A stretch of 64,000 bases of DNA, from positions 124,001 through 188,000 of the forward strand of contig NZ_WJIE01000005.1 of assembly GCF_009649845.1 (NCBI RefSeq). Direction: 5' to 3'. Within the stretch, counting starts at the first letter, position 1. Every line of letters starts with the position of its first letter. The notes beneath the pieces are model-generated. The model had not been told where the DNA came from and ran no database searches. It worked only from the letters and a program-made list of their open reading frames with translations. Origin of the DNA: Polyangium spumosum. Lineage in GTDB: Bacteria > Myxococcota_A > Polyangia > Polyangiales > Polyangiaceae. A program made the position numbers and the translations under genes. Below are positions 1 to 64,000 of the stretch, one piece after another.

Positions 1-400
1 GCTTGCTCCCCTGGGGCGGGGGCGCGTCGTCGCGGGTGCGGATCGTGCCCGTGGTTTCCTGGGGCGCGGCGTTGTCGGGATCGTCGAGCGTGACGCGCAC
101 CTCGTATTCGGTCGCGGGCTCGAGGAAGAGGGCGCTGCCGCGGCGCGGGCCGGGCGTGCGGAGGAGCGGATGCCCCGTCGTGAAGCTCGCCTCGCCGACC
201 TTGCGAAACGCGAGCTTCACCGTGGCGTCGCCGTCGTCGTCCCCCGTGACCGCGGCCGTCACGCCCACCGCGTGAATCGTGGGCCGGAGGGTGAGATTGC
301 CGAGCGTGGACGTATCCGCGGCGCGCGCCGCGCCGGCGGCCGTGGCGATCAGCAGGAAGAGAGAAGATACGAGAATCGGGCCTTGCGGGTATCGAAGCAT
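1..400 (-). CDS. Secreted protein, N-terminal part (runs off window start)
   Basis: Reading leftwards from an ATG at 398-400, the frame stays open to the window edge (133 codons). It starts with a signal peptide: RYPQ, a hydrophobic stretch around PILVSSLFLLIATAAG, then an AARAAD cleavage region. After it comes a beta-rich segment (GNLTLRPTIHAVGV, TVKLAFRKVGE, ATEYEVRVTLDD) that reads like a fibronectin type III or similar sandwich domain. The TEYEVRV strand is typical of such folds. The product is therefore exported, and most of the protein lies outside the window. It is divergent from the Met-rich gene at 551, with 150 bp between them. The function cannot be stated; a larger surface enzyme or parallel beta-helix protein with an N-terminal Fn3-like domain is a guess. 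Confidence 0.7.
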   Translation of the reverse strand, partial: MLRYPQGPILVSSLFLLIATAAGAARAADTSTLGNLTLRPTIHAVGVTAAVTGDDDGDATVKLAFRKVGEASFTTGHPLLRTPGPRRGSALFLEPATEYEVRVTLDDPDNAAPQETTGTIRTRDDAPPPQGSK

Positions 401-550
401 GGGCCAGGATCTTACGCACGACCGGGACGGCCGGAAAGGTTTTTTCGTTCGTTCCGGGCGCACTGCAGAAATGAAGGAATTTCCCTGATTGCGCCGCCGC
501 CATCGGGTGGGTATGAGCCTTGGAACGACGGAAGAAAAGGAGAACGCGCT

Positions 551-1000
551 GTGACCAACGCAATGCCCGCCATGAACATGCCGATGTCGATGATGCCCTC
601 GTCCATGATGGGATCGCCCATGACGGGTATGCCCATGGGGGGAATGCCGCCCATGATGAACATGATGCCCGGCATGATGAACATGATGCCCGGCATGATG
701 GGCATGATGCCCGGCATGATGGGCATGGGCATGATGCCCGGCATGATGAACATGATGCCCATGATGGGCATGATGCCCGGCATGATGGGCATGGGTATGA
801 TGCCCGTGATGTGCCGGATGTCCTATGAAATGACGAAGGACGGAATCACCTGCAAATTGACGCCCGGCGACGGCACCTCCATGGAGATGATGAAGGAGCG
901 CTGCGAGGCCATGGCCCGCATGATGTCGGCCGGCATGCCCATGATGATGTTGTGCGGAGGGATGCCGATGATGATGTGTATGCCGAGCGCGCAGAAGTGA
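551..1000 (+). CDS. Methionine-rich repeat protein, unknown function
   Basis: The GTG start at 551 is chosen because AAGGAG lies 8 bp upstream (537-542); the open frame extends further upstream but without such a site. The product is 149 residues, of which about 61 are Met. Residues 1-85 are almost only M, P, G and N, built from iterations of MMPGMMGM and MMPGMMNM. The last 60 residues are more ordinary (SYEMTKDGITCKL, MKERCEAMARMM) and hold five Cys. There is no signal peptide, so it is probably cytoplasmic. Clustered Met and Cys thioethers and thiols could bind Cu(I) or similar soft metals, scavenge oxidants, or drive self-association; none of this is shown by sequence alone. I do not recognise a family. 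A mirror frame on the other strand is also open because ATG/CAT repeats read through both ways. Confidence 0.72.
   Translation: MTNAMPAMNMPMSMMPSSMMGSPMTGMPMGGMPPMMNMMPGMMNMMPGMMGMMPGMMGMGMMPGMMNMMPMMGMMPGMMGMGMMPVMCRMSYEMTKDGITCKLTPGDGTSMEMMKERCEAMARMMSAGMPMMMLCGGMPMMMCMPSAQK
653..805 (+). repeat. Imperfect 12-21 bp tandem repeats coding MMPGMM(G/N)M
   Basis: The unit ATGATGCCCGGC alternates with ATGATGGGC or ATGATGAAC, and is iterated without frame loss. It encodes the Met-Pro-Gly core of the preceding gene. All units are multiples of 3 bp, so copy-number change would lengthen or shorten the protein without frameshift. Confidence 0.8.
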
Positions 1001-1027
1001 CCCGCCCGCGGCGGGCCGCTCCTCCAT

Positions 1028-1174
1028 TCACATCGACGGCCAGACGGGGACCCAGAACCAGACCGGGACCCAGACGAGCACGACGGGCCCCGCCTGCGCC
1101 ATTCGGCGCTGCTCGTCGGCGCGCTTCCTTCGGACCTCGTCGAGGTTGATCACGCGGGCGTAGCGCTGGTTCAT
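1028..1174 (-). CDS. Small 48-residue protein with Trp/Val/Pro membrane tail
   Basis: A short ORF with ATG at 1174 and a consensus GGAGGT six bases upstream (1181-1186). The product has two halves. Residues 1-27 are charged and probably helical (NLDEVRRKRADEQRRMAQ). Residues 28-48 are hydrophobic with regularly spaced Trp and Pro (VVLVWVPVWFWVPVW). This is the layout of a small tail-anchored or membrane-inserting protein. It lies alone between the convergent Met-rich gene and the divergent VWA lipoprotein gene. No family is recognised. The good ribosome site and the non-random composition support it; its small size is the reason for caution. Confidence 0.55.
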   Translation of the reverse strand: MNQRYARVINLDEVRRKRADEQRRMAQAGPVVLVWVPVWFWVPVWPSM

Positions 1175-1406
1175 CGGACGACCTCCAACAAAGCGTGGCA
1201 TCGTCCAACATAACGGACGCCGCTCGTTGGATCAAGCCTTTCCGAGAGATCGGGCGTGAAGAAGCCGAGCTCACTCCAGGCCGAGCGGCATTTCCGGGGA
1301 GTTCGGCGATTCTCGACGAGGTCCTCCGTTCACGGACGCGACATTTCGCCGGAGGATCCAAATCTTCGGGCGCCGCCGCGCGTCTCAGGCGGGCTCCGGA
1401 GCCGCC

Positions 1407-2840
1407 ATGAGAGTTTTCGCGTTTCGCACGTCGATCCCCTTCGCCCTCGTCACCCTCGTCCTCTTCGTCCTCGGCTGCGCGCCGGCCGCCTCGCCTCCCG
1501 GCGCGCGTGATCCGAACGCGATCCGCGTGGAGGTGGCGCTCGGCTCGCCCGTGCTGCTCGCGAACGGGGACAGCACGGTCTACGCCGTGCTGCGCATCTC
1601 CACGTCCACGCGCCCCGCGCGCGAGCGTGGCCCCGTGAACGTCGCGCTCGCCATCGATACCTCGGGCTCGATGGAAGGCGAGGCGATCGCCGCCGCGCGG
1701 CGCGCGAGCCTCGAGGTGATCGACGCGCTGAAGGACGGCGACAGGCTCGCGGTCGTCGTGTTTCATTCGAAGGCCGAGGTCCTCGTCCCTTCGACCGAGC
1801 TCGACGCCGAGGTCCGCGCCGAGGCGCGGCGGCGCATCGCCGCGATGGAGGCCCGCGGCACGACCGAAATGGCGGGCGGGCTCCAGACGGCGCTCGACGA
1901 GGTGCTCTCGAACGTGAACCCGAACGGCGTGAACCGCGTGGTGCTGCTCGGCGACGGGATCCCGAACCAACCGGCGAACCTCGAATACACGGCGAAGCGC
2001 GCCGCCGATCGTGGCGTCGCCATCACGACCCTGGGCCTCGGGCTCGATTACGACGAGATGCTCATGGGCAAGCTCGCGGACCTCTCGGGCGGCAGGTACC
2101 GCTACATCGAGACCGCCGACAAACTGGCTGGTTTTTTCCGGGAGGAGCTCGATCGCCTCGACCTGGTGTACGGCCGAAACGCCGCGGTCGCGCTGACGCC
2201 CGGCCCGGGCGTGCGGATCGACGCGATCGTTGGTGGTGAAACGATCTCCCCGGGCCATGCCAGGGCCTACCTGCCGCTCGGCGACATCACGCGTGGGGAC
2301 AGCCGCGACGTCGTCGTTCGAATGACGGTGACGCCTCGCAAGGCGGACGTGCCGATCGAGCTGCTCGACGCGGTGCTCACCTTCGACGACGCGCTGGAGC
2401 AGGCGGGTCGGCTGGAGCGGCGCCTGTACCTCGGCGCGCGCACGACGCTCGACGAGGCCGAGGTCGCGAGAGCGAAGAACCCTGCCGTCGAGCTCTCGGC
2501 CGCGCTCGCCGAGGCGTCCGCGACCACGCTCCAGGCGCTCGAGCTCGGCAAGCAAGGCGCCTACCTGCGCGCGCGCGGGCTGCTCGAGAAGGGCGCCGCG
2601 GCGGCCCTGGCGCAGTCGAAGCGCACGCCGAGCGCCGAGCTCGAGAAACTCGCGGCGAACATGACCTCGGTGGCCAAGGACATGCCCGAGGCCGACCGAC
2701 CCGCGCCGAAATCGCCCTCCTCGGGGTACGAGTACGAATTTTCGGACGACTCCATGGCCGCGCCGATGCCCGCGGAGGCCCCCTCGGTCGTTCGCAAACG
2801 CAAAGAGGTGCACCAGAAGGCCGTGGAGGCCCTCCATTGA
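1407..2840 (+). CDS. VWA-domain lipoprotein
   Basis: 477 residues. The signal peptide ends in the lipobox VLGC (Cys24), so the mature protein is a lipoprotein. A von Willebrand factor A domain starts near residue 75. Its MIDAS motif is intact: DTSGS at 84-88, with a later Thr in ARGTTEMAGG and an Asp in LLGDG. The C-terminal third is helical and Ala/Glu-rich, with a Pro/Ser-rich end. VWA domains of this type bind divalent metal and a protein ligand; the partner is unknown. CGGAG lies five bases before the start. It is followed 33 bp downstream by the hydrolase at 2874, possibly co-transcribed. Similar VWA lipoproteins (YfbK-like) are common in myxobacteria. Confidence 0.85.
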   Translation: MRVFAFRTSIPFALVTLVLFVLGCAPAASPPGARDPNAIRVEVALGSPVLLANGDSTVYAVLRISTSTRPARERGPVNVALAIDTSGSMEGEAIAAARRASLEVIDALKDGDRLAVVVFHSKAEVLVPSTELDAEVRAEARRRIAAMEARGTTEMAGGLQTALDEVLSNVNPNGVNRVVLLGDGIPNQPANLEYTAKRAADRGVAITTLGLGLDYDEMLMGKLADLSGGRYRYIETADKLAGFFREELDRLDLVYGRNAAVALTPGPGVRIDAIVGGETISPGHARAYLPLGDITRGDSRDVVVRMTVTPRKADVPIELLDAVLTFDDALEQAGRLERRLYLGARTTLDEAEVARAKNPAVELSAALAEASATTLQALELGKQGAYLRARGLLEKGAAAALAQSKRTPSAELEKLAANMTSVAKDMPEADRPAPKSPSSGYEYEFSDDSMAAPMPAEAPSVVRKRKEVHQKAVEALH

Positions 2841-2873
2841 ACGGCGCCCGCATCCGCGCTACCCTCCGCGGCC

Positions 2874-3665
2874 ATGCCCATCGAGCTCGACGGCTTTTCG
2901 CGTGAATCTTTCACCCACGAAGGCGCGACCCGGGACGTCTACCGCCGCGGAAGTGGCCCCGGCGTCGTCGTCATGAGCGAGATGCCCGGCATCACGCCCC
3001 AGGTGATGCGCTTCGCCGAGCGGGTCGCCGCGGAGGGTTTCACGGTGTTCATGCCGCAGCTCTTCGGCACGCCGGGACGACCGCTCTCCTTTCCTTATGC
3101 AATCACCGAGCTCACGCGGGCGTGCATCTCACGCGAGTTCGCGGTGCTCGCGGCCCATGAATCGAGCCCCCTCGTCGACTGGCTGCGCGCGCTCTGCCGT
3201 CACGTCCACGCGGAGCTCGGCGGGAGAGGCGTCGGCGCAATCGGCATGTGCATCACCGGCAATTTCGCGCTCGCGCTCATGGTGGATCCGGTGGTCGCGG
3301 CGCCGGTGCTCAGCCAGCCATCGTTGCCGCTCGGACTCGGCGCGGCTCGCCGCGCCGGAATGCACATCTCGGATCGTGACCTCGCCGCCGTGAAGGAGCG
3401 ATGCGCGGCCGGCGCGCAGGTGCTCGCCATGCGCTTCACGCACGACCCGCTCTGCCCGGGCGAGCGCTTCGTGTCGTTACGCAAGGCCCTCGGCCCCGCG
3501 CTCGAATCCATCGAAATCGACTCGGGCCCGCAGAACCCCTGGGGCATCCCGCGGCGCGCCCATTCCGTCGTGACGAGCGACCTCGTCGACGAGGCCGGTC
3601 ACCCCACGCGACAGGCGCTCGACCGCGTGCTCGCCTTCTTCGGCGAGCGCCTGCGAGAATCGTGA
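2874..3665 (+). CDS. Dienelactone hydrolase family protein
   Basis: 263 residues, the normal length for the family, with no signal peptide, so cytosolic. The nucleophile elbow reads GMCITGN with Cys126, the Cys-type nucleophile of carboxymethylenebutenolidase-like enzymes. The acid (FTHDPLCPGERF) and His (RRAHSVVT) regions follow in the expected order. The family hydrolyses dienelactones or related esters in aromatic breakdown, but no ring-cleavage genes are nearby, so the substrate is open. The stop codon is directly followed by the stop codon of the convergent permease gene at 3666; there is no spacer. Confidence 0.85.
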   Translation: MPIELDGFSRESFTHEGATRDVYRRGSGPGVVVMSEMPGITPQVMRFAERVAAEGFTVFMPQLFGTPGRPLSFPYAITELTRACISREFAVLAAHESSPLVDWLRALCRHVHAELGGRGVGAIGMCITGNFALALMVDPVVAAPVLSQPSLPLGLGAARRAGMHISDRDLAAVKERCAAGAQVLAMRFTHDPLCPGERFVSLRKALGPALESIEIDSGPQNPWGIPRRAHSVVTSDLVDEAGHPTRQALDRVLAFFGERLRES

Positions 3666-4511
3666 TCAGCCCTTGACCGCTCCCGCGGTGAGGCCCGCGA
3701 TGATACGTCGCTGGAAGATCAGCGCGAGCACGACGAGCGGCGTCGTCACGAGCACGGACGCGGCCATCATCTGCCCCCAGGGCACCTCGAAGGCCGAGCT
3801 CGTCGTCGCGGAGAACGAGAGGATCGCATAGGTCACGGTCCGTTTGTCCGGGGTCTGCATGAAGGAGAGCGCGAACAGGAGCTCGTTCCAGGCGGCGATG
3901 AAGGAGAGCAGCCCCGTCGTGACCATCCCGGGGGCCGCGAGCGGGAGCATGATCTTCGCGAAGAGCTGGAGCGGAGACGCGCCATCCATGATGGCCGCCT
4001 CCTCGATTTCGATCGGCACGGCTTCGAGGAACCCGGTGAGCACCCAGACGGTGAATGGCAGCGTGAAGACGAGGTACGTCAGGGTGAGGGCCGGCAACCG
4101 GTTGTAGAGGCCGAGCGCATTGACGAGCTGGAAGAGCGCGCCGAGGACGGCGATCTGGGGGAAAAGCGTCATCGAGAGGACGACGTAGAGCACGAGGCTG
4201 CGGCCGCGGAATCGGTAGCGGCCGAGGGCGAACGCCGAGAGCGCGCCGATCGCGAGGGAGACGAGCGTCACGGAGCAGGCCACGAAGACGCTGTTCAGCG
4301 CCGCGCGGAGGAAATCGTCGTTCGCGAGCACGTGGCGATAATGCTCGAGCGTCGGGTGCGCGGGCCAGAACCGCGCGGGCGTCGCGAAGAGCTCGGCGTT
4401 CGTCTTGAACGAGGACACGAGCGCCCAGCCAAAAGGAAACACGAGATACACGAGGAGACAGAAGACGCAGAGCCCGAACGCGACGCGCTTCGCCGTGGCC
4501 CGGACCTTCAT
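3666..4511 (-). CDS. Carbohydrate ABC transporter permease, MalG type
   Basis: 281 residues, six predicted membrane helices. The EAA loop that docks to the ATPase is present (EEAAIMDGASPLQLFAKIMLP). It is the second inner-membrane permease of a carbohydrate importer. Its ATG overlaps the stop of the upstream permease gene by 4 bp, so the two are translationally coupled. The operon order is binding protein (6794), MalF-type permease (5431), MalG-type permease. No ATPase gene is adjacent, so a shared MsmK/MalK-type ATPase elsewhere probably energises it. Confidence 0.9.
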   Translation of the reverse strand: MKVRATAKRVAFGLCVFCLLVYLVFPFGWALVSSFKTNAELFATPARFWPAHPTLEHYRHVLANDDFLRAALNSVFVACSVTLVSLAIGALSAFALGRYRFRGRSLVLYVVLSMTLFPQIAVLGALFQLVNALGLYNRLPALTLTYLVFTLPFTVWVLTGFLEAVPIEIEEAAIMDGASPLQLFAKIMLPLAAPGMVTTGLLSFIAAWNELLFALSFMQTPDKRTVTYAILSFSATTSSAFEVPWGQMMAASVLVTTPLVVLALIFQRRIIAGLTAGAVKG

Positions 4512-5431
4512 GCCTCCCTCCCGCGGAAGAGCGCGATGTAAATGCCGATGAAGACGGCGATGACGAGGAAAATCGCGGTGGAGACTGCCGATCCATATCC
4601 AACGTCGGAGATGCTGACGAGGATCTCGTGGGCATACGTGGCCAGCGTCTGCATGTCGGGCCGGCTCCCGAACATCACGTAGAAGACGTCGAAAACGCGT
4701 AATGCGTCGAGCGTACGGAACACGAGCGCGACGAGCAGGGCGGGCCGGAGGAGCGGCAGGGTGATGCGCGTGAAGGCCTGGAGGCGCGTGGCGCCGTCGA
4801 CGCGCGCGGCCTCGTAGAGCTCGCGCGGGATGAGCTGCAGCCCTGCGAGGAGGAGCAATGCGACGAACGGCGTCGTCTTCCAGACGTCCACGAGCACGGC
4901 CGCGGCGAGCGACGTCCTCGGGTCCGCGGTGAACGCGATCGGCTCGGAGACGAGCCCCAGGCGATCGACGAGGATGTCATTGAAGACGCCGTAGACGTCG
5001 TTGTACATCCATTTCCACATCTGCGTGGACACCGCCGTGGGGATCGCCCAGGGGACGAGCATCGCCGCGCGCATCGCGGAGCGACCCTTGAAACGAGCAT
5101 CGAGGAGCAGCGCGATGCCGAGGCCGAGGGCGAGCTCCAGGATCACGGTGAGCACGGCGAAGAGCACGGTGAGGAGGAGCGCGTCCAGGAAAAACCCATC
5201 GTGGACGAGCTCCACATAGTTCGACAAACCCACGAACCGAGCCGGCTCCTCGCTGCCGAGCCGGGTGTTCGTGAGGCTCAGGTACAGGGTCTGGACGAGC
5301 GGATACAGCGCCACGAACGCCGTCACGACGAGGGCCGGCGAGAGGAACGCCCACGCCACCCTGGCGCGCCTCTTCGCGCGGCTCCCCGCGAGATTTTTTG
5401 TTTCTTTCGCGCCGCCCATGGTCGTGCTCAT
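4508..5431 (-). CDS. Carbohydrate ABC transporter permease, MalF type
   Basis: 307 residues. A basic N-terminus (SRAKRRARVAW) precedes six hydrophobic helices. The EAA motif is YEAARVDGATRLQAFTRITLP. Short MalF/UgpA-type permeases of about 300 residues lack the extra N-terminal helices of E. coli MalF. The gene sits 10 bp after the binding-protein gene and overlaps the MalG-type gene by 4 bp, so the three form one operon. The sugar cannot be named from sequence. Confidence 0.9.
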   Translation of the reverse strand: MSTTMGGAKETKNLAGSRAKRRARVAWAFLSPALVVTAFVALYPLVQTLYLSLTNTRLGSEEPARFVGLSNYVELVHDGFFLDALLLTVLFAVLTVILELALGLGIALLLDARFKGRSAMRAAMLVPWAIPTAVSTQMWKWMYNDVYGVFNDILVDRLGLVSEPIAFTADPRTSLAAAVLVDVWKTTPFVALLLLAGLQLIPRELYEAARVDGATRLQAFTRITLPLLRPALLVALVFRTLDALRVFDVFYVMFGSRPDMQTLATYAHEILVSISDVGYGSAVSTAIFLVIAVFIGIYIALFRGREA

Positions 5432-5441
5432 CCCGCGCCCC

Positions 5442-6794
5442 TCAGCGTAACGAGCGCCGGATGCGCCGCGCGATCTGCGAGAGCGCCTCCTCGGGGTCCG
5501 TCCCGTAAAGCGCCTTGCTCACGCCTTGATAAAAGGCGATGGACACCTCGTTGTACCTCGCCCCCGCCTGGCTCGAGGGCCGCGCGATCAGCGTCGACCC
5601 CCGGACGCGCTCGAGGAAAGGCAGGACCCGGGCGACGTCCGGATCCCTCTGCACCGCGGGGATCGTGGGGATGTATCCGCCGACGAGCGCCCGGAAGCGC
5701 TGCACCTCGGGCGAGCAGAGGTAGCCCACGAAATCGATCGCCGCGTCGGGAAAGCGTGAATACCTCGATACGCCGAGGGTCCATCCGCCCAGGGTCGCGC
5801 TGCTCTCGTGGCCGGGCTCGCGCGGGAGCGGCGCGACGTCGAAGCGCCCCTCGATCGAGGAGCCCTTCATGTTCCCCGCCGCGTACGCGTATGGCCAGTT
5901 GCGCATGAAGGCCGCATTGCCTCCCTGAAACACGTTGCGCGCGTCCTCTTCCTCGTATCCCGTCACGCCGATCGGCGAAATCGTCCCGACGAACCTGTGG
6001 AAACGCGCGAGGGCCCGCGCGGCCCGGGGGTTCTCGACCGTGGGCTCGCGGCCCTCCAGGATGGTGCCTCCTCCGTGCGAATGGATCCACTCGAGCGCAT
6101 TGCAGGTGAGCCCCTCGTACGCCTTGCCCTGCCAGACGAAGCCGGCGAACGAGCGGCTGCGCGCGCGCTCCCCCTCCTGGATCCTCCGCGCCATCGATTC
6201 GAGCTCGTCCCACGTCGCCGGGGCCGCCACGAATCCGTACTTCTGGAGCAGATCGGTGCGATGGTAGAGCATGCCGAAATCGGTGAAATAAGGCATAGCC
6301 ACGAGCCGCCCCTCCACGGTGTCGTTCCGGATGGCGGCCTCGAGGTGCGTCGCCGCGAGGCCCCCGAGGGCCTCTCCGAGGTCGAGCAAATGCGGCGCGA
6401 AAATGCCAGGCCATACGACGTCGAGCGAGAGGATATCCACATCGGCGGAGCGTGCCTGGAAGAGGCGCTGGTAGCCCGCGTAGGTCTCGGTGGCGTCACG
6501 CGGGCGCAGGACGACGTCCACGACGGCGCCCGTGTCCAGGGCGAACCGCCGCGCGAGGACACGATCGATGGCGGCGCCGATACCGACCGACTCCGCATAA
6601 TACACGAGCCGCGCGCCCGCGTGCCGCGCGGCGCCCGGGACGGGCGGCGGCGGCGCGGAGACCTCGGGGAGATCCAGGGCCCCTTCGGCGTCCGAGGAGG
6701 GCGCGCCCCGACAACCGTGGATCAGCGCAGAGAGCGGGAGCGCCGCCGCCGCCGCGAGGAAGGAACGTCGCGTCTGCTCGCCTCTCTCGCCCAT
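5442..6794 (-). CDS. Sugar ABC transporter substrate-binding lipoprotein (Tat signal)
   Basis: 450 residues from ATG 6794; a GTG two codons upstream (6800) is the alternative start. The leader carries a twin-arginine motif (TRRSFL) followed by a lipobox (IHGC), so it should be exported folded and then lipidated. The mature part has the features of family-1 extracellular solute-binding proteins: DILSLDVVWPGIFAPHLLDL near the N-terminus, YHRTDLLQKYG with TWDEL, and GGWTLGVSRYSRFPDAA near the hinge. It delivers a sugar to the permeases encoded just downstream. It begins the operon; upstream lies the divergent DUF1622-like gene. Confidence 0.9.
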   Translation of the reverse strand: MGERGEQTRRSFLAAAAALPLSALIHGCRGAPSSDAEGALDLPEVSAPPPPVPGAARHAGARLVYYAESVGIGAAIDRVLARRFALDTGAVVDVVLRPRDATETYAGYQRLFQARSADVDILSLDVVWPGIFAPHLLDLGEALGGLAATHLEAAIRNDTVEGRLVAMPYFTDFGMLYHRTDLLQKYGFVAAPATWDELESMARRIQEGERARSRSFAGFVWQGKAYEGLTCNALEWIHSHGGGTILEGREPTVENPRAARALARFHRFVGTISPIGVTGYEEEDARNVFQGGNAAFMRNWPYAYAAGNMKGSSIEGRFDVAPLPREPGHESSATLGGWTLGVSRYSRFPDAAIDFVGYLCSPEVQRFRALVGGYIPTIPAVQRDPDVARVLPFLERVRGSTLIARPSSQAGARYNEVSIAFYQGVSKALYGTDPEEALSQIARRIRRSLR

Positions 6795-6900
6795 CGCCAC
6801 GAGATCGTTCCGCCATCACTCGGCTTCGTCAAATGGTTTGTCCTCAAACGGCTCGGCAAAACGAGCGGCACGGTTCCTGCTGAAGCTGAAGGGACGGGTC

Positions 6901-7077
6901 ATGGACCTCGACGTCGTGATCCGCGGGACGGGCACGCTCATCGACGCGTTCGGCGTCGCGGTCATCGCCCTGGGCATCGTGGTCGCGACGGGCCGGCTCG
7001 TTCGTCACCTCGTCTGGACGCTGGAGGTCGAGCTCAGCGGTCGGTTCCCCTGGCAGCAGCGGGGACGATCAGCCTGA
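6901..7077 (+). CDS. Short DUF1622-like membrane protein, apparently internally deleted
   Basis: 58 residues from ATG 6901, with a purine-rich GAAGGGA upstream. One membrane helix (FGVAVIALGIVVATGRL) is followed directly by VWTLEVELSGRFPWQQ. From memory, DUF1622 proteins are about 110-120 residues. They begin with a helix containing a similar GVAVI-type stretch and end in a SLEVELEGRWPW-type tail. Both ends are present here, but the middle two helices are not. The simplest reading is an in-frame internal deletion, leaving either a miniprotein or a decayed gene. The last 44 bp overlap the 3' end of the convergent lipid kinase gene. The DUF1622 assignment rests on recollection of the family and needs a profile search. 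Confidence 0.5.
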   Translation: MDLDVVIRGTGTLIDAFGVAVIALGIVVATGRLVRHLVWTLEVELSGRFPWQQRGRSA

Positions 7078-8065
7078 GCACGCGAGGGAGGACCTCGATC
7101 GAAGCCCGCTCGTGGCGAGGGAACTCCTCGCCGTCGAGCTGACAAGGCGGGGGAGCGTCGCCTTCCGCGACGCGGAAATGGATATCGATCCGCGCGGACC
7201 GCCGCGTCCCCGGGGGCGCATCGGGGGCGACGAGCCGGGCGCGCGCGAGGGGCCCGAGCGAGAGGCCGAGCGTGGCGCGCAGGAGCCAATCGCGCCGCGT
7301 GGGAAAGGGGATCACCTCGAACAGGCCGTCGTCGTGGCGCGCGGTCGGGTCCACCACCCAACCGCCTGCGTACACGGGTGTCCCTCGAATCAAGAGCTCC
7401 GTGAGCCGCGCCTCGTATCGACATTCGTCGGCGGCGACCTCGGCCACGCAATCGACGTCCGTGCGCGGAGCAGAGAGGAGGGTACGGAGCAAGGCGCCAC
7501 CATAAACGAGCTCGTCGCGGTACAGCGCCGCGGCCCCGAGGCGCCGGGCCCGATGGCGGTCCACGTTGCGCGCCGCGATCACCGCCGCGCCGATGCCATA
7601 ACCCACGGAGTCGAAGAAGGTCGCGCGCGCGACCGTCCTGCCGGCGCCGTCCTGCGCCTCGAGGTTTCCCGCGTCGAGCCTTGTCTCCCGGCCGATGACG
7701 AGCACGCGGACATTACGATCGAGCGCGCCCTCACCGGCCCTCAGCCCGAAGCTCAGGCCGTGGTTGTTCGCGGTCCCCGCGGGGAGCATGCCGAGCGTCA
7801 CCGCGTCCCTCCGCGGGCTCTCGAGCAGCCCCTCCGCGACCTCGCGAAACGTCCCGTCTCCGCCCATGGCAATGACGCATCGATACGGCTCCTCCGCGAG
7901 CGCGTCTCGCACCGCCTGCACGGTTTTCCCGCCGGGCTCGGTCGGCAAGAGGCGCGCCCCGAGCCCCGCCGCGCGAAGCAAGCGTAATGCGCGATCGATT
8001 CGCGCCGCATTACGCCCGCTCTGGGCCATCGGGTTCGCGACGAGGAGGTGCGTGGGCGCCGGCAT
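7034..8065 (-). CDS. Diacylglycerol kinase-catalytic-domain lipid kinase
   Basis: 343 residues. The N-terminal ATP-binding part has the P-loop-like VANPMAQSGRN and the invariant GGDGTF (68-73). The next conserved block, LGMLPAGTANNHGLS, matches the GTxN segment of the DAGK/YegS/sphingosine-kinase superfamily. The C-terminal beta-sandwich contains YAGGWVVDPTARHDDGLFEV. The family phosphorylates lipid hydroxyls (diacylglycerol, ceramide or similar) at the cytoplasmic membrane face; the exact substrate is unknown. It is a single gene; its end overlaps the convergent DUF1622-like ORF. Confidence 0.88.
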   Translation of the reverse strand: MPAPTHLLVANPMAQSGRNAARIDRALRLLRAAGLGARLLPTEPGGKTVQAVRDALAEEPYRCVIAMGGDGTFREVAEGLLESPRRDAVTLGMLPAGTANNHGLSFGLRAGEGALDRNVRVLVIGRETRLDAGNLEAQDGAGRTVARATFFDSVGYGIGAAVIAARNVDRHRARRLGAAALYRDELVYGGALLRTLLSAPRTDVDCVAEVAADECRYEARLTELLIRGTPVYAGGWVVDPTARHDDGLFEVIPFPTRRDWLLRATLGLSLGPLARARLVAPDAPPGTRRSARIDIHFRVAEGDAPPPCQLDGEEFPRHERASIEVLPRVLRLIVPAAARGTDR

Positions 8066-8144
8066 CTGGGCGGAGTGTACCCGAAGCGAGGCGGGACGCC
8101 GCGCCCGTCAGGGCGCGGCCAGGAGGGAGGAGAGAGGGAGGGGC

Positions 8145-11100
8145 TCAGGCCGAGCGACGACGCCGGCGCAGGCCAAACGCCGCCACGACGAGCAGAGCGC
8201 CAACGCCGGAGGCCGTGGAGGACGCAGGCGCCGTCCGGCAGCCGCAGCCGCTGCTGTCCGTCGTTTGCCCGCCGCCGCCGGCGCCATCCCTGCCGCCCAT
8301 GCCGCCCATGCCGCCTGCGCCGCCAGCGCCGCCAGCGCCACCGGCACCACCATTGCCGCCATTGCCACCGGCACCACCATCGCCGCCAGCGCCGCCAGCG
8401 CCGCCAGCGCCGCCAGCGCCGCCAGCGCCGCCAGCGCCGCCAGCGCCACCCGCGCCCATGGAGGGAATGCACCACTCCATGACCGGATCACACTCGTGGT
8501 CCGGGGCGCATTGGCTGTCGCTCGTGCAGCTCGTCGCGCACTTCGTCCCGTCGCAAGCGTACCCGGGCACGCAGCTCGTCTCCGTGCCGGCGACACACGT
8601 GCCGCCGCCGTCGCACTGCGACGGGTTCGTTTGCGTGGTCCCCGCGCACGCGCCCGGGGCGCATTGCGTGCCCGAGGCGTGGAGCGCGCACGCGCCATCG
8701 CCGTTGCACTGGCCGTTCTGGCCGCAGGTCGAGGGCACCTGGGCCGCGCACTCGTTATCCGGGTCCGTCCCGTTCTTGATCGGCCCGCACGCCCCGTCGG
8801 CGCCCTGGCCCTTCTTCGCCGTGGAGCAGGCCTCGCAGCCGCCATTGCAGGCCGCGTCGCAGCAGACGCCGTCCACGCAGAAGCCCGAGCTGCACTCCGA
8901 CGCGTTCGCGCAGGGCGCGCCCGGCGAGCCCGCCGGCTGACAAGCGCCCGCATTGCAGACGTTGCCCGGCAAGCACTCGTTGCTGTTCGTGCAGGGGTTC
9001 TTGCACGTCCCCGCCGAGCAGACGTACGGCGCGCAGTCCTGCCCCATCGCGTCGTTCACGCACTGCCCCGAGCCATTGCAGATCTGGCCCGTCACCACGC
9101 TGCCCTGGCAGGTGCTCACGCCGCAGGAGGTGCCCTGCGGGTGGAGCTGGCAGGCGCCCGTGCCATTACAAGCGCCCGTCTGCCCGCAGCTCGTCGCGGC
9201 CTGCGTCATGCACTCGTTGTCCGGATCGACGCCGAGCGCGATGGGCCCACACACGCCGTCCGAGCCATTGCCCTTCTTGGCCACGGTGCACGCCTGGCAA
9301 AGCCCGCCGCACGTCGTGTTGCAACACACGCCGTCGACGCAGAAGCCCGACGCGCACTGGGCGTTCGTCGAGCACGCCCCGCCATTACCGAGCGGCGGGA
9401 CACACGCGCCCATCACGCAGGCAAACCCCGAAGCGCAATCGGCGCTCGTCGCGCACGCGCCCTCGCAAGCGCCGCTCGAGCACGCGTACGGCGCACACTC
9501 TTGCCCCATCGTGGACGGGATGCACGTGCCCACGCCGTCGCAGATCTGGCCCTTCAGCACCGTCCCATCGCAGAGCGGGCTGCCGCAAGACGTGCCCGCC
9601 CCGTGGAGCTGGCAGGCGCCGGCGCCATTACATTGCCCCGTCCTGCCGCAGGTCGAGGCCGCCTCCGCCGAGCACTCGTTGTCCGGATCCGCGCCGACCA
9701 CGATGGGCCCGCACGTCCCGTCCGCGCCCTCGCCCTTCTTGCCCGCCGAGCACGCCTGGCACGAGCCCGTGCAGGCCGTGTTGCAGCAGACGCCGTCGAC
9801 GCAGTTGCCCGACTGGCAATCGGCGCTCGTCATGCATTGTGCGCCGTTGCCGAGCAGGCCCACGCACGCGCCGCCCACGCACGAGAAACCGGCCGCGCAA
9901 TCCGCGCCCGTCGTGCACGAGCTCTTGCACATGTCATTGCTGCAGGTGTACGGCGCGCAGCTCGTCGGCGTGCCGTTCGCCGCGCACGTCCCCGCGCCGT
10001 CGCAGGCCTCGGGCTGGAGCGATCCGCCATTACACGTCGATCCGCAGCTCGTGCCCGCAGCATAGAGCTTGCACGCGGCCATGCCGTTGCAGCTCCCGTT
10101 CGTCCCGCACGAGCTCGCGCCCTGATCGGTGCACTCGTTGTCGGGATCGGTGTCGACCGCGATCGGCCCGCAGACGCCGTCCGCGCCCGCGCCCTTCTTC
10201 GCGGCGGTGCAGGCCTGGCAGGTGCTCGTGCAGCCCGCGTCGCAGCAGACGCCGTCCGCGCAGAACCCGCTCACGCATTGCGCGGCGATCGAGCAGGCCG
10301 TGCCGTTCGCGCCCGGCGAGACGTCCGAGAGGAGACGCGCGCGCGCCCGATCCGCGCCGTAGGGCTGCTGCGGATCGAACCGGTAGTACGTGGCGAGGAC
10401 CTCCTGCGGCTTGCCCGCCGCGAGCTGCGGCCGGAGCTCGCGCTGCAGCACGTCGTTCGACACGACGAGCCCGCCCGGATCCTTGTTCGTGCCGGTGCTC
10501 GTGATACGCGCGGCGTAGATGTCCTGATAACTCGAGGTCACGCGGTCGTCCTGCCAGGCGACCCAGTACTGCGTGCCGTCCCAGGCCGCGGAGGGGTAGC
10601 CCTGGGTGTTCAGCGCGTTGCTCACGGTGATACCCACGACGTCGAGCACCGTCCCCGCGGCGTTGACGCGGGCGCCGCGCACGTCGTTGGAGCCGTTCCA
10701 TGCGACAAACCAGTCCGTCCCGTTCGACGCGACCGTGGCGCTCGTCTCGGTCGAACCCACGACGGCCGAGACCGGGATCGCGAGCGCGCCCGCGTCGAGG
10801 ACCGAGCCGTCGGGCGCGACGCGCGAGGCGAAGATGTCGCTCGAGTTCGTCGGCTTGGTCCAGGCGACGAGGTAGTTCGTCCCGTTGTACGCGAGGGCGG
10901 GGAACGAGCCGCCGCCGGTCGAGATCTTGATGCCCGCGGGATCGAGCACGGTCGACGCGGGCGCGACACGCGCGCCCCAGATCTCGACGCTGCTGGCGTC
11001 GCGCCACGTGACGAGCCAGTTCGTCCCGTCGGCCGCGACGACAGGGTTCATCTGGTTGCCGCTCGCCGTGTTCACGGCGACGCCGCCGGCGTCGAGCACG

Positions 11101-13307
11101 GCGCCCGTGCTGGAGACACGCGACGCGAAGATGTCGTCGTTGCCGGAGCCGTTCCGCCGGTCTTGCCAGACCACGAGCCAGTCGGCGCCGTTCGCCGCGA
11201 CGGACGGGACGAGCTGCACGTCCGTCGCCTGCGAGATCGCGATCCCGCCCGGATCGAGCACCGTTCCCGCGCTGGAGAGGCGCGCGCCCCAGATGTCGCT
11301 CGTGAGGCCCGGGCGCAGGTCCTCCCAGACCACGAGCCAGTTCGTCCCGTTGTATGCGACGCGCGGGTGACGCTCGTCGTTCGAAGCGCGGGAGAGCAGC
11401 GTGCTCGTGGCGTCGACCTTGACGATCGCGTTCGACACGCGCAGCCCGTAGATGTCGGACGAGGTCCCCGTCACCTCGTTGCGCAGGTCGCTGAAGGCCA
11501 CGTAGAAGTTCGTCCCGTCGTGCGCCGCCCCGGGGTACAGGCGCATGCCCATCTCGTTCGTCACGACGGTCGCCGTCACGAGCACCGCCGCGCCCGAGCT
11601 CACGCGTGCGCCATAGACCTGGATCTGGTCGTCCCAGAACACGCCGTAGCCGTTGCCCGCGAAGACGACGGCGACGTTCGTGGGAGCGAACGCATTCGCG
11701 CCCGACCCGATGGTGAAGCCGCTGCTCCCATCCATGACGCTGCCGGTCGACGAGATGCGCTGGCCGTAGACGGTGTTCGCGTTGGAGTGGTTGTCCCAGG
11801 CGAGCAGCCAGTTCACCCCGTCCGACGCCAACCCGATCGGCCCGTTGGGACAAACCGAGCTGTTGTTGCATGCGTAGATGTCGCTCGCGTCGATCACGGT
11901 GCCGGCGGGAGACACGCGTCGCCCGACGACGCGATAATACGACGCGCCCGTCCAGACGTTCGTCGCGACGAGGTAGTGCGTACCGTTGAAGGCGACCGCC
12001 GTGTCGACCGGATTGTACGTCGACGAGGTGATGGTCACGGTCGTCGGGTTGACCGTACCGTTCATCCCGACGAACGACCCGCGCACCACGTTGTTCGACC
12101 CGTGCACGATGAAGTAGTTCGTGCCGTCGAACGCGATCGAAGGAGCGCTCTTGCTGCCGCCGGTGGCAACGGCGATCCCGTTCGGATCCTGCACGACGCC
12201 TGCCGCGGTGACGCGCGCGGCGTAGACGTCACTCACGCCGTTGCGCGTGTCGAGCCACGTGACCATCCAGTCCGTCCCGTTGTTCGCCACGGCCGGCGAA
12301 TACTGGTAGCCCTTCGCGACCGCGATCGGGATGCCCGACGTATCGAGCACGGTGCCGGCCGACGACACGCGCGCGCCGTACACGGCCTCGGAGCCCTGGT
12401 ACCGAGTGTCCGACCAGACGACGAGGAAGTTGCCGCCCGCGTACGAGACGACCGTCTCGTACTGCTCCCTGGTCGTCGCGGCGTGCACGGGCGTGTCGAT
12501 CGCGGTCTCGGGGCCGATCACGGGATCGAGCACCGCCGGATACGCGCTCGCGTCGAGCACGGAAGACGGCACGCGCAGCACGATGCGCCCGTCCACGAAG
12601 TCCGACTCCACGTGCGTCCGCACGCCGTTCGCGTCGATCCACGTGGCCACGCCGTAACGCACGCCGACGCCCGTCGCGGGATCGGCGAAGTGCAAGCCGC
12701 CCTCGGTCTCGCCGAGGAACTCTTCACCCGTCACCGCGATCTTCAGCTCGAGATCACCCACGCCCGCCGGGCGATCGGCGAATTCGAAGCTCTGCTCGAC
12801 GCCCTCCTCGTCGTTCTCGAGGTGCTCGACGACGGCGCCGCGCTGGATGCCGAGGCTCGCGTCGGCGCGCACCGCGGCCGTGCCGCCGCGCGTCTCCACG
12901 ATCGACGTCCCGCCGCGCGTGATGCTCTCCAGCGACGCGACGAACGGCGCCGTGGTGCTCTCCTCGGGCGTGACCGCGAGGTCGCCCTCGCTCGGCCACA
13001 CCATGAGCGCCTCGGGGCTCGCCTTGACCGCGTACGTCACGTGCCCGGCCGAGAACTCGGAGCCCTCGGCGCGATAGCCGAAGTGCGTCCGGCGCATGAC
13101 GGCGGCGAGATCGGGGGACGCGGCAGGGTTTGTCACGGCCGCGGCCTGCGCCGGAGCGCCTGCATTTTCCTGCGGGCCCGGGTTTGGCTTTTCAGAACTA
13201 CACCCTGCGAGCGCGGCGAGGATCAGGCTGTGACAAACCCAGCCGATCGCCGCGCCGAGGATCCGCCGATGGGCGGCGCGCGTGCGTGGAACGGATCGAG
13301 ATTGCAT
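8145..13307 (-). CDS. Giant surface lipoprotein: beta-propeller-like repeats, Cys-rich modules, MYXO-CTERM tail
   Basis: 1720 residues from ATG 13307, which has GGTGGGAGAC just upstream; a 37-codon in-frame extension lacks support. The leader ends in a lipobox (LAGC). The first 900 or so residues contain more than ten repeats of the type DWLVVWQDRRNG followed by DIFASRVSSTGAVLD, which suggests one or more beta-propellers. Then follow four Cys-rich modules, each with C-x(4)-C-x(3)-G-x-C-x-DGVCC and CGPI...DPDNEC, spaced about 150 residues. A Gly/Ala-rich linker leads to the C-terminal tripartite signal: GCGC, a hydrophobic helix and RRRRR, which is the MYXO-CTERM sorting signal. It should be displayed on the cell surface. 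Adhesion or ligand binding is inference. Long open frames exist on the opposite strand but are GC shadows. Confidence 0.88.
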   Translation of the reverse strand: MQSRSVPRTRAAHRRILGAAIGWVCHSLILAALAGCSSEKPNPGPQENAGAPAQAAAVTNPAASPDLAAVMRRTHFGYRAEGSEFSAGHVTYAVKASPEALMVWPSEGDLAVTPEESTTAPFVASLESITRGGTSIVETRGGTAAVRADASLGIQRGAVVEHLENDEEGVEQSFEFADRPAGVGDLELKIAVTGEEFLGETEGGLHFADPATGVGVRYGVATWIDANGVRTHVESDFVDGRIVLRVPSSVLDASAYPAVLDPVIGPETAIDTPVHAATTREQYETVVSYAGGNFLVVWSDTRYQGSEAVYGARVSSAGTVLDTSGIPIAVAKGYQYSPAVANNGTDWMVTWLDTRNGVSDVYAARVTAAGVVQDPNGIAVATGGSKSAPSIAFDGTNYFIVHGSNNVVRGSFVGMNGTVNPTTVTITSSTYNPVDTAVAFNGTHYLVATNVWTGASYYRVVGRRVSPAGTVIDASDIYACNNSSVCPNGPIGLASDGVNWLLAWDNHSNANTVYGQRISSTGSVMDGSSGFTIGSGANAFAPTNVAVVFAGNGYGVFWDDQIQVYGARVSSGAAVLVTATVVTNEMGMRLYPGAAHDGTNFYVAFSDLRNEVTGTSSDIYGLRVSNAIVKVDATSTLLSRASNDERHPRVAYNGTNWLVVWEDLRPGLTSDIWGARLSSAGTVLDPGGIAISQATDVQLVPSVAANGADWLVVWQDRRNGSGNDDIFASRVSSTGAVLDAGGVAVNTASGNQMNPVVAADGTNWLVTWRDASSVEIWGARVAPASTVLDPAGIKISTGGGSFPALAYNGTNYLVAWTKPTNSSDIFASRVAPDGSVLDAGALAIPVSAVVGSTETSATVASNGTDWFVAWNGSNDVRGARVNAAGTVLDVVGITVSNALNTQGYPSAAWDGTQYWVAWQDDRVTSSYQDIYAARITSTGTNKDPGGLVVSNDVLQRELRPQLAAGKPQEVLATYYRFDPQQPYGADRARARLLSDVSPGANGTACSIAAQCVSGFCADGVCCDAGCTSTCQACTAAKKGAGADGVCGPIAVDTDPDNECTDQGASSCGTNGSCNGMAACKLYAAGTSCGSTCNGGSLQPEACDGAGTCAANGTPTSCAPYTCSNDMCKSSCTTGADCAAGFSCVGGACVGLLGNGAQCMTSADCQSGNCVDGVCCNTACTGSCQACSAGKKGEGADGTCGPIVVGADPDNECSAEAASTCGRTGQCNGAGACQLHGAGTSCGSPLCDGTVLKGQICDGVGTCIPSTMGQECAPYACSSGACEGACATSADCASGFACVMGACVPPLGNGGACSTNAQCASGFCVDGVCCNTTCGGLCQACTVAKKGNGSDGVCGPIALGVDPDNECMTQAATSCGQTGACNGTGACQLHPQGTSCGVSTCQGSVVTGQICNGSGQCVNDAMGQDCAPYVCSAGTCKNPCTNSNECLPGNVCNAGACQPAGSPGAPCANASECSSGFCVDGVCCDAACNGGCEACSTAKKGQGADGACGPIKNGTDPDNECAAQVPSTCGQNGQCNGDGACALHASGTQCAPGACAGTTQTNPSQCDGGGTCVAGTETSCVPGYACDGTKCATSCTSDSQCAPDHECDPVMEWCIPSMGAGGAGGAGGAGGAGGAGGAGGAGGDGGAGGNGGNGGAGGAGGAGGAGGMGGMGGRDGAGGGGQTTDSSGCGCRTAPASSTASGVGALLVVAAFGLRRRRRSA
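8382..8444. repeat. Seven perfect copies of GCCGCCAGC
   Basis: A 9-bp tandem array, with further imperfect units at 8300-8381. On the coding (minus) strand it encodes the Gly-Gly-Ala linker just before the MYXO-CTERM tail of the giant lipoprotein. The unit is three codons, so slippage changes linker length in frame. Confidence 0.9.
8470..10320 (-). repeat. Four Cys-rich modules of roughly 450 bp
   Basis: Within the giant lipoprotein gene, four diverged tandem units begin (in coding direction) near 10310, 9845, 9400 and 8925. Each carries an SGxCxDGVCC core, a KKGxGxDGxCGPI block and a DPDNEC block. They are protein-level repeats of extracellular disulphide modules, not a CRISPR or mobile element. 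Confidence 0.75.
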
Positions 13308-13449
13308 GTCTCCCACCAGGTGAATGCTGGCCCCGCGTGTACACCGCGGCTCGACGAGGCCGCAGCCGGCGGGGACGTTTTCGGCGCGCATCGGACAGCA
13401 TGGACCGGCGCACGTCAAGCGACGGGGACCCGCATTCCGCGAGGAGACG

Positions 13450-14241
13450 TCAGCGCGTGTCGGACCGCTCGAGCACGCGACCGGCGAGCCGCACGAAGAG
13501 CACGCAGAGCGGGATCACGACCACGAGCGAGAGAGGGCCAAGCCACGCGGAGGTGGCGTCGTGCCAGAGGAGGGTGGGCATGGCGATCGTGGATCGCAAC
13601 GTCGTGTGGTTCTCGTAGACGTCGGGGCGATAGATCAAGACGGCGCTCGGCAGCACGGGCACGAGCCACACGACGGCCCCGACGAGCAACGCATGGAAGG
13701 TGTCGCGCATGCGCACGAGCAGCGGCAAGAGCAGCGCGAGCAGGAGCAGCGCGTACGCGGTGAGAAAGAGCCCCGCGCCGAGCGCGCCTGCGAAGCTGAT
13801 CATGTCGCCCGGCACGAGGTGCGGCACGAGCGCGATCGCCGTCACGATGGAGACGGCCGCGCCGCTCGCAGCCGCAGCGCCGAGGATGGGAACGACGCGC
13901 GCGGCGAGGACCACGTGGGCCGGGATCGGCTTGGCGAGCAAGAGCTCGAGCCGACCCTCTTCCCGGGCCGCGACGAGGGCGCCGAGCAGGCCCGCGAGCC
14001 CCACGAAAAACGCAGCGAAATACGAGGCGAGCAGGTCGTTGACGAGCAGGACCGCCGCCATGCCCCGGATGTCGAACGCCTGCTCCAGGAAGCGGATCAC
14101 GCGCTCGGGCAGACGCACGAGGAGCGCGTGGGTCCCAAGGACCGCGGCGGCGCCGACGATCGCAGCCGCCATCGGAGCGCGGCGCGGCATGTGGCGCGCC
14201 TCGAGCACGTAATAATCGCGGAGCGAAGCCGACGTGGTCAT
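13450..14241 (-). CDS. ABC transporter permease (second membrane subunit)
   Basis: 263 residues from ATG 14241, which follows GGAGG in GGAGGCTTGATCATG. Six or so hydrophobic helices. The segment REEGRLELLLAKPIPAHVVLAARV is the typical cytoplasmic loop of ABC-2 type exporter permeases. It is the last gene of a four-gene operon (TetR, ATPase, permease, permease) and starts 2 bp after the preceding stop. It probably pairs with the permease at 14244-15011 to form a heterodimeric exporter. The substrate is unknown; the TetR regulator suggests a drug-like or lipid-like compound. Confidence 0.85.
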   Translation of the reverse strand: MTTSASLRDYYVLEARHMPRRAPMAAAIVGAAAVLGTHALLVRLPERVIRFLEQAFDIRGMAAVLLVNDLLASYFAAFFVGLAGLLGALVAAREEGRLELLLAKPIPAHVVLAARVVPILGAAAASGAAVSIVTAIALVPHLVPGDMISFAGALGAGLFLTAYALLLLALLLPLLVRMRDTFHALLVGAVVWLVPVLPSAVLIYRPDVYENHTTLRSTIAMPTLLWHDATSAWLGPLSLVVVIPLCVLFVRLAGRVLERSDTR

Positions 14242-14243
14242 GA

Positions 14244-15011
14244 TCAAGCCTCCATGCGGCGCACGCCGGCGGCGCCGACGCCGATCGCGGCGATCGAGAG
14301 GAGCGCGAGGGCGAACATCGGCGGCGCGAGCTCGGCCGGGCCGAGGTGGTCGAGGCTCCCGAGCGAGAGCGCGCCGAGCGCGATGGGGTTCACGAGCAAC
14401 GCGGGCCGCCACGCCGGCTGGTAGAAGCCGACGAGCGACATCCCGACGAGCAGGCCGAGCACCGTGAGCCCGATCAAAGCGGACGCGCCGCGGTGCTTCA
14501 CCCAGGCGGCGATCGCGGCCGAGAGCCCGGTCGCGAAGACCGCGCCGAAGAGGTGCAGCGTCATCGCGGCGAGGAACGTCCCGGGTCGGAAGCCCGGCAC
14601 GCGCGAGGGGAAGTAGAGCAGGCCGAGGAGCTGCGTGCCCACGTGGAGCGTGGCCATGACGCCACACGCGCTGATCGCGCGTAACGCGAAGTAACGCGGC
14701 ATCGAGAGGGGTTTGGCCGCGAGGATCGAGAGCACGCCGACGTCGCGCTCGCGCAGCACGACGCCGCTCGCGAGCACGACCGGGAGGAACGCGATCGCCT
14801 TGTTCATCGCGAGGTCGATCCACACGAACATGAAGATCACGAACGGCCTGTCGTCGCCGAACCACATGGCGATCGCGTCCTGCACGTGCGCGGGCGGGCG
14901 CGCGAGCATCGCCGGAATGGCGAGCACCGCGTAGAGGAGCATGGCGCCGCAGAGCCACGTCTTGCGCTCGCGCAAGGTCGCGAGATAGTCGAGCCACTGG
15001 AGCCGGATCAC
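14244..15011 (-). CDS. ABC transporter permease (first membrane subunit)
   Basis: 255 residues from a GTG at 15011 that overlaps the TGA of the ATPase gene (GTGA), with GGAGG four bases upstream. The longer in-frame extension inside the ATPase gene is not expected to be used. The protein has six hydrophobic helices, with the loop VVLRERDVGVLSILAAKPLSMPRYFALR typical of NosY-like or ABC-2 permeases. It is coupled to the ATPase at 15008-15751 and to the second permease downstream. Confidence 0.86.
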   Translation of the reverse strand: MIRLQWLDYLATLRERKTWLCGAMLLYAVLAIPAMLARPPAHVQDAIAMWFGDDRPFVIFMFVWIDLAMNKAIAFLPVVLASGVVLRERDVGVLSILAAKPLSMPRYFALRAISACGVMATLHVGTQLLGLLYFPSRVPGFRPGTFLAAMTLHLFGAVFATGLSAAIAAWVKHRGASALIGLTVLGLLVGMSLVGFYQPAWRPALLVNPIALGALSLGSLDHLGPAELAPPMFALALLSIAAIGVGAAGVRRMEA

Positions 15012-15751
15012 GCGGCCTCCTTGCGCACGAGCGCGAGGTAGAGGTCGTCCATCGTGCGAGCGCCGTGCCGATCCTTGAGCTCTTCGACGTCGCCGAACGC
15101 GACGAGCCTGGCCCGATGCAGGACGGCCACGTGCCGGCAAAGCGCCTCGACGTCGGAGAGGATGTGCGACGAAAAGAGGACGGTGACGCCCCGATCGCGG
15201 GCGAGCTCGCGGAGCAGCTCGAGCAGCTCGTGGCGGCCGAGCGGATCGAGGCCCGAGGTCGGCTCGTCGAGCAAGAGCACGCGTGGCTCGTTGATGAGCG
15301 CCTGGGCGAGCCCCACCTTCTGCGCCATGCCGGTGGAGAAGCCGCGCAGCGCTCGATCCGCGTCACGCACGAGGTCGAAACGTCGGAGCAGCGCCTCCGC
15401 GCGCTCCGTGATCACGTCCCGCGGGAGCGCGAACATGGCGCCGACGTATTGCAAGAATTGCCGCGCCGTCATGTCGGGCGGGAGGGTGTAATGCGCCGGC
15501 AAATACCCCGCTGTGCGGCGAACCTCGAGCGTCTCCTGCCCGACCTCCCGGCCGAGCACGCGCGCCGAGCCGGACGTGAGGGGCGTGAGCCCGAGGAGCA
15601 TGCGCAGCGTCGTGGTTTTCCCCGCGCCGTTGTGCCCCATGAACCCGAAGACCTCGCCGGGCTCGACGAAAAACGTGACGTCGTCGACGGCCGTCACCCC
15701 TCCGAATCGCTTCGTCAGGCCGGAAAGCTCGATTGCATGCGTCTTGGTCAT
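15008..15751 (-). CDS. ABC transporter ATP-binding protein
   Basis: 247 residues. Walker A is GHNGAGKTT, the signature is GFSTGMAQKVGLAQAL (a variant of LSGGQ), and Walker B is VLLLDEPTSGLDP, followed by the H-loop in FSSHILSD. The signature variant is typical of CcmA/NosF-type exporter ATPases. Its ATG overlaps the TetR stop by 4 bp and its stop overlaps the permease start by 4 bp. It energises the export complex with the two permeases encoded downstream. Confidence 0.93.
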   Translation of the reverse strand: MTKTHAIELSGLTKRFGGVTAVDDVTFFVEPGEVFGFMGHNGAGKTTTLRMLLGLTPLTSGSARVLGREVGQETLEVRRTAGYLPAHYTLPPDMTARQFLQYVGAMFALPRDVITERAEALLRRFDLVRDADRALRGFSTGMAQKVGLAQALINEPRVLLLDEPTSGLDPLGRHELLELLRELARDRGVTVLFSSHILSDVEALCRHVAVLHRARLVAFGDVEELKDRHGARTMDDLYLALVRKEAA

Positions 15752-16419
15752 CGCTTGGATCTCCTCGGTTTCGTGCGTCGGGAGCTCTCCGGCTCCTCGG
15801 GGTCCCTCTTCGCGGAGAGGCCCGCGCGGAAGACGTCGACGATCGCGTCGAGCGCGCGCTCGGGTGAAAAGAGGCCGAGCTCGGCGACGAGGCCGAGGTG
15901 TTGCGGGGCGAAGCGCAGCACCCCGAGGACGATCGGGACCGCGTCGCGATCGACGTCGGCGCGGATCTCGCCGCGCGTGATCCCCTCGTCGACCCAGCCG
16001 CGGATCATGGCGACCTGCGCCCGGCCCTGCTCGATCTTTTTCGCGTCCGAGGCGAGCCCGAGCGCGCGCAGATCCGGGTCCTCGCGGAGCAGCTTGCCGA
16101 ACATCGGATCGGCGAGGAGCTGGCGATACGCGAAGCGCAGGGTGCCGACGATCCGCTCGAGTGGCGACTCGATCGTCATCACCTCCTCGACGTAACGAGC
16201 GCCGATCGCCGCGAACGCCTGCTCGACGACCTCACGCAGGAGCGACTCCTTGTCGGCGAACTCGAGGTACAGCGCGCCCTTCGCGCAGCCCGCCTCGGCC
16301 GCGACCGCGTCGAGGTTCGTCCCCTTGAAGCCGTGCTGGGTGAAGTGCCGCCGCGCCGCTTCGAGGATGCGCTGGCGACGCGCAGGGTCGCGGGGCTTCT
16401 GGATACGTCGGCCTGCCAT
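15748..16419 (-). CDS. TetR family transcriptional regulator
   Basis: 223 residues from ATG 16419; an in-frame TTG three codons upstream is less likely. The N-terminal HTH is clear: RRQRILEAARRHFTQHGF, then NLDAVAAEAGCAKGALYLEF. The C-terminal ligand domain has no recognised specificity. It is the first gene of the operon encoding the ABC exporter, so it probably represses its own operon until a ligand binds. The palindrome at 16431-16454, just upstream of the start, is the likely operator. Confidence 0.9.
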   Translation of the reverse strand: MAGRRIQKPRDPARRQRILEAARRHFTQHGFKGTNLDAVAAEAGCAKGALYLEFADKESLLREVVEQAFAAIGARYVEEVMTIESPLERIVGTLRFAYRQLLADPMFGKLLREDPDLRALGLASDAKKIEQGRAQVAMIRGWVDEGITRGEIRADVDRDAVPIVLGVLRFAPQHLGLVAELGLFSPERALDAIVDVFRAGLSAKRDPEEPESSRRTKPRRSKR

Positions 16420-16430
16420 CCCGACCAAGA

Positions 16431-16454
16431 TGACTCATAAGGTCGTTCGAGTCA
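16431..16454. promoter_or_regulatory. Likely TetR operator: TGACTC-N12-GAGTCA
   Basis: A perfect 6+6 inverted repeat within the 103 bp between the TetR start (16419) and the PepSY-like gene (stop at 16523). An inner AGGTCG also resembles the half-site. The position over the promoter region fits autorepression of the TetR-ABC operon. Confidence 0.6.
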
Positions 16455-16522
16455 ACTCCGGCCACGTTCGAGCGAGCGCGCGTGTCCCGCGAGCTCGCTC
16501 GAGCGCGGCGCCTCGGCCCCGA

Positions 16523-16855
16523 TCAGTCGATGTCCTCGCCCTTGGCGACGAGCTTGCCGTCCGCGGTCACGGCGACCTCGAGCTTCTGGCCGTCGGCTTT
16601 CTCGATCTCCGCCTTGTAGTGGACCTGGCCGCCCTTCAGCGAGATCTGCTCGACCTTCTTGATCTGGCCCCCGCTGGCCCACGTCCGGAGGGTCGTTTGC
16701 GCCGCGGTGGGCAGGTTCGCGAACGGGATATCGGACTTGTCGGCGTCTTCGTATTGATCCTCGAGCGAATGCCCCTCGTGGTGGTCCGCCAGGGCCGGCG
16801 CCGCGAAGAGCCCGAGCGCGAGCGCGGCGAACAAGGGCCGGAGTACCCGAGTCAT
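16523..16855 (-). CDS. Periplasmic PepSY-like domain protein
   Basis: 110 residues from ATG 16855, chosen because GGAG precedes it and a clean Sec signal peptide follows (MTRVLRP, then a hydrophobic run ending APALADHH). The rest matches the PepSY-like fold: LPTAAQTTLRTWASGG, then VEQISLKGGQVHYKAEIEKADGQKLEVAV, ending in DGKLVAKGED. Such small proteins are periplasmic and sometimes metal- or peptidase-related; no activity can be assigned. It is separate from the TetR operon, whose operator lies beyond its stop codon. Confidence 0.75.
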   Translation of the reverse strand: MTRVLRPLFAALALGLFAAPALADHHEGHSLEDQYEDADKSDIPFANLPTAAQTTLRTWASGGQIKKVEQISLKGGQVHYKAEIEKADGQKLEVAVTADGKLVAKGEDID

Positions 16856-17047
16856 GATCGTCTCCTTCCGGTTGAATGCCTGCCGCGACCCTCGCAGCAG
16901 GCTCCCCACCTCGCACATGCGAGACCGGTGCCGTTTCCCGCGTGAACGCCGCGCCCGAGAGAGCCCGAGCCCGCCACGCTCGGGCAACGATCGAGGAGCG
17001 GAGCGAGGAGGCCCCAGGCTCCTCCGCGCGCCTTCATCCAGAGAAGA

Positions 17048-18961
17048 TCAAGCCGCCCGCTCTTCGCGCGGCGTCGAGTCGAGGTAAGCGCGGCTCACCT
17101 CGGATTCGTCGAGGAAACCCACGATCCTGCCCGAATCGTCGACGACGGGCACCTCCCGCACGCCCTGCGCGAGCAGCACCTCGGTCGCCTTCCTCAAATC
17201 ATCGTCCGGCCGCAACGTCACGGGCGGCTGCATGGCGTCGGCGGCGACGGTCAATCCCTCGAGCTCGCGCTCCGTGGCCAGCAAACGCACGACGTCACTC
17301 GTGATGACCCCGGCCATCTTGCCGTGCGCGTCGAGCACGGGGAACACGTCCTGCCAGCCCGTGTCGGCCGCGAGGCGGAGGACCTCGTGCACGGGCGTCG
17401 CGAGGGCAAAATGGACGAAGGGCCTGCCGGCGACCATCACGTCGGCGACCTTGAGGGAGCGGAGCACGTCGAGCACGCCCGGCGGATGCGCCGGAGAATC
17501 ACGCTGCGTGGGGACCTGGGCCGAATAAAGCGAGCGATCGCGAAGCGCCACGAACGCAATGCCCTCGGCCAGCATGAGCGGCACGAGCAGGTCATAGCTG
17601 CCCGCGAGCTCGCAAACCATGACGAGCGAGCCGATCGGCACGTGCGCGACGCCCCCGTAAAACGTGCCCATCCCGACGAGCGCGAAGGCGCCGGGGTCGA
17701 TGCGCGGATCGCCGATCGAGAGCTCCGCGATGCGGCCGAACGCGCCCCCGACGAGCCCGCCGATCGCCAGCGACGGGGCGAAATCGCCGGCGCTGCCGCC
17801 CGTGCCGATGGTGAGCGACGCGGCGACGATCTTGAGCACCGCGAGCACCACGAGCAGCTCCACGCCGTGCCAGCCCTCGGGCAACCACGACGCGCCCGTG
17901 ATGGCCACCTGCGCGGCGCCATAACCGCCCCCGAGCACGCCGATCCCCTGCCCCGCCGGCACGACGTGCCACGCGCCGAGGAAAAGCAGCAATGGCACCG
18001 CCACGAGCCCGAGCGCGAGCCCGCCAACGCCCGGGCGCGCCCAGTCGGGGACGGGCAGGCGCGCAGAGGCGCGCTTCACGAAGTCCATCGTCTTGAGGAA
18101 TACGATGGCCGAGAGCGCGATGAAGATGGCGAGGAGCGCATAAAGCGGCAGGTGCGCCGGGACGAACGGATACCGCGGCGAATGCGCGAACAGCGTGGCC
18201 TCGCCGAAGACCGAGATGAAGACCGAATACGAAAGGACGCTCGCGAGCAGCGCGGGGACGAGCGCGTCGTTCTCCACGTCGTCGCGGTAGAGGACCTCGG
18301 TGGCGAGCAACGCGGCGCCGAGCGGGGTCCGGAAGATCGCGCTCATGCCGGCCGCGACGCCCGAGATCATGAGGATACGCCGCTCGCGGGCCGAGACGTT
18401 CAGCGTCCCGGCCACGAACGACCCGAACGCCGCGCCGATCTGCATCGTGGGCCCCTCGCGCCCGCCCGCGCCGCCCGTCCCCAGCGTGAGCGCCGAGGCG
18501 AGCGCCTTCACCCAGATGACGCGCCGCCGGAGCACGCCGCCGTGGCGATGAAATGCCTCGATCATCGCGTCGCCGCCGCCTCCGCGGCATTCGGGCGCGA
18601 GGCGGGTGACGAGCCCGCTCGCGAGGCCGCCGAGGCCGGGCAACATGAAGAGGACCCAGGGACGGAAGGTGCCCGCGGCGTGCTCGCCGAAGAACGCCTC
18701 GCCTGCGGCGCGCAGCGCGCGGTAGCCGGCGAGGCCCGCGAGGAAGAACCGATCCAGGAGCTCGATCGCCGCAAAAAACACCACGGAGACGACGCCCGCC
18801 CCGACCCCGACCAGCGCCGCGTGGAACAAGGTGCGGCCCACGAGGCGCAGGTCGATCGGCGAGGCCTCGACGAAGAGCGCGGAGAGGATCCCCTGCGCGC
18901 GTGGCGTCGGAAGGGGCGTCCGTGTGGCGCCGGGGCCGGGTTTGTCCGGGGATGGATCCAT
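17048..18961 (-). CDS. CLC-type chloride channel/transporter with two CBS domains
   Basis: 637 residues. The membrane part has the CLC signature GREGPTMQIG with the gating Glu, and GDFAPSLAIGG in place of GxFxP. The first CLC motif, normally GSGIP, reads GGGGD here, so the anion-coordinating Ser is missing from its usual place. After the membrane part, two CBS domains (VMVAGRPFVHF... and AMQPPVTLRPDDDL...VVDDSGRIVGFL) form a cytoplasmic module that usually binds adenosine nucleotides. It moves chloride or another anion across the inner membrane, as a channel or proton antiporter. It is a single gene. Confidence 0.9.
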   Translation of the reverse strand: MDPSPDKPGPGATRTPLPTPRAQGILSALFVEASPIDLRLVGRTLFHAALVGVGAGVVSVVFFAAIELLDRFFLAGLAGYRALRAAGEAFFGEHAAGTFRPWVLFMLPGLGGLASGLVTRLAPECRGGGGDAMIEAFHRHGGVLRRRVIWVKALASALTLGTGGAGGREGPTMQIGAAFGSFVAGTLNVSARERRILMISGVAAGMSAIFRTPLGAALLATEVLYRDDVENDALVPALLASVLSYSVFISVFGEATLFAHSPRYPFVPAHLPLYALLAIFIALSAIVFLKTMDFVKRASARLPVPDWARPGVGGLALGLVAVPLLLFLGAWHVVPAGQGIGVLGGGYGAAQVAITGASWLPEGWHGVELLVVLAVLKIVAASLTIGTGGSAGDFAPSLAIGGLVGGAFGRIAELSIGDPRIDPGAFALVGMGTFYGGVAHVPIGSLVMVCELAGSYDLLVPLMLAEGIAFVALRDRSLYSAQVPTQRDSPAHPPGVLDVLRSLKVADVMVAGRPFVHFALATPVHEVLRLAADTGWQDVFPVLDAHGKMAGVITSDVVRLLATERELEGLTVAADAMQPPVTLRPDDDLRKATEVLLAQGVREVPVVDDSGRIVGFLDESEVSRAYLDSTPREERAA

Positions 18962-19071
18962 TGCAGGCTCGGCTGAAAAACTCGCCGAGTCTAGACGAGG
19001 GTGTCGGCGAAGGGCAACCTCGAAGCGTCGTCAGCGCTGCGGGGAGCCCGGAAAACCAGCGATCCGCGCCG

Positions 19072-20088
19072 TCAAGTCCCGCCAGGAGGCGTGCTCGCGA
19101 GGGCCCCCACGGCGGCGCGCGCGACGTCGGCCAGGGCCGCCTCGCGGGTCTCCTGAGGCGCATTCGAGTCCGTCAAGAGCGCCACGATCACGAGCTTTCG
19201 CCCGTCCGGCAGCGTGGCGATGCCGATGTCGTTCGTCGCGCCATTGCGGCCCTCGGTATCCGCGGACGTCCCGGTTTTGTGCGCCAAACGCGCGCCCGGC
19301 GGGAGCCCCGCGCGTAGCCTCTGCGCGCCGGTCTTGGTCGCGTACATGATATCGAGCAGGACACGCGTCGACGTGGGCCCGAGCATCTCGCCGCGATCGA
19401 GCTTCAACAGGAAATCCGCCGCGGCTTCGGGCGTCGTCGTATCGCGGGGATCACGCAGGTAGGCCTCGTAGGCGCGGAGCTGCTCGTCCTTGGGCACCCG
19501 AGCGACCGCGGCGTCCATCCCCTCGCAGGTGGACATGGCCGGCTCGTAGGCGGCGAGCCCATGGAACTGGAGCTGCAAATCACGCTCGTACCGATCGACG
19601 CGTATCCCCACGACGGCCGATTTCGAGAGCAAAACATTGACGCTCTCGGGGCCGCCGAGCTGGTGCATGAGCACGTCGGCCGCCGTATTGTCGCTCGTGG
19701 TGACCGACTCCGTGATCAGGTCGAGCACCGAAAACGATTGTGCCTCGCCCTGGAAGCTCTCCGCGAGCGGGCTCCAGCAGACGCTCAAATCGTCGCGACG
19801 CACCTCGATCTTCGTATCGAGCGAGAGCGCGCCCGCGTCCACGCGCGCGAGCACCGCCGCGGCGAGCGGCGCCTTGAAGGTGCTCTGCAGAGGAAAACGC
19901 TGGCCCGCGTGGTGCACCCACCGCTCCCCCGAGGTCGGCTCGACCACCGCGACGCCGAGGCGACCCCCCGAGCGCGCTTCGGCCGCGGCGATGTCCCGTT
20001 CGAGGCGCGTCACGTCGAGCGCGCGAGGCGGGGCGGCACACGCGCAGAGGAGGACGGCGGCGACAGAAAAAAGCGACAAACGTATCAT
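19072..20088 (-). CDS. Class A beta-lactamase (lipoprotein)
   Basis: 338 residues, longer than the usual 290. The leader ends LLCAC, a lipobox with Cys17, so the enzyme is probably membrane-anchored in the periplasm. All active-site motifs are present: S69-T-F-K72, S132-D-N, E168 in RYERDLQ, and K271-T-G. The residue after the Glu-x-x-Leu is Gln rather than the common Asn. The overall layout is closer to the PER/CfxA-like subclass A2. It should hydrolyse penicillin-type beta-lactams. No regulator is adjacent; the BlaI/M56 pair is 11 kb away. Confidence 0.93.
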   Translation of the reverse strand: MIRLSLFSVAAVLLCACAAPPRALDVTRLERDIAAAEARSGGRLGVAVVEPTSGERWVHHAGQRFPLQSTFKAPLAAAVLARVDAGALSLDTKIEVRRDDLSVCWSPLAESFQGEAQSFSVLDLITESVTTSDNTAADVLMHQLGGPESVNVLLSKSAVVGIRVDRYERDLQLQFHGLAAYEPAMSTCEGMDAAVARVPKDEQLRAYEAYLRDPRDTTTPEAAADFLLKLDRGEMLGPTSTRVLLDIMYATKTGAQRLRAGLPPGARLAHKTGTSADTEGRNGATNDIGIATLPDGRKLVIVALLTDSNAPQETREAALADVARAAVGALASTPPGGT

Positions 20089-20163
20089 GGTCCGCGACGA
20101 ACGCGCGAGGCAAGCGCGTTATTCCAGGGTGTACACGTCGACGACGACGCCTCGGACAAACCC

Positions 20164-20994
20164 TCATTTCGCTCCGCCATCCAGCGCCGCCAGCGTCTTC
20201 TGCCATTTCTTCTGGGCGGCGATGTCCTTCGCCGACCGGCGGTCCGACGCCGAGACGGCCGACGCGGACCAGCCCGCGCCGATCAGGAGCGAGACGGTCT
20301 TGGCCACCTCCTCGTCGTTTTTCCCGTGACGCACGGCCTCCCAGACCGCGGCCTCGCCTCTCGGGCAGGCGTCGGGCTTGATCCCGCGGTCGAGCGCCGT
20401 CTTGACGAACTCGTAGCTCCGGCCGAGGAGCGGGCAGCGGCGATGCGCCTCGGGGCGGGTCGAGTCGCGCATGTCGGCGCCCGCTTCCAGGAGGAGGGCC
20501 AACGCGGGAGCATTGTCGTATTGCGCGGCGCGGCCGACGGCCCGGTCGAGCGCCGAGCGGTCCGGGCCCTTGGCCAGCTCGGCCTTGACGTCTTCGAGAT
20601 CGCCGTCGGTCGCATAATAAGCGAGCATGCTCCCGTACGTGCTCTTCAGCGCGACGATCTGGAGCCCGCGGCCGACGACGACGAGCAAGGCGAGCGCGCC
20701 GAGGAGGATGCCGACCCGAAGCAGCGGCTTGCCTTTGGCCTCGGTGAACTTGCGGCGCACGAGCCCGCCGAAGGCCGTGAGCCCGATCAGGAGCACGCCC
20801 GCCGCAGCGACGCCGGCGCACTCCTCGTAGCTGCTCGGCAGGGGCGTGCTCGTGCCATACACCGAGAGCGCGAGCTTCAGGTCGAGCGCGGTGTTGAGCA
20901 CGCCGACCAGGGCGACGAGCACGCAGCCCCCGCCAATGAGGATCCCCAGGAGGCCGACGATACCGCCCTCCGACGCCTTTTTCGTCTCCGCCAT
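20164..20994 (-). CDS. Membrane protein with ankyrin-like repeats
   Basis: 276 residues. Three hydrophobic segments occupy residues 13-33, 60-80 and 90-110. The soluble C-terminal half carries ankyrin-like repeats: YATDGDLEDVKAELAKGPD, RAAQYDNAPALALLLEAGAD, and EAVRHGKNDEEVAKTVSLLIGAGW. Ankyrin repeats bind other proteins; the partner is unknown. It lies 75 bp upstream of the beta-lactamase gene on the same strand, which may or may not mean co-transcription. Confidence 0.78.
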   Translation of the reverse strand: MAETKKASEGGIVGLLGILIGGGCVLVALVGVLNTALDLKLALSVYGTSTPLPSSYEECAGVAAAGVLLIGLTAFGGLVRRKFTEAKGKPLLRVGILLGALALLVVVGRGLQIVALKSTYGSMLAYYATDGDLEDVKAELAKGPDRSALDRAVGRAAQYDNAPALALLLEAGADMRDSTRPEAHRRCPLLGRSYEFVKTALDRGIKPDACPRGEAAVWEAVRHGKNDEEVAKTVSLLIGAGWSASAVSASDRRSAKDIAAQKKWQKTLAALDGGAK

Positions 20995-21071
20995 GCGCTT
21001 GTCCCTCGTTCGTCCGGGGAGACCTTATCGCAGAAAGTCGCCAGGATGGGAACGAGCAGATGCGCGGGGCA

Positions 21072-21698
21072 TCAATTCGGCGGCGGGCCCTCGTTCTCGA
21101 GGTGCTTCTGCAAGAGCCCGAGCTTGTTCCGCGCAGAGAGGACCTGCTGCCGCAGCGCCTCCGCCTCGCGCGAGAGGTCCTGCGCTTCGGCCTCGCGCGC
21201 GTCGTGCACGAGCTGCTGCGCGCCCTCGACGACCGCGCCGAGCCCCTCGAGCGCCTGCGCGATCGACGCGCGGAGCTCCGTACGATCGGAGCCGTCGCCG
21301 GGCTCGCGCTTGACCGCCGCGGCCCGCTGCATGATCACGTTGACCTCGGCCGCCTGCGTGCCGAGCTGCGCGAAGCGCTCGCGAAGCTCCATGAACTTCG
21401 CGGCGCGCGCGTCGATCTCCCCCACCCGCGCGTTGATCGTCGCCGCCGCCGCCGCCTGCCGGTCACGCGCGGCGTTCACGGCGTCGACGAGCGCCTTCAA
21501 ATGCTGGGCGAAACGCGACTGCGAGGCCGCCGCGTCGCTCGTGGCCCGCGCCGCTTGCTCGATGCCCTTCTGCGAGTTCAGCGGCGCCCGCCCGACCCCC
21601 GCGGCGAGCTCTTCGAAGCGCCGCAGCTCCTGCTCCAGGGAGAGCGCTGCGGCCGCGAGCTCACCTCCCTCGTCCCGACGACGATCGTCCTTGCTCAT
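21072..21698 (-). CDS. Coiled-coil protein, unknown function
   Basis: 208 residues with no signal peptide or membrane segment. It is almost wholly helical, with heptad-like Leu/Ala patterns (ALSLEQELRRFEEL, AQHLKALVDAVNAARDRQAAAAATINARVGEIDARAAKFMELRERFAQL, LSREAEALRQQVLSARNKLGLLQKHLE). It resembles a soluble coiled-coil or a methyl-accepting-like helical bundle, but has no signalling tip motif. No family is recognised. It sits 77 bp from the small MYXO-CTERM gene upstream, on the same strand. Confidence 0.65.
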   Translation of the reverse strand: MSKDDRRRDEGGELAAAALSLEQELRRFEELAAGVGRAPLNSQKGIEQAARATSDAAASQSRFAQHLKALVDAVNAARDRQAAAAATINARVGEIDARAAKFMELRERFAQLGTQAAEVNVIMQRAAAVKREPGDGSDRTELRASIAQALEGLGAVVEGAQQLVHDAREAEAQDLSREAEALRQQVLSARNKLGLLQKHLENEGPPPN

Positions 21699-21773
21699 AC
21701 GCCGAGCATATCACGGGTTTCTCCTTCCGGAACGGGCAGGATGGCGGCCGTTCACGCCGAACCTCGCCGCGCA

Positions 21774-22205
21774 TCAGCTCGACCGTCGCGGCGCCGACGT
21801 CCGACGACGCCGCGCCCACGCGATTCCCATACCGGCGAGGAAAACGACCATCCCCGCGCCCCCCGCGGCCCCCGCCGAAGCACAAGCGCCGCAGCCACCG
21901 CCGACCACGCGCGTCTCCGGCTTCACGCCCGCCGGGCAAAAAAAGACCGAATCGCCGGCGCCCTGCCTGTGGCGGCAAGCCTCCACGAGCCCTTTCTCGC
22001 GGAGAGGTGCTGCGCAAAGCTCGAACTGCTCCTTGTCGCTCGGGCTATCGCCATAGTGCCCCCAGCACGACTGACAGCCGAGCCCCTCGACGTCGCATTC
22101 GTTGCGCGGCCCCGGCACGTCCGCCGCGGCGAGGACTGTGAACGTCGAGATCATGGTGAAAAGAAGTGTCGAGAAGAAGATTCGCACGCGTCCCTTGTAG
22201 CGCAC
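21774..22205 (-). CDS. Small Cys-rich protein with MYXO-CTERM-like tail
   Basis: 143 residues from GTG 22205; a second in-frame GTG at 22187 is possible. A signal peptide (RIFFSTLLFTMISTFTVLAAAD) is followed by a Cys-containing domain (NECDVEGLGCQSCWGHYG, ELCAAPLREKG, FFCPAG). The C-terminus has GGCGAC, a hydrophobic helix and ARRRR, matching the MYXO-CTERM surface-sorting signal. The protein is therefore probably exposed on the outer surface after tail processing. Its binding partner or activity is unknown. Confidence 0.75.
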   Translation of the reverse strand: MRYKGRVRIFFSTLLFTMISTFTVLAAADVPGPRNECDVEGLGCQSCWGHYGDSPSDKEQFELCAAPLREKGLVEACRHRQGAGDSVFFCPAGVKPETRVVGGGCGACASAGAAGGAGMVVFLAGMGIAWARRRRTSAPRRSS

Positions 22206-22228
22206 GGAGAGAGCCGCGTCGATACCGT

Positions 22229-23200
22229 CTAGAGCTCCCCGAGGGAAGTGATGACCTCGGCCGGCGCCTTCGCCGCCGTACGCCCCTTCCGCCCCGTCAC
22301 CGCCGCCGCTCCCCCGAGCGCCTTTCCCAGCGCCCCCCGCGCCGCGCGGGCCGCCGCGTCGCAGAGCGGGCCGAGCCCGGCCACCCCGAGCCGCTGCGCC
22401 TCATAAAGCCGCCCCGGCGGCGCCGTGAGGGACCCGTCGATCGTATTCGCCACCGAAAAGACGAGCGCGAGCCGCCCCTCTTCGCCGCCGATCGTCGCGG
22501 CCGCGTCGACCCCACGCATCGCGGCCTCACCCAGCCACCGGAGCTCCTCGGGGAAAAGCGGCGCGTCCGTCGCGACGATCGCCGCGAATCCAGGCGAGGC
22601 CGCGCGCACGGCCCCCCCGCGCGGCGCGCCGCCGTTCGCCACGAGCAGCACGCCCACGACAAACGGGTTTTCCCCGACGCGCGCAGCGGCCGAGGCGTCC
22701 CCCACGCCGCCCTTGTACCCGAGGGCCACGAGCCCCCGGCCAATGCCCACGCTCCCCGAGGCCGGCACGTCGCCGCGCGCCGCCTCGCACGCGGCGAGCA
22801 CGTCGTCGTGCTTCACCCGGCGCCGCCGCAAATCGTTCAAATACCCGTCGTCGATCCCCACCACGACGGGCGGCCAGCCATCGTCGACCGGCAGCTCCGG
22901 GTCCCGCCTGTGCCCCCGCGTGATCAGCGCGTCGTAGGCCGCGCCCACGCTCGTCGCATTGCAGAGCACGATCGGCGACGCGAACGTGCCGAAATCCTCC
23001 GCCACCTGCACGCCCGTGAAGGCGAGCCCCGCGCCGGCGACGTACACGCCGAGGGAAAACTTCCGATGACGCACGGACGGCGGACACGGGAAGATCACGG
23101 TCACGCCCGTCTGTACGTCGCCCTCGGCCACGGTCAGGTGCCCGACCTCCACGCCGGGGACGTCGATGATCGAATGGCGAAGCTCGCGATCGGACGGCAT
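22229..23200 (-). CDS. P1 family peptidase-like (NylC/DmpA fold), nucleophile replaced
   Basis: 323 residues with no signal peptide. The family blocks are IDVPGVEVGHLT, FGTFASPIVLCNATSVG, GYKGGVGDASAAAR and IVATDAPLFPEEL. P1 enzymes cleave themselves just before a Ser or Thr that lies seven residues before the T of VATDA. That residue becomes the catalytic N-terminal nucleophile. Here the position is Gly (SPGFAAIVATDA). The nearest Ser is two residues further upstream. The protein may be inactive, use another nucleophile, or stay uncleaved. It is 15 bp downstream of the paralogue at 23216-24442, and probably in the same transcript. Confidence 0.8.
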   Translation of the reverse strand: MPSDRELRHSIIDVPGVEVGHLTVAEGDVQTGVTVIFPCPPSVRHRKFSLGVYVAGAGLAFTGVQVAEDFGTFASPIVLCNATSVGAAYDALITRGHRRDPELPVDDGWPPVVVGIDDGYLNDLRRRRVKHDDVLAACEAARGDVPASGSVGIGRGLVALGYKGGVGDASAAARVGENPFVVGVLLVANGGAPRGGAVRAASPGFAAIVATDAPLFPEELRWLGEAAMRGVDAAATIGGEEGRLALVFSVANTIDGSLTAPPGRLYEAQRLGVAGLGPLCDAAARAARGALGKALGGAAAVTGRKGRTAAKAPAEVITSLGEL

Positions 23201-23215
23201 GGTTCTATGCGGCTC

Positions 23216-24442
23216 CTAACGTGTCGGGATCGGACGGCCGTACTTGCGCATGATGTCGGGCAACCTGTCGAGCGGCAGCGCGTAGGCCGTATTTCCGTGG
23301 ATGCCGGTCGTCGTCCGGGCCATCGCCATGGCATTGAGCACGGCCTCCTCCGTCGCCTCGACCGCGGCCTCGTGCGCCACGCTGATGTGCTCGTCGTTCC
23401 AGACGGGCGCCGCGGTCAGGGCGGCGCCGCGCCGCACGCGGACGCCTGTCGAAAAGAAGAGCAAAAGATCCCCCGACCCGTGCATCGAGACCGCGCCCGT
23501 CCGCCCCAGGCCGAGCGCCATCCGCTTCGCCAGCCTCCCGAGCTGCACCGGCGTCATCGGCGCGTCGGTGGCGCCGATGATCAAGATCGATTTCGTCTTC
23601 CTGCCCTCGAAGGGCATTCCCTCCGTGATCTCTCGACCCACCGGCACGCCGTCGATCCGGAGCTGATGCCTCCTGCCGTGGTTCGCCTGCACCAGGACGC
23701 CGAGCGTGTAGCTCCCCATCGAAGCGGGCAGCCGCCTCGACGCGGTCCCGATGCCGCCCTTGAATTCGTAACAGAGCATTCCCGTGCCGCCGCCCACGGC
23801 CCCCTCCTCGACCGGGCCGCCGCGCGCCGACAGGATGGCCTCGCGCACGTGCGCGTCCGTGAGGTGCCGGCCCTCGGCGTCGTGCAGGAACGCGGCCCAG
23901 GTCTCGCCCACGATCGGCGTGGGGACGGGCGCGGTGTCGCCGATCTCGGGGTACGTCTCCAGCATCCAAGCGAGCGCGCCGTCCATCACCCGGCCGATGT
24001 TCGAGGTGTCGGTCAGGAAGATCGGCGTCTCCAGGAGGCCGCGCCGGTCCAGCGTGGTGACGCCCGTGAGCTCACCATTGCCGTTCAACGTGAAGCGCGC
24101 CGCGGGCAGATTGTCGCGCCAAACATCGTCGCCGGGCATGATCACGGTCACGCCGGTGCGGATCGGGCCGCGACCGGGCACGAGCGGGCCTTCGCCCTCG
24201 ATACGCGTCAGGTGGCCCACGCGCACGCCGGGCACGTCGGTGATCGCATTGTGACGGCCGGGCGGCAGCGCCCCGATGGCGATCCCGAGGTCCCGGATCC
24301 GCCGCCGGACCGCGGGCGCTCTCGGCACCTCGGCCGGTAAAACGTTACATCCGGCGGCCTCGAGCGCCGCGAGCGCGCCGCCGGCCAGGAGCACGCGGCG
24401 CGAGACGGTCCGCCCTTTCCCGAGGTCGCTCTCGTCGGCCAT
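23216..24442 (-). CDS. P1 family aminopeptidase (DmpA-like), exported
   Basis: 408 residues. The leader has a twin-arginine-like SRRVLLAGG followed by AAGC, so it is probably Tat-exported and lipidated. The mature part is a full-length DmpA-type protein: ITDVPGVRVGHLT, FLTDTSNIGRVMDG, GGGTGMLCYEFKGGIGTASR, SILIIGATDAPM and HGSGDLLLFFSTG. The autocleavage Ser (first residue of SILIIGATD) is present, but it is preceded by Lys instead of the usual Gly. DmpA-type enzymes release N-terminal amino acids, often D- or beta-residues, from peptides. It is the first gene of a pair with the non-canonical paralogue downstream. Confidence 0.88.
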   Translation of the reverse strand: MADESDLGKGRTVSRRVLLAGGALAALEAAGCNVLPAEVPRAPAVRRRIRDLGIAIGALPPGRHNAITDVPGVRVGHLTRIEGEGPLVPGRGPIRTGVTVIMPGDDVWRDNLPAARFTLNGNGELTGVTTLDRRGLLETPIFLTDTSNIGRVMDGALAWMLETYPEIGDTAPVPTPIVGETWAAFLHDAEGRHLTDAHVREAILSARGGPVEEGAVGGGTGMLCYEFKGGIGTASRRLPASMGSYTLGVLVQANHGRRHQLRIDGVPVGREITEGMPFEGRKTKSILIIGATDAPMTPVQLGRLAKRMALGLGRTGAVSMHGSGDLLLFFSTGVRVRRGAALTAAPVWNDEHISVAHEAAVEATEEAVLNAMAMARTTTGIHGNTAYALPLDRLPDIMRKYGRPIPTR

Positions 24443-24510
24443 CGGCGCGAGTATGCAGATCTGGGCAGCGGTTGGGAAGCTTCACGCGACCACACGGCGC
24501 GGCCGCTCCT

Positions 24511-25167
24511 TCAGCCTGGGACTTTTTCCCGCCTGTGGCGCCCGGGGCGCCGCCGTGGCTCGGGGCGCTCGCCGAGGAGCTGCTGGACGAGCAGGCGCGC
24601 GAACGGCTCGGCCCCCGCGCGCTCGTGGAGGCCGCGGGGAACGAATCCCTCGCAGAGGCGTGGCGCGAGGCAAACCAGATGAAGGGCGGACCAGAATGCA
24701 GCGACGGAGAGGCGCTGCTCCTCCTCCGTGCCTCTCGGCAAGGCGAGGCGCACGCGCCGGAAAAAACCTTCGAGGAAATCGCGGTACGCCTTCACGGCCT
24801 GACCCGAGTAGTCCTGACGCATGATGGCGTCGTGCAGGTGAGCTGCGCTGAGACGCGGATACCGCACGGCGTCCGGCAAGAGCTCCCGCACGAAGCGCTC
24901 GAGCGCGACGCGCACGTCCCCGCGCTCGGCCTCGATGCATGCGTCGAGCTCGCGGAGCTGCCCGCCGAGCCCATTCTCCAGCGTACGCGCGAGCACCGCC
25001 TCGACGAGCCGCTCCTTGCTCCCGAAGTAATAGTTGATCGCGGCGACGTTCACGCCCGCTCGCTGGGCGATCGCGCGCACCGTGAGGGACTCGATCCCTT
25101 CGCGCGCGACGACCTCGATCGCGGCCTCCATGATCCGCTCGCGCGCGCCGCCCTGCTCGCTCTCCAT
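24511..25167 (-). CDS. TetR family regulator divergent from the copper monooxygenase gene
   Basis: 218 residues from ATG 25167, where the HTH domain begins normally (ESEQGGARERIMEAAIEVVAREGIESLTV, RAIAQRAGVNVAAINYYFGSKERLVEAV). The longer open frame upstream is rejected because it crosses the operators and the divergent promoter. A C-terminal ligand domain of unknown specificity follows. With the gene at 25346 it forms a divergon; the two operator palindromes lie between them. Confidence 0.9.
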   Translation of the reverse strand: MESEQGGARERIMEAAIEVVAREGIESLTVRAIAQRAGVNVAAINYYFGSKERLVEAVLARTLENGLGGQLRELDACIEAERGDVRVALERFVRELLPDAVRYPRLSAAHLHDAIMRQDYSGQAVKAYRDFLEGFFRRVRLALPRGTEEEQRLSVAAFWSALHLVCLAPRLCEGFVPRGLHERAGAEPFARLLVQQLLGERPEPRRRPGRHRREKVPG

Positions 25168-25273
25168 CGCAGACCGACCTCTAGCCCAGATCCCGCGAAG
25201 CCGTCGAGCCCCCGCAGCCCTCCTCGTGGGCGCCGACGTCGGAATCCTGCTCTTCGCTGAACGAATCGGCTCC

Positions 25274-25302
25274 TCAAACAACTGTTTGAAACAACCGTTT
25301 GA
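25274..25302. promoter_or_regulatory. Twin overlapping TetR operators (AAAC-N4-GTTT)
   Basis: Two 16-bp palindromes offset by 13 bp lie in the divergent gap: TCAAACAACTGTTTGA at 25274-25289 and TGAAACAACCGTTTGA at 25287-25302. The shared core AAACAAC(T/C)GTTT and the AT-rich content stand out sharply in this GC-rich DNA. They are best read as binding sites of the TetR protein at 24511-25167, controlling its own gene and the monooxygenase gene. Confidence 0.78.
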
Positions 25303-25345
25303 ACCTGCGCCGGACCGAACACGCGCAGGCGTGGAGAGGTGTGTC

Positions 25346-26611
25346 ATGCGTGATGAAAATGCCTGGAAACGAAGGGCGTTTGGGTTGATTTTTGCAGTTT
25401 GCGGGGCCGCCGGGGCGGCCGCGTGTGGCGCGGAGCCGGAGCCCGGGCCGACGTGGTACCGGGACATCCAGCCGCTGGTCGAACGATCGTGCGCCGCGTG
25501 CCACGACGGGGTCGGCGTGGGCAGGGTGGACCTGCGGGACGCCGCGACGGCGCAGGCGCTCGCGCCCACGATGGCCGCGCGGGTCGCGTCGGGCGAGATG
25601 CCGCCTCCCGCGCTCGACCCTTCGTGCCGGCCGTATGCAGGCGCGGAGAAGATGTACCTCTCCCCGGAGGAGCGCGCGCGTTTCCGCGCGTGGGCCGCGG
25701 CCGGCGCGCCGCTCGGCGATCCGGGCGAAGCGGCGCCGCCGCAGCACGGCGCCGCGCATATCGAGGATCCGGACCTCGTCTTCGAGATGCCCGAGGCGCA
25801 CGAGGTGGCGCCGGACGACGACGGCAATGAATACTGGTGCGTCGTGCTCGACAATCCGCTCGCCGCGACCGCGTGGATCAAGGCGATCGAGGCCGTGCCC
25901 GGCGACCCGTCGGTCGTGCATCACATCGCGCTCTACCGCGACGCGGGGCACGACGCGGGCGCGGGCTACGGCGTCCCGCCGGGCACGAAGGGCTTTCCGT
26001 GCCGGAACCCGATCCTGGAGCTCGACTGGCAGCTCCTGCACGGCTTCGCGCCGGGCGTCTCCGTGATGGAGCTGCCGAAGGGCGCGGCGATCCGGCTCGA
26101 TCCGGGCGAGCAGATCGTGATGCAGATGCATTATTACGCGTCGAAGCCCGGCGCGCTCGATCGGTCGGCGTATCACATGCGCCTCTCGACGGAGGCGCCC
26201 GCCGCGGAGGTCTTCATGGACGTCTTCGGCCCGGTGCCATTCACGATCCCCGCGGGCGCCTCGCAGCACGTCGAGCGGAGCGCGGTCACGAACGAGGGCG
26301 AGCCGATGACGATTTACGGCCTCCTGCCGCACATGCACCTCCTCGGCCGCTCCTACGACGCGTGGATCGAGGACGACGCGGGCGCGAACACGTGCGTCGC
26401 GCGGGGCCATTTCGATTTCCACCACCAGGCGCTCTACATGTTCGACGAGCCGGTCGTGTGGCAGCCGGGTCAGCGGTTCGTCACCGAATGCACCTGGGAC
26501 AACTCGACGACGGCCAAAGGGCAGACGTCCTTCCCGCCGCTCGACGTCGCCTGGGGCGAGGGCACGAACCAGGAGATGTGCTTCATGGTCGCGTACGTGT
26601 CGAAGCCTTGA
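25346..26611 (+). CDS. Copper type II monooxygenase-like protein with cytochrome c motif
   Basis: 421 residues from ATG 25346 (GGAGAGGT upstream). A signal sequence ends near AAAC27. A heme-type CAACH (49-53) follows in a short cytochrome-c-like segment. The rest matches the two-domain peptidylglycine/dopamine monooxygenase fold. Copper ligands are in the expected order: H192-H193 (VVHHIALYR), H262 (MQMHYYA), H329-x-H331 (LPHMHLLGRS) and M411 (NQEMCFM). It should be extracytoplasmic and hydroxylate a C-H bond with copper and oxygen, taking electrons through the heme segment. The substrate is unknown. It is controlled by the divergent TetR gene and its twin operators, and converges with the response-regulator gene (7 bp apart). 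Confidence 0.85.
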   Translation: MRDENAWKRRAFGLIFAVCGAAGAAACGAEPEPGPTWYRDIQPLVERSCAACHDGVGVGRVDLRDAATAQALAPTMAARVASGEMPPPALDPSCRPYAGAEKMYLSPEERARFRAWAAAGAPLGDPGEAAPPQHGAAHIEDPDLVFEMPEAHEVAPDDDGNEYWCVVLDNPLAATAWIKAIEAVPGDPSVVHHIALYRDAGHDAGAGYGVPPGTKGFPCRNPILELDWQLLHGFAPGVSVMELPKGAAIRLDPGEQIVMQMHYYASKPGALDRSAYHMRLSTEAPAAEVFMDVFGPVPFTIPAGASQHVERSAVTNEGEPMTIYGLLPHMHLLGRSYDAWIEDDAGANTCVARGHFDFHHQALYMFDEPVVWQPGQRFVTECTWDNSTTAKGQTSFPPLDVAWGEGTNQEMCFMVAYVSKP

Positions 26612-26618
26612 GCCGTCG

Positions 26619-27260
26619 CTAGATACATCCGAGCTCGATCGCCCGCAGCACGGCCTTCGTCCGATCCCGCACCCCGAGCTTCGAGAAGATGCTCGACGCG
26701 TGGTTCTTCACGGTGCCCTCGGCCGTCCCGAGCATCTCGGCGATCTCGCGGTTGCTCGCCCCCGAGGCCATGAGGCGCAAGACCTCGACCTCGCGCGCCG
26801 TGAGCGCGGCCATGGGCTCGATCACCGGGACGTCGAGCTTCAAGCGGTCGAGCCCGCGGAGGACCTTCTCGGTGATCGCCGGGTTCCAGAGCGTGCCGCC
26901 CGCGTGCACGGCGCGGATCGCCTCGGCGAGCTGCTCGAGGCCGATGTCCTTCAACAGAAACCCCCGCGCCCCGAGCCGGATCCCCGCCGCAGCGACGGCG
27001 TCGTCGTCGAACGTCGTGAGCAAGATGGCGGGAGGCGCCTTGTTGTTTCCCCGCAGCGCCGTGAGCACGTCGAGCCCGGTTTTTCGAGGCATTCGCACGT
27101 CGAGCAGGAGCACGTCGAGCGCGGTCGTCGCGACGATCGCGAGCGCCTCCTCGCCGTCGCTCGCCTCGGCGGCGACCCGGATGTCGGGCGTGAGCGCGAG
27201 CAGGCTCTTGATCCCCTGCCGCACGAGCGTCTGATCGTCCGCGAGCAAGACGTGAATCAC
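26619..27260 (-). CDS. LuxR/NarL-type response regulator
   Basis: 213 residues from a GTG at 27260 that overlaps the kinase stop. The receiver domain has the acidic pair (ADD), phospho-acceptor D54 in VLLLDVRMP, the Thr/Ser in LLTTFDDD, and Lys in LLKDIG. The LuxR HTH is at the C-terminus (LTAREVEVLRLMASGASNREIAEML, GTVKNHASSIFSKLGV). It is phosphorylated by the kinase encoded just upstream and binds DNA as a dimer. Targets are unknown; the divergent hydrolase gene at 28594 is a possible one. Confidence 0.93.
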   Translation of the reverse strand: MIHVLLADDQTLVRQGIKSLLALTPDIRVAAEASDGEEALAIVATTALDVLLLDVRMPRKTGLDVLTALRGNNKAPPAILLTTFDDDAVAAAGIRLGARGFLLKDIGLEQLAEAIRAVHAGGTLWNPAITEKVLRGLDRLKLDVPVIEPMAALTAREVEVLRLMASGASNREIAEMLGTAEGTVKNHASSIFSKLGVRDRTKAVLRAIELGCI

Positions 27261-28405
27261 GGCGCACCTCGGGGGAGCGAGCGCGGCGGAACGACCACGC
27301 GTAATTCGAACCCTTTGCCCGGACCGGGCCTCACGGTCAAGGCCCCACCGAGCGCAAGGGCCCGCTCGCGCAGCCCCGAGAGCCCGCTGCCTTCCTCGAC
27401 GCCCTCCGCGCCCTGCCCGTCATCGCGCGCCTCGAGCACGAGCCCCTCCGGCCCCTCGGCGACGCGGACCCAGACGTTCTCCGCGCCTCCGTGGCGCGCC
27501 GCATTCGTGATCGCCTCCTGCACGCCACGAAAGAGCGCGTGGGCGAGGGCGTCGTCGTCGATCCGGAGGTCCTCGGCGATATCGACGTGCACCCGCGGGC
27601 GCGGCAAACCCGCGGCGAGCGCCTCGATCGCGCGGGGCAGGTCGAGCGCGCGCTCCTCGCGCATCGCGCGCACGACGCCGCGCACCTCGGAGAGCGTGCT
27701 CTTCGCGAGCTCGTGCGCCCGCGCGAGGGCCTCTTCCCCGGGCGAAGTGCGGCGCGCGAGCTCGAGGTGGATGCTCATCGCCGTGAGGTGATGGCCGACG
27801 GCGTCGTGCAATTCGCGCGCGATGTGCAGCCGCTCGGCCGTGCGCGCGCTCTCGGCGAGCATCACCTGCGCGGCGTGGAGCTCGGCCGCCGCCCGCGAGA
27901 GCTCGGCGCGCGCGGCCGCCTCGTGCCGCGCCAGCGTCCCGATCGTGGTGGCGAAGAGCTGAAAGCCGAGCACGCCCGCCGTCCAGAACGCCGCCTGGGC
28001 CACGTCCGCGCGCCCCACGTAAAAAGGGAAGATCGCCGCGGTCTGCGCGGCGACCCAGCCGAGCGCGGCGACGCGCGGCAGGAGCAACGACGCTTGCGCC
28101 GCCACGATCGCCAGGAGCCCCGCTTCGAGCCACAGGTCCCGGAGGTGCACGAGCACGAGCGCGGCCACCGATTGCGCCGCGAGCAGCACGATCCGGGTCC
28201 TCGGCCCGAGCCTCTCGAGCCTCGAGGCGCTCGTGACGAACGCGCCGAGGTACGCCGCGTGCGCCGCGAGGCCCGCGAGCGCGGCCCCGTCCGTGATACG
28301 CGCCGGATCCCGGAGGAGCGGCAGCAAAAACGGCTGCGCGATGGCGGCCCAAGCCAGCGTCCCCGCGACGAAGAGCAACATCCGGGTGGGCGGCGGCCGG
28401 TCCAT
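27257..28405 (-). CDS. Sensor histidine kinase, HisKA_3 type
   Basis: 382 residues from ATG 28405; an in-frame ATG at 28453 would add 16 residues, and neither start has a strong ribosome site. About six N-terminal membrane helices precede a dimerisation domain with the phospho-acceptor His in ARELHDAVGHHLTAM, then an HATPase with QEAITNAARHGGA and GSGLSGLRERALALGG. The membrane part has no large extracytoplasmic domain, so the stimulus is probably sensed in the membrane. Translationally coupled (4-bp overlap) to its NarL-type response regulator. Confidence 0.9.
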   Translation of the reverse strand: MDRPPPTRMLLFVAGTLAWAAIAQPFLLPLLRDPARITDGAALAGLAAHAAYLGAFVTSASRLERLGPRTRIVLLAAQSVAALVLVHLRDLWLEAGLLAIVAAQASLLLPRVAALGWVAAQTAAIFPFYVGRADVAQAAFWTAGVLGFQLFATTIGTLARHEAAARAELSRAAAELHAAQVMLAESARTAERLHIARELHDAVGHHLTAMSIHLELARRTSPGEEALARAHELAKSTLSEVRGVVRAMREERALDLPRAIEALAAGLPRPRVHVDIAEDLRIDDDALAHALFRGVQEAITNAARHGGAENVWVRVAEGPEGLVLEARDDGQGAEGVEEGSGLSGLRERALALGGALTVRPGPGKGFELRVVVPPRSLPRGAP

Positions 28406-28593
28406 GCGCGCGCCATCGTAGCGCCACGCACGCGCGCCTGTGCCGAAAGTCATGCTGGAAATCGACCAGGGACCATGACGAGCGGCACAGGCCCCCTCCC
28501 CTTTCGGGCCTCACGCTGGAGGTCATGGCGAACGTCACCTCGTTGCTCCCGACCTCGAACGCTCCTGCTCCGTCCTGCTACGCTCCCGCTGCG

Positions 28594-29757
28594 ATGACCG
28601 AGACGAAAGCCCCCGCGAACGCGCCTCGCGAGCGGCGAAAGGTGGGGCGCGCCCTGCTCTTCGTCCTGCTCGTGGCGGTCGTGCTCCTCGCGCGGCCGGC
28701 GGATCGGCATTTGCGCGCGGCCTCGCTCCTCTTGCGCTTCGCGGACGAACACGCGCAGGGGTTCTTGCCGGACTACGGAAAATACGCGCTCGACGAGAGC
28801 GTGACCGAGGTGGCCTCCGCGCGTGGGCCCGTGCGGGCGCGCGTGTATTCGCCCGTCGGCGCCACGAATGCGCCCGGCGTGGTGATCGTCCACGGCGTGC
28901 ATCGCCTCGCCATCGACGAGCCTCGCCTCATGCGTTTTGCCCGCGCGATCGCGGCTTCGGGCATCGTCGTGCTCACGCCCGAGGTCGCGGAGATCGCCGA
29001 CTATCGCATCGACCCGGCCTCGATCGGGACCCTCGGCGCGGCCGCTCGTTCCTTGCGTGAGCGGCTCGGCGGCCGGCCCGTCGGGCTCATGGGCATGAGC
29101 TTCGCGGGCGGCCTCGCCCTGCGCGCCGCGTCGGCGGAGGCGTTCGCGGACGACATCTCGTTCGTCGTGGCGATCGGGGCGCACCACGACATGCGCCGCG
29201 TGCTTCAGTTTTTCAAGACGAACGAGACCACGTGGCCCGACGGGCACAAGGAGGCGCTCGCCGCGCACCCTTATGGCGCGCTGGTCCTTTTGTATTCGCA
29301 TGTCGAGAGCCTCGTCTCGCCGGCCGACGCCCCCGCGGCGCGTGACGCGATCCGGCTCTTTCTCTGGGAGGAGCACGAGGCGTCGAAGGCGAAGCTCGCG
29401 GAGATGAGCGCCGAGGGGCGGGCGAAGGTCGAAATTTTGCTCGAAGGAAAGGCCGACGTGCCGGCGCTCATCGACGAGATCACGAGACACCCCGAGCAAG
29501 CCGGGGCGGTCTCTCCTGCCGGTCACCTCGGCGCGCTGCGCGCCCCCGTGTTCTTGCTGCACGGCGCGACGGATTCGGTGATCCCGGCGTCGGAGACCGA
29601 GTGGCTGGCGAAGGACGTCCCGTCTCCGCTCCTGCGCGCCGCGCTCGTGACGCCGGCCGTCGAGCACGTCGAGCTCCGCGGCGAGCCGACGGTCGCACAG
29701 CAATGGGAGCTCGTCCGGTTCATGGCGGGCGTGCTCGACGCGGCGAACGAAAACTGA
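28594..29757 (+). CDS. Membrane-anchored alpha/beta hydrolase
   Basis: 387 residues from ATG 28594; a longer frame from 28525 exists, but its first 23 residues look non-coding. A basic N-terminus and one hydrophobic helix (ALLFVLLVAVVLLA) make a signal anchor. The hydrolase fold follows: GVVIVHGVHR (oxyanion region), nucleophile elbow GMSFAGG, and a late HGATDSVIPASET with the catalytic Asp, then the His region EHVEL. It is probably a periplasmic esterase or peptidase; the substrate is unknown. It is divergent from the two-component system at 26619-28405. Confidence 0.82.
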   Translation: MTETKAPANAPRERRKVGRALLFVLLVAVVLLARPADRHLRAASLLLRFADEHAQGFLPDYGKYALDESVTEVASARGPVRARVYSPVGATNAPGVVIVHGVHRLAIDEPRLMRFARAIAASGIVVLTPEVAEIADYRIDPASIGTLGAAARSLRERLGGRPVGLMGMSFAGGLALRAASAEAFADDISFVVAIGAHHDMRRVLQFFKTNETTWPDGHKEALAAHPYGALVLLYSHVESLVSPADAPAARDAIRLFLWEEHEASKAKLAEMSAEGRAKVEILLEGKADVPALIDEITRHPEQAGAVSPAGHLGALRAPVFLLHGATDSVIPASETEWLAKDVPSPLLRAALVTPAVEHVELRGEPTVAQQWELVRFMAGVLDAANEN

Positions 29758-29942
29758 AAGCACCTACGTGCAGCCCACAAGGGCGCCAAACGCAGCGCAC
29801 GAGGTCGCGAGCGACCACACATTGTGATTTTATTCCTGGAAAAAGTGCGGACGTAATTTTCGCGTGATCCAGGGCGCGCCGTGGCAAACCGATTCGACGC
29901 CGCCGTTGCGTTCGCCTTTCCGTTGGGGCAAGGATGCGTCCC

Positions 29943-31019
29943 ATGAAACGAAGTCTGCTTGCGCTGGCCTTGCTGGCCGCGCCGATGCTCGCCTGTGGCT
30001 CCTCGACGCCGGAGGTCCAGAACCCCGACGAGACGGCCACCGAGACCACCACCACGACGAACGCCGCGCCGACGGCGGCCCCGGCCGCGCCGACGGCCAC
30101 GCCCGAGGCCACGAAGGAGCCCTCGCCCGAGGAGCTCAAGAAGCAGAAGGCCGCCCAGGAGCTCGCCGCCGATCGCGCCAAGTGGGAGGCCGAGGCGAAG
30201 GCCGAGGACACGCGCTTCACCCCGGAGATCAAGGCCGAGGCGAAGAAGCTCGCCGAAAAGAAGCACGCGTCGCTCGACGCCGCGCTGAAGGAAATCCTCG
30301 CGGGCAAGCACCGCGTGCCCAAGAACGTCGAGCGCGACAAGCACCGCCACCCCCAGGAGACACTGAAATTCTTCGGCCTGACGCCGAAGATGACCGTGCT
30401 CGAATACGGCCCCGGTGAGGGCTGGTGGACGGAGCTCCTCGCCCCGACGCTCGCCGCGCAAGGCAAGCTGCTCGTGACGACGACCGACCCGAAGGGCCCG
30501 CCCGAGGCGCGCAGCACGTTCTACGCCCAGCGCCTCTCGCGTTTCCTCGAGCGGTCGCCGGAGCTCTACGGCAAGGTCGAGAAGATCGTGATCGACCCGA
30601 AGAACCCGAAATTCGGGCTCGAAAACAAGGTCGACCTGGTGATCGTGATGCGCTCGATGCACGGCCTGCACCGCGACAAACTCCTGCCCGGCTTCCTCTC
30701 CGAGGTGTTCACGGCGCTGAAGCCCGGCGGCGTGCTCGGCGTGGAGCAGCACCGCGCCAAACCCGACGCGGACCCCGACAAGAGCGCGCCGCAGGGCTAC
30801 CTGCCCGAGGCGTTCGTGATCAAGCAGGCCGAGGCCGCGGGCTTCAAGCTCGAGGGCAAGTCCGAGGTCAACGCGAACCCGAAGGACACGAAGGACCACC
30901 CCGAAGGCGTGTGGACGCTGCCGCCCACGCTGGAGCTCGGCGAGAAGGACAAGGACAAGTACATGGCGATCGGCGAGAGCGATCGCATGACGCTGAAGTT
31001 CGTGAAGCCGAAGAAGTAA
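29943..31019 (+). CDS. Exported class I methyltransferase-like lipoprotein
   Basis: 358 residues from ATG 29943; the ATG three codons earlier sits too close to AAGG. The signal peptide ends in the lipobox MLAC. A Thr/Ala/Pro-rich linker and a Lys/Glu-rich helix follow. The C-terminal domain reads as a Rossmann methyltransferase: MTVLEYGPGEGWWTELLAP is motif I, followed by KVDLVIVMRSMHGLH and ALKPGGVLGVEQHR. It resembles the 'predicted methyltransferase' group COG4798. An extracytoplasmic site is odd because S-adenosylmethionine is cytosolic, so it may bind another ligand. A strong bidirectional terminator follows. Confidence 0.8.
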   Translation: MKRSLLALALLAAPMLACGSSTPEVQNPDETATETTTTTNAAPTAAPAAPTATPEATKEPSPEELKKQKAAQELAADRAKWEAEAKAEDTRFTPEIKAEAKKLAEKKHASLDAALKEILAGKHRVPKNVERDKHRHPQETLKFFGLTPKMTVLEYGPGEGWWTELLAPTLAAQGKLLVTTTDPKGPPEARSTFYAQRLSRFLERSPELYGKVEKIVIDPKNPKFGLENKVDLVIVMRSMHGLHRDKLLPGFLSEVFTALKPGGVLGVEQHRAKPDADPDKSAPQGYLPEAFVIKQAEAAGFKLEGKSEVNANPKDTKDHPEGVWTLPPTLELGEKDKDKYMAIGESDRMTLKFVKPKK

Positions 31020-31035
31020 GCATTCTGCAGGCACG

Positions 31036-31075
31036 ACGAGGGCGCTCGGGGAAAACAACCCCGATGCGCCCTCGT
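31036..31075. terminator. Strong bidirectional terminator hairpin
   Basis: ACGAGGGCGCTCGGGG pairs with CCCCGATGCGCCCTCGT around the loop AAAACAA; one unpaired T interrupts 16 base pairs. It lies between the convergent methyltransferase (stop 31019) and M56 (stop 31095) genes and can serve both. Confidence 0.78.
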
Positions 31076-31094
31076 TCGTTCGTGCTCCGCGCGC

Positions 31095-33041
31095 TCAGGG
31101 CGTCACGGTTTGTCCGAGATAACGCGCCGGATCGATCGCCTCGCCATTGTCGCGCACCTCGAAGTGCACGTGCGGCCCCCCTTCGGGCGTGCCGACCTCG
31201 CCGATCGCAGCCCCGCGCGTCACGGCCGCGCCAGGTCGCGCCTTCACGTTCGTGAGGCCGCGATATCGCGTCTCGATGCCGCGGCCGTGCGCGAGGACGA
31301 GCACGGGCTCGCCTTTCGAGCTCTGCTCGATACGCTCGACCGTCCCGTCGAGGGGCGCGAGCACCACCGTCCCGGGCGCCGCCGCGAGGTCCACGCCCTG
31401 GTGCAGGACATGGGGCTGTTTGGGCGCGGTGTCGCCAAAAGCCAAGGTCACGCGGGCGCCGGGGAGCGGGTGGGCCGAGCGGGAGGCCACCTTGCCGCGC
31501 ACGCGCTCGCGCCAGGTGTCGTACGTCGCGGAGCGCGCCGCGTGGCGCTCGTTCCACATGCCGGTGGCGAGGGCGCGGTACGTCTCGGTCTCCTCGGAGA
31601 GCTCGGCCTTTCCGTCGAGCCACGCGCGCACGCGGCTCTCGCCGCCGTTGTACGCCGCGGCCGAGAGCTCGAACGCGCGCGCCGGGTCTTTCTTGCCAAA
31701 CTCGGCGAACTGCTTGCCGAGATACGAGGCGCCGAGCTCGAGGTTGTAGGCCGGATCGAGCAGGCGCTCGTCCGCGTGATCGGTGATGCCGAGCTCCCCG
31801 GCGACCAGGCTCGCGGTCCGGGGCATGAGCTGCATCAGGCCGAGGGCGCCGCTCGGGCTCTTGGCCTTCGGATCCCCGCACGACTCGACGAGCGTGAGGA
31901 TCGCGATGGCCTCGGGATCCACGTTGCCCTTGCGCGCGGAGGCGGCGATGGCCGATTCCCAGCGCGCGATGGCGGGAGGGAGCCAGGGAATGCCGAGCGC
32001 GGCGGCCTCTGTTTGCGCGGCCGTGACGCTCGGCTTCTCCGCGGCGGGCGGCGGCTCTCCCCCGCAAGCGGCGAGGGTGGCGAGGGCGAGGCCGAGCGTG
32101 CTCGCGAGCGCGAGCGCGGGCGCGGCGAGGGCGCGGCTCGTGGGCGGCTGGGGCGTGGTGCCATCGATCAGACGTCGAATTCTCATGACGAGCGAACCTC
32201 CATTCGAGCCGAGCGCGAGCTCGGGCGTACGTGCGCGCATCCCCTCGAGCGCGGCGAGGGCGCGGGCATAACGGACCGGATCCCCGACGGCCGCGACGGC
32301 GTCGTCGTCGCAGAGGTGCTCGCGCTCTCTCCGGGCGACACGAGAGACCCAGTGGACGGCGGGGTGATAGAACAACGCTGCCTCGACGATCGATTGCAGG
32401 ATGTTCGTGAGGAAATCGAACCTGCGCACGTGCGCGAGCTCGTGCGCGAGCAGGGCGGAGAGGCAAGACGGCGAAAGGTCGGTGAGCGCATAGAGGGGCA
32501 CGAGCACGACGGGCCGGAGCCAGCCGATGACCATGGGCACGTCCACGCGATCGGAGGCGAAGAGCCGCACGCCCTCCCGGACGCCGAGGCGCCGCGCGAG
32601 TTTGTCGAAGCGCACCTCGAGCGCCGAGGAGACGGGCATCGTGTGGTGCCGGATCAAGCTCGAGAGGCGCAGGAGACCCACGGCGAGGCGGGCCGACATG
32701 AAGAGCGCGCCGGCGCTCCAGGCCATGACGACGATCGCGGGCCAAAGAGGCGGCGCGCTGGCCTCCGCGGAGGCGGAGAGCAAGGCAAAGGCGTTCGGCG
32801 GGACGAACGGTACGGCCGCGAAGGATGCGTGAAAATAGGCGAACGTGACGGGCGGCGCGAGCGCCATGAGGGCGAGCGCGGCGCAGGCGGCCGTGTAACG
32901 CGCGGCGGCGTGGCTGCGCGGCAGGCTCGAGAGGGTCGCGGCGAGGAAGAGGGCGATCACCGCGCCCTGCCAGAGGAAATGGAGGAGCGCGAGCCCGAGC
33001 GCCGCGACGAACGGCGAGGTGGCGAGCGTGGCGAGGTTCAT
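31095..33041 (-). CDS. BlaR1-like M56 metalloprotease fused to lytic transglycosylase and M23 endopeptidase domains
   Basis: 648 residues. Residues 1-130 hold the first membrane helices. The M56 protease has HELAH (200-204) and EHLCDDDA, as in BlaR1/MecR1. A hydrophobic segment at 304-325 matches the last BlaR1 helix. It ends in LAAC (326), which looks like an internal lipobox. Where BlaR1 has a penicillin-binding sensor, this protein has a lytic transglycosylase domain (catalytic E386 in LTLVESCGD, SGALGLMQLMP, AAAYNGG). An M23 domain with zinc ligands HQGVD (547-551) and HVH (624-626) follows; the usual mid-domain YxHL reads YRGL. It is translationally coupled (4 bp) to the BlaI-type repressor. 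The inference is that peptidoglycan state is sensed by cutting or binding it and relayed by repressor cleavage. Confidence 0.9.
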   Translation of the reverse strand: MNLATLATSPFVAALGLALLHFLWQGAVIALFLAATLSSLPRSHAAARYTAACAALALMALAPPVTFAYFHASFAAVPFVPPNAFALLSASAEASAPPLWPAIVVMAWSAGALFMSARLAVGLLRLSSLIRHHTMPVSSALEVRFDKLARRLGVREGVRLFASDRVDVPMVIGWLRPVVLVPLYALTDLSPSCLSALLAHELAHVRRFDFLTNILQSIVEAALFYHPAVHWVSRVARREREHLCDDDAVAAVGDPVRYARALAALEGMRARTPELALGSNGGSLVMRIRRLIDGTTPQPPTSRALAAPALALASTLGLALATLAACGGEPPPAAEKPSVTAAQTEAAALGIPWLPPAIARWESAIAASARKGNVDPEAIAILTLVESCGDPKAKSPSGALGLMQLMPRTASLVAGELGITDHADERLLDPAYNLELGASYLGKQFAEFGKKDPARAFELSAAAYNGGESRVRAWLDGKAELSEETETYRALATGMWNERHAARSATYDTWRERVRGKVASRSAHPLPGARVTLAFGDTAPKQPHVLHQGVDLAAAPGTVVLAPLDGTVERIEQSSKGEPVLVLAHGRGIETRYRGLTNVKARPGAAVTRGAAIGEVGTPEGGPHVHFEVRDNGEAIDPARYLGQTVTP

Positions 33042-33424
33042 TTCGACTTCTTTCGCTCGATGTCGTCGAGGAGCGCGCGGATCTCGGCGAGCTCCTCGCG
33101 GGAGGCTCGCTCGCTCGAGAGCGCGCGCAGGACGAGCCGCGACGCGGAGCCGCCGAACGCCTTTTCGACGAGCTCGTGCACGAGGCCGCGTTGCGCCTGC
33201 TCCTCGGGGATCATGGCCCGATACACGTGGCTCTTGCCCGCCTCGTCCCGCTCGACGAGCCCCTTCTGGGCCATGATCTGCATGAGCTTGAGCACCGTCG
33301 TGTACCCCGTGCCCTGGACGGGCCTGAGGTCCTCGTGGACCTCACGCACCGTCGAGGGGCCGCGGCGCCAGAGGACGCGCAAGATCGCGAGCTCCGCGTC
33401 CGTGGGGAGCGACCTGTTCACCAT
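33038..33424 (-). CDS. BlaI/MecI-family transcriptional repressor
   Basis: 128 residues from ATG 33424; upstream codons are not supported. The winged helix is clear: LPTDAELAILRVLWRRGPSTVREVHEDLRP, GTGYTTVLKLMQIMAQKGLVERDE, KSHVYRAMI. The C-terminal helices mediate dimerisation. In the classical pathway the M56 partner inactivates the repressor by cleaving it. Its gene directly precedes the M56 fusion and overlaps it by 4 bp. The palindrome at 33437-33452 is the likely autoregulatory operator. No beta-lactamase gene is in the operon. Confidence 0.93.
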   Translation of the reverse strand: MVNRSLPTDAELAILRVLWRRGPSTVREVHEDLRPVQGTGYTTVLKLMQIMAQKGLVERDEAGKSHVYRAMIPEEQAQRGLVHELVEKAFGGSASRLVLRALSSERASREELAEIRALLDDIERKKSK

Positions 33425-33436
33425 GGCCCCATGATG

Positions 33437-33452
33437 TACGAAGTTCTTCGTA
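33437..33452. promoter_or_regulatory. Likely BlaI operator TACGAA-N4-TTCGTA
   Basis: A perfect 6+6 palindrome, AT-rich in context, 12 bp upstream of the BlaI-type start codon. BlaI/MecI operators share TAC...GTA half-sites; the spacing here is compatible. Confidence 0.7.
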
Positions 33453-33563
33453 GATGTCAAGCGGAGCGCAGCATCATTTCCGCGCCGCCCGGCCGCGGCC
33501 CCCTCTTGTGCTGACCGTCCGTTCATGCCAAACAGCGGGGCCCAGAGGGAGGTTACCGATCAC

Positions 33564-34187
33564 ATGGCCATCACGTTTTATTACTCGCCGTACTCCAGCG
33601 CGGTTCGCACGCATTGGGCGCTCGAGGAGCTCGGCATCCCGTACGAGGGGATCCGGCTGGATCTGAAGGCGGGCGATCAGAAGAAGCCCGAGCTCCTGAA
33701 GCTGAACCCGAACGGCAAGGTCCCGACGCTCGTCGTCGACGACGTGCCCTATTTCGAGTCCGCGGCGATCAACATTCTCCTCGGAGAGAAATACGGCGTG
33801 GACAAGGGCCTCTGGCCCAAGGCCGGCACGCCCGCGCACGGGCGCGCGATGTCGTGGACGGTGTGGGCCGCGGCGTCGCTGCTCTCGGCCGGGACGCGGG
33901 TCATGTACAATACGTCGCCGGAGGCCCCGGAAGAGCAAAAGAATGCGGCGCAGGGCGAGGCCGCGCGCAAAGAGTTCGACGGGCTGCTCGACCTGCTCGA
34001 CGCCGAGCTCAAGGACAAACCCTACCTGACCGGGGATACGTTCACGCTGGCGGACGCGCTCCTCGCGGCCGATCTGTGGTGGTACCAGATGGTGATCGTG
34101 CCCTCGCTGGCCCGCTGGCCCCACCTGCAGGCGTGGGTGGGCCGCTGCATGGAGCGGCCGGCCTTCAAGCGCGTCTCGGCGGGCTGA
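33564..34187 (+). CDS. Glutathione S-transferase family protein
   Basis: 207 residues from ATG 33564, with GAGGGAGG upstream. The N-terminal thioredoxin-like domain has the catalytic-type Ser in YYSPYSSAVRTHWALEELG, the cis-Pro GKVPTLVV, and the ESAAI glutathione site. The C-terminal helical domain has LTGDTFTLADALLAADLWW. It should be a cytosolic dimer conjugating or reducing with glutathione. Convergent with the short LysR gene. Confidence 0.9.
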   Translation: MAITFYYSPYSSAVRTHWALEELGIPYEGIRLDLKAGDQKKPELLKLNPNGKVPTLVVDDVPYFESAAINILLGEKYGVDKGLWPKAGTPAHGRAMSWTVWAAASLLSAGTRVMYNTSPEAPEEQKNAAQGEAARKEFDGLLDLLDAELKDKPYLTGDTFTLADALLAADLWWYQMVIVPSLARWPHLQAWVGRCMERPAFKRVSAG

Positions 34188-34193
34188 AGCCCG
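34180..34193. terminator. Weak hairpin between convergent GST and LysR genes
   Basis: CGGGC-TGAA-GCCCG, a five-base-pair stem with a tetraloop, overlapping the GST stop. It has no U-run, so it is a weak candidate. Confidence 0.3.
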
Positions 34194-34493
34194 TCAGCGC
34201 GGCCGTGTCACGACGGGCGCTCCTGCCTCCGCCGGAGCGCCCGCCTGCACGGCCGTCACGGCCGCGTCGACCTGCGCCAGGATCGCGCGCGCGTGCGTGA
34301 GCATCGTCTCGCCCGACGGCAAGAGGCGCACCCCACGCGCCGTCCGCTCGAAGAGCGGGACGCCGAGCTCCTCCTCCAGGCTACGGATCTGCCGGGTCAA
34401 GGGCGGCTGCGCGATCCGGAGACGCGTCGCCGCGCGGGTCACGTTGCCTTCCTCGGCCACCGCCACGAAGTACTTGAGCTGCGCCAGGCTCAT
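34194..34493 (-). CDS. LysR-type DNA-binding domain protein (no effector domain)
   Basis: 99 residues. The N-terminal 60 residues are a textbook LysR winged helix: LAQLKYFVAVAEEGNVTRAATRLRIAQPPLTRQIRSLEEELGVPLFERT. The linker helix follows (LTHARAILAQVDAAV), then a short Ala/Gly-rich end and a stop. Full LysR regulators have about 300 residues, with a periplasmic-binding-protein-like effector domain that is missing here. No continuation is seen in another frame, since the GST gene follows directly. It is divergent from methionine aminopeptidase; a LysR-type palindrome lies between them. Confidence 0.8.
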   Translation of the reverse strand: MSLAQLKYFVAVAEEGNVTRAATRLRIAQPPLTRQIRSLEEELGVPLFERTARGVRLLPSGETMLTHARAILAQVDAAVTAVQAGAPAEAGAPVVTRPR

Positions 34494-34547
34494 GCGAGAT
34501 CGCTACCACGGCCCGGGCCCGGATCCAAGCGCCGCGCGAAAGCCATA

Positions 34548-34563
34548 TCCAAACGGTATTGGA
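34548..34563. promoter_or_regulatory. LysR-type palindrome TCCAA-N6-TTGGA
   Basis: TCCAAACGGTATTGGA fits the T-N11-A LysR box and lies in the 106-bp gap between the divergent short LysR (34493) and methionine aminopeptidase (34600) genes. It is a likely binding site for the LysR-type protein. Confidence 0.55.
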
Positions 34564-34599
34564 CAACCGTCCTCGCGAGCCCTCATGCTCGCGGGCATC

Positions 34600-35382
34600 A
34601 TGGCGACCATCGAGATTCATACGCTCCGCGCGGTCGAGGCCCTGCGCCACGCAGGCCGCGCCGCCGCCGCGACCCTCGCCACCGTGGCGGCGCGCCTCGC
34701 CCCCGGCGTGCGCGCCGACCAGATCGATCAATGGGTACGAGAGGACACCGCGCGCCGCGGCGGGCGCCCGAGCCAGCTCAACTACCACGGCTTCCCCGCC
34801 TCGGTATGCGTCAGCCGCAACCACGTGGTTTGTCACGGTATACCCACCGCAAAGGAGGTCCTCGCCGACGGCGACATCGTCAATGTCGACGTGACCACCG
34901 AGCTCGGCGGATATCACGGCGACACGTCGGCGACCTTCATCGTGGGCCGCTCCTCGCCGGAGGCGAGGCACGTCGTCGACGTCGCGCGCCGCTGCCGCGA
35001 CGCCGGGATCGCCCAGGTCCGCGACGGCGCGCGGCTCGGCGATATCGGCGCGGCGATCGAGGAGCTGGCGCGCAAGGAGGGGTGCTCCGTGGTGCGCGAA
35101 TACGGCGGCCACGGCATCGGCCGCGTGATGCACGCCGCCCCGCACGTGAGCCACGTCGGCAGGCGCGGCACGGGCCCGCGGCTCCGCGCGGGAATGGTCT
35201 TCACGATCGAGCCGATGGTCAACCTCGGGGGCGCGGCGGTCCGGCTGCTCGACGACGGCTGGACCGTGGTCACCGAGGACGGCTCCCTCTCGGCGCAGTT
35301 CGAGCACACGGTGGTGGTCACGCGGAATGGATGCGAGATCCTCACGCCCGAGCCCGAGGTGGCCATGGCCGTGGCGCTCTAG
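34600..35382 (+). CDS. map: Methionine aminopeptidase, type I
   Basis: 260 residues from ATG 34600; an in-frame ATG at 34585 would add five residues. The type I fold is complete. Metal ligands are in order: VDVTTE (Asp), GDTSATF (Asp), GGHGIGR with HAAPHVSH (His), TIEPM (Glu) and QFEHTV (Glu). It removes the initiator Met from nascent proteins in the cytosol. Type I enzymes are often essential, but bacteria with several copies exist; this one sits outside the usual ribosomal-protein operon and faces a LysR-type gene, so it may be an accessory copy. Confidence 0.92.
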   Translation: MATIEIHTLRAVEALRHAGRAAAATLATVAARLAPGVRADQIDQWVREDTARRGGRPSQLNYHGFPASVCVSRNHVVCHGIPTAKEVLADGDIVNVDVTTELGGYHGDTSATFIVGRSSPEARHVVDVARRCRDAGIAQVRDGARLGDIGAAIEELARKEGCSVVREYGGHGIGRVMHAAPHVSHVGRRGTGPRLRAGMVFTIEPMVNLGGAAVRLLDDGWTVVTEDGSLSAQFEHTVVVTRNGCEILTPEPEVAMAVAL

Positions 35383-35441
35383 CCGACGCGAGCGTCGAAT
35401 CTCGCGGCGCCGACGTGAATGCCGGCGCCCGCGGATTTGCC

Positions 35442-35780
35442 TCAGTTACACTGCTTCTCGAGCTGCTCGACCGCGGCGTTGCAGCCCTTGATCAGCCCGT
35501 CCCTCGTGGCGGGGTTCGCCGCGAGCGGCTTCCAGGCCTGCGCGCTCTGCTTCATCGCCGGCTCGAGCATGGGCTTGAGCTCGGGCTTCTTGCCCATGCA
35601 ATCGGCGACCTTCTTGAAATAAGCGTCGCACTCCGGAACGCCGATCGACTCCGCCGCGGGCGCGGCCGCCGGCGCCGCCGCCGTCTCCGCCGGCTTGGCC
35701 TCGGGCTTCTCGTCTTTGCTGCAAGCCGCACCGAGCAGCATTGCGCTCATCATCACGAACCCAACCGCGAGTTTCTTCAT
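35442..35780 (-). CDS. Small helical lipoprotein
   Basis: 112 residues. The signal peptide ends LGAAC, so it is a lipoprotein. An Ala/Pro/Glu linker precedes a helical domain with paired Cys (PECDAYFKKVADCMGKK and GLIKGCNAAVEQLEKQC) that can form a helical-hairpin disulphide. Similar small lipoproteins recur in myxobacteria. No function is known. It is a single gene, 122 bp from the catalase gene end. Confidence 0.75.
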   Translation of the reverse strand: MKKLAVGFVMMSAMLLGAACSKDEKPEAKPAETAAAPAAAPAAESIGVPECDAYFKKVADCMGKKPELKPMLEPAMKQSAQAWKPLAANPATRDGLIKGCNAAVEQLEKQCN

Positions 35781-35902
35781 TTCCGTCTCCGTCCTTCGTC
35801 GGCGCGCGCGCCGGGAGGTGGCATCCTGCCACAGACGCGCGCGCCGGATCGAAAAAGTGGACGAGTTCCCGCGAAGACCCGCTTTTTCCGCGGCGTTTGA
35901 GC

Positions 35903-38080
35903 TCAGGCCGGCACGGACTCCTTCTCGGCGCGGCTCCAGTGCCGGTGCTGCGCGATCGCCTTGATGAAGTCCTGGATGAAGACTGCGAGATCCTTGGCGC
36001 CGCGCACCGTGACCACGCCCTCGGCGCTGAAGGTTTGTCCCGCCGCTCCAGCGCTCGCCACCGTGACGCCCTTGATGTGCGAGGCGAGCAAGAGCTCCAC
36101 GCCCTCGCCCGTCGCGCCGATGGGCTTGTTGTGCCGGAAGGCCTCGTTGACGAAATGGATCGGATCCCCGAGCTTCTTCATCGCCTCGACGCTCGCCGCT
36201 CCGCCGGGCACGAAGACCGCGTCGTAAAGGACGGATCCGACGTGGATGCTCGCCTGATCAACCTCGACGTCGCTTCCCTCCGCGGCCTCGATCGTGCCGA
36301 GCGTCGACGAGATCACGTGCACCTCGGCCCCTTCCGCGACGAGCGCGCTCTTCACCGCCGAGAGCTCCGCGAGGCTCACGCCTTTCTCCGCGAGGACGGC
36401 GACGCGGCGGGTACGAATCGAGCTCTTCACGGTGTTCTCCATGCTGAGCGCGGGCGATTCGGACACGGAGCGCTTCGTCGTGATCTTCTGCGCCGCGGCG
36501 TGCGCCGCCCTCTTCACGGCCGCCCCGAGGCCCGCGTGCCCCGTGATCCCGAGCCCCGCGGCCACGGCCTGGCCGAAAGCGGTGTCCACGCGCGTGAATT
36601 GCTCCACCATTCGCTCGCGGATCACCTTGCTCTCCACCTTGCCGAGTTCGAAGATGGCCGCCTTCACGAGGTGCTCCTTCTCGGGCGTGGAGATGCTCTT
36701 CCAGAAGAGCGTCGCCTGGCTGAAATGGTCGCCGAAGCTCTCGCTCCGGGCGCGTTGCTTCACCCCAGAGAGTTTTTCGGGGTAATGCGTGAACGCGCCC
36801 GCGCCGGGGCCCGCGACCATCGGGCAGCCGCCGCCGAGCGAATTCGGCGTGTAATGCGCGCGCCCCGTGGGGATCCGGTGCTGGTGGAAGCCGTCTTTCT
36901 GGTGGTTGTCCACCCGGGCGACGGGCCGGTTGATCGGGATCTGCGCGAAGTTCGGCCCTCCGAGCCGGGTGAGCTGCGTGTCGAGGTACGAGAAGAGGCG
37001 CGCGTGCATCAGCGGATCGTCGGTGAAATCGACCCCCGGGACGACGTTCTGCACGCAAAACGCGACCTGCTCCGTCTCGGCGAAGAAGTTGTCGGGGTTT
37101 CTGTTCAGCACGAGCTTCCCCACGCGCCGCACGGGCACGAGCTCCTCGGGGACGATCTTCGTCGGGTCGAGCAGGTCGAAATCGAAATCGTCCGCCTCGT
37201 CCTCCTCGATGACCTGCAGGCCGAGCTCGTACTCGGGATATGCGCCCTTCTCGATCGCATTCCAGAGATCACGCCGGTGGTAGTCCGGGTCCTGCCCGGC
37301 GATCTTCTGGGCCTCGTCCCAGACGAGCGAATGCACGCCGAGGAGCGGCTTCCAGTGGAACTTGACGAAGCGTGATTTGCCTGCCTCGTCGACGAGCCGG
37401 AACGTGTGGACGCCGAAGCCCTCCATCATGCGGAAGCTGCGCGGGATCGCGCGGTCCGAGAGGACCCACATGAGCATGTGCGTGATCTCGGGGACGAGCG
37501 ACGCGAAATCCCAGAAGGTATCGTGCGCCGACGCGGCCTGGGGGATCTCGCGGTCCGGCTCGGGTTTGACCGCGTGCACCAGGTCCGGGAACTTGATTCC
37601 ATCCTGGATGAAGAAGACGGGGATGTTGTTGCCTACGAGGTCGAAATTGCCCTCCTCCGTGTAGAACTTGACCGCGAAGCCCCGCACGTCGCGCACCGTA
37701 TCGGCGGAGCCGCGGGAGCCGACGACCGTCGAGAAACGCACGAAGACCGGGGTCTTCACGGCGGGATCCTGGAGGAATCGTGCGCGGGTGAGGTCCTTCA
37801 GCGACGCGTAGACCTGGAAATACCCGTGCGCCGCCGAGCCGCGGGCGTGGACCACGCGCTCGGGGATCCGCTCGTGATCGAATCGGGTGAGCTTCTCGCG
37901 AAGATGGAAGTCCTCGAGCAACGTGGGCCCGCGGGCGCCGACCTTCAGCGAGTTGTCCGTGTCGTCGATCCGGATCCCCTGGTCGGTTGTCAGGTGCGTA
38001 CCGGCCGGATCCTTGCGTTCGGCCTCCAGGTCGCGGATCTTCGCCTGCTCGTCGATCGAGGTTGTCTTGGTATGCGCCAT
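35903..38080 (-). CDS. katE: Large-subunit monofunctional catalase (KatE/HPII type)
   Basis: 725 residues from ATG 38080, which has GGAGGG upstream; the longer open frame beyond it is not used. The heme catalase core has the active-site His in [13 protein letters not shown], the Asn region [11 protein letters not shown], and the proximal Tyr segment [14 protein letters not shown]. After the core, a C-terminal DJ-1/PfpI-like flavodoxin fold ([25 protein letters not shown]) is present, as in E. coli HPII. It dismutates hydrogen peroxide in the cytosol as a tetramer. Divergent from the S41-like gene. Confidence 0.95.
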
Positions 38081-38200
38081 CCTGCCCTCCCTCTCCACCG
38101 TTCGTCCCGCGCTCGAAGCGCGCGCAATGCGGGCTCGACATGACACGAAATCGATGCCCGAGCATGCCCGCTCGGCCGAATCTCGAATTTTAGGAAAGGA

Positions 38201-39544
38201 ATGCCGTTCGACCGGGACGCGCCCGCGACGAAGTGTACGCACCTGCACAGATGGCAATTTCGTGCCCGACGGATGTCGGATGCGCTAAACATCACCTCGA
38301 ACATGAACGAAGCTCCGAGCGGAAGCGCATCGCCGCCGAAGGTGGGAAAAAAGACGGGCCGGAGGGTTTTTCGCTGGCTCGGGATCGGATTGTCTTCGAT
38401 CTTGCTCGGGCTCCTCGGCTGGGACGTGATCACGTTCGACCGCGGCACGTGGCTGCGTGATTTCGAGGCGCTCGAGGTCACGATGGCCAGGGAGTACGCG
38501 AACCTCGACTGGATGGTCGAGCGTCGCGGGGTCGATCCCGTGAAGCTCGATCGCGATACGCGCGCCGCGCTCGACGGCGCGTTCACGCGGGTGCAGGCCT
38601 TCCTCGCCCTCCGCCGGTTCGTCCGCGCCTTTCAGGATCCGCATTTCAAGCTGACGAGGGGCAGAGGCCCGAGCCCTGCACCTCCCCCTGCTGCCGAGGC
38701 GCCCGAGCCGCCCTCGCCGCCCGTCGCGAGCTGCGCGTCGGCGGGATACGAGGCGCGCGCCGTCGATTTCCGTTTTCCTTTCAAGAAAATGAAGGGGTTT
38801 GCCCTTGTACATGAGGCCCCATTCCCGGCCGGCGTGACCGGCGAGCTCGGGGTGATCCGAATCGCCCATTTCGGGGAAGACAGATACCTGGCGACCTGCG
38901 AGCAGGCATTCTCCGCGGGAATGGACGAGCGGGCCTTGAAGCTCGCGGTCCGCGCGAAGCTCCAGGAGGCGCTGCTGGCGGCGATCGGGTCGCTGCGTGA
39001 TCGCGGGGCGAAGCGCCTGCTCGTCGATCTCACGGGCAATGGCGGCGGCACCGAGTGGGTCTCGGAGGCCGTCCCCCTGTTCACCGAGCGCACCCTGCAT
39101 CGCAAAGAGGCGCGAATCGTCTCGCCGACCTGCGATCGAGCGCCCCTGTGGAGAGGCGAGAAGGTCTGCTCGATTTTCAGCGACACGCCGGAGACGACGA
39201 CCCTCGAAGGCAGGGGCGCCTGGAAGGGTCCGCTGTTCGTCCTGACAGACCGTGGCACGGGCTCGGCCTCCGAGGATTTCGTCGCCTGGTTCAAGGACAA
39301 CGGCGCGGCCACGATCCTCGGCGCTCGCACGGCCGGCGCGGGGTGCGGGTACGTCAATGGCGGGGGACGGTTCGCCCTGCGAGAGATCGGCTTCGACGTG
39401 CACATGCCGAACTGCGCGCGTTTCCGCGCCGACGGGACGAACGAGGTGGAGGGCATCACGCCGGACATCTCCCTCCCGCTCGACGAGGCCGACGAGAAAA
39501 AGATGACCGCGCTCGAGGCCGCGCTCGCCGCGCCGCGGCCCTGA
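38201..39544 (+). CDS. Membrane-anchored S41-like peptidase
   Basis: 447 residues from ATG 38201, which follows AGGAAAGGA; ATGs at 38273 and 38303 are alternatives. A hydrophobic helix near residue 60-80 (WLGIGLSSILLGLLGWDVI) anchors it. The C-terminal domain matches S41 peptidases: FQDPHFKLTRG, LLVDLTGNGGG, and the nucleophile region GTGSASEDF. The Lys normally found 25 residues after the Ser in CtpA/Prc reads Ala here, so a Ser-Lys dyad is absent. It is closer to the tricorn/IRBP-like S41B branch, or is not an active protease. Periplasmic side expected. Confidence 0.75.
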   Translation: MPFDRDAPATKCTHLHRWQFRARRMSDALNITSNMNEAPSGSASPPKVGKKTGRRVFRWLGIGLSSILLGLLGWDVITFDRGTWLRDFEALEVTMAREYANLDWMVERRGVDPVKLDRDTRAALDGAFTRVQAFLALRRFVRAFQDPHFKLTRGRGPSPAPPPAAEAPEPPSPPVASCASAGYEARAVDFRFPFKKMKGFALVHEAPFPAGVTGELGVIRIAHFGEDRYLATCEQAFSAGMDERALKLAVRAKLQEALLAAIGSLRDRGAKRLLVDLTGNGGGTEWVSEAVPLFTERTLHRKEARIVSPTCDRAPLWRGEKVCSIFSDTPETTTLEGRGAWKGPLFVLTDRGTGSASEDFVAWFKDNGAATILGARTAGAGCGYVNGGGRFALREIGFDVHMPNCARFRADGTNEVEGITPDISLPLDEADEKKMTALEAALAAPRP

Positions 39545-39630
39545 TCCTGCGACGACGCGCCGCGCCGGCGGGATTGAACCCCGCCGAAGAGGATGTCACC
39601 ATCCAAGAAGTACGCCGCTCGGCCGTCTGG

Positions 39631-40797
39631 ATGAAACCCATGCGCCTCGCCTCGCTGCCGCTCGCCGTGTCGCTCCTTTGCGCCTGCGGCTCGGCGCCAC
39701 CCGCGCCATCCCTCGCGAGCCGCCCCGCGGCCACGCGAGGCACGCCCGCCGCAGCGCCCGCCCGGCCGCGCCTGCCCAAAAAAGACGTGCCCCTCGCCTT
39801 CGATCGTGGCCTCTGGCGCCTCGAAGGCACGTTGACGCTCCCCGCGCGCGAGGAGGGCGAACGTGTGCCCGCCGTGGTCATCGTGCATGGCAGCGGCCCC
39901 ATGTCGCGCGACGGCGTGATGCGTGGACAGATTGGCCTCGGCTTCGGCTTCGAGATCCCCGTCTACCAGCGCCTCGCCGAGGCGCTCGCCGACCGCGGAT
40001 ACGCTGTGTATCGTTACGACAAACGCACGTGCGGCCAGTTCAACGCGTGCGCCGACACCGGCTTCACCTCCCTCCCGTACGCCCTGCTCGAGGTGGAGTT
40101 CGCCACGACCGAATACGTGCGCGACGCCGAGGCCGCGCTCGACGCGGTGGCGGCCCGCCCCGAGATCGATCGTGAACGCCTGTTTTTCGCGGGGCACAGC
40201 GAAGGCGGGGAGCTCGTCCCCGTGCTGCTCTCGGACCGCCCCGAGGTGCGCGCGGGCATCATGCTGGCGCCGCCATTTCACACGATGGCCGTCGTGCTGG
40301 AGCAGCAAAGCGAGCGCGTCCGCTGGTCGTTCACCATGGCCGGGCAGCCGGAGCGCGCCGAGGCGGAGGCGCGGGAGCTTCATGCCGCCGCGCAGGCGCT
40401 GCGTCACATCGAACGCGGCACGCATCTCGGCGCGCCCATCCTCGGGCAGCCGCCAGGGCTCTGGGAGTCGTGGATCGACCTCGCCCGGCAGGCGCCCGAG
40501 ATCGCCGAAAACCTCGATCGGCCGCTGCTCGTGCTCGGCGGGAGCTACGATTACAACGTCGTCCCCTCGGAGATCGAGACCTGGGCGAAATGGCTCGACG
40601 GCTCGTCACGCGCGCCGCACCGGGTGCGCGTGCTCGATTGCGTCACGCACGCCTTGAACTGCATCACCCAGCCGGACGCCACGCGGATCACGCAGGACGA
40701 CATCGGGCGCGACATCTCGCCCGCGGTGGTCGCGGAGGTCTCGCGTTTCCTCGACGCCCACGCCTCCCGTGCCAGGCTGACGGAAGCGGGGCGCTGA
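39631..40797 (+). CDS. Alpha/beta hydrolase lipoprotein
   Basis: 388 residues from ATG 39631. The signal peptide has the lipobox LLCAC. The hydrolase domain has VIVHGSGPMSRDG, RYDKRTCGQ, the nucleophile elbow GHSEGGEL, and late Asp and His (GGSYDYNVVPSE, CVTHALN). It resembles extracytoplasmic dipeptidyl or acyl esterases of the YuxL/PHB-depolymerase type. The substrate is unknown. It follows the S41-like gene with 86 bp between and may share its transcript. A bidirectional hairpin overlaps its stop. Confidence 0.85.
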   Translation: MKPMRLASLPLAVSLLCACGSAPPAPSLASRPAATRGTPAAAPARPRLPKKDVPLAFDRGLWRLEGTLTLPAREEGERVPAVVIVHGSGPMSRDGVMRGQIGLGFGFEIPVYQRLAEALADRGYAVYRYDKRTCGQFNACADTGFTSLPYALLEVEFATTEYVRDAEAALDAVAARPEIDRERLFFAGHSEGGELVPVLLSDRPEVRAGIMLAPPFHTMAVVLEQQSERVRWSFTMAGQPERAEAEARELHAAAQALRHIERGTHLGAPILGQPPGLWESWIDLARQAPEIAENLDRPLLVLGGSYDYNVVPSEIETWAKWLDGSSRAPHRVRVLDCVTHALNCITQPDATRITQDDIGRDISPAVVAEVSRFLDAHASRARLTEAGR

Positions 40798-40816
40798 GCC
40801 GACCCCCTCAGCCCCC
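40788..40816. terminator. Hairpin between convergent hydrolase and pirin genes
   Basis: GGGGCGCTGAG pairs with CTCAGCCCCC apart from one bulged C. It spans the hydrolase stop and the pirin stop. Confidence 0.5.
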
Positions 40817-41776
40817 GACGAGGCGCCCCGAGCGATAATCCTCGAAGGCCCGCTGGATCTCCTCCGCCGTGTTCATCACGAAAGGCCCGCGGCGCGCGAT
40901 CGGCTCGCCGATCGGCTGCCCCGCGAGAAGCAAGAGGCGCGCCCCGGCGGCGCTCGTCGAAATGGCGGATCGGCCCGCGCCGAGCACGGCGAGCTCGCCT
41001 CGCGCGACCTTCGTGCCCTCGGGCCCGATCCGCGCGGAGCCCTCGATCACGTACACGAATGCATTGTGCTCGATCGGCAAGGGATGCCGGAAGCTCGCGC
41101 CGGCCTCGAGCGTGACGTCGAGCAAGCTCGGCGCGACGATCACGCCGTCCACGGGCCCGCGCCGCCCTCCGGCCTCGCCCGCGACGACCCGCACACGCGC
41201 GTCCGTGATGTCGACCTCGGGGATCGCCGAGGGCGGGATGTCCTGATATCGCGGCTTCGTCATCTTGCGCGCGGCCGGCAGGTTCACCCAGAGCTGAAAA
41301 CCCCACATGAGCCCCTGCTCCTGCCTGGGCATCTCGGAGTGGATGATCCCGCGCCCCGCGGTCATCCATTGCGCGCTGCCAGGGCCGAGGCGGCCCCGAT
41401 TTCCCACGCTGTCCCGGTGCTCCATCGCGCCGTGGATCATGTACGTGACGGTCTCGAAGCCGCGGTGCGGATGATCGGGGAAACCGGCGATGTAATCGTC
41501 CGGGCGATCGGTGTGGAACTCGTCGAGGAGGAGGAAGGGATCGAGGTCGGGAAGGGCCCGGCCCCCGAGCGCGCGCGAGAGCCGCACGCCGGCGCCGTCC
41601 CGCGTGGGCTCGGCCCTCACGATTCGAAGCACGGGGCGCGCGTCGGGATCGAGCCCGCCGCCCGCGGCGAGGGGCGCGGGCGCGTCGGCGTCACGCGAGA
41701 GCAAGGCGAACGTCGCCGCGGGGATGGCAGCACCCGCGGCGAGGAGGAAGTGGCGCCTGGTCGAAGCACGGGCCAT
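40808..41776 (-). CDS. Pirin family protein with twin-arginine leader
   Basis: 322 residues from ATG 41776. A Tat-type leader (STRRHFLLAAGAAIPAA) comes first. The bicupin pirin fold follows: FPDHPHRGFETVTYMI (metal His), RDSVGNRGRLGPGSAQWMTAGRGIIHSEMP, and the second cupin (NAFVYVIEGSARIG). Pirins bind iron or copper and may act as quercetinase-like dioxygenases; most are cytosolic. Export through Tat would place this one in the periplasm with its metal loaded in the cytosol. Confidence 0.85.
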   Translation of the reverse strand: MARASTRRHFLLAAGAAIPAATFALLSRDADAPAPLAAGGGLDPDARPVLRIVRAEPTRDGAGVRLSRALGGRALPDLDPFLLLDEFHTDRPDDYIAGFPDHPHRGFETVTYMIHGAMEHRDSVGNRGRLGPGSAQWMTAGRGIIHSEMPRQEQGLMWGFQLWVNLPAARKMTKPRYQDIPPSAIPEVDITDARVRVVAGEAGGRRGPVDGVIVAPSLLDVTLEAGASFRHPLPIEHNAFVYVIEGSARIGPEGTKVARGELAVLGAGRSAISTSAAGARLLLLAGQPIGEPIARRGPFVMNTAEEIQRAFEDYRSGRLVGG

Positions 41777-41823
41777 GCGCGCGAGGATAACGCGCGCGCG
41801 GCCCGCGCTCAATCACCGTGAAT

Positions 41824-43083
41824 TCAGCTTCGACGGCCGCGCGGGGCGTGGCCTTGCGAGGGGCGCGGTCCCCGGCGGCGATCTTCGGGCGCGAAGGCGC
41901 GGCGCGTCTCGGCGCGCGGGGCCGGGGCGGGCGGCGCGTCGGCGGGAGGCGCCTGGCCCTCGGCCACCGGAATGCGGCGACGGAGGAGCTTTTCGATGTC
42001 CGAGAGCAGCGCGCGCTCCTCGCGGTCGCAGAACGAAATGGCGCTGCCCGTCGCGCCCGCGCGGCCCGTACGGCCGATCCGGTGCACGTAACTCTCGGGC
42101 ACGTTCGGCAGATCGTAATTGATGACGTGCGAGACGCCCTCGACGTCGATGCCACGCGCGGCGATGTCCGTCGCGACGAGCACGGGCGTGACGCCGCGGC
42201 GGAAGCGGTCGAGGGCGCGCTCGCGGGCGCCTTGCGACTTGTTGCCGTGAATGGCGAGCGCCTCGATGCCGGCGCGCACGAGCTGCTCGGAGATGCGGTT
42301 GGCGCCGTGCTTCGTGCGGGTGAAGACGAGCGCGCGCTCGACGCTCGACGCTCGCAAGAGCCGCTCGAGCAGGGCGCGTTTGTCGGCCTTCTCGACGAAG
42401 AAGATCGACTGCTCGACGGTGTCGGCGGCCGCGCGCGCGGGCGTGACCGAGACGCGCGCCGGGTCGACCAGGATGTTATCGGCGAGCGCGGCGATCTCGC
42501 GGGGCATCGTCGCCGAGAAGAAGAGCGTCTGCTTTTGCTTGGGCAGCGCCGCGACGACGCGGCGCACGTCGTGGATGAAGCCCATGTCGAGCATACGATC
42601 GGCCTCGTCGAGGACGAAGACCTCCACGCGATCGAGGCGGACGAACCCCTGCTGCATCAGGTCGAGCAGCCGGCCCGGCGTGGCCACGAGCAGATCGGGG
42701 CCCTTGGCGAGGTTCTCCTCCTGCGGCCGCTGGCCGACGCCGCCGTAAATCACGACGTGGCGAAGCCCGAGGTGCCGCCCGTACGCGGTGACGCGCTCGC
42801 CGATCTGCGCCGCGAGCTCGCGGGTCGGCGTGAGGACGAGCGCGCGAATGCCGCCATGCCGTTGCGTCTTCGACAGGCGCTGGAGGATTGGCAGGACGAA
42901 CGCCGCCGTCTTGCCGGTGCCGGTCTGGGCGCAGCCGAGCAAATCACGGCCGGAGAGCGCCTCGGGGATCGACTGGGATTGAATGGGCGTCGGGTGCTCG
43001 TAGCCCTCTTTCACGAGGGCGCGCACGAGCGGGGCCGCGAGGCCGAGCGCGGCGAACGCAGCGCCGGGGGCCTCGCCGCCCAT
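41824..43083 (-). CDS. DEAD-box RNA helicase, RhlE-like
   Basis: 419 residues from ATG 43083; an in-frame GTG at 43170 would add 29 residues, and neither start has a strong ribosome site. All helicase motifs are present: Q-motif [13 protein letters not shown], Walker [22 protein letters not shown], and motif [12 protein letters not shown]. The C-terminus is basic and rich in Arg/Pro, ending RGRRS, which can bind RNA. It unwinds structured RNA in the cytosol, as in ribosome assembly or cold adaptation. Confidence 0.93.
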
Positions 43084-43548
43084 GGAAACCGGAACGATCG
43101 GCGCGTTGCCCGTGGCACGCGGCGCCTCGACGGGGGCCGCCACGGGCCGCCCGGAAACGGGAAAAGTCACGTTGAAAAATGCTCTCTCGCGGCCCGAACC
43201 CGAAAAGGGTGTGTCTCGCTGGCCCCCTCCCGCCGAGCCGCCAGGGTCCGGAAAGGGCGTGAAACGCGCCCCTCTGGCGCGCTCCACCGCGGGGCGACAC
43301 TCGCACGGTATCACCCCGCCACGCCTTCCCGGTTGCCTTCGTCGGACGCAAGCACGCGCGCATCTGCCGCGGTTGCTCGCCGGATAGGATCGTGAGCCCG
43401 GACGTGGTAGCTCACGGCAGCCGCCCGCGCAAGCGCCGTATTCGCCGCGCTCTGCGTCGCGGCCGGGGCGTGAAGACCCGGACCGCCCACCTTGACACCC
43501 AACGTGGCTCGCGGTGTCCTCACGGTTCCTCGCGGAGGAGGAGCGCCC
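43084..43548. other. 465-bp divergent intergenic region
   Basis: The region lies between the helicase and kinase genes. It may contain 29 extra N-terminal codons of the helicase (43084-43170). A candidate promoter for the kinase is at 43492-43520, and a ribosome site GGAGGAGGAG at 43534-43542. Other short open frames here lack ribosome sites and look non-coding. I see no RNA gene. Confidence 0.5.
43492..43520 (+). promoter_or_regulatory. Candidate promoter TTGACA-N17-TGTCCT
   Basis: TTGACA at 43492-43497 and TGTCCT at 43515-43520 are spaced 17 bp and sit 29 bp before the kinase start. The -10 is weak, but the same arrangement recurs at 52933-52961. Confidence 0.35.
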
Positions 43549-46032
<2,484 letters not shown>

Positions 46033-46045
46033 AGGGCGCGCAGGT

Positions 46046-46897
46046 TCAGGAGGCGAGCTTCTCCGAGAGCTCCCACAGGCCCTTCGCGAGCTCGTCGTTT
46101 CGCGCGCGCTTCGACGTCCGCGCGACGCCGCGATCTTGGAAGTATTCGCCGTTGTACGAGGCGGCCTCGTCGCTCGTCGCGAGCCAGATGATCGTGTCGG
46201 CGCCCTTCTCCGGCGTGCGGGCGAACAGCGCGGCGGCGGCCTTGGCGAAGGCCGCCGCGATCGGGCCGTTGTTCAGCGCGAAGCCCGTGCGTACGTAGCC
46301 GGGGTGCATGCAGTTCGCCGTCGCGCTCGAACCTTCGAGGCGCCGGGCGAGCTCACGCGTGAACAGGACGTTCGCGAGCTTCGAATCGCCGTACGCGCCG
46401 AAGCCCGCGGACTTGCCGCTCCGCTTCGCGACCGTAGCGAGGTCCATCTTGCCCATGTGGTGGGCGCCGCTCGACGTGCTGATCACGCGGGCCTTCGGCG
46501 TCTTCTTGATCAGGTCGAGCAGGCTCGTCGTGAGGACGAAGTAGGCCATGTGGTTCAGCGCGAACGTCATCTCGATCCCGTCGTCGCTGAGCTTGTGGTC
46601 GGTGAAGACGGCGCCCGCGTTGTTCACGAGCACGTCGAGCCGGTCGTATTTCGCGCGGAAGGCGCTGGCCACGGCGCGCGTGTCGGCGATCTTCGAGAGG
46701 TCGCCGAGGAGGAGCTCGACGTTTTCGTTTCCGCTCGCCTCCTTGATCTCCTTCACCACGCGCTCGCTCTTCTCGCGGCTGCGCCCGACGAGCACGAGGG
46801 TCGCGCCGCGCTTGGCGAAGGCCATGGCGGCCGCCTTGCCGATGCCTTCGGTCGCGCCCGTCACCAGAAACACTTTGCCTTCGAGATCCTTCGCCAT
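46046..46897 (-). CDS. Short-chain dehydrogenase/reductase
   Basis: 283 residues from ATG 46897, preceded by AAGGAG. The Rossmann motif is TGATEGIG, the NNAG block is intact, and the catalytic Ser ([11 protein letters not shown]) and YxxxK (YGDSKLAN) are present. The Arg in VGRSREK suggests NADP(H) preference. It resembles human-retinol-dehydrogenase-like (RDH11-type) SDRs. It reduces or oxidises a hydroxyl or ketone group in an unknown substrate. Convergent with the kinase gene. Confidence 0.92.
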
Positions 46898-47004
46898 CAC
46901 TCGCTCCTTGCCGACGCCCGCATCTCTAGCGCACGTGCGTGGGCTCGGGGAGACGTGCGCACGAAACGTTGATCGGCGAGCGCCTGCGGGGTAACCCCTC
47001 ACGC

Positions 47005-47526
47005 ATGACGAGCCCCCAAAAAGGCGCGCTCTTCGAGCGGCTCGCGGCCCTCGGCATCGAGACGGAGACCGTCACGCATCCGCCCGTCTACACCGTGGAG
47101 GAGGCGAAGGCGCATCGGGTACGGCATGACGGCGTACATGTGAAGAACCTCTTCTTGCGCAACAAGAAGGGCGCGATGTGGCTCGTGGTGCTCGACGAGG
47201 ATCGCGTGGTGGACCTGCGGGACCTCGGCCGTCGTATCGGGGCGGGGCACGTCTCGTTTTGCTCGCCCGAGAGGCTGCGGCAGCACCTCGGGGTCGAGCC
47301 GGGATCGGTCACGCCGCTCGCGGCGATGATGGACGAGGCGGGCCTCGTGCGGGTGGTGCTCGACGCGAAGGTCCTCACGCGGGACCCGGTGCACTGCCAT
47401 CCCCTGACGAACGACCACACGACGGCGATCCGTGGCGAGGACCTCGTGCGGTTCTTGCGGGCGACGGGACACGAGCCGGTCGTGCTCGACCTCGACGCCC
47501 CCGCCGCGCCTGCTCCTTCACTATAA
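47005..47526 (+). CDS. YbaK/ProX-type aminoacyl-tRNA deacylase
   Basis: 173 residues from ATG 47005. It shows the INS/YbaK fold: ETVTHPPVYTVEEAKAHR, then HVKNLFLRNKKGAMWLVVLD with the conserved Lys, SFCSPERLRQHLGVEPGSVTPLA, and CHPLTNDHTTAI at the end. This matches the PrdX/ProXp-ala group, which hydrolyses Ala mischarged onto tRNA-Pro. It is cytosolic. Divergent from the SDR gene. Confidence 0.88.
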   Translation: MTSPQKGALFERLAALGIETETVTHPPVYTVEEAKAHRVRHDGVHVKNLFLRNKKGAMWLVVLDEDRVVDLRDLGRRIGAGHVSFCSPERLRQHLGVEPGSVTPLAAMMDEAGLVRVVLDAKVLTRDPVHCHPLTNDHTTAIRGEDLVRFLRATGHEPVVLDLDAPAAPAPSL

Positions 47527-47556
47527 GGAAGGCCGCGACGACCGAAAGCCTTCTTA
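47524..47556. terminator. Hairpin between convergent deacylase and small ORF
   Basis: TAAGGAAGGC pairs with GCCTTCTTA except for one bulged G; the loop is 14 nt. It overlaps both stop codons. Confidence 0.5.
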
Positions 47557-47769
47557 CGCTTGGCCCCAGGTGAAGGCGAGGTGGAAGAGCTCGCGGCCGC
47601 GTTCCATGTCGTCCTGGCGTGCGCGGAGCATGATCTCGTCGCCCTCTTCGCCGAGCATGTAGGCGACGGTGATCTTGCCCCCGATGCGAGAGACGACGAG
47701 CTCGAGCCCGGGAAGGATGGGCCAGTACAGGCAGAGGGCGTCGCCGGCAGCTTCGATCCAGACACTCAT
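47554..47769 (-). CDS. Small hypothetical protein
   Basis: 71 residues from ATG 47769, with a GTG one codon upstream as an alternative. It is compact and looks like a folded alpha/beta domain (VWIEAAGDALCLYWPIL, LVVSRIGGKITVAYML, DDMERGRELFHLAFTWG). No signal peptide and no recognised family. The codon use and composition are protein-like. It marks the edge of a lower-GC stretch. Confidence 0.6.
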   Translation of the reverse strand: MSVWIEAAGDALCLYWPILPGLELVVSRIGGKITVAYMLGEEGDEIMLRARQDDMERGRELFHLAFTWGQA

Positions 47770-48218
47770 CACACATTCACCTACCCAAGTGGGTGTGGTT
47801 TCCTCCTGCCTACGTAAGTGTGTTGAGAAGGGGCTTCGTCCGGAAGAATCGACCGGAGCAGTGATTTTTTCGGGCGAGTGGTGGTGAGCTGGGGTCGCTC
47901 GGCGCGTGGGTTTGGGAGGTAGAACCCTCGCTGGTTAAATGTGTCGAGAAGTCGGATCGTCTGTTGAAATCGACATTCGCCTGTCGATTTTTGGGGAGGC
48001 CGGGGGAGGTTGGTCCGCGGACGTCGCGGGTGCCGATGGCGGGACCGTGCGCGGGAAAACCGCGTCGGGATCGTGCTCAGAAACTTGCGCGCGATCGAAG
48101 TTTGTCCCTTTCCCCAGAGACAAACCATGTGGTAGTCGATCCTGCGACGAACCAATGGGTGGTTCGTCCCCAGGAACTAGGTTTGCCGGGAACGCGTTGG
48201 CTTCAAGTGTGGGCTTCG
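47770..48218. other. Lower-GC intergenic stretch
   Basis: 449 bp without a convincing gene. It contains the palindrome ACCCAAGTGGGT near 47783 and TACGTA near 47813. GC content falls clearly below that of the neighbouring genes, and several frames are open by chance but have no ribosome site. It precedes the broken copy of the Cys-rich lipoprotein gene. Confidence 0.5.
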
Positions 48219-48400
48219 GTGAAACGTCTGATCTCGCTCCTGAGGATGTCGGCTGGAGTGAAGATGCGAATTACGAAGCAGTGTGTGTCTGCGGTGTAGG
48301 CACACCTGAAGACTTCGCCGACTGCCTCGCTGAGGGTTGGCCTCCCGATCCCGAAACTTGTCCCGCCGACGCTGGCGCTGATGGTGCGACCGATACTTGA
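48219..48400 (+). pseudogene. Broken partial copy of the downstream Cys-rich lipoprotein gene
   Basis: The end of this stretch encodes GWSEDANYEAVCVCGVGTPE, then DFADCLAEG and WPPDPETCP, before a stop. The intact gene at 48474 encodes GWSED, then CVCGVGTPEEFAEC and PPDPKTCP in the same order. In the broken copy the lipobox Cys reads Val, and a signal-peptide-like start (GTG 48219, MKRLISLL) is in another frame. This implies a frameshift or deletion inside the signal peptide and loss of the C-terminal 300 residues. Confidence 0.55.
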
Positions 48401-48473
48401 CCGGATCGGATGTTCTGAACATGCGCGCACGGAAAAAGCCTTTGAGTCACGCATCCGTTTAATCGGGGGTTTT

Positions 48474-49583
48474 ATGCGTCTGTGGTCGAGTCTTCTGCTG
48501 TCTGTAACTCTCCCGTTCGTCGCCCTGGCCTGTGGCTGGAGCGAAGACCTGGATCACCAGTTCTTCTGCGTCTGCGGAGTCGGTACTCCCGAAGAGTTCG
48601 CCGAGTGCATCGCGCTAGGTTATCCACCGGATCCGAAGACGTGCCCTGACGCCGGCCCGATCGGATGTCCTGGAGTATGTGCCCCCGAAGCGCCGGAGGG
48701 TTGGCGAGGCCCTGTCCTCGTAGCCACGGGGCCCAGTTATGGCTTGCCCGACTGTCCAGCAGGTACGAAGGAGGAGGTCTGGGCCTGGGCTGATCCGCAA
48801 CTCCTACCGCGTGATTGTCCCACGTGCGTGTGCGGCGAGCCCCCGGGTACCTGCGAGCTCCCCACATCCTGGGATACACACGCAAGCGCTTGTCAAGACG
48901 CGCCTACGCCGGCAAGTGCATCGTTTGATGCTCCGACGGGCTGGGATGGTTCGTGCACGGCTGCGAACGCCATCGCCGAGGGCAAACTCTGTGGTGGCGT
49001 GCCTTGTGTCAGCTCCGTCTCGGTGGCCCCGCCCGTGGTCGTGGAGGGGGATTGTCCTTCCTTCACGCAGGGGGAGGAGCCAACGGACCTCCCGGTTCTC
49101 TACAACGGGACCATGAACGAATGGCCCACACCAGACTCGGTTGCTGCGCTGGGCTGTGCCAGCGATGGAAACCCGTGCAAGCTCACGCCCTGCTCGTCGG
49201 AGCCGCCGTACCGCTTTCAGGCGTGTGTCTACACCGCGGGGGATGTTCCGTGTCCTCCGACCTGGGCCGAACGCAGCGTATTTTTCGCCGAAGGCAGCGA
49301 TCAACGAACGTGTAGCCCTTGCTCGTGCGATCCCCCCACAGGAGGGTCGTGTGTTGTCCGGATTGATGTTTACACGGACGATAGTTGCACGAGCGAGCAC
49401 TTGTCGGCGCATGTGTCGTCCGACATGCTCAGCGCATGCTACGATGTGATGTTAGGTGTGTCCCTCGGCAGCAAGAAATCCGAGGTCACGGAACGTATAC
49501 CCGGCACCTGCGCCCCTCAGGGGGGTGAACCCACGGGCAAGGTCGTGATGGAAAAACCCATCACGTTCTGCTGCCTCGCGTAA
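48474..49583 (+). CDS. Cys-rich lipoprotein, unknown function
   Basis: 369 residues from ATG 48474. The signal peptide ends VALAC, so it is a lipoprotein. The mature chain is Cys-rich (over 30 Cys) and rich in Pro/Gly/Asp: CVCGVGTPEEFAEC, DCPTCVCGEPPGTC, GCASDGNPCKLTPC and TCSPCSCDPP. Most Cys are probably disulphide-bonded in the periplasm or on the surface. No family is recognised. The codon use and GC are lower than in the flanks, in line with lateral origin. A broken partial copy lies just upstream. Confidence 0.75.
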   Translation: MRLWSSLLLSVTLPFVALACGWSEDLDHQFFCVCGVGTPEEFAECIALGYPPDPKTCPDAGPIGCPGVCAPEAPEGWRGPVLVATGPSYGLPDCPAGTKEEVWAWADPQLLPRDCPTCVCGEPPGTCELPTSWDTHASACQDAPTPASASFDAPTGWDGSCTAANAIAEGKLCGGVPCVSSVSVAPPVVVEGDCPSFTQGEEPTDLPVLYNGTMNEWPTPDSVAALGCASDGNPCKLTPCSSEPPYRFQACVYTAGDVPCPPTWAERSVFFAEGSDQRTCSPCSCDPPTGGSCVVRIDVYTDDSCTSEHLSAHVSSDMLSACYDVMLGVSLGSKKSEVTERIPGTCAPQGGEPTGKVVMEKPITFCCLA

Positions 49584-49628
49584 AGCCGCCTTGCTCGATC
49601 TCACTTTTAGCTGGTAGGGTCGGGCGCC

Positions 49629-50738
49629 ATGATTCTCCGTGGGGGAACCGTACTGGCAGCGTCGCTCTGCCTTCTGGCAGCGCCTGCATCTGCACAAGAG
49701 ACATACCGCCTCGACTACCTGCGTGGGTCTGGCACGGACAACTGCCCGAGCGAGGCAGCCTTCCGTGCCGCCATCACGCGCGAGGTCGGACGAGATCCGT
49801 TCCGATCCGACGCCCCCAATCTCCTCACCGTCATTTTTCGCCGATCCGACAAGATCGTGCGGGTCGGAATCGTGGCAAAAAGCGCCTCGGGATCGGAGGT
49901 GCACGCCCCTGAGCACGAAAAGCCCGCGTGGAAGTGTGCTGAGTTGTTGCATCACGCGTCTTTCAGCGCCGGGATGCTCATCGATCCGATCGAGGTGCCG
50001 GAGTCCGAGCAACCCGTGGTCGCCGCCGCGGCATCACCCCCACCGCCGCAGACGCCACCACCGCCACCACCAGAGCCACCTCCTCCGTCTCCCGCGCCTA
50101 GGCCACGGCCTATCCTCGTGGCGCGCCCGCCCCGCATAGCCGCACCCATACGCTTCATGATCTCCATTGGGGGAGGTGCATCCTTCGGAAGCACGCCCGG
50201 ATTATCCCCCTCGGTCACGGCAGGCTTCTGGCTCCAGTACAAGTACTTGATGGGGAATTTGGAATATCGTCACGATTTCAAGTCTTCACGCAAAGAGCAC
50301 CCATTTCGTATTCACGGTTCACAAGACGCCATTTCGTTCTTTCCGTGCTGGAACGCAGCGATCGGTCCGCGAGTCCAGATCGAAAGATGTTTCCGTCTTT
50401 CAATCTGGCAGACACATTCCGACGTCACACATGACAACACGGTGCTGCAATCCGAGAAAACAGAAGCCTTCACCTGGGGCATAGGGCTACGCGCTGGGCT
50501 GTCCTATACATTCACGACCCTGGCGATATTCGGCCGACTGGAGGTCCTCGGCGTCCCCTCACCGCCCGTCGTGGAGGCAAACGGCGTCGAAATCTGGACC
50601 TACCCTCATTTCTCCTCCGCCGTCCAGCTTGGCGTCGCCTTCGACGTAGCCCGCCTCACCGCCAAACCCTCTCCGCCCCCGCCCTCTCAAAAAATTTCTC
50701 CCACCATCGGTACATCGGAGGGGTCTGGCGACATTTAA
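49629..50738 (+). CDS. Secreted protein with proline-rich linker and barrel-like C-domain
   Basis: 369 residues. A signal peptide ending ASAQE is followed by a domain with two Cys (TDNCPSEAAFRAAI, KPAWKCAELLHHASFSAGM). A Pro-rich linker (PPPPQTPPPPPPEPPPP) leads to a beta-rich C-domain with alternating patterns (FMISIGGGASFGSTPG, TAGFWLQYKYLMGNLEYRHDF, WGIGLRAGLSYTF). This suggests an outer-membrane barrel or transporter-like sheet. It precedes the sigma-factor gene by 21 bp, probably in one operon. Such pairs recur in myxobacteria, from memory. Confidence 0.75.
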   Translation: MILRGGTVLAASLCLLAAPASAQETYRLDYLRGSGTDNCPSEAAFRAAITREVGRDPFRSDAPNLLTVIFRRSDKIVRVGIVAKSASGSEVHAPEHEKPAWKCAELLHHASFSAGMLIDPIEVPESEQPVVAAAASPPPPQTPPPPPPEPPPPSPAPRPRPILVARPPRIAAPIRFMISIGGGASFGSTPGLSPSVTAGFWLQYKYLMGNLEYRHDFKSSRKEHPFRIHGSQDAISFFPCWNAAIGPRVQIERCFRLSIWQTHSDVTHDNTVLQSEKTEAFTWGIGLRAGLSYTFTTLAIFGRLEVLGVPSPPVVEANGVEIWTYPHFSSAVQLGVAFDVARLTAKPSPPPPSQKISPTIGTSEGSGDI

Positions 50739-50759
50739 CAGGCGGAGGCCCAGACCATC

Positions 50760-51965
50760 ATGCTCGCCGCGGTCGACACCACGCCTACACGGGGGGAGTT
50801 CCGAGAGTTCTACGAGGAAAACTTCTACATCCTGTGGCGTCAACTACGTCGCCTCGGCGTCCGGAACGCCGACGCGGCGGACGTCGCGCATGACGTTTTT
50901 GTCCTCGCGTACAACCACTTCGACGAGATCCCCGCGCACGCCAACTTCTGGCTCGCGCGTGTTTGCTTCGAGACGGTCCGGAACTACCGGCGCAAGGTCG
51001 CCCGGCGGCGCGAGCGGCTCACGCCCAGGGTGATCGAGGCCGCGATCGACGAGCAGGCCGCGAACGACGCGACGAGCGAGATCGTCCTCGAAGCCCTCGA
51101 CAGGATGCCCGAGGCGCAGCGGATGCTCCTCCTCCGGTACCACGTGCAGGAGGAGTCGCTCCACGCCCTCGCGAAGAGCCTCGGCTGCGCCCGCTCGACC
51201 TTGCAGCTCCGCCTCGCCGCCGCCGAGAGGGCCTTCGAGGGTTGGCTCGAGACGCTCCTCGACGTGGACGCGGAGCCCAGCTCGCGGACGCGCCTCTTCG
51301 CGTCGTTCTCGCTGGCCGGGCTCCTGCCGCGGGAATGGGAGTCGAGCGAGGTCCTCGACAAGGCCCGGCTCGACGGCTGGCAACGTCTGTCCAGCGCGAT
51401 CGACGCGGCGAAAATGGCCGCGGGTGCGCCGAGGAGCGAGGCCGCTCCCTCGATCGAGACGTGCGCTGGTGCGCTTGGCGGTCCCGCCAAACTCGCGCTC
51501 GTGTTTTCCGTCGCGCTGCCGGGTGCAATCGTATGCCTGCTCCTCGGGTACCTCGGCGCGGACGTCGCTTCGGCGCAGACCGTCGTCTCTCCGTCGGTCG
51601 CCTCTGCGACGATGCCGATGGCCGTGATCAACGAGGCCCTCGTGAAGAACGGGCGAGCCGCGGACGCATTCACGGCCATGCCGGGAATGCAGGCGCCTTC
51701 GCCTGCTTCGACCTCCACCGCTGACAAGGTGCCGGTGGATGTCGCGATACTTCGCAACATAAAAAACGCGATCATCGACGGGCACACCGACCTGGCTGTC
51801 CGTTTGATCGCGGACCACCAGCGTCGATGGCCCGACAGCAGCCATGAGCTCGAACGCCAGCACATCATCGCGGCGGCAATCAAAATCAAAAAGACGAACG
51901 ATGCAAAAAAGGCCTCCGAGGCAGCAAAAAAACAGAAGAAGGCCGCGGACGAACCAAAACCCTGA
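50760..51965 (+). CDS. ECF-type sigma factor with transmembrane segment and C-terminal domain
   Basis: 401 residues. Sigma-2 spans about 15-85 (FYILWRQLRRLGVRNADAADVAHDVFVLAYNHF). Sigma-4 spans about 105-160, with LGCARSTLQLRLAAAE as the recognition helix. Unlike ordinary ECF factors of about 180 residues, a further 240 residues follow. They include one hydrophobic helix at 244-270 (LALVFSVALPGAIVCLLLGYLG) and a Lys-rich end (KKASEAAKKQKKAADE). No anti-sigma factor is encoded nearby. The layout suggests that membrane anchoring, or release from it, controls the factor. Transcription continues from the barrel-like gene 21 bp upstream. Confidence 0.82.
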   Translation: MLAAVDTTPTRGEFREFYEENFYILWRQLRRLGVRNADAADVAHDVFVLAYNHFDEIPAHANFWLARVCFETVRNYRRKVARRRERLTPRVIEAAIDEQAANDATSEIVLEALDRMPEAQRMLLLRYHVQEESLHALAKSLGCARSTLQLRLAAAERAFEGWLETLLDVDAEPSSRTRLFASFSLAGLLPREWESSEVLDKARLDGWQRLSSAIDAAKMAAGAPRSEAAPSIETCAGALGGPAKLALVFSVALPGAIVCLLLGYLGADVASAQTVVSPSVASATMPMAVINEALVKNGRAADAFTAMPGMQAPSPASTSTADKVPVDVAILRNIKNAIIDGHTDLAVRLIADHQRRWPDSSHELERQHIIAAAIKIKKTNDAKKASEAAKKQKKAADEPKP

Positions 51966-52224
51966 CCGGCGCGTGGGGCCGTACCCCACGACGGATCGTC
52001 GTTCGCAGTCGGCCGCGTCGCCGCTCATTCTGGGCGAGCATGGTGGCGCGGTCGACTGGGGACGACGATCGACGATGGATGGAATGATCACCGCCCGCAG
52101 GCGGCCCGCCGTGGCTCAACGAACGGAGGACCCCTGCTCGCGCGCACGAAACATAGGCCATTCCGAGAGTTTGTCTCGACGGGTCGCCTCCGGGCGGTGA
52201 TCAAGAATGACGGGAGGGATTTCC

Positions 52225-52893
52225 ATGCCCACGCCTCTGCCCCATTCCGACGACGAAGGTCTCCCGACCGGCATCCACGAACGGCCGACATGGCCCGAAG
52301 ACATGCGGCCGACGATCGTCGACCCCTCCTGCGCACCCAAAACCGGATGGCGCTCCCGCCTCCGCGAGCTGCTCGATCGAATTCGCGCCCGATTCCAGCC
52401 CACGCCCACGCCGCCGCCCCTCCCGCCTCCGCGCGAACCTGCGGACAGCTCCCCGACGCTCGTGTCCACCGGCGTGTTCGTCTTCGAGGAGATCCTCTCG
52501 GGGTTGTGGCGGCTCTCCCCCGACCAGCTCGACGCCGTCGTGCGCCTCGCCGACCACGTCCGCGAGGCGCGCGGCGCAGGCGAGGACGCAGCGGTGGACG
52601 CGCGAATCGTGTACACGCTCGCCCGCCTCATGCCCGCCCCGGGGGAGATCGTTTCGCTCGTTTCGCTCCGGGACAAACTGGTGGGGCTCTCGCGTTCGGC
52701 CGTGGATCAAGGGCTCCTCCGGCTGGAGGCCAGCGGGAGAGTCGTGCTCTTCTCCGCGCCGACGAGCGCCGGGCTCGCGGGCGCGGGCGGCGCGCCGGGC
52801 GCTGGAATCGAGCACCCGATCCGAGGAAACCTCGAACGTTGCGCCCTCGTCCCCGAGCGACGCAACGGCCGCGGCATCCGCCGCGCCGCATGA
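52225..52893 (+). CDS. Hypothetical protein with Pro-rich N-terminus and helical domain
   Basis: 222 residues from ATG 52225, chosen because GGAGGG lies seven bases upstream (52212-52217); an ATG at 52207 precedes that site. Residues 1-75 are Pro/Arg-rich and probably disordered. Residues 80-190 form a helical domain ending in SLRDKLVGLSRSAVDQGLLRLEASGRVVLFS, which resembles a winged helix but is not a clear match. No family is recognised. It could be a DNA-binding accessory protein; that is inference only. Confidence 0.6.
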   Translation: MPTPLPHSDDEGLPTGIHERPTWPEDMRPTIVDPSCAPKTGWRSRLRELLDRIRARFQPTPTPPPLPPPREPADSSPTLVSTGVFVFEEILSGLWRLSPDQLDAVVRLADHVREARGAGEDAAVDARIVYTLARLMPAPGEIVSLVSLRDKLVGLSRSAVDQGLLRLEASGRVVLFSAPTSAGLAGAGGAPGAGIEHPIRGNLERCALVPERRNGRGIRRAA

Positions 52894-52932
52894 CGTCCGC
52901 ATGAAACCTGCGGCGGCGGCGTGCTCCGGTGC

Positions 52933-52961
52933 TTGACATCCGAAGGCGAGGGGCGTGTTCT
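52933..52961 (+). promoter_or_regulatory. Candidate promoter TTGACA-N17-TGTTCT
   Basis: The spacing and the -10 (TGTTCT) match the candidate at 43492-43520. It places transcription start within a few bases of the GNAT start codon at 52972, so the mRNA would be nearly leaderless. Confidence 0.35.
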
Positions 52962-52971
52962 CGGGCCGCCC

Positions 52972-53583
52972 ATGTCGTTCACGCCGTTTCCCCCGTCGCA
53001 CGTCTCGCTCCGGGGAGGCCGTCGGGTCCTCCTCCGGATGGCGCAGTATCCCGCCGATTCCGCCGGCCTGCTCGCCCTCGAGCGGGACATCGTCCACGCC
53101 AGGCAGGGAATCGTCAAATACCCCGACGAGCTGCCCGAGGACCCGACCACCTACGGCGAACAGCAGATCCGCGCTGGCATGGCGGCGACCGACGGCTCGG
53201 CGTTTTGTATGGTCGCCGAAGAAGAGGCGCGTGGAATCGTGGCCGAGGCGTCGATCCTTCGCCTCACCCTCCGCATGGTCCGCCACGTCGGCGTCCTCGG
53301 CATCGGCGTGCACCCCGACGCGCAAGGAATCGGGCTCGGCCGCGTGCTGCTCGAAGCGCTCCTCGGCTGGGTGCGGGATCATCGCGACGCGGACGGAGGA
53401 CGTTTCCGCCGCGTCGAGCTCCACGTCCGCGCCGACAACCCCCGCGCCGTCGCCCTCTATCGATCCCTCGGCTTCCAGGACGAAGGATCCCGCCGCGGGC
53501 TCTTGCGTCGCGACGATGGGAGCTTCGTCGACGATATCGGGATGGGGCTCCTGCTCCCCGACCCCGACGAGCCCTCGGTCTGA
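52972..53583 (+). CDS. GNAT family N-acetyltransferase
   Basis: 203 residues from ATG 52972. The acetyl-CoA site is clear: [28 protein letters not shown] (motif A with the pyrophosphate loop QGIGLG) and [21 protein letters not shown] (motif B). It transfers acetyl from acetyl-CoA to an amine; the acceptor is unknown. Cytosolic. Convergent with the cupin gene, 1 bp between stops. Confidence 0.9.
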
Positions 53584-53584
53584 A

Positions 53585-54085
53585 TCATTCGTTCCCCTCC
53601 CAGTAATCGAGGCTCTCCTTTTCACGGCCGATGTACCGGAACGTGCGCGGCTTTCCTTCCGCGTCCGTCCCGAGCTCCGCGAGGACGCCGAATCTGCCGG
53701 AGTCCGGGTAGTCCACGACCTCGGGCATCATCTTGGTGCTCACGGCGAAGAGCTTGAGCTCGACGGAGTCCGACGTATTGATGATCTGGTGCGCCGACTC
53801 CGGCCCGCCCGGCGGACACGCGATCACGTCGCCGCGGCGGATCGGGTGCCTCTCGTCGCGCAGCCGGAGCTCGCCCTCGCCTTCGAGGACGAAGAACATC
53901 TCCTCGTTGACATGATGGTTGTGGAGGGGGAACGCGCGCTTGCCCGGCGGGATGATCGTGACGTTGTACCCGAGCTTCTGCGCGCCCACCTTCGGCGCGA
54001 TGAGGGCGACGCGAGACGCGAAACGCTCGCCGTGGCCCATGGGAAAGTACTCGAGCTCGTCGATGTTGAGAATGTGGCGCGGCAC
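53585..54085 (-). CDS. Cupin domain protein
   Basis: 166 residues from GTG 54085, with GAGGAG upstream. One cupin domain: the metal motif PLHNHHVNEEMFFVLEGEGELRL, then PIRRGDVIACPPGGPESAHQIIN with the last His. Such proteins bind a metal and act as isomerases, dioxygenases or sensors. No signal peptide. The substrate is unknown. Confidence 0.88.
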   Translation of the reverse strand: MPRHILNIDELEYFPMGHGERFASRVALIAPKVGAQKLGYNVTIIPPGKRAFPLHNHHVNEEMFFVLEGEGELRLRDERHPIRRGDVIACPPGGPESAHQIINTSDSVELKLFAVSTKMMPEVVDYPDSGRFGVLAELGTDAEGKPRTFRYIGREKESLDYWEGNE

Positions 54086-54220
54086 GGGTGGCTCCTCTCG
54101 TTAATGGTTTGCCCTGCGGATCTGTCACCGGACGTCCGGCCGGTCAAGGCCCACGAAACGAAGGATCCGATCGAATAAGGCTTGACGCACGGGATATGAT
54201 TTGCGTTGGTGGGGCCCGAG

Positions 54221-55429
54221 ATGTCGACCACGGCCCTGGCCTCGAACCGGAGCGAGCTCGCCGCCGCGATGCGGGACGCGTTGAACCGCGAGGCGCGCCG
54301 CAACGAGCTGCGCATCGCGCTCGTCCGGCTGTCGTCGTACTCGCTCGTGCTCGCGCTCGACGTCATGCTTTGGCTCCGAGGCTTGCGGCCCCCGACGAAC
54401 ATCTTCGGCGGAGCGCTCTGGGTGCTGCTCTCGGGGGCGCTGCTCCTCGCGACCATGCGGCTCCCGTACGGCCGCGTGTACTGGTTCATCGTGCCCGTCG
54501 TGGACTTCTTCCTGATCGACGGCATGCTCGGCTCGCGCATGGCGAGCATGGGCGTCACGACCGCGATGGCGGCGATCGCCGCGCTCGCCTGCGGGCTCTT
54601 CGCCGCGACGGGTGGGATCCGCTTCGATCGCCGCGCAGCCGCGTGGACGACGGCCCTCGCGGTGGTGCTGCTCGTTCGCCTCCTCGGCGATCATGCGTCG
54701 CGCGTCCACCTGCTTTACTCGGGCGTGGCGATCGCGGCGATCGGAATGCTCAACGTGTGGCTCGCCGATCAGGTGCGCCGCGCGATGGAGGCCACGCGCG
54801 GGCAATTGCTGCTCGATCGGCTCTTGCCGGGCGTCGCGCGCGCGGCCTTGAAGGATCCGCTCTCGCTCCTCGAAGCGCCGCGCTCGATCGAGGTGACGCT
54901 GCTCGTCACGGACCTGCGGGGCTTCACGTCGCTCTCGGAGCACATGGAGCCGGCTGACGTCTTCGAGATGCTCAACCATTTGCAGGGCGCGCTCGCGGAG
55001 GCGGTGCACGCGTGCGGCGGCATCGTCGACAAGTTCATGGGCGACGGCATGCTCGCGGTGTTCGGCGCGACCGAGCCCGGCCACGACCACGCGCGCCGCG
55101 CGATCGAGGCGGTGCGCCGCATTCGCGCCGCGCTCGACGAGCAGAACCGCGTGCGCGCCGGAGGGCGCCTGCGGATCGGCATCGGCGTGCACTCGGGGAC
55201 CGTGGTGGCCGGTTGCCTCGGCGGAGGGAGCCGCCTCGAGTTCACGGTCATCGGCGACGCGGTGAACACGACGTCGCGGCTCGAGGCGATGACCAAGGAG
55301 AAGGGCGTCGACGTGCTCGTGAGCGAGGAGACGGCGACGCGCGTGCCGGAGGTGACGTTCGAGGACCTCGGCGTCGCGCCGGTGCGCGGGCGGCAGCAGG
55401 GGATCCGGATCTTCACGCTGACGGCGTGA
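54221..55429 (+). CDS. Class III adenylate/guanylate cyclase with membrane domain
   Basis: 402 residues from ATG 54221. The N-terminal 190 residues hold about six membrane helices. The cyclase domain (about 215-390) has the metal Asp residues (LLVTDLRGFTSLSE and DKFMGDGMLAVFG), the substrate-specifying Lys in that same block, and GDAVNTTSRLEAMTKEKGVDVLVSE with Asn and Arg for transition-state binding. It should make cAMP from ATP at the cytoplasmic face, as a dimer. The membrane part presumably senses an unknown signal. Single gene. Confidence 0.92.
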   Translation: MSTTALASNRSELAAAMRDALNREARRNELRIALVRLSSYSLVLALDVMLWLRGLRPPTNIFGGALWVLLSGALLLATMRLPYGRVYWFIVPVVDFFLIDGMLGSRMASMGVTTAMAAIAALACGLFAATGGIRFDRRAAAWTTALAVVLLVRLLGDHASRVHLLYSGVAIAAIGMLNVWLADQVRRAMEATRGQLLLDRLLPGVARAALKDPLSLLEAPRSIEVTLLVTDLRGFTSLSEHMEPADVFEMLNHLQGALAEAVHACGGIVDKFMGDGMLAVFGATEPGHDHARRAIEAVRRIRAALDEQNRVRAGGRLRIGIGVHSGTVVAGCLGGGSRLEFTVIGDAVNTTSRLEAMTKEKGVDVLVSEETATRVPEVTFEDLGVAPVRGRQQGIRIFTLTA

Positions 55430-55448
55430 CGCCGCCCTTCCACCATTC

Positions 55449-56513
55449 TCAGGGCAACGCGAGGATCCCGATCGGCCGCGCGAGCCGCGCGTCCGCATTC
55501 ACGAGCACCGCGCCCGACTGCCCCTCCGCGGGCAGGGGTTTTCCTTCCGCGTCGAAGCGCAGCACCGTCCCGGGGTGTCCCTTCGCCTCGTCCACGTCGA
55601 AGCCCACGGCGAAGATGTGCCCGCCGTCGCCGAAGCTCAGGGCGCCGAGGTAATTCTTGCTCGGCGTCGCGCCCGAGTAGTTCGTGGACAACGTGCCGAG
55701 CACCATCCCCGTCGCGAAATCGTAGCGGCGGATGTCGTTCGCGTAATCGCTCACGTAAAGGTCGCAGATCCCGGCATTACAATCGGGCCCGTACGCGAGG
55801 CCGAGCAGGCTGACGTATCCGTGCCCGGCTTCGGAGAGCGGGGGCTGATCCGCGAAGACCGCCATTTCGCCCGTCGCGACGTCGATCCGCAAGACCTGGC
55901 TCGGCAGACCCGGGAACGTGGGCATCCCGTTCTCGGCGACGGAGCCCTGGGTCGTGACGTAGAGCTTCTCGTCGGGGCCGAAGATCAGCCCGTTCGGCCC
56001 GTTCAGGCCGCCGGGCATGCCGTCGCCCTCCTTGAAAACATCGACGAAATCGCCCGTCGCCCCGTCGTAGCGGAGGATCTGGTCCGTGAGGAAGCTCGCC
56101 ACATAAAGCATCCCGTCCGACCCGAACGCCAGGCCATAAGGACGGTGCAGGCCGCCGCCCTTGGCGAAGGCGCCGAAAAACTCGCCCGTCGAGGAGTCGA
56201 ACCGCAGGATCGCGGAGTCCTCGGCGGTATCGCCGCTCGAGATGTAAAGGTCACCCTCGGGGCCGAGGGCCAGGGAATCGGGGTGGCTGAGGCCGCCCGT
56301 CCCCTTCGCGATGAATACGTTGACGAACTTGCCTGTCTCCTGCTCGAATTGCAGGACGTCGTCGCCGCGGCTGTTCGCCACGAGGAACATGGGCTTGCGC
56401 GGCACCTCGCCGCCGGTCGTGCTCGTGCCGCCTTCGTCGTCCCCGCAGCCCGCGAGGGCGGAGAGCGCGAGGACGGCGAGGACCTGAAGAAGGGTTCGCG
56501 TGGACGTTCGCAT
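55449..56513 (-). CDS. NHL/propeller-type lipoprotein
   Basis: 354 residues from ATG 56513. The signal peptide ends ALAGC. The mature chain has repeated propeller blades: VANSRGDDVLQFEQETGKFV, GGLSHPDSLALGPEGDLYISS, RPYGLAFGSDGMLYVASF, GPNGLIFGPDEKLYVTTQ. NHL and SMP-30-like propellers bind ligands or proteins; no catalytic residues are recognised. It lies 118 bp downstream of the lipoprotein gene at 56632 and may have its own promoter. Confidence 0.85.
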   Translation of the reverse strand: MRTSTRTLLQVLAVLALSALAGCGDDEGGTSTTGGEVPRKPMFLVANSRGDDVLQFEQETGKFVNVFIAKGTGGLSHPDSLALGPEGDLYISSGDTAEDSAILRFDSSTGEFFGAFAKGGGLHRPYGLAFGSDGMLYVASFLTDQILRYDGATGDFVDVFKEGDGMPGGLNGPNGLIFGPDEKLYVTTQGSVAENGMPTFPGLPSQVLRIDVATGEMAVFADQPPLSEAGHGYVSLLGLAYGPDCNAGICDLYVSDYANDIRRYDFATGMVLGTLSTNYSGATPSKNYLGALSFGDGGHIFAVGFDVDEAKGHPGTVLRFDAEGKPLPAEGQSGAVLVNADARLARPIGILALP

Positions 56514-56631
56514 CGTGCGAGCATATCGACACGCGCGCCACGGCGGAAGGCCGATGGTGGACGAACGCGCGGCGGCGTGCGGCCGCACGCACGCGGAGGT
56601 CACGTCCACCCCGCGCGCGGCGGCCGAGCGA

Positions 56632-57504
56632 TCAGCGGCGTATGAAGGCCGGGACGCCCTCGACGTCGAGCGTCGCCGAGAGCTGCTCGCATTTGCCGGT
56701 GTCCTCGTTGTATGCGAGGTCCGTGTTCGCGTCGAGCAGGAGCTTGATTTGCGGCAGGAGGTCCTCGAGCCCGTCGCCGTCCTTCACGCCCTCGATGATC
56801 TCGTCCGGCAAGACGCCGCCGCCGAGGTGGCCCTTCATCCGGAGCTCCTCGTCGATCGAGAATCGGAACCGCGCGTCCTGCACGTGCAGCGTGAATGCGA
56901 CGTCGAAAATGGCGAGCGGGATCGCGAGGGTGAACGGGCCTGTCTCGAGCACGCCGTTCTCGATCCGCGCATTCGTCACGTAGCTGCGCTCGGCCGCCGG
57001 GTCGGGTTCGAAGGTCTGGTAGGCCTCGATGACGCCGTCGGTCCCGAGGTTCGGCCGCTTCTTCACGCCGACCTGCACGGCGAGGTTCACGCAGGCGTCG
57101 TTCTTGAAATCGTCGACGTTCTCCATTTCCATGAGGATGACGAGCTGGCCGTCGTTGATCGACCCCTGGAGGAGCCCGTCGATCGCGTCGCCGACGAACT
57201 TCTCGACCTCCGGGACGAGCGGCGCGAGCTGGTTGTCCACGCCGGCCCGGCCCTCGGGATCCTTGAAGTCCTTCTTTCCGCAGGAGAGCGTGTCGCTCCC
57301 GTCGCTCGTCCGACCGTCGAGATCGAAGCCCGGCGCCACGGTGTCGGACATCAGGCGCGCGAACTGGAGCTTCGTGGTAATGGCGGCGTACGTCTCGCCG
57401 GTCTCGCAGCTCGCCGCGGCGGGCGCCTCCTCCCCGCCACATCCGACGAGGAAGAGGGCCGCGGCGAGCGCCGAATGGAGGCTCGAAAAGCGCTTCGTCT
57501 TCAT
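56632..57504 (-). CDS. Lipoprotein of the DUF1552/1592 operon
   Basis: 290 residues from ATG 57504. The lipobox is LVGC. The mature chain has two Cys near the N-terminus and a beta-rich C-terminal half (VNLAVQVGVKKRPNLG, GPFTLAIPLAIFDVAFTLHVQDARFRFSIDEELRMKGHL, LLLDANTDLAYNEDTGKC). No family is recognised. Its start overlaps the DUF1552 stop by 4 bp, so it is in the operon and probably works with it at the cell envelope. Confidence 0.75.
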   Translation of the reverse strand: MKTKRFSSLHSALAAALFLVGCGGEEAPAAASCETGETYAAITTKLQFARLMSDTVAPGFDLDGRTSDGSDTLSCGKKDFKDPEGRAGVDNQLAPLVPEVEKFVGDAIDGLLQGSINDGQLVILMEMENVDDFKNDACVNLAVQVGVKKRPNLGTDGVIEAYQTFEPDPAAERSYVTNARIENGVLETGPFTLAIPLAIFDVAFTLHVQDARFRFSIDEELRMKGHLGGGVLPDEIIEGVKDGDGLEDLLPQIKLLLDANTDLAYNEDTGKCEQLSATLDVEGVPAFIRR

Positions 57505-58832
57505 ACCTCGATCGCCGTCAAGCTGGAGGTCACCATCGCGTCGCCCTGGCCGAAGCTGTCGAGCGTCATGCCCATCGCCCGCGCGAGCGAGAGGAGCACC
57601 TTGCTCGCGTTCTCGGCCGACGGCGACCTGTAATGCAGCCCGGACTGGAGCGCCCCGTTGCAGCTCCCCGCGATGAGGATCGGATACTCCTCGAGCAGGT
57701 GCGATTTCCCATAAGAGCAATCGCTCGTCGCGAGGATCGCGCAATGGTCGAGCAGCGTGCTGTCGCCCTCGGGGACGGCGGCGAGCGCCTTCACGAGGTA
57801 GGCGAACTCGGACATGATGTAGAGCAAGATGCTCTGCACTTGCGGCTGATCCCCGGGCTCGTCGTGGGTGAGCTGGTGATGCCCGGCCGTCGCCCCCGGA
57901 TAAAGCGGATTGCCGACGGGGCTCGAGAACCACTGGCTGAACACGCGCGTCTGATCGCAGGCGAGCGCCATGACGAGGACATCGACCATGGCCCGCGAGA
58001 TCTCGGACAAGGGCGGCCTGCCGTCGACGTCGGGATAAGCGTCGAGCGGCTTTGGCGGCACGGCGCACGCCGCGAGGCTCGGGGGGTTCTGCTGGAGCTT
58101 CTCGATCTGCTTTTCGAGGGCGCGGATGCCGTCGAGGTGCTTCTCGAGCCGCTCCTTGTCGGTCTGTCCGAGGACCATTTGCAGCGAGGTCGCCTCCTCC
58201 ATCACCCCGTCGAGGATGCTCTGCCGCAGGGGCAAGCGCGGATCCGGCATCGGCATGCTGCCCGGCATGACGAACCCGTCCACGAAGACGCGCTGGAAGA
58301 GCGCCGCGGGCGAGTTCTCCGGCGGGTTCACGCTATGAGGCGCGGTATAGGAGAGGCTCCTGCCGCCGGGCTGCACCGCGAATTCGAGGGAGCGAAAGCG
58401 CGTGTCCTGCCCGACGGCCTCGGCGATCACCTGATCGATGCTCGGCTGGGTGAACGTCGAGAGCTCGGTGCCACTATGGAGCGGCGTCGCGCCCGAGAGG
58501 ATGCCCGCCGAGCCCGAGAAATGCGGCACGGTGTTCCCGGTGTACACCTTCATGCCCGTGATGACCGAGACTTTGTCCTTCACCTCGGCGAGGGGCATGA
58601 GCAAGGGGGACGGCTCCCACGTCGGTCCCGTCCCCTTGGGCGTCCAGAAATCGGGCAGGTTGCCATTGCCCCAGAAAAAAATCCCGAATCGCTTGGGCAG
58701 GGCGTCGCCTTGCGCATACGCCGTGCCGCTCTCGTTGAGGAAAATCTCGAGCGCCGGCAGCCCGATGGCGACCGCCGCGCCCCCGAGCATGCCCCGGAGC
58801 ATCGTCCTTCGGCTGAGCTTGGTCCGCTTCAT
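57501..58832 (-). CDS. DUF1552 family protein (Tat-exported)
   Basis: 443 residues from ATG 58832. The leader has a twin-arginine motif (SRRTMLRGMLGGAAVAIGLPALE). The rest matches DUF1552: FGIFFWGNGNLPDFWTPKG, VITGMKVYTGN, LSGATPLHSG, SLEFAVQPGG, LACDQTRVFSQWFSSP, HHQLTHDE. These proteins occur in planctomycetes and myxobacteria, usually next to DUF1592-type partners. They are thought to be extracytoplasmic, but no activity is established. It is flanked by the DUF1592 gene (26 bp) and a lipoprotein gene (4-bp overlap). Confidence 0.9.
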   Translation of the reverse strand: MKRTKLSRRTMLRGMLGGAAVAIGLPALEIFLNESGTAYAQGDALPKRFGIFFWGNGNLPDFWTPKGTGPTWEPSPLLMPLAEVKDKVSVITGMKVYTGNTVPHFSGSAGILSGATPLHSGTELSTFTQPSIDQVIAEAVGQDTRFRSLEFAVQPGGRSLSYTAPHSVNPPENSPAALFQRVFVDGFVMPGSMPMPDPRLPLRQSILDGVMEEATSLQMVLGQTDKERLEKHLDGIRALEKQIEKLQQNPPSLAACAVPPKPLDAYPDVDGRPPLSEISRAMVDVLVMALACDQTRVFSQWFSSPVGNPLYPGATAGHHQLTHDEPGDQPQVQSILLYIMSEFAYLVKALAAVPEGDSTLLDHCAILATSDCSYGKSHLLEEYPILIAGSCNGALQSGLHYRSPSAENASKVLLSLARAMGMTLDSFGQGDAMVTSSLTAIEV

Positions 58833-58858
58833 GGCATGATCCCCTTCGTCACCGATGG

Positions 58859-60514
58859 TCAGGGCTCGTGCGCGAGCCGGAAAAACGGGCTCGTCGCGAT
58901 GAACGAGAGAAGCGACTTCACGCGATGACCCGAGGCGCGGAAATCGTAGGTGAGGGTGTTGATCGCGCCGCTCTCCTCCTTGGTGGGCTCGAACGCCGTC
59001 GCATAGGAGTAGAGCTTTCGCACGAGACAAGGCGCGACCTTGTCGCTGTCGTGGATCCGGATGGCGAGCTCGCGCGCGTCCGCGAAGGGCACGCTGTCGA
59101 GGTTGCCCGAAGCGTCGATGACCGCCCCGGTCTCCTTCAGGCGGAACCGACCGATCCCGTCGAAGTTCTCGAGGCCGAGGCCAATGGGATCCATGAGCAT
59201 GTGGCAAGCCCGGCAGGTGGGATCGGTGTTGTGCTGCGCGATGCGCTCGCGGAGCGTCCGCGCCTCCGTCGACGGATCGGGCAGGCCGGTGTTCACGTTG
59301 ACGGGCGGCGGCGGGATGCTGTCGCAGAGCAGATCCTCGCGGACGAACTTGCCGCGCAGCGTGGCCGACGTGGACCGCGGATGCGAATGCAAGGCGAGGA
59401 TGCTGATGTGCCCGAGCAGGCCGATCCGGGGCGAATCCGCCGGCAGCTCCACCATGCCGAACCCCTCGTCCGTCGGCGCGGGCACGGCGTACATGGAGGC
59501 GAGCTTCGGATTGACGAACGTCTTCCGCGTGAGGAAGACGTCACGGTAATCGGCGTCGAGGTCGAAGACGAGGTGCTCGAAGACGCGCAGCGTCTCCTCG
59601 CGCGCCGCCGGGCCGACATCGGGGCTGTAATAGGTGAAGACCGTCGGGTCCTTCGAGAGCGCGTCGAGCTCGCCGAGGTGCAGCCAATCCGTGACGAACG
59701 CGCGCAGGCCGTCACGGGCTCGCGGCGATTCGATCATGCGCATGACCTGCTCCTTCAGGCCCTCGTCCTCGGTGAGCTTGCCGCTCTCGGCCGCCGCGAG
59801 CAGCTCCTCGTCCGGGATGCTGTTCCACAGGAAAAACGAGAGCCGCGACGCCATTTCGAGGCTCGTGTAGCGGCGCTTGCCCGGGTTCTTCGGGTCGGGC
59901 TCGCCGACCTGCGGGCGATAGAGGAAATTCGGCGACTGGAGCATCGCGGCGATGGCGAACTCGATCCCCTCGTCGAAGCTGCCGAGCGTGGTCGCCGTCT
60001 GCACGAGGAGCCCGCCGAGCCTGTCGACCTCCGCCGTCGCGAGGGGGCGACGATAGACGCGGCGCCCGAGCGAGGCGACCATCTTCTTCGCGCAATCGAG
60101 GTCGCTCGCCCCCGCGGGCGCGCACGGGAGGACGGCCGCCTTGCGCGCCGGATCCGCGACGACCTGCTCTGCGATCGCGAACGCGGCCTTCTCGTATTTC
60201 TCGACGCCACGCGAGGAGATCGTGCTGACCGAGGAGCCGAGCGTCACGAAGCCGTCGAGCGGGGCGTCGGGCTCGATCGAGGTCGGCACGTTGATGTCCT
60301 GGCCGAAGATGTCGCGGATGGCATTGCCATACTGAGCGACCGTGAGGCGCTGCGCCCCGGTCTGCGCGGCGAGCTCCGGCATCGGCGGCCGCGGCCCGAG
60401 CCCACCCGTCGGCGGCGGCGCTTCGTCGCTACACGCGGCGAGCGAGGCCACGAGCGCCGCGGGGATGAGCGCCCGGGACGACAATGATTTTCGGAGAGGT
60501 TCCCGGATTGACAT
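58859..60514 (-). CDS. DUF1592/DUF1588-type multidomain lipoprotein
   Basis: 551 residues from ATG 60514, with GAGGTG upstream. The lipobox is LAAC. The domains run in the usual order: QRLTVAQYGNAIRDIFG (DUF1587-like), FAIAAMLQSPNFLYRPQ (DUF1595-like), RYTSLEMASRLSFFLWNSIPDEELL (DUF1592), GLLGHISILALHSHPRSTSATLRGKFVREDLLC (DUF1588), and RASGHRVKSLLSFIATSPFFR (DUF1585). The CRACH motif sits before MLMDPIGLGLENFD; in cytochromes c CxxCH binds heme, but in this family it may bind metal instead. Starts 8 bp after the hydrolase gene and forms an operon with the DUF1552 gene. Function unknown. Confidence 0.9.
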   Translation of the reverse strand: MSIREPLRKSLSSRALIPAALVASLAACSDEAPPPTGGLGPRPPMPELAAQTGAQRLTVAQYGNAIRDIFGQDINVPTSIEPDAPLDGFVTLGSSVSTISSRGVEKYEKAAFAIAEQVVADPARKAAVLPCAPAGASDLDCAKKMVASLGRRVYRRPLATAEVDRLGGLLVQTATTLGSFDEGIEFAIAAMLQSPNFLYRPQVGEPDPKNPGKRRYTSLEMASRLSFFLWNSIPDEELLAAAESGKLTEDEGLKEQVMRMIESPRARDGLRAFVTDWLHLGELDALSKDPTVFTYYSPDVGPAAREETLRVFEHLVFDLDADYRDVFLTRKTFVNPKLASMYAVPAPTDEGFGMVELPADSPRIGLLGHISILALHSHPRSTSATLRGKFVREDLLCDSIPPPPVNVNTGLPDPSTEARTLRERIAQHNTDPTCRACHMLMDPIGLGLENFDGIGRFRLKETGAVIDASGNLDSVPFADARELAIRIHDSDKVAPCLVRKLYSYATAFEPTKEESGAINTLTYDFRASGHRVKSLLSFIATSPFFRLAHEP

Positions 60515-60522
60515 CGCACACC

Positions 60523-61698
60523 TCATTTGTGCTGAAACTTGACCTTCGGCGAGAGGACCTCGGTGCCGTCGAGGATCTTCCGGACCTCGTCGCTCGTGTC
60601 GGCGAGGACGTGCCGGCGCGCGAACGCAAAGGCATACTTGTTGACGAGGGCCCAGCCCTCGAGCGAGTCGAACTCGGGGCAGCCGCCGAGGGCGAAGAGC
60701 TGGTGGCAGCCGCCCTCGAAATCGAGCCACGTGAAATCGATCGAGGTCACGCGCGACCAGACGTTCTCGGCGCCGACCGGATCGAGCGAGCCGCTCATCT
60801 GCATGAAAGGCTTGTTCACGGCGTCGTATCCGTCGTAGCCGAACCAGCCGGGCTCGTCGGCCCCGACGCCGCTCGCCATCGGAATGGCCGCCGCGACGCG
60901 CGGCTCGCCGAGCCCCTCGCCGAAGACGGCGATCTGCTCGGGCGTGCAAGGCTCGGAGAACTTGCTCCCCGCGTCGCACATGGCCTGGATCGCCGCGAGG
61001 TCGTGGACTGCGCCCCCGGTCGCCCACGCCGTGCGCCCGCCGAAGCTATGCCCGGAGAGCAGGACCTCGTCCGTGCGGCATTTGCCGGAGAGCGGATCGT
61101 CCGCGGGCAACGCCTCGAGGGCGTCGAGCGAGGCCGTGAGGTCCATCGGGCGCAAAAAGCTCATGGTGAGCGGCACCGTGTCCTCGTGCTCCGGCAACGT
61201 ATTGCCCTTGTGATCGGGCGCGACCGCCACCCAGCCGTGGGAGGCGAACCAGCGCATCATGTCCGAGCTCGTCCCGCCGAACCCCGAATACCCGTGGGAA
61301 TGCAGGTGCACGGGGTAGCCCGCCGCTTCCATCGGCGGCGCCACGCTCGCGCCCTCGAACACGTCTTCGTCGGGGAATACGTTGATGTACCTCGGCGGGG
61401 TGCCCTCCTCGTCGAGCGTGGGATACCAGAGATTGACGCGGATCTCGCGCGGGCCCGGGACGCCCTTGGGCTGATAGGTGTAGAGAAACGAGCGGTAGCC
61501 GACCCGGAACGGCCCGGGCGCATCCACGGGATAATCGAGCAGGTCGCCCTCCGGCATCTTCGGCCCCGTGTCGGGGTTTGAAGGAGGGGCCTCGGGCGCG
61601 CACCCCGACAGAAGCGACAAGAGCGATCCCGATCCGATTCCGAGCGCGAGGAGGCGCCGGACGTGGCGGAGGGCGGAGAAGGATACCACGACGCCCAT
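60523..61698 (-). CDS. Exported alpha/beta hydrolase (PET-hydrolase/PAF-acetylhydrolase-like), lipoprotein
   Basis: 391 residues from ATG 61698. The leader ends LLSGC. The fold shows HLHSHGYSGFGGTSSDMMRW (oxyanion region), GHSFGGRTAW (nucleophile Ser), SGSLDPVGAENVW (Asp) and DFEGGCHQLFALGGCPEF (His with a Cys pair). This matches the dienelactone/PAF-acetylhydrolase-like family that includes polyester hydrolases. It is the first gene of the operon that continues with DUF1592, DUF1552 and a lipoprotein. Confidence 0.87.
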   Translation of the reverse strand: MGVVVSFSALRHVRRLLALGIGSGSLLSLLSGCAPEAPPSNPDTGPKMPEGDLLDYPVDAPGPFRVGYRSFLYTYQPKGVPGPREIRVNLWYPTLDEEGTPPRYINVFPDEDVFEGASVAPPMEAAGYPVHLHSHGYSGFGGTSSDMMRWFASHGWVAVAPDHKGNTLPEHEDTVPLTMSFLRPMDLTASLDALEALPADDPLSGKCRTDEVLLSGHSFGGRTAWATGGAVHDLAAIQAMCDAGSKFSEPCTPEQIAVFGEGLGEPRVAAAIPMASGVGADEPGWFGYDGYDAVNKPFMQMSGSLDPVGAENVWSRVTSIDFTWLDFEGGCHQLFALGGCPEFDSLEGWALVNKYAFAFARRHVLADTSDEVRKILDGTEVLSPKVKFQHK

Positions 61699-61807
61699 TG
61701 GATCACGAAACCGCCGCGGATGCTACTCGTTTCTTCACCGAGGCGGGCCGCGTTATGCCGGCAGGTGGGAACTTTCCACCACGAGCCTCCCGTTGTAAGG
61801 TAAGATC

Positions 61808-62428
61808 GTGTCCGACGACGTCCTTGGCCGCCTGCTCGCCGTCCTCCGGGTCCCTCTCGCCGAGATCCGCGCGGCCTACCGCGTGGGCTCACGCGTGTAC
61901 GGCACCGCCGGGCCCACGTCCGACGAGGACTTCCTCGTGGTGCTGTCGAAGCCCGGTCAAAGGCAGGACCTCGCCTTCGCCGAGGACCTCAACATCGTCA
62001 TTCACGGCGTCGCGACCTTCCAGGAGGCGCTCGACGACCACAGCGTCTTCGCGCTCGAGTGCCATTTCGTCGAGGCCCCGCACGTGCTCGTCGCGGCCCG
62101 CCCGCCTTTCCGGTTCGCGCTCGACCGGAAGAAGCTCGCGGCCTCCGCGATCGGGAAGTCCACGGCGGACTGGCAGAAGGCGAAGAAACGCTTCGCCGAG
62201 GAGCCGGGTCCGTCGCGGAAGAAGGCGTTTCACGCGCTCCGCGTGCCGGCCTTCGCCCTACAGATCGCGAAGGCGGGCAAGATCCACGATTTCGCGGCCG
62301 CGAACCACTTCCTCGCGGCGCTCCGGGAGGGGCCCGACGACGATTTCGCGTGGTACGAGGAGAAGCTCGGACCCGCGCGGGAGGCGCTCTGCGCCGAGCT
62401 CACGAAGCTCGCGGGCAAGAAAAGATAA
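61808..62428 (+). CDS. Nucleotidyltransferase next to the RNA-repair genes
   Basis: 206 residues from GTG 61808. The Pol-beta superfamily signature is present: RVGSRVYGTAGPTSDEDFLVVL (GS...D-x-D type). A basic helical C-terminal domain follows (AIGKSTADWQKAKKRFAEE, GPSRKKAFHALRVPAFALQIAK). It transfers a nucleotide to RNA, protein or a small molecule. It converges with the RNA ligase gene, 9 bp between stops, so RNA end modification is a fair inference. Confidence 0.82.
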   Translation: MSDDVLGRLLAVLRVPLAEIRAAYRVGSRVYGTAGPTSDEDFLVVLSKPGQRQDLAFAEDLNIVIHGVATFQEALDDHSVFALECHFVEAPHVLVAARPPFRFALDRKKLAASAIGKSTADWQKAKKRFAEEPGPSRKKAFHALRVPAFALQIAKAGKIHDFAAANHFLAALREGPDDDFAWYEEKLGPAREALCAELTKLAGKKR

Positions 62429-62437
62429 CGTCGCGGC

Positions 62438-63091
62438 CTAACGGGCGAGCCGCTGCGGCACGATCGCCTGGTGTTGCCAGTGCTCGTCCGTCTGGACGTG
62501 GCCCTTGCGCACCCATTTCGCCACGCTCCGGCCGAACGCGCTGTCGGGGAACTGCGCGGCGACACGCACGACGACGCCCTCGCGCGGGCCCCCGAACGCG
62601 GAGGGCTCCCGCGAGAGCCGATCGGTGAGCGCGTGGAGCTCGTCCACCGAGGCGACGGCGCCGCGGAAGAGCACGGGCGCCGTGGGCAGGCCGAGGTCGG
62701 CGGCCTGCGCCGTCACCATGTCCCAATCCCACCAGATACCGGCCACGTCGTCGCGCACCCCGAAGACCAGCGAATAATCGGGGAGCTTTTCGTACGTGAT
62801 CGAATGCACGGCATAACAGTACTCGCAGAAGACCGAGATCCCGTCGGAGAGCAGGTGGGCGATCCGGGCGTGCGTGGCCTTGGCGAGGTCGAAGCTCGGG
62901 TGCGCGGGCGGGCCCGCGTGCGAGCGCGAAAAGACGCTCCTGCGCGTGTACGTCAGGTTCGAGCCGTCGGCTTTTTCGGTAGCGACGATCTCGGCGCCGA
63001 CGAGCGCCGACACGTCCGACATGCGCTTGTCGTCGGACGTCCCGCCCGGCGACCACGGGAAGTGAAATGTCCTCGGGTACTTTGCAGACAC
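62438..63091 (-). CDS. RNA ligase (nucleotidyltransferase superfamily, T4 Rnl/DRB0094-like)
   Basis: 217 residues from GTG 63091, chosen because the conserved block KYPRTFHFPWSPG begins right after it; an ATG at 63154 would add 21 poor residues. Motif I is EKADG with the adenylated Lys40. Motif III is FCEYCYAVHSI, motif IV EGVVVRV, and motif V VAKWVRKGH. It seals 3'-OH and 5'-P RNA ends via an RNA-adenylate intermediate. It is divergent from the HD-kinase gene at 63166, with 74 bp between; the two are natural partners in end healing and sealing. Confidence 0.9.
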   Translation of the reverse strand: MSAKYPRTFHFPWSPGGTSDDKRMSDVSALVGAEIVATEKADGSNLTYTRRSVFSRSHAGPPAHPSFDLAKATHARIAHLLSDGISVFCEYCYAVHSITYEKLPDYSLVFGVRDDVAGIWWDWDMVTAQAADLGLPTAPVLFRGAVASVDELHALTDRLSREPSAFGGPREGVVVRVAAQFPDSAFGRSVAKWVRKGHVQTDEHWQHQAIVPQRLAR

Positions 63092-63165
63092 GGCGAAGAG
63101 CAGGCTAGCACAGCCCGCCCGGGCCGTGTTATCCTCGTGTCCCTCCTCTCGCACGAGCCCTCGCC

Positions 63166-64000
63166 ATGTCGATCTCCCTCCTCATCGAGCCGCCCCGGCC
63201 GCCCGCTTACCGTGTGCCGTGGGACGAGCTGCAGACCTTCGAATGGGTCCGCGCGCTCGAACCCTGCCCGCAGGATCCCATTCACCACGCCGAGGGCAAC
63301 GTCTGGATTCACACGCGTTTGGTGCTGGAGACGCTCGTGGCGATGCCCGCGTGGCGCGCGCTCTGCGCCGAGGATCAGGCGGCCGTATGGCTCGCTTGCC
63401 TGCTCCACGACGTGGCCAAGCCCTTCACCACGCGAGAAGAGCCGGACGGGCGCATCACGGCGAAGGGGCATTCACGCGCCGGCGAGATGCTCGCGCGCCG
63501 GCTGCTCTGGGAGCAAGGCGCGCCATTTGCGCTTCGCGAGATGGTCGCGGGCCTCATCCGCCACCACCAGATCCCCTTTTACCTCATCGAGCGGGACGAC
63601 GCGCAGCGGCTCGCGGCGGAGATCTCCCTCGTCTGCCGCGCCGATCTGCTCGCCCTCGTCGCCGAGGCCGACATCCGCGGCCGCGTCTGCCAGGACATGC
63701 AGCGGATCGTCGACAACATCGAGCTCTTCCGCGCGTTCTGCGCCGAGGAGGGCTGTTTCGACAAACCCCGCCCGTTCCCCTCCGATCACACGCGCGTCGT
63801 GTATTTCCGCTCCGAGGGGCGCTCGCCCGACGTGCCCGTCCACGACGACACGCGGGGCGAGATGATCATGATGTGTGGCCTCCCCGGCGCGGGGAAGGAC
63901 ACCTGCGTGCGGGACCGATTCCCGGATCTGCCGGTGGTGTCGCTCGACGAGCTGCGCAGCGAGCTCGACGTCGACCCCGACGAGAACCAGGGCGCCGTGG
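63166..64000 (+). CDS. HD-domain and P-loop polynucleotide kinase-like protein (runs off window end)
   Basis: 278 codons visible from ATG 63166. Residues 20-200 form an HD phosphohydrolase domain: WIHTRLVLETLV, CLLHDVAKPF (H81-D82), KGHSRAGE, and a basic HH in LIRHHQIPFY. It is followed by a P-loop kinase beginning GLPGAGKDT (238-246), then VVSLDELRSELDVD, the layout of T4-Pnkp-like 5'-OH kinases. The HD part could remove a 2',3'-cyclic or 3'-phosphate and the kinase part add a 5'-phosphate, making ends for the ligase encoded divergently. The C-terminus is outside the window. Confidence 0.87.
   Translation, partial: MSISLLIEPPRPPAYRVPWDELQTFEWVRALEPCPQDPIHHAEGNVWIHTRLVLETLVAMPAWRALCAEDQAAVWLACLLHDVAKPFTTREEPDGRITAKGHSRAGEMLARRLLWEQGAPFALREMVAGLIRHHQIPFYLIERDDAQRLAAEISLVCRADLLALVAEADIRGRVCQDMQRIVDNIELFRAFCAEEGCFDKPRPFPSDHTRVVYFRSEGRSPDVPVHDDTRGEMIMMCGLPGAGKDTCVRDRFPDLPVVSLDELRSELDVDPDENQGAV

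Follow-up and report, generated by a model that had tools for sequence, protein, structure and literature searches.

BlaR1-type receptors are known chiefly as antibiotic sensors. BlaR1/BlaI and MecR1/MecI of Staphylococcus and Bacillus combine an M56 gluzincin core, four predicted helices and an outer C-terminal domain with a neighbouring BlaI-type repressor gene and an operator-like dyad in the promoter. According to the accessible part of one report, BlaR1 cuts BlaI directly, with no other components needed, at a site whose P1' residue is Phe, and signal peptidase cuts S. aureus BlaR1 at a place corresponding to the end of the fourth helix (PMC9834060). Another source, also accessible in part, describes dissociation of B. 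licheniformis BlaI from its operator by gamma-D-Glu-m-A2pm and proposes BlaR1 as the maker of this dipeptide (PMC3305447). Pairs of this kind also serve outside beta-lactam sensing, as seen in the available text of a commentary on PetP/PetR of Synechocystis, where a BlaR1-family protease and a BlaI-family regulator act on a different set of targets to switch between copper-dependent and other electron carriers, with no outer domain of PetP mentioned (PMC7896320). Finally, a review names M56 and M23 in one protein among rare architectures, with no SLT domain, genomic context or function given in its accessible part (PMC9662197).

Here we describe an operon in a window of Polyangium spumosum DNA (the whole 64,000-nucleotide stretch analysed) that shares with BlaR1/BlaI and MecR1/MecI the core, the predicted helices, a probable outer domain, the repressor gene and the dyad. 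It differs in that the receptor is without a penicillin-binding domain and carries SLT and M23 domains instead.

Operon structure and conservation of the fusion gene

The fusion gene lies on the minus strand (31095..33041) and encodes 648 residues. A Pfam search of its product returned Peptidase_M56 (residues 98-268, 1.6e-24), SLT (residues 365-482, 6e-24) and M23 (residues 547-638, 4.4e-22), all exceeding the curated cut-offs and bearing out the architecture read from the sequence in a preliminary description. A gene for a 128-residue BlaI-type repressor (33038..33424, minus strand; the start chosen is the one common to relatives) shares 4 nt with the beginning of the fusion gene. The BlaI partner was likewise correctly recognised in that description: the Penicillinase_R profile matches at 1.5e-28 (99.9 bits against a cut-off of 22.6), and the S. 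aureus BlaI and MecI chains (1sd4, 1okr) are matched by sequence. The fusion is full-length in all six Polyangium genomes, which rules out an assembly artefact as its source, and the orthologues in the other five are 85-87% identical to the window protein. Both flanks of the operon are syntenic in 3/3 Polyangium species checked. In a further difference from BlaR1 and MecR1, no beta-lactamase or PBP gene was found among the three neighbouring genes scanned.

Protease core and membrane topology

The M56 match (32238..32750, minus strand) scores 87 bits against a cut-off of 31 and contains HELAH at residues 200-204 with a third ligand at E241. The BlaR1 zinc site, HExxH plus a downstream Glu in a membrane protein, is present in the fusion, which aligns with BlaR1 chains, and H200, E201, H204, E241 and D245 are invariant in all 16 fusions aligned out of the 20 found. 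The core superimposes on the cryo-EM structure of BlaR1 (8exs) with Z 19.8 and rmsd 3.7 over 246 aligned residues. Membrane helices are predicted in the AF2 model at residues 10-39, 45-76, 100-132 and 302-326, with hydropathy peaks at all four, and the SLT part of the model starts about 25 residues past the fourth helix (TM4; 32064..32138, minus strand), in agreement with the suggestion that the new domains follow it directly. On this model and on homology to BlaR1, the fusion likely resides in the inner membrane with its M56 zinc site cytoplasmic and its SLT domain periplasmic.

No match to a Transpeptidase (SxxK sensor) domain is found in the fusion at E 0.01, and the lack of this domain rules out a beta-lactam receptor. 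The product also scores 66.5 bits against the NCBIfam BlaR1 equivalog cut-off of 400. The best explanation is that the fusion works like BlaR1/BlaI but, judged by its sensor domain, is not a BlaR1.

TM4 ends in a lipobox-like LAAC with C326, as seen from the AF2 model, hydropathy and a motif scan. This end could be a lipobox or signal-peptidase site at which SLT-M23 would be freed as a lipoprotein, in an amount set by M56 and BlaI. LAAC or IAAC closes TM4 in 7/9 M56-SLT-M23 proteins and looser forms occur in 7/10 M56-SLT proteins versus 7/78 other M56 proteins, counts that are not independent since the rows are related. Four unfused SLT relatives (L106, L107, L108 and L109) begin, by eye, with lipoprotein-like signals, and the cut described for S. 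aureus BlaR1 falls at the corresponding place (PMC9834060, in part). However, the motif is missing in both Woeseiaceae members and in 3/10 M56-SLT proteins, and a strict lipobox pattern fits 0/10 of the latter. Several non-SLT M56 proteins of the same phylum have the Cys, which may therefore be lineage-bound. We consider a released hydrolase a very improbable account of the system.

The SLT and M23 domains

The SLT domain (residues 365-482; 31596..31949, minus strand) matches the folds of MltC (Z 17.6, rmsd 2.7, 151 aligned) and Slt (Z 17.0, rmsd 3.2, 146 aligned). E386 (codon 31884..31886, minus strand), previously proposed as catalytic, is the Glu of an ES...GAxGLMQ motif, and both this Glu and GLMQ are kept in 20/20 fusions. 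The ES...GLMQ motif, catalytic Glu and fold of an SLT lytic transglycosylase, which we take to be of family 1, are all found. From the conserved catalytic residues, we infer that the domain is a working transglycosylase. Within Polyangium, dN/dS is about equal for M56 and SLT (0.25 and 0.25).

The M23 domain (residues 547-638; 31128..31403, minus strand) matches the folds of the EnvC LytM domain (Z 18.8, rmsd 1.9, 126 aligned) and of LytM (Z 16.5, rmsd 2.0, 122 aligned). The motifs HxxxD and HxH, presumably the M23 metal ligands, are represented by H547, D551, H624 and H626, of which H547, D551 and H626 are found in 9/9 M56-SLT-M23 proteins. Position 595 (codon 31257..31259, minus strand) is His in the other 8/8 proteins and Gly in the window alone (H595G), where it replaces the His of the YxHL motif, presumably the catalytic His of M23. 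The M23 column counts were taken from alignment A1; automatic counts misaligned the Woeseiaceae rows and duplicated the window rows.

Window-side changes at conserved columns number 16/101 in M23 versus 17/379 in M56 plus SLT (Fisher p 2.5e-4), and M23 dN/dS is 0.38 (0.381) between the window and the others, compared with 0.17 (0.166) among the other five. A faster M23 across the whole genus is rejected, as its dN/dS over the six species (0.255) is no different from the values for M56 and SLT. The dS of M23 is also raised on the window side (0.364), and the TM4 linker has the same share of window-only changes as M23 (6/38). Because the excess is limited to the window side and dS and linker are raised too, the constraint on M23 has been relaxed in this species but not lost. 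M23 is an accessory domain, one that is probably impaired in P. spumosum. The original description of two peptidoglycan hydrolases overstated M23 in view of the Gly at 595.

The state of M23 raises the question of a pure sensor, in which SLT and M23 would be kept for peptidoglycan binding only and signalling would proceed without cutting. The lost YxHL His and weaker constraint of M23 fit such a role, and its best fold matches include the LytM domains of EnvC, which are non-catalytic activators; BlaR1 likewise employs an enzyme-like domain as its sensor. However, conservation of the SLT catalytic Glu and GLMQ in 20/20 fusions is more than binding alone demands, and we regard this reading as unlikely.

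Distribution and ancestry of the fusions

M56-SLT fusions with or without M23 occur in at least 20 genomes (nine M56-SLT-M23 and eleven M56-SLT), and blaI adjoins the fusion at 20/20 loci found, so the architecture recurs beside blaI elsewhere as the preliminary description proposed to check. These counts are lower bounds: the genome samples overlap and are mostly drawn from larger groups, and as a rule the best 3 to 11 candidates per genome were scored. M56-SLT-M23 is carried by all six Polyangium genomes searched, another Polyangiaceae genus and two Woeseiaceae MAGs. SLT is the constant part of the fusions and M23 is optional. Only one of the 20 fusions is split (L159, into two M56-bearing ORFs).

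Other outer domains are found on many M56-bearing proteins, among them TonB_C (16/46), and M56-Transpeptidase proteins exist in the same bacterial family (L022, L023). The fusion fits a broader pattern in which the outer domains of BlaI-M56 pairs are exchangeable and many of these pairs have an operator type in common. Given this diversity, the outer domain of the fusion may do something other than sense.

A quick M56 tree of 97 rows (leaving out L164, where HExxH was not found, L159, fragments and duplicate loci) scatters the fusions. In the AU test for M56, a tree keeping the 19 fusions together outscores the free tree by 16.6 log units (p 0.692), which indicates that the scatter is not trustworthy. 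A single fused clade is not rejected by the AU tests for SLT (p 0.269; 21 fused rows, with the window sequence present twice as L001 and L100) or M23 (p 0.106). Independent fusion origins in Woeseiaceae and myxobacteria are thus not required by the M56, SLT and M23 trees, all of which are compatible with one clade. Five unfused SLT relatives cluster with the fused SLTs (support 92/83). Slt70/MltC-type enzymes and lipoprotein-like Polyangiaceae relatives share the SLT domain and catalytic Glu, but no protease or repressor was found attached to or near the unfused relatives in the DNA stretches examined.

No M56-SLT fusion appears among the literature matches listed, subscription papers and preprints being outside scope. 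The earlier impression that no such system had been described has to be qualified, as M56 with M23 is mentioned in the accessible part of the review (PMC9662197).

The operator-like dyad and its regulon

The palindrome TACGAA-N4-TTCGTA noticed earlier upstream of blaI is found at 33437..33452, 12 bp upstream of the ATG, and is conserved in 6/6 Polyangium genomes. By-eye reading of the alignment places a -35 hexamer TTGACA (33455..33460, minus strand; kept in 6/6 Polyangium) 16 bp from a -10-like hexamer TACATC (33433..33438, minus strand) that overlaps the dyad edge, and the dyad lies between them in all six.

In the 10.76-Mb window genome, the dyad is the sole site with 0 or 1 mismatch, and the reversed control pattern likewise has one. 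The exact dyad occurs once per genome in 9/10 fusion genomes searched and always precedes blaI; in the tenth (G098), two sites with one mismatch each take its place. Away from the operon, 27 one-mismatch sites were found in the 10 genomes versus 28 for the reversed control. This control-level frequency argues against a broad BlaI regulon within the scan of 0-1-mismatch sites. Of the 27 sites, eight were inspected, and each falls within an ORF of 100 codons or more, which is weak evidence because such ORFs are frequent by chance in GC-rich DNA and cover 9/10 blaI-site loci too. Two of the one-mismatch sites are shared by different species, one by G086/G089, which is among those inspected, and one by G085/G087. 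Fusion locus L158 has two mismatches in its own dyad-like site, and further BlaI targets beyond the scan are therefore possible. The divergent GST gene (33525-34187) is an unlikely second target; it is syntenic in 3/3 Polyangium loci checked, but past the promoter the intergenic stretch is mostly unconserved. The dyad is also present with at most one mismatch at 22/50 other BlaI-M56 loci with non-SLT outer domains, and is thus not informative about SLT specifically.

With a single exact dyad in each of nine genomes, the regulon that can be recognised amounts to the operon, and one protein appears to act as both sensor and output. The fusion probably controls its own production and probably serves as the output too, as opposed to a stand-alone sensor for a stress regulon. 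Of the cell-wall sensor proposed earlier, the BlaR1-type core, BlaI partner, likely membrane topology, SLT/M23 in sensor position and promoter dyad are supported, whereas sensing by the outer part is putative.

An output that appears to be an SLT protein would also suit, by analogy with BlaR1, an SLT domain that senses lytic transglycosylase inhibitors such as bulgecin, the induced fusion adding transglycosylase. The receptor core is the same as in BlaR1, the SLT domain is intact, and Slt enzymes are targets of bulgecin A in the accessible part of the source (PMC5372988). The presence of the fusion in 6/6 genus genomes searched is explained equally well or better by a housekeeping role, and we give such a drug sensor little credence.

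At the known P1' cut position, BlaI has A101 in the window, and fusion-linked BlaIs have Ala in 19/20 cases and Val in 1/20. As the Phe of the BlaR1 and MecR1 systems is absent, repressor cleavage is a putative step here. The missing residue is in keeping with product feedback, in which muropeptides released by SLT/M23 would reach the cytoplasm and themselves inactivate BlaI, with M56 in an assisting role, as is the effect of gamma-D-Glu-m-A2pm on B. licheniformis BlaI (PMC3305447, in part). However, direct cleavage by BlaR1 is reported (PMC9834060, in part), the reported dipeptide affinity is millimolar, and M23 is absent in 11/20 fusions and probably impaired here. We find this mechanism quite unlikely.

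Proposed mechanism and significance

We propose, at about an even chance, that the fusion is a membrane lytic transglycosylase that regulates its own synthesis, has a BlaR1-type receptor as its framework and senses through its own catalytic domain. BlaI would bind the one dyad lying between the -35 and -10 hexamers, as the position and conservation of the dyad suggest, and repress both blaI and the fusion. The SLT domain would engage glycan strands, and altered substrate engagement (fewer or altered strands, or a blocked cleft) would pass via TM4 to the protease. M56 would then inactivate BlaI, resulting in more of the same fusion protein. Sensor and regulated enzyme would be one polypeptide, and M23 would have an accessory role, probably in binding, having probably lost its cutting activity in this species. 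A more tentative version, possible though not probable in our view, unites receptor, protease and effector in a self-sensing enzyme whose intact SLT domain would read glycan strands or blocking drugs (bulgecins) and induce its own replacement, while the lipobox of TM4 would allow the hydrolase part, once made, to be released as a lipoprotein.

The outer domain of this BlaR1-type receptor is thus a cell-wall enzyme that is apparently functional, and the receptor seems to regulate nothing but itself. This would provide a one-operon system for how a Gram-negative cell gauges and adjusts its transglycosylase activity, and would let one ask whether SLT inhibitors are sensed as beta-lactams are.

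Domain composition, fold and distribution of the fusion protein

The fusion gene (31095-33041, minus strand) is an open reading frame with a product of 648 aa, and its start overlaps the end of blaI (33038-33424, minus strand) by 4 nt. The preliminary description had read M56, SLT and M23 domains in this one product, and Pfam matches bear out all three (Peptidase_M56, 1.6e-24; SLT, 6e-24; Peptidase_M23, 4.4e-22), while the repressor matches Penicillinase_R (1.5e-28). An AlphaFold2 model was built from an alignment of 16 of the 20 fusions (mean pLDDT 81, pTM 0.48); its predicted domains are usable, but their predicted mutual placement is not. Compared with solved structures, the modeled M56 part resembles BlaR1 (8exs; Z 19.8, rmsd 3.7, 246 residues), and BlaR1 chains were also matched by sequence with a profile of this part (1.7e-15). 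The SLT part resembles MltC (Z 17.6, rmsd 2.7, 151 residues) and Slt (Z 17.0, rmsd 3.2, 146 residues), and the M23 part resembles EnvC (Z 18.8, rmsd 1.9, 126 residues), DipM (Z 18.3, rmsd 2.3, 140 residues) and LytM (Z 16.5, rmsd 2.0, 122 residues). In the model, the fourth membrane helix (TM4) spans residues 302-326 and is followed by a low-confidence linker.

Fusions were found in 20 genomes, with blaI adjoining in 20/20. The full M56-SLT-M23 form is present in all six Polyangium genomes searched (the other five proteins are 85-87% identical to that of the window), in another genus of the family (genome G031) and in two Woeseiaceae MAGs (loci L042 and L043). M56-SLT without M23 is found in genome G098 and in ten genomes of f13, a second family of the class. 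The architecture thus recurs beside blaI in other myxobacteria, where a search for it had been proposed. In overlapping samples, whose counts are lower bounds, fusions were detected in 8/108 genomes of the family, 15/288 of the class and 2/196 of the Woeseiaceae order, and a match spans M56 and SLT in 10/377 Myxococcota genomes. The one genome with a fusion match among 398 Pseudomonadota is the Woeseiaceae centre itself; the other nine matches stop by model position 338. A quick M56 tree scatters the fusions, but a tree holding them together scores better (p-AU 0.692), and the data for SLT (p 0.269) and for M23 (p 0.106) are both compatible with a single clade.

Among SLT proteins that stand alone, those closest to the fused domain (loci L016-L019 and L106-L109) mostly have a lipoprotein-like start, and no BlaI or M56 gene was found in the stretches around them. 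Apart from the fusion operon, a single BlaI-M56 pair was detected in the same genome, L102 (C5:115700-119700), outside the window; its M56 protein (654 aa) has an outer part with no Pfam match at E 1e-4 and, in the M56 tree, branches far away from the fusion.

Constraint on the three domains

The zinc-site residues H200, E201, H204, E241 and D245 are invariant in 16/16 aligned fusions, and the catalytic SLT glutamate is kept in 20/20. M23 is missing from 11 of the 20 fusions, and SLT is therefore the constant outer part. The YxHL histidine is catalytic in LytM-type enzymes. It is present in the other 8/8 M56-SLT-M23 proteins, but the protein of the window has Gly at position 595, with the HxxxD and HxH residues retained. 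Of the two peptidoglycan hydrolases originally proposed, the transglycosylase is still predicted, but the endopeptidase is probably impaired in the window species.

At positions identical in all five other Polyangium proteins, changes confined to the window protein affect 16/101 columns in M23 versus 17/379 in M56 plus SLT (Fisher p 2.5e-4), and 6/38 in the TM4 linker. Window-to-others dN/dS is 0.381 for M23, 0.254 for M56 and 0.247 for SLT, compared with 0.166, 0.248 and 0.243, respectively, among the other five; across all six, M23 (0.255) does not stand out. Constraint on M23 is therefore relaxed in the window species, but not gone.

Comparison with known receptors

The fusion would work in the manner of BlaR1/BlaI, but its outer part is not the sensor domain that defines BlaR1, and it is therefore not filed as BlaR1. 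M56-Transpeptidase proteins are present in the same bacterial family (loci L022 and L023). Among 46 M56 members selected as lacking SLT and M23, outer domains include TonB_C (16), GWxTD (5), Transpeptidase (2) and Peptidase_S11 (1); exchangeable outer domains are common among M56 proteins. The single Peptidase_S11 protein, with its D-Ala-D-Ala carboxypeptidase domain, and the M56 protein of locus L047, with an LpoB/CsgG-like outer domain, are further candidates for cell-wall-related receptors. PetP/PetR is an example of a BlaR1/BlaI pair put to use for other signals (PMC7896320).

The suggestion that no such system had been described holds for M56-SLT as far as the best-ranked matches of literature searches go, but not for M23 with M56, which a review names among architectures making up <1% of matches (PMC9662197). 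According to the same review, M56 has yet to be shown to take part in cleaving peptidoglycan (PMC9662197). The fusion system itself is real, conserved and well bounded.

Possible repressor cleavage and sensor release

Staphylococcus aureus BlaR1 is reported to cut BlaI between Asn101 and Phe102, the Phe being termed almost invariant (PMC9834060). The aligned pair in the window BlaI is R100-A101, and the cut-site position is Ala in 19/20 and Val in 1/20 fusion-linked BlaIs. Since Leu comes next in 20/20, cleavage one residue further on is possible. The S. aureus sensor is also reported to be shed by signal peptidase after Gly331 (PMC9834060). In the window, TM4 ends in a lipobox-like LAAC. Such ends occur in 7/9 M56-SLT-M23 proteins, 7/10 M56-SLT proteins by a loose pattern (strict, 0/10) and 7/78 other M56 proteins (strict, 3), counts that are not independent since the rows are related. 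In several Myxococcota M56 proteins, whether SLT-bearing or not, TM4 closes with a Cys preceded by Ala (LAAC, VPAC, PSAC), resembling a lipoprotein signal; the window site is at 32064-32066.

Putative operator, regulon and proposed mechanism

The palindrome TACGAA-N4-TTCGTA (33437-33452) noted upstream of blaI is indeed there and is kept in 6/6 Polyangium genomes, lying just upstream of the gene, where it is flanked by TTGACA and a -10-like hexamer that are 16 bp apart (hexamers by eye). A glutathione S-transferase gene (33525-34187, plus strand), which would be an unlikely second target, is transcribed divergently from blaI; its synteny extends to three further Polyangium loci. Near blaI in the f13 loci, the dyad is exact in 6/10, with one mismatch in 3/10 and two in 1/10. 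With at most one mismatch, it also lies near blaI in 22 of 50 other BlaI-M56 loci (L045-L096) and is absent from 28; the bearers belong to Acidobacteriota, Planctomycetota, Verrucomicrobiota, Pseudomonadota and others, and their outer domains vary widely. Its occurrence with other outer domains marks it as an operator type of a BlaI subfamily, not of the fusion alone.

At up to one mismatch, the dyad and its reversed control each occur once in the window's own genome. In 9/10 fusion genomes, the exact dyad is found once, and each time this copy belongs to the fusion operon. In G098 the operon has two one-mismatch dyads instead, and G031 carries one further tandem one-mismatch copy. Elsewhere in these ten genomes, one-mismatch dyads total 27, versus 28 for the control. 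Thus, the recognisable regulon is the operon itself.

The reading that we prefer, with about even confidence, is that the fusion would be an autoregulated membrane transglycosylase sensing through its own catalytic domain. In a serious rival, which we consider rather improbable, released peptidoglycan fragments would inactivate BlaI; it is serious because a peptidoglycan dipeptide is reported to inactivate BlaI in Bacillus licheniformis (PMC3305447). An autoregulated transglycosylase would bring a testable twist to this type of signaling: the protein that would signal appears, from the operator distribution, to be the protein that is made, with sensor and output apparently one and the same.
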